A stretch of DNA of 12,781 nucleotides, taken from NCBI GenBank assembly GCA_002716525.1, contig PBBH01000007.1, positions 24,403 through 37,183 on the forward strand, written 5' to 3'. This document shows positions 1 to 12,781 of this stretch, one piece after another; positions within the stretch are counted from its first letter, which is position 1, and every line of letters begins with the position of its first letter. The notes beneath the pieces are model-generated. The model saw nothing but the letters and a program-made list of their open reading frames with translations. It was not told the DNA's origin and did no database searches. The position numbers and the translations under genes were made by a program. The DNA comes from Fidelibacterota bacterium (GTDB taxonomy: Bacteria; Fidelibacterota; Marinisomatia; Marinisomatales; TCS55).

Positions 1-2527
1 TCTGTATTTCAATCATTGCCAGTTTAATCATTTCTGCATTGGTCCCTTGAATCGGCATATTAATAGCCATACGTTTAGCTGCTTCACGGTGAAGATGATT
101 ACTACTATCAATATCCCAAACAGGTCGTCTACGGCCTAATATTGTTTCAACATATTGTAATTCACGCGCTTTCTCAACAGTGGATTGAATATAATTTTTA
201 ATTCCCGAATATTTTTCAAAATAAGCTTCGATAATAGTTTTTGCTTCTTTTTGTGGGATACCTAATTCTTGACTCATACGATAAGGACCGGCGCCATAAA
301 TCAAACCAAAATTAACAATCTTTGCCGTTCTTCGCATTTCAGGAATAACAGAATCCATTGGGACATCAAATACATCTGCAGCAGTACGTGAATGGATATC
401 TTCACCCTTATTAAAGGCATCAACCAGGGCTTTATCCTGAGAAAGATGGGCCATAATTCGAAGTTCAATTTGAGAATAATCAGCTGAAAATATTTCCCAA
501 TCTTCATTTTCTGAATGGAAGGCCTTGCGGATCTCCTTCCCTTCCTCGGTTCTTATAGGTATATTTTGAAAGTTGGGATTACTGGAAGACAGTCTCCCCG
601 TGGATGTAATAGTTTGACTAAAAGTAGAATGGATTCGTTTTGTTTCATGATTTATTAAAGAAGGTAAAGCGTCAATATAGGTATTCTTAAGTTTATTCAG
701 TTTTCGATATTCCAATATTAGGCCAGGGATCAAATTTTCGTTTTTTAATCGGTGAAGTACATTTTCAGCTGTTGATCGTTTTTTTATTTCAGGCAATCCT
801 TTAATATCAAATAACACACTAGCTAATTGCTGTGTTGAATTCACGTTAAATTCAGTACCTGCTTCGTTTTGTATATCGTTTACTAAATGATCAATTTTTT
901 TACCCAATTCGGCTGACATAGTCTCCAACATTTTCCCATTTACAAATGTGCCATTGAATTCCATTGCTAGTAGAACTGGTAACAACGGCATTTCAACGCT
1001 ATTAAAAAATCGATCCAGTTCCTCTTTCTTCAATTCTTTTTCAAATATGTGGGTAAGTTGTAGTGCTACATCCGCATCTTCGGCTGCATAGAAAGTAATT
1101 TTATCCAATTCTACTTCAGCCATTGTAATCTGATTTTTGCCCTTCCCAATCAGATCTTCAATTGGGACCATTCGATAATTTAAATGGTCCATGCTGAGGT
1201 TATCCAATTTCAATGCGCGCGATTCCGGCTTTAGCAAATGTGCCGCCAATAAAGTATCAAACTTGATCCCTTTAACCTCTACGCCATGGCGTTTTAGGAT
1301 AAGCGCATCGAATTTGACATTCTGTCCAGTTTTTGGAATGGATTTATTTTCAAAAACTGGTTTCAATATTTCTAATACTGACGTGAGGTCTTCACCACCA
1401 AAATTATTGGATTCTTTCTCTTTGTATTGGATAGGGATATATACACCGGAATCCGCTTGAGTAGAAAAAGATAAGCCAACTATATCACAAAGCATTGGTT
1501 TAACTGATGTCGTTTCTAAATCAAAAGAAAGCCATTTGCCTTTTTTTACACCTTTTACAAATGTATCAAGATCAACTTTGTTTAAAATGGATAAATAATT
1601 CTTTTCTGGTCGTTTTTCATGGGTAGGTACTTCCTCATGAAAGGTATTTAATTGTTTTTGAAGTGCTTGGAATTCTAATTCACGAAGAATTTCATCCATA
1701 GCATTCGCATCAAATCCATCGGTTACCATATCCTTATAGTCTGCATTGATATTCATATCTGTTTTGAGAGTTACCAATTCCTGGCTCAAAAAAGCTTCTT
1801 CTCGGCACTTCTGGAGTCCTTCCCGGGCTCTTTTATTCTTCACCTCATTGGCATGATCCAACGCACTTTCAAGCGTTCCGTATTCATTCAGCAATTTTAC
1901 AGCAGTTTTTACACCGACCCCTGCCACCCCAGGAACATTATCAGATGAATCTCCCATTAGCCCTAAAAGATCAATAATTTTTTCAGGTGGAACACCCCAT
2001 CTTTCGATAACACCTTCTCTATCATACACCTTGATATCGGCCTGACGTCCTGATGGTGCGTAAAGAAAAACATGTTCATTAATTAGCTGCATAAAATCCT
2101 TGTCCCCTGACACGATATAGGCATCTAATCCATTTTCTACTGCTTGAATCGCTAACGTACCGATAATATCATCTGCTTCAAATCCCGGTTCTTCTAAGGT
2201 AGGAATTCGCATGGCTTCCAATAATTTCCATAAATATGGCAGTTGCTCCCTCATTTCTTCAGGCATTTTCTCGCGGGTGGCTTTGTATTCCGGATACCGT
2301 TTATGACGGAATGTTTTTTCCGAAGAATCGAAAGCAGCGATGAGATAATCCGGTTTTTCCAGTCGTAATAGTTTGAGGACTTGATTAGTAAATCCAAACA
2401 ATGCGGAGGTGTGCACCCCTTTGCTGTTGATTAATGGATTTCGAATCATTGCAAAATGAGCACGGTATAACATGGCATAACCATCGATTATAAAGATGCG
2501 TTTTCGAGTGGATTTATTATCTACCAT
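1..2527 (-). CDS. polA: DNA polymerase I, C-terminus cut by window edge
   Basis: Replicative gap-filling and repair polymerase that removes RNA primers; cytoplasmic. The frame starts at ATG 2527 and stays open to position 1, giving 842 residues against about 930 in E. coli, so roughly 65-90 residues including motif C (HDE) lie outside. All three domains are visible. The N-terminal 5'-nuclease has IIDGYAMLYRAH, FEADDIIG, VSGDKDFMQL and GDSSDNVPGVAGVG. The 3'-5' exonuclease keeps its acidic residues: D336 and E338 in FDLETTS, D407 in NVKFDAL, and Y480/D484 in YAAEDAD, so proofreading is expected to be active. The polymerase domain has motif A DYSQIELR (D683) and O-helix RRTAKIVNFGLIYG (F740, equivalent to E. 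coli F762). No frameshift was found when reading the whole frame. No SD is visible before the ATG. Divergent from the hydrolase cluster at 2658. Confidence 0.97.
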   Translation of the reverse strand, partial: MVDNKSTRKRIFIIDGYAMLYRAHFAMIRNPLINSKGVHTSALFGFTNQVLKLLRLEKPDYLIAAFDSSEKTFRHKRYPEYKATREKMPEEMREQLPYLWKLLEAMRIPTLEEPGFEADDIIGTLAIQAVENGLDAYIVSGDKDFMQLINEHVFLYAPSGRQADIKVYDREGVIERWGVPPEKIIDLLGLMGDSSDNVPGVAGVGVKTAVKLLNEYGTLESALDHANEVKNKRAREGLQKCREEAFLSQELVTLKTDMNINADYKDMVTDGFDANAMDEILRELEFQALQKQLNTFHEEVPTHEKRPEKNYLSILNKVDLDTFVKGVKKGKWLSFDLETTSVKPMLCDIVGLSFSTQADSGVYIPIQYKEKESNNFGGEDLTSVLEILKPVFENKSIPKTGQNVKFDALILKRHGVEVKGIKFDTLLAAHLLKPESRALKLDNLSMDHLNYRMVPIEDLIGKGKNQITMAEVELDKITFYAAEDADVALQLTHIFEKELKKEELDRFFNSVEMPLLPVLLAMEFNGTFVNGKMLETMSAELGKKIDHLVNDIQNEAGTEFNVNSTQQLASVLFDIKGLPEIKKRSTAENVLHRLKNENLIPGLILEYRKLNKLKNTYIDALPSLINHETKRIHSTFSQTITSTGRLSSSNPNFQNIPIRTEEGKEIRKAFHSENEDWEIFSADYSQIELRIMAHLSQDKALVDAFNKGEDIHSRTAADVFDVPMDSVIPEMRRTAKIVNFGLIYGAGPYRMSQELGIPQKEAKTIIEAYFEKYSGIKNYIQSTVEKARELQYVETILGRRRPVWDIDSSNHLHREAAKRMAINMPIQGTNAEMIKLAMIEIQ

Positions 2528-2552
2528 GAAGCATTAAAGTTAATGGAAAATC

Positions 2553-2568
2553 GGAGTAAGGGAGTAAG
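2553..2568. repeat. Two tandem copies of GGAGTAAG
   Basis: The 8-mer GGAGTAAG occurs twice head to tail inside the polA/hydrolase spacer, and a partial GGGAAAAGGG run follows. It could be a duplicated operator half-site or simple slippage; nothing in the sequence decides between them. Confidence 0.4.
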
Positions 2569-2647
2569 GGAAAAGGGTTGTGTTTCTGAATAAATATTTG
2601 GCCATAAAAGAAAATAAAATTCCAGTTAACTTCTAATCATAATTGAC

Positions 2648-2653
2648 AGGAGG
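2648..2653 (+). promoter_or_regulatory. SD that sets the start of the M20 hydrolase
   Basis: AGGAGG, the strongest Shine-Dalgarno site in the window, lies 4 nt before TTG 2658. An upstream in-frame TTG at 2643 sits before this SD and cannot use it, so TTG 2658 is the chosen start. The spacing is slightly short. Confidence 0.65.
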
Positions 2654-2657
2654 TATT

Positions 2658-3971
2658 TTGAATCAACAAATCAATCATTCATCAATTAAAATCATCATTG
2701 CTTGTTTTTTATTCTCAATTATTTTTGCAAATAATCCTTTACGTATTAATAATAATCGTTTAAACAAACATCTATCTGAACTATCCAAATTTGGGAAAAA
2801 TGAATTTGGTGGCGTAAGTAGGGTAGCTTACAGCGACGCTGATTTGAGCGGACGCGAATTTGCAATAAAACTAATGAAAACTGCTGGCATGGATGTCCAC
2901 ATTGATCCAGGCGGGAATATAATTGGCATTTTGGCGGGGAAAAATAACGACCTACCTCCAATTGCTATAGGTTCCCACATTGATTCAGTGCCTGAAGGTG
3001 GAAATTTTGACGGTAATGTAGGATCAATATCCGCTATTGAAGTTGCACAAACTCTCAAGGAAAGTAAACATACACTAAATCACCCTTTAATCGTTGTCAT
3101 ATTTCAAAATGAAGAAGGTGGCCTTTTTGGCAGTAAAGTTATGACAAGTGGATTAACAGAACTGGAACTGGAACTTCAATCCAGTAGTGGCTATAGCATA
3201 AGAAAAGGAATTGAAAGGATCGGTGGAAATATCGACCAACTTGAAAAGGCTAAATTGAAAAAGAATGAATGGGCTGCTTATGTAGAGTTGCATATTGAAC
3301 AAGGGGGTATTCTTTATAATGAAAACCTAGATATTGGTGTCGTACAAGGAATTGTAGGTATTAAGCAGTGGGAGGTATTGATAACTGGCTTTGCGAATCA
3401 TGCTGGAACAACGCCAATGGATCAGCGGCGTGATGCACTTTATGCTGCATCTCAATATGTGCAGGCTGTTCATGAAATCGGGAAAAAAACTCCTGGAAAA
3501 CAAGTAGCTACAGTTGGAATAATCAAATCATTTCCTGGAGCACCAAATGTGATTCCAGGGATAGTTAATGCAAGTCTTGAAATTAGAGATTTAGACGGAA
3601 AGAAAATTAATTCTATTTATAAAAAAATTGAATCTACGTCGGAAAATATTGCAAAAAACACAGGGACCAAATTCAAGTTTAAGCAAACAATCAATATCAT
3701 TCCCGAACCCACAAACAGGAGAGTCAGTTGGGCCATTAATCAAGCCGCACAAGACCTTCAACTGTCAAGTAAATTTATGCCCAGTGGAGCTGGACATGAT
3801 GCCCAAGAAATGGCGGTAATTTGTCCTATCGGTATGATTTTTATTCCCAGCAAGGGAGGTATCAGCCATTCACCCAAAGAATATTCATCTCCAAAAGATA
3901 TTGCGAACGGGGCAAATGTTCTACTCCACACCGTTTTGAAATTGGATAAACAATACAGTGAGGAAAATTAA
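2658..3971 (+). CDS. Exported M20 amidohydrolase (N-carbamoyl-L-amino-acid hydrolase / allantoate amidohydrolase-like)
   Basis: Binuclear metal amidohydrolase of the HyuC/AmaB/AllC branch of peptidase family M20, which removes N-carbamoyl or ureido groups from amino-acid-like substrates. From TTG 2658 it is 437 residues, close to the family's 410-430 plus a leader. The metal-site set is complete: H107 in GSHIDSVPEGG, bridging D118 in NFDGNVGS, E152/E153 in FQNEEGG, H212 in ELHIEQGG and H404 in GISHSPKE. H248 in FANHAGTTPMDQRRDA is in the lid/dimer domain and probably contacts substrate. Residues 10-24 form a hydrophobic signal segment ending IIFA-NN, so the enzyme is probably periplasmic, whereas characterised relatives are cytoplasmic. 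Substrate cannot be told from sequence; allantoate, N-carbamoyl amino acids and ureidoglycolate-like compounds remain possible. First gene of a tight cluster; its TAA abuts the next ATG. Confidence 0.9.
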   Translation: MNQQINHSSIKIIIACFLFSIIFANNPLRINNNRLNKHLSELSKFGKNEFGGVSRVAYSDADLSGREFAIKLMKTAGMDVHIDPGGNIIGILAGKNNDLPPIAIGSHIDSVPEGGNFDGNVGSISAIEVAQTLKESKHTLNHPLIVVIFQNEEGGLFGSKVMTSGLTELELELQSSSGYSIRKGIERIGGNIDQLEKAKLKKNEWAAYVELHIEQGGILYNENLDIGVVQGIVGIKQWEVLITGFANHAGTTPMDQRRDALYAASQYVQAVHEIGKKTPGKQVATVGIIKSFPGAPNVIPGIVNASLEIRDLDGKKINSIYKKIESTSENIAKNTGTKFKFKQTINIIPEPTNRRVSWAINQAAQDLQLSSKFMPSGAGHDAQEMAVICPIGMIFIPSKGGISHSPKEYSSPKDIANGANVLLHTVLKLDKQYSEEN

Positions 3972-4604
3972 ATGTCGTTCAAAACTGATAGAACTCGGGT
4001 TCGCCGACTCCCTCAGCGAGGGCATTACGATAAAAATACGATATATCCAATTATTGATGAGGCACTCTATTGCCATGTTGGAATCAATGTTAATGACAGT
4101 CCAGCAGTCATTCCCACCATCCATGCCAGGAAAAATGATACATTATATATTCATGGATCTGCTGCTAGCCGATTGCTAAAATCCATTCCAAAAGAAAATA
4201 ATATATGTGTAACAATAACTCTTCTCGATGGTATTGTACTCGCACGATCTGCTTTTCATCATTCATTAAATTATCGATCCGTTGTCATATTTGGGAAAGG
4301 AGATCTAGTTAATGATCAGAATGAAAAATGGAATGCGTTAAAAACAGTCAGCGACCATCTTATCCCTGGGCGATGGGAAGATGCCCGCCAGCCTAACCAA
4401 AAAGAATTAGATGCAACAACCGTAATTTCAATTTCACTGAAAGAAGCTTCTGCAAAAATCAGAACAGGGCCACCAAGCGATGAAGAAGTTGACTATCAGC
4501 TGCCTGTCTGGGCGGGTGTTTTACCCTATACAATCAAAAAAGGAGAACTAATTCCTGACCCTCGGTTACCAAAATCAATCAACATCCCTGATTATCTGAT
4601 TTGA
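3972..4604 (+). CDS. Pyridoxamine 5'-phosphate oxidase-like flavin-binding protein
   Basis: 210 residues matching the split-barrel flavin-binding family often labelled 'pyridoxamine 5'-phosphate oxidase family' (Pyridox_ox_2, NimA-related). Family hallmarks are seen end to end: TDRTRVRRLPQRGHYD at the N-terminus, LYIHGSAASRLL around residues 58-69, LLDGIVLARSAFHHSLNYRS in the middle, IPGRWEDARQP, then EASAKIRTGPPSDEE and LPVWAGVLP near the C-terminus. Length is that of the intact family. No signal peptide, so it should be cytoplasmic, in contrast to both exported neighbours. The ATG follows the previous TAA directly (TAAATG), with a GAGGA SD at 3960-3964 inside the upstream gene, so translation is probably coupled. 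Members bind FMN, F420 or heme, and physiological substrates are mostly unknown; genuine PdxH activity should not be assumed. The stop TGA shares two bases with the following TTG start. Confidence 0.88.
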   Translation: MSFKTDRTRVRRLPQRGHYDKNTIYPIIDEALYCHVGINVNDSPAVIPTIHARKNDTLYIHGSAASRLLKSIPKENNICVTITLLDGIVLARSAFHHSLNYRSVVIFGKGDLVNDQNEKWNALKTVSDHLIPGRWEDARQPNQKELDATTVISISLKEASAKIRTGPPSDEEVDYQLPVWAGVLPYTIKKGELIPDPRLPKSINIPDYLI

Positions 4605-4732
4605 AGCTTAAAATCCTTTCAGTCGGAAAAATTAAAAATAATAATCTAGATGAAATGGTGAAAATGTTCTTATTAGAACAAATTTATCGTGCAATTTCAA
4701 TTTTAGAAAACCGAAAATACCATAAGGGTTAG
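4601..4732 (+). pseudogene. rlmH: Internally deleted rlmH (23S rRNA pseudouridine1915 N3-methyltransferase) remnant, 43 codons
   Basis: An open frame from TTG 4601 to TAG 4732 encodes 43 residues. The first 19 read LKLKILSVGKIKNNNLDEM (TTG read as Met at the start), like the beginning of RlmH (E. coli MKLQLVAVGTKM). The rest, with FLLEQIYRAISIL and final KYHKG, matches the extreme C-terminus of RlmH (E. coli VAESLYRAWSI ... PYHRE; S. aureus LIEQVYRAFKI ... AYHK). About 110 central residues are absent, including the LDxxG and IGGPEG segments that build the SAM-binding knot. The join falls near codons 19-20 (about 4657/4658), is in frame, and lies in a short imperfect repeat (ATGAAATG, GTGAAAATG). 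It cannot be a normal methyltransferase. Its start overlaps the preceding stop (TTGA) with no SD of its own, and it carries the SD of the next gene. It could be a decaying gene, an assembly join or a retained micro-protein. Confidence 0.75.
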
Positions 4733-4733
4733 T

Positions 4734-5816
4734 GTGGACCAGTTTAAGCAAATTTACATTTTAATATGTTTTTTTATATTATCGGTTGTAGGCCTACGAT
4801 CTATTGAAAAAGGGCCGCATAAACGAGCCGCTCGTATTATAGAAAAATTTATAGATACATATGATATACCTGGACTATCCATAACGGTTGGGAAAAATGG
4901 TCAGATAGCCTGGACGAAAGGATTTGGCCTTGCTAATATAAATGAAAAGATTCCTGTAACTTCAAAAACTAGATTTCGAATTGGCAGTATATCTAAAACA
5001 GTAACTTCTGCAGCAGTAGGCCGCCTAGTGGATCAGGATAAGCTTGATTTAGATGCCCCCATTCAAACTTACGTACCCACCTTCCCAGAAAAACGATGGC
5101 CAATTACTACACGTATGGCCATGAGTCACCTTTCAGGAATTCGACATTATAAAGGTAATGAATTTTTAAATGAAAAATATTATTCCACTGTATTAAAAGG
5201 ACTCAGAATTTTCCAAGATGATACGCTAAGCCATGAACCGGGGACTCATTATCTATACAGTAGTTATGCATGGAATCTAGTCAGCGCAGTGGTCGAAGGT
5301 GCAACCGGTATTGATTATCTTTCCTATATGGAAGATACAGTTTTTACTGCTCTGGATACAGAGACACTAATAGCAGAACACCAAGATTCAATCTTAATAC
5401 CCATCGCTTCTTTTTATAATGCCGAAAACGGCGAACTAATATTGGCTCCTCAAGTCAATAATAGCTACAAATGGGCTAGTGGCGGTTTGGTCGGAACCAG
5501 TACGGATTTGGTCAATTTTATTCATAACCTTCATGCTACTGATTTCTTATCGAAAGAAGTAATCAAAGAACTGCATACACCAAACACCACTCGTATTGGT
5601 CAACCAACCAACTATGGGTTGGGATGGCGGCATTACCGTGATTTTTGGCGTAATCCATTCATTGGCCATAGTGGCGGATCCGTCGGGGGCAGCGCCATGT
5701 TGATTTATTATCCTCAAAAAGAAATTGTTGTAGCAATCTTGGTGAACTCACGTTCCGAAAAAGGTGGTGATTTAAATCTCTTGGCACAGCGGATTGCCAG
5801 AAGATTTATACATTAG
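4734..5816 (+). CDS. Exported LACTB-like serine hydrolase (beta-lactamase / peptidase S12 family)
   Basis: 360-residue penicillin-binding-protein fold enzyme (Pfam Beta-lactamase, MEROPS S12). It resembles the mitochondrial LACTB branch rather than resistance enzymes: FRIGSISKT with nucleophile S85 and K88 (LACTB also has SISK), HLSGIRHY, YVPTFPEK, YLYSSYAWN with Y175-S176-S177 in place of class C YxN, VNNSYKWASGG, and H312-S-G-G315 as the third catalytic motif. An N-terminal hydrophobic segment (about residues 6-21) predicts export to the periplasm. The GTG start lies 1 nt after the rlmH remnant, with AAGGG at 4724-4728 as SD. Family members cleave peptides, esters or D-amino-acid bonds; the substrate here is unknown. 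Being downstream of an exported amidohydrolase, it may work on periplasmic peptide or amide compounds, which is inference. It converges on the TonB receptor with only 22 nt between the stop codons and no terminator hairpin. Confidence 0.9.
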   Translation: MDQFKQIYILICFFILSVVGLRSIEKGPHKRAARIIEKFIDTYDIPGLSITVGKNGQIAWTKGFGLANINEKIPVTSKTRFRIGSISKTVTSAAVGRLVDQDKLDLDAPIQTYVPTFPEKRWPITTRMAMSHLSGIRHYKGNEFLNEKYYSTVLKGLRIFQDDTLSHEPGTHYLYSSYAWNLVSAVVEGATGIDYLSYMEDTVFTALDTETLIAEHQDSILIPIASFYNAENGELILAPQVNNSYKWASGGLVGTSTDLVNFIHNLHATDFLSKEVIKELHTPNTTRIGQPTNYGLGWRHYRDFWRNPFIGHSGGSVGGSAMLIYYPQKEIVVAILVNSRSEKGGDLNLLAQRIARRFIH

Positions 5817-5838
5817 TTGTTATACGTTAAATACTTAA

Positions 5839-8142
5839 TTAGAAATGATATGATATATTAACGAATGAATTGCGGGTAGCACCAGGCCAGAAAAATGCCT
5901 GATACCCATTCGATTCATAACCGTACCCATACGTTGAATAAAGTTTATCAAATACATTGTTTACTTTGACCAATACTTCTAAAGCTCTCCATTGGTATTT
6001 GGCACCAATGTCTAAAAGACCATATCCATCAATCATACCTGTTTCAGTATTGGCCTTATCAATATACATGTGACCAATTCTTTTCCAATGTGCAAAAAGA
6101 AGCATATAATTCCGAGGACGATAATTCAAAGACAGATTGAATAATGTATTGGGAATATTTGGAATACTTTTTCCATTATTGAAAAAATTCATAACCAGCG
6201 CCCCATTTGCGGAAAAACTAAATTTCTGATTAAGTAAAAAGGTTGCTTCCCACTCAAACCCGGAATGATCCGTAGAATCAGCAGAATAGTAATCGTATTC
6301 TCCTTCCTGTTTCACATCAATGTTTTTCAGTTGTTCATTGAGGTATTGAATACGATATCCATTGATGCGAGCATGACCTTTTGAGAAGGTAAAGTCGATT
6401 CCCATTTCTATATCCGTTATCACTTCCGCCGCTGCCATAATGGGCTTACTCCAAACATCATCTGCTTCAATAATTTGATTATCTGCAGGTTCTTTTTGAG
6501 CTTTAGCCCAATTCACAAACCAGTGTAACGAATCCCCCATTTCCCAGGTCATACCAATCCTAGGATTGAAAAAATTCCAATTTGCTGATAAAGTATGCCC
6601 AGTAGCATGACCGATCGTTTCCTGATCTAAAGTCCAATTATGATTTTGATTTTGAATATCAGCCATAATGGTGAATGGCTGCCCTGGTGGATGCCAAACG
6701 AAATGGCTGAAACTTGTTATGGTTTTTTTCTCGCTAAGATACCTGTAATAACGGTGCCATCCATCACCAATAGTTGCGACAAGGTTCGCATCGGAGAACT
6801 GGGAGACTTCTCCAAAATGATCACCAAAATATGAGCGTATTTCTCCGCCCACATCTACCCGCAGTTCATCATTCTTCCAAGTCAATGTTGGTACAATACC
6901 AAAATAGTTATTATCGATCCACTTTCTTCGAAGCAGATCGGTATTCATATTTTGTTCCTGTACATCGGTAAATTGATTATTCACATCCAAGTTATATGCA
7001 TAATAATCCCGGCCCGTTTTTAATACTTCGTAATACCCTTTACCAGCCACAAGATAACTCACATTCCTGAAAAATAGATTCTCTCGCAGACGAGAAGTCG
7101 TATTAACAGAATAAATCTGTTGAAGAAAGTCATCCGTGTAGGCTTGATATCCTGCGCGACGTTTGGTTCGATCATTAATATCGTCCATATGGACTCCATC
7201 CCATAGTAGTTGGGTATTTTCATATCCAATATGGACACGGTACTGATTTGTAAACTTTTTCCCGCGATGTTCCAAGCCAAAAAACATTCCTTTCTGTTTA
7301 GAAAGATGATTTTCTCTATAACCATCAGATTTAATCTGTGAAGCACGAACAGTCAAACTCAAATCTTCACTCAAATCTTTACCAGAACGATAACGCACCT
7401 GGTATTTGGTCGTATTCCAATCGCCAGAACCGAACGAAGCTTTTATTTCACGTTGGTCTTTTGCGATTTGTGTATTCACATTGATGGATCCGCCAAAAGC
7501 AGATGAGCCATATAAGCTATTACCTATACCACGTTGGATCTGCACATCTTTGGCATCGGCCAACAAATCTCCATGATCTACCCAATATACCTGATGGCTC
7601 TCATTATCATTCAATGGCACACCGTCAACCATAACGCCAATCTTGCTCTGATCAAATCCACGGATAGAAACATAGGAATAGCCAGTTCCGTTGCCGCTTT
7701 CACTATAGGCCCATACTCCCGGTTCGCTAGCAAGAATCATGGGCACATCTTCTACAGTGTATCGAGTTTCAATTTCTTGTGACGTCAAATTAGAAAAAGA
7801 AACCGGTGTTACACCTGCTATAGCACGGGTAGCGTTAACCGTCACCTCCTCTCCTTCTAGCACCGTTGGAACCATCAAGATTGTCATTTGCGGACGGATA
7901 CTTGTGGTAATGGTTTTATATCCGATAAATGAAAAAGATATTTCAGATCCATCATTAACTGTGAGAAAAAATGAACCGGTTTCATCTGAAGTCGTGCCAA
8001 ATTGTCCAACAACAATATTAACACCTGCTAAAGGGTGTTGGGATTCATAATCTGCAATGGTTCCTTTTACGTTAATTGATTGGGAAAAAAGTCCAGATAG
8101 ACACAGGTTGATAATTAAATATGAAAAGCGTAAATGATTCAT
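5839..8142 (-). CDS. TonB-dependent outer-membrane receptor, probably for thiamin or a precursor
   Basis: 767-residue outer-membrane receptor. Order: signal peptide (1-20, ending GLFS-QS), carboxypeptidase-regulatory-like beta sandwich (about 22-95, with VKGTIADYESQHPLAGVNIVV and TSDETGSF), a TonB-box-like stretch EEVTVNATR, plug (about 115-230, with SYVSIRGFDQSKIGVMVDGV and GNSLYGSSAFGGSINVNT), then a 22-strand-type barrel to the C-terminus. The last residues, FVNISYHF, end in Phe, the usual outer-membrane insertion signal. Family members bind a nutrient outside and release it inside with energy from TonB-ExbB-ExbD. The cargo call comes from the TPP riboswitch just upstream: thiamin-regulated receptors of this kind are known from Bacteroidota comparative genomics (Omr1 type). 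No inner-membrane thiamin transporter sits beside it here. Translation from ATG 8142 fits both the signal peptide and the riboswitch spacing. Confidence 0.93.
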   Translation of the reverse strand: MNHLRFSYLIINLCLSGLFSQSINVKGTIADYESQHPLAGVNIVVGQFGTTSDETGSFFLTVNDGSEISFSFIGYKTITTSIRPQMTILMVPTVLEGEEVTVNATRAIAGVTPVSFSNLTSQEIETRYTVEDVPMILASEPGVWAYSESGNGTGYSYVSIRGFDQSKIGVMVDGVPLNDNESHQVYWVDHGDLLADAKDVQIQRGIGNSLYGSSAFGGSINVNTQIAKDQREIKASFGSGDWNTTKYQVRYRSGKDLSEDLSLTVRASQIKSDGYRENHLSKQKGMFFGLEHRGKKFTNQYRVHIGYENTQLLWDGVHMDDINDRTKRRAGYQAYTDDFLQQIYSVNTTSRLRENLFFRNVSYLVAGKGYYEVLKTGRDYYAYNLDVNNQFTDVQEQNMNTDLLRRKWIDNNYFGIVPTLTWKNDELRVDVGGEIRSYFGDHFGEVSQFSDANLVATIGDGWHRYYRYLSEKKTITSFSHFVWHPPGQPFTIMADIQNQNHNWTLDQETIGHATGHTLSANWNFFNPRIGMTWEMGDSLHWFVNWAKAQKEPADNQIIEADDVWSKPIMAAAEVITDIEMGIDFTFSKGHARINGYRIQYLNEQLKNIDVKQEGEYDYYSADSTDHSGFEWEATFLLNQKFSFSANGALVMNFFNNGKSIPNIPNTLFNLSLNYRPRNYMLLFAHWKRIGHMYIDKANTETGMIDGYGLLDIGAKYQWRALEVLVKVNNVFDKLYSTYGYGYESNGYQAFFWPGATRNSFVNISYHF

Positions 8143-8153
8143 GTTTTGAGAAT

Positions 8154-8158
8154 TCCTT
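8154..8158 (-). promoter_or_regulatory. SD-like AAGGA inside riboswitch P1
   Basis: AAGGA is the only SD-like sequence before the receptor's ATG (11-nt spacer) and is also the 3' strand of the aptamer's P1 helix. When TPP locks P1 this site is paired, suggesting direct occlusion of the ribosome rather than a separate anti-SD hairpin. The pairing is seen in sequence; the mechanism is inferred. Confidence 0.6.
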
Positions 8159-8235
8159 CGCTGGCATTATCCAGATCAGGTTCATGGGTGTTTTCTCAGC
8201 CATTTTATTCTGGTTTTAAATAGCACCCCAAAAGA
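8154..8235 (-). ncRNA. TPP riboswitch (THI box) controlling the TonB receptor
   Basis: On the minus strand the conserved thiamin-pyrophosphate aptamer is complete: GGGGTGCT, then GGCTGAGA, ACACCCATGAACCTGATCTG and GATAATGCCAGCGAAGGAA. Visible helices are P1 (UCUUU 8235-8231 with AAGGA 8158-8154), P2 (GGGUG with CACCC), and CUGG/CCAG in the arm ending AUGCCAG. The CUGAGA bulge and the GAUAAUGCCAGCG pyrophosphate-sensing arm match the consensus. The extra P3 stem is short and AU-rich (UAUU/AAUA). The aptamer ends 11 nt before the receptor's ATG at 8142, leaving no room for a terminator. High TPP should stabilise P1 and lower receptor synthesis. Confidence 0.95.
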
Positions 8236-8348
8236 CATGGGGAAATTAATATTTTACTCTGAAGTTGCAAACCAAAGGTTTTCTACCGTACTTGTATCAT
8301 TCAGTCCACCTCCACTATTTTCGCGACCATATAAAACAAGGAAAATTC
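8236..8348. promoter_or_regulatory. Divergent spacer between the TPP-controlled receptor and the OPT transporter
   Basis: This 113-bp stretch must carry the leftward promoter for the riboswitch-receptor transcript and the rightward promoter for the OPT-adenosine deaminase pair. The right end has an AAGGA SD (8338-8342), 6 nt before ATG 8349. The frame of the OPT gene is open back to a TTG at 8265, but the SD and the family N-terminus place the start at 8349. No -35/-10 pair is convincing. Confidence 0.45.
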
Positions 8349-10214
8349 ATGTCTAATAATCAATACCCTGAAATCACAATTAAAGCTGTTTTTCTCGGAA
8401 TCATTCTCTCTATGGTTCTTGCTGGTGCAAATGCATATCTAGGTCTTTTCGCCGGCATGACTGTTTCTGCCTCCATTCCTGCGGCAGTTATTTCTATGGG
8501 TGTTCTTTCCTTATTTAAAAAATCTAATATATTGGAAAATAATATTGTTCAAACGGCTGCATCTGCAGGTGAATCCCTTGCCGCAGGCGTTATTTTTACT
8601 ATTCCGGCATTAGTTCTATTAGGCTATTGGAATACGTTCGACTATGTTGAAGTAGCGAAGATTGCAGCGATTGGTGGTGTAATAGGAGTGCTATTTACCG
8701 TACCCCTTCGTCGTGCACTTATCGTGACAGCAAAGTTAAAATATCCTGAAGGTGTTGCAACAGCAGAAGTATTGCGCGCCGGTGATAAAGCCAGAAAAGG
8801 CGCCGCTGATGACGGTTCTGGCGGATTAAAAACAATTGGAATCGCAAGTTTGGTCGGTGGTATAATGAAAGTATGTCAACAAGGATTTGCCATGTGGCAT
8901 GCCGAAATGGCCGGTGCAGTCACTTTTGGTAAGTCAATTTTTGGCCTAGGCACAGATGTGTCTCCAGCCTTGATTTCAGTTGGGTATATTGTTGGGCGAA
9001 ACATTGGTATTTTGGTGGTTGGTGGCGGATTGATTTCATGGGCCGTAGCAATACCAATCTACTCTGCTATGGTTGGTTTTGAGGGAGATGCTCTTGATTC
9101 AGCTTGGAATATCTGGAATTCTAAAATCCGTTACCTCGGAGTGGGTGCTATGGTTGTGGGAGGCGTATGGTCCCTAATAAAACTATTCAAACCTCTCGTA
9201 GAGGGTGTAAAAGCCAGTCTCGATTCAGTAAAAAATCAAACGGCTGATGGAGATGTTCCGTTAGAAGAAAGAGATATGCCAATCAATTACGTTGGGATTG
9301 CATTGCTAGCATTACTGGTACCTGTTTTTCTCCTTTATTTAGATATTATTCAATCGGTCGGAATTGCTGCTTTACTTGCCATAATGATGATGGTATTCGG
9401 ATTTTTATTTTCAGCAGTAGCAGCCTATATGGCGGGTGTAGTAGGGTCTTCTAATAACCCAATTTCCGGTGTAACCATTGCGACGATTTTATTTACCTCA
9501 TTATTGCTACTAGCCATTTTGGGAACCGGCTCAGGCGTCGGTGCAGCCAGTGCCATCATGGTTGGTGCTGTAGTCTGCTGCGCAGCGGCCATAGGTGGAG
9601 ATAATCTCCAAGACTTAAAAGCGGGTCATATCCTTGGTGCCACGCCCTGGAAACAACAAGTCATGCAAATCGTTGGAACTTTGTCTGCTGCCGTTGTGCT
9701 TGGTCTAGTTTTGGATATCCTTCATACGGCATACGTCATCGGTTCCCCTACCCTTTCCGCTCCACAGGCTACATTAATGAAGTCTGTTGCCGATGGTGTA
9801 TTTACAGGCAACCTTCCATGGAATTTCGTGTATATTGGAGGCGTCATTGCGGTTATGTTAATCCTGACCGATCTCAGACAGGAAAGAATGGGGTCTGATT
9901 TTCGCGTTCCTGTTCTAGCTGTGGCTGTGGGTATTTATTTACCAATTACCCTGACAGTACCCATTTTCATTGGTGGTATGATTAACCATCTTGGTAAAAA
10001 AGCTGGAGGATCGGAAGCATCTGAAAAACGGGGACTATTGATGTCATCCGGATTAATTACTGGAGAAGCTTTGATGGGTATACTTGTAGCAGTGCCCATA
10101 TTCCTTACAGGGCAGAAATACTGGTGGCCACATTTCAGCGGTTTTGGATTACTTGGCCCCGCCCTTTTTATTGCAGTTATTTACTGGTTGTATACTTCCG
10201 TATCAAAAAAATAA
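8349..10214 (+). CDS. OPT-family oligopeptide transporter
   Basis: 621-residue inner-membrane secondary transporter of the OPT superfamily (bacterial 'putative OPT oligopeptide transporter' type, usually 600-680 residues). Successive hydrophobic helices fill the protein. Family signatures are seen: PEITIKAVFLGIILSMVLAGANAYLGL at the N-terminus, VQTAASAGESLAAGVIFTIPAL in the first third, LKYPEGVATAEVLRAG, SSNNPISGVTIATIL in the middle and AAIGGDNLQDLKAGHILGATPWKQQ, then LAVAVGIYLPITLTVPIFIGG near the end. Members take up peptides or metal-chelate compounds with protons; the bacterial branch is poorly characterised, so substrate is open. The start is ATG 8349, with SD AAGGA 6 nt upstream. Adenosine deaminase follows 4 nt after the stop and is probably co-transcribed. 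Confidence 0.93.
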   Translation: MSNNQYPEITIKAVFLGIILSMVLAGANAYLGLFAGMTVSASIPAAVISMGVLSLFKKSNILENNIVQTAASAGESLAAGVIFTIPALVLLGYWNTFDYVEVAKIAAIGGVIGVLFTVPLRRALIVTAKLKYPEGVATAEVLRAGDKARKGAADDGSGGLKTIGIASLVGGIMKVCQQGFAMWHAEMAGAVTFGKSIFGLGTDVSPALISVGYIVGRNIGILVVGGGLISWAVAIPIYSAMVGFEGDALDSAWNIWNSKIRYLGVGAMVVGGVWSLIKLFKPLVEGVKASLDSVKNQTADGDVPLEERDMPINYVGIALLALLVPVFLLYLDIIQSVGIAALLAIMMMVFGFLFSAVAAYMAGVVGSSNNPISGVTIATILFTSLLLLAILGTGSGVGAASAIMVGAVVCCAAAIGGDNLQDLKAGHILGATPWKQQVMQIVGTLSAAVVLGLVLDILHTAYVIGSPTLSAPQATLMKSVADGVFTGNLPWNFVYIGGVIAVMLILTDLRQERMGSDFRVPVLAVAVGIYLPITLTVPIFIGGMINHLGKKAGGSEASEKRGLLMSSGLITGEALMGILVAVPIFLTGQKYWWPHFSGFGLLGPALFIAVIYWLYTSVSKK

Positions 10215-10218
10215 TTTC

Positions 10219-11283
10219 ATGAAAATTTCAGACAGTTTGTTAAAAAAACTTCCCAAGGTGGAACTCCATTGCCACTTGGACGGTTGTCTTCGACTTGAAA
10301 CGATTCTTGATTTGGCACAAAAGCAGAAAGTTTCACTGCCCAGTTCCAATCCTGGTGATCTTAAAAAAATACTTTCCATTGGGAAAAAACGAGGTACGTT
10401 AGAAGAATATATTGCACGTTTTGACATTACACTCAGTGTAATGCAAACCCCAGATGCATTGAAAAGAACCGCCTATGAACTCATAGCAGATGCTGCATCG
10501 GAAAACATCCGCTACATCGAAGTACGGTATTCTCCCATTTTGCATACTACTAAAGGTATGACCTTGGAAGATGCAGTAATTTCAGTTTTGGATGGGCTTA
10601 AGAAAGGTGAAGAGGATTTTGGCGTTATATCAGGGATTATCGTTTGTGGAATTAGGCATATTTCACCAGAGTCATCCCTAAAACTGGCCGATCTCTGCGT
10701 ACGCTATAAAAATAAGGGTGTTGTTGGTTTTGATCTGGCTGGCGCAGAAGAAAATTATCCTGCCAAAGATCACAGAGAGGCTTTTTATATGATACTGAAT
10801 CATAACATCAATGCAACTATTCATGCTGGCGAAGCCTTTGGCCCTTCATCAATCCATCAGGCTATCCATTATTGCGGTGCCCATCGGATTGGTCATGGTA
10901 CTCGGCTGAGAGAAGATATAGATTTAATGAATTATGTGAATAATCATCGCATTGCACTAGAAATCTGTCTCACATCTAACTGGCACACACATTCAGTCCC
11001 TTCTCTTCAACATCACCCGATGAAGTATTATTATGACCAAGGGATCAGAGTAACACTCAATACAGATAACCGGCTTATTTCTGATACTACACTAACCAAA
11101 GAATTTGCCCTTGCCCGCGATTTATTTGGATTTACACTTCATGATTTTAGAGAAATTACAATTGTTGCTATGAAATCAGCTTTCTTACCGCACATTGCTC
11201 GGAGAGCAATGATTAAAAATATTGCTGATGAGTTTGAAACCGAATTCAAAATTTTACCAGAATATATTGAACAAAAAAAGTAG
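10219..11283 (+). CDS. add: Adenosine deaminase
   Basis: 354-residue TIM-barrel zinc enzyme that converts adenosine or deoxyadenosine to inosine in purine salvage; cytoplasmic. Zinc and catalytic residues are all seen: H17 and H19 in ELHCHLDG, H202 and E205 in HAGE, H226 in RIGHGTRL and D283 in TLNTDNRL. GFDLAGAEENYP and ICLTSNWHT are also present. The second residue of the classical NTDD motif is Asn284, as in many bacterial adenosine deaminases (NTDNRL type), so this is not a defect. Adenine deaminase and aminodeoxyfutalosine deaminase belong to the same family, and specificity cannot be settled by eye. The frame is open upstream to 10144 inside the OPT gene, but family alignment starts at ATG 10219 (KVELHCHLDG needs only a short lead). 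There is no SD; translation probably depends on the OPT gene ending 4 nt earlier. Confidence 0.9.
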   Translation: MKISDSLLKKLPKVELHCHLDGCLRLETILDLAQKQKVSLPSSNPGDLKKILSIGKKRGTLEEYIARFDITLSVMQTPDALKRTAYELIADAASENIRYIEVRYSPILHTTKGMTLEDAVISVLDGLKKGEEDFGVISGIIVCGIRHISPESSLKLADLCVRYKNKGVVGFDLAGAEENYPAKDHREAFYMILNHNINATIHAGEAFGPSSIHQAIHYCGAHRIGHGTRLREDIDLMNYVNNHRIALEICLTSNWHTHSVPSLQHHPMKYYYDQGIRVTLNTDNRLISDTTLTKEFALARDLFGFTLHDFREITIVAMKSAFLPHIARRAMIKNIADEFETEFKILPEYIEQKK

Positions 11284-11337
11284 AATAAAATTAATATACA
11301 CTAAACAAGTTTATATAACGACAACATCATCTGACAT

Positions 11338-11538
11338 TCAAAATTTCATTTTTTTCTTAACCTTTTCAACTATTTTTTGGGTCCACTTCTTAATCGGTGG
11401 ATAAACACTTCCCAATAGCATCAATCCTGGAATTCCAAATACCCATCCCTGAAAAATGGGAATCAGACCGCCGATCAGACCGATGGTCAGCAGGATAATC
11501 CCAACAACTATTTTTACTGTATTTATAACCGGTTTCAT
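11338..11538 (-). CDS. Small two-helix inner-membrane protein
   Basis: 66 residues with a short N-terminus, two hydrophobic segments (about 6-24 and 29-46) joined by a PIFQGW turn, and a strongly basic C-terminus (KKW, KIVEKVKKKMKF) that should stay in the cytoplasm. The PIFQGWVFGIPGLMLLG pattern resembles small proteins of the PGPGW/DUF454-like type; function unknown. Its ATG overlaps the stop of the upstream propeller gene as ATGA (11535-11538), with no SD of its own, so it is likely translated by coupling. It converges on adenosine deaminase, with 54 bp between the two stop codons. Confidence 0.75.
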   Translation of the reverse strand: MKPVINTVKIVVGIILLTIGLIGGLIPIFQGWVFGIPGLMLLGSVYPPIKKWTQKIVEKVKKKMKF

Positions 11539-12781
11539 TTTCGAATTACTGCCACTTTTTCAAATGAAGATGCACCATTTTTATCATATATGGCAACGAG
11601 ATAAACACCCGTTCCAACCAATTTACCAGATTGGTCTCGCCCATCCCAATAGGCTTGATAACCCTGAACTTCAGAATTAAGAATGGATCGCAAAACTTCA
11701 CCACTCAAAGTCATGATTTTGATGGAACTATTATCTTTTAATCCATCCACTGTCATCGGTTTTGAACTTGGAATGCGAAATGGACTCGGAAAGATATTTA
11801 CTGAATTGTATGTTTTTTTCTTTTCCGCAAAAGGAATCTTAATTACACTGACACCCTTATTTGTAGCAATATAAGCCAGCCCCTCATCCCTATCAAAAGC
11901 AACATCTTTAACATCATCTGAAAGAATAGAACTATTGCTCTCATTCAGCCCATTAACATCAGGCCAATATTCTCCATTTTCAGACACAATATGAACACCA
12001 TTTTGAGATGTGATCCAAATATTTCCCCTAGGATCAAACCGTATCCGCGATGACTCATCAAAGGCCATGTTTGAGAAATAGGGATATATTTCACTATTCG
12101 CCGTTTTCGGCCCCGTTTGGTTGACTGGATTGGTTTCTGAAACCTGGAGATCTTTATAAATAAGTCCAGCCGATGTTAAAATCCACAACCGGTTATTTAA
12201 AGATACATTTAGGCATAACACAGAACTATTGAATGCACCCGTGTTGATTTCTTCGGAAACCCAAATTTCATCAGTTGGACTGTAAACATCCCCAGTATAT
12301 TTATACATGACCAGCTGACTTTTGGCTCCAACCCAGACACGGTTAAAATTATCCTTTGTTATTGCTGTCATAGACTCAGAAAGTAAATTTCCACTTTCTT
12401 CAAGTGAAAAGTTTCTCGAATGATCCTCGAAGTGAACACTGAGTGGTTTACTTTCCTGGTTTGTTGATAAAACCCAAAGATTACCATTTTTATCAAAAGT
12501 CATAGCATTAACGGTAAAAAGTGGATACTGTCCACTTTTATCTTGCAACAGCCTTGGACTTATAAAAACGTCACGTATTTCGATGCTGGCTTTAATATCC
12601 AGTAAGAGAATCCCACCTGAACTTGACTTCTGCATTCCAAGGTAAATTGACCCATCACTGTTTTCAACTATTTCACTGACTCGTGACCCCATATTTAGAT
12701 TGAGGTAATCCAAGTCTATTTGAGTTGACAAACCCAAGGTATAATTTACTGTTGATGCATTTATCCAATTTTGTTCTTTAA
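11535..12781 (-). CDS. Secreted beta-propeller protein with FlgD/T9SS-like C-terminal domain, 5' end outside window
   Basis: The frame is open from the right edge (first full codon 12779) to TGA 11535, giving 414 residues of a longer protein. An internal TTG at 12735-12737 is not a convincing start because the frame continues upstream. Repeated blades typical of regulator-propeller (Reg_prop) proteins are seen: GNLWVLSTNQ, NRVWVGAKSQLVMY, NRLWILTSAGLIY, GNIWITSQNGVHIV and AYIATNKGVSVI. Then from about residue 328 comes an Ig-like end domain with NIFPSPFR, IKIMTLSGEV, YWDGRDQSGKLVGTGVYLVAI and the final EKVAVIRK. That end domain is the FlgD-Ig/type IX sorting type of FCB bacteria, so the protein is expected outside the cytoplasm. 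PorZ of the type IX system has the same propeller-plus-CTD plan; I cannot tell whether this is PorZ or another propeller protein. Confidence 0.85.
   Translation of the reverse strand, partial: KEQNWINASTVNYTLGLSTQIDLDYLNLNMGSRVSEIVENSDGSIYLGMQKSSSGGILLLDIKASIEIRDVFISPRLLQDKSGQYPLFTVNAMTFDKNGNLWVLSTNQESKPLSVHFEDHSRNFSLEESGNLLSESMTAITKDNFNRVWVGAKSQLVMYKYTGDVYSPTDEIWVSEEINTGAFNSSVLCLNVSLNNRLWILTSAGLIYKDLQVSETNPVNQTGPKTANSEIYPYFSNMAFDESSRIRFDPRGNIWITSQNGVHIVSENGEYWPDVNGLNESNSSILSDDVKDVAFDRDEGLAYIATNKGVSVIKIPFAEKKKTYNSVNIFPSPFRIPSSKPMTVDGLKDNSSIKIMTLSGEVLRSILNSEVQGYQAYWDGRDQSGKLVGTGVYLVAIYDKNGASSFEKVAVIRK

Follow-up and report, generated by a model that had tools for sequence, protein, structure and literature searches.

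A 43-codon open reading frame within the 12,781-nucleotide stretch of Fidelibacterota DNA analysed here (the window) is very probably the relic of a recent repeat-mediated deletion in rlmH, in a lineage that has repeatedly been losing this dispensable rRNA methyltransferase. Taken alone, the locus is a case of ordinary gene decay and is well explained. The window lies on a contig of 72,281 bases (C7) in a genome (G000) of 1,182,029 bases that is divided over 42 contigs and is 73.5% complete. Table 1 lists the frame, its parts and its two neighbours. The start of the frame overlaps the stop codon of the PNPOx-like gene as TTGA, its stop is followed by one base and then by the GTG of the LACTB-like gene, and the AAGG upstream of the LACTB-like start sits inside the retained rlmH 3' part; the intact start overlap and stop spacing noticed in a first-pass annotation of the window are thus as described. 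The PNPOx-like protein is 99% identical between the window and its nearest relative, G002, and among the 10 named loci found with this protein the five nearest (77-99% identity) belong to Candidatus Neomarinimicrobiota/Marinimicrobia, while the remaining five (43-50% identity) are Cytophagales-like. An M20-type peptidase gene (window positions 2643-3971) lies between polA and the PNPOx-like gene in G000, G001, G002 and G010, whereas for the remaining nine genomes of the genus the stretches retrieved contained none.

Table 1. The short rlmH frame, its parts and its neighbours, in positions of the window.
Feature	Position	Strand	Basis or remark
PNPOx-like gene	3972..4604	+	Pyridox_ox_2, PF12900, 1.7e-39; upstream neighbour, stop overlaps rlmH start
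Probable rlmH relic left by a deletion, 43 codons, starting with TTG and ending with TAG	4601..4732	+	PF02590 match, alignment with G002
Retained rlmH 5' part, 19 codons	4601..4657	+	Residues identical to the first 19 of G002 RlmH
The one copy of the 8-bp repeat ATGAAATG still present, at the deletion junction (303 bp gone relative to G002)	4650..4657	+	
Retained rlmH 3' part, final 24 codons and stop, conserved C-terminal tail	4658..4732	+	
LACTB-like gene	4734..5816	+	Beta-lactamase family PF00144, 1.1e-64; downstream neighbour

The family membership of the short frame is carried by its two ends. The Pfam RlmH profile (PF02590) matches it in two stretches with an E-value of 2.4e-9 and 37.8 bits, above the cut-off of 27, and the best stretch aligns profile positions 131-154 of 154, the conserved C-terminal tail, with residues 18-41. 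Nine NCBIfam RlmH models also match, with the best stretch ending in the C-terminal tail, and all fall far under their cut-offs (30.7 bits against 207 for the best by E-value, and 19.7 against 149.7 for TIGR00246), such that the frame does not have the near full-length match of an NCBI equivalog (TIGR00246, PRK00103). Pfam matches to Rubredoxin_C and Mei5_like were under cut-off and were dismissed as chance. The SAM-binding knotted core of RlmH carries the motif GGPxG, which the short frame does not contain; the GGPKG of G002 falls within the 101 codons that the window lacks. Compared to RlmH, the 23S rRNA (pseudouridine1915-N3)-methyltransferase (PF02590, TIGR00246), the short frame has the residues of the start and C-terminal tail in common and, like the full gene of G002, lies between these two neighbours, but it is without the 101 central codons that include the SAM-binding core. 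RlmH methylates pseudouridine 1915 as a dimer in which catalytic residues reach the partner monomer from the C-terminal tail, according to one study (PMC5430550). Because the tail is present and the SAM-binding core absent, the product of the short frame is predicted not to be an enzyme, and it is almost certainly unable to act as a methyltransferase. The second full copy of rlmH suggested as an option by the first-pass annotation was not found in G000, where the single match of any kind was the window's own, although in a genome that is 73.5% complete a second copy could be missed.

The deletion itself is best seen by comparison with G002, which has an rlmH of full length in the corresponding position, with the PNPOx-like gene before it and the LACTB-like gene after it, as the first-pass annotation had proposed looking for when it interpreted the frame as an rlmH with an in-frame internal deletion. 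The PF02590 match and the alignment with G002 both bear out this interpretation, with the correction that exactly 303 bp (101 codons), or 70 percent of the gene, are missing from its middle rather than about 330 bp (110 residues), leaving the first 19 and last 24 codons. The flanks align without gaps on both sides at 93.4-94.6% identity, and the retained codons differ from the full-length gene at 9 of 129 bases, a resemblance that exceeds chance. The first piece of the alignment runs gapless to position 4657 and the second begins at 4650, and the 8 bases of overlap are ATGAAATG, of which G002 has two copies (at 6679 and 6982 of locus L078, 303 bp apart) and the window has kept one. Each copy encodes part of a (D/H)-E-M motif and the two are in frame with each other; the rlmH of G002 has no other exact repeat of at least 8 bp spaced more than 30 bp apart. 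Among 27,495 possible pairs of breakpoints at least 200 bp apart, 9 would give at least 8 bases of homology, and one 8-bp repeat alone yields 9. Relics of deletions between short direct repeats are a generally known kind of pseudogene, and here likewise the junction retains a single copy of the 8-bp repeat and a close relative has the orthologue intact at this position, supporting a fresh deletion in this lineage, one of the options raised earlier; the difference is that the frame happens to be preserved. While the intact frame had been considered odd for decay, the repeat spacing is a multiple of three, and any deletion between same-frame 8-bp repeats is in frame.

Relative to G002, the retained codons carry seven synonymous and two amino-acid differences (dN/dS 0.056, compared to 0.062 for the PNPOx-like and 0.199 for the LACTB-like gene). 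One difference is at residue 37, which is N in the window and in the intact copies P0005-P0008 and H in G002, so that the change probably lies on the G002 side. At 0.348, on only 25 synonymous sites, the dS of the retained codons exceeds the values for the neighbours (0.101 and 0.179), an excess for which we offer no explanation. Since a long-dead relic should carry more amino-acid changes, the low dN/dS points to either a recent deletion or constraint; a young deletion and a constrained frame are equally expected to produce it, and 43 codons cannot decide between them.

The 13 genomes of the genus show rlmH in several states, with a full-length gene in four (G002, G003, G004 and G007) and a broken gene or none found in nine. 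In addition to the short frame of G000, residues 1-53 are kept in G005, followed by the end of a TonB-like gene, and in G012 pieces of rlmH lie in different frames with an internal deletion. G006 and G008 may each hold a few last codons of rlmH, and the 13-30 bases read by eye are suggestive of short tail remnants. The PNPOx and LACTB-like genes of G008 (L089) are separated by 266 bp of mostly unrelated sequence; this stretch also holds a 14-bp inverted repeat (TTTTCTATAAACAT / ATGTTTATAGAAAA) and may be a small mobile element. No remnant of rlmH was found in G001, G010 and G011, where the PNPOx and LACTB-like genes are side by side, and none of PNPOx, rlmH and LACTB-like was found between polA and the TonB-like gene in G009. 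The polA tree, built from 26 of the 30 returned polA loci (all but G017, G037, G042 and G047) with G010 and four partial polA rows from genus g8 added, places G000 as sister to G002 (100/100) and the intact G004 as sister to the broken G012 (100/100). The polA of G010 (L126, C52:3196-5719) is in two overlapping pieces, one with an internal TGA, reflecting either a sequencing error or a true break. Counting by hand on this tree with losses only gives five losses in the genus, or six if the weak fork uniting G006 with the G001 group (78/79) is wrong, while an equal-cost count that allows regain gives four changes. The losses-only count is preferred because intact copies, both in this genus and in genus g8, occupy a single region that runs from polA to the TonB-like gene and form one group in the RlmH tree, with a support (94/80) that narrowly misses the level treated as firm by the tool. 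For the same reasons, the ancestor of the genus most likely carried rlmH in this region. The RlmH tree used 28 of 120 listed homologues, and the one copy of family f7 that it includes, from six full-length f7 copies of which one passed the motif filter, falls outside the g1+g8 group.

There are several other potential explanations for the short frame. It is extremely doubtful that assembly simply dropped 303 bp at the 8-bp repeat, as the fragmented state of G000 might lead one to suspect and as the first-pass annotation had listed among its options. Usual assembly words are far longer than an 8-bp repeat. When the short frame was searched against about 5.8 billion proteins, by a method that needs shared 5-residue words, two proteins were returned, which were compared as protein letters only. 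One of these (P0002, 43 aa) is another allele with N rather than K at residue 2 and the same junction, and comprises 5 members on 6 contigs; the other (P0003, 25 aa) consists of the tail alone. Although the protein of the window itself may be among the P0002 members, the longest contig of that cluster (268,224 bp) is not the window's (72 kb), and thus at least one other contig holds the junction. The rarity of such proteins also argues against the product being a working microprotein (one still able to dock as the RlmH tail does, for instance), a possibility that we consider very improbable: P0002 and P0003 are its only short relatives in that search, and no full-length partner was found in G000, with the reservation of its 73.5% completeness. 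In its favour are the low dN/dS of the retained codons, which a recent deletion predicts equally, and the donation of catalytic residues to the partner monomer by the RlmH tail, as described in PMC5430550.

Alternatively, the frame could act as a translational relay in which ribosomes terminating on PNPOx restart at the TTGA, cross the 43 codons and restart at the LACTB-like start using the AAGG, a reading that we regard as distinctly unlikely. The intact start overlap and stop spacing would suit such a relay, but both are also found in the full gene of G002 and were possibly just inherited. Read by eye, the end of rlmH, including a stretch resembling AAGG or AGGG, precedes the LACTB-like start in G000, G002, G004, G012, G006 and perhaps G008, and G005, which is without the rlmH 3' part, is also without a LACTB-like gene at this place. 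However, the LACTB-like frame is free of stops behind the frame-broken rlmH of G012, and likewise in G001, G010 and G011, where it lies close behind PNPOx with no rlmH seen; since the frame is open in these four genomes without a working relay, a relay is not needed there. The last dozen or so bases of rlmH with the AAGG- or AGGG-like stretch may be all that selection keeps. Overall, it is very unlikely that the deletion was kept because the short frame now serves the LACTB-like gene as a microprotein or coupling leader, with the enzyme being shed in most of a phylum in which its rRNA target persists.

Across the phylum, RlmH proved to be uncommon, and its description in the first-pass annotation as very widely conserved is not supported for this group. 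A search of 61 genomes, consisting of G000 and 60 relatives, gave matches in 13 at E-values up to 10, and the nine above the cut-off were eight full-length copies and the window. In a phylum set of 176 genomes, for which at least 80% completeness was asked and to which G000 was added besides, 15 genomes had a match at an E-value of 0.001 and 161 had none; of the 14 above the cut-off, 11 were full-length copies, one was the window, and the other two, in G099 and G107, were broken. A full-length RlmH was found in only 3 of the 94 near-complete phylum genomes (completeness of 90% or more, contamination of 5% or less), namely G004, G096 and G101, and the fourth and last match in these 94 was the remnant in G005. 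The same search matched 8 of 14 control genomes, including E. coli and B. subtilis. Of 41 genomes, 39 yielded the polA protein and 38 the RluA family, and both were recovered from all 24 relatives within these completeness and contamination limits, which indicates that the search method does find genes in these genomes. In family f7, rlmH is in two pieces in both G099 (L075/L077) and G107 (L074/L076), one of them with an internal stop, and decay of the gene may be under way there too.

Two accompanying changes were considered and neither was supported. A change in the rRNA target was not seen where testable, in the 12 of 41 genomes with an exact copy of the E. coli helix 69; the pattern allowed up to two mismatches, but the backward control matched 7 of 41 genomes, and thus only exact copies are counted. 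G021 gave an additional match with two mismatches, and the other 29 genomes, which may or may not contain a 23S gene, gave none, including G000; within the window's genus, helix 69 was matched in G001 and G004 only. Loss of the pseudouridine synthase alongside RlmH is likewise not supported by the distribution of the RluA family, whose search does not single out RluD; the three genomes in which the family was not found (G000, G009 and G010) are 73.5-76% complete.

Returning to the deletion relic, we propose that one 303-bp deletion removed the middle of rlmH, probably through slippage during replication or through illegitimate recombination involving the two ATGAAATG copies, and that the frame would have been kept without any need for selection since the copies share it. 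The gene appears to be dispensable in this lineage, given its several independent losses in the genus and the lack of a family match in most of the searched phylum genomes, and its 3' end may outlast the rest as it would carry the ribosome-binding sequence of the next gene. In Mollicutes, RlmH has been described as lost in part of the group and pseudouridine 1915 as ubiquitous (PMC4014445); those losses are likewise lineage-specific, whereas the ones here concern a genus of Neomarinimicrobiota in which remnants are still visible. A search of one literature collection for RlmH and Marinimicrobia together, with those words only, found nothing. The wider pattern is more useful than the locus, in that 161 of the 176 Neomarinimicrobiota genomes searched gave no match to a widespread rRNA modification enzyme, and RlmH was lost several times in one genus while an RluA-family synthase and, where found, helix 69 remain. 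Sister pairs with and without a full-length RlmH (G002/G000 and G004/G012) provide material for asking what role m3-pseudouridine 1915 plays.
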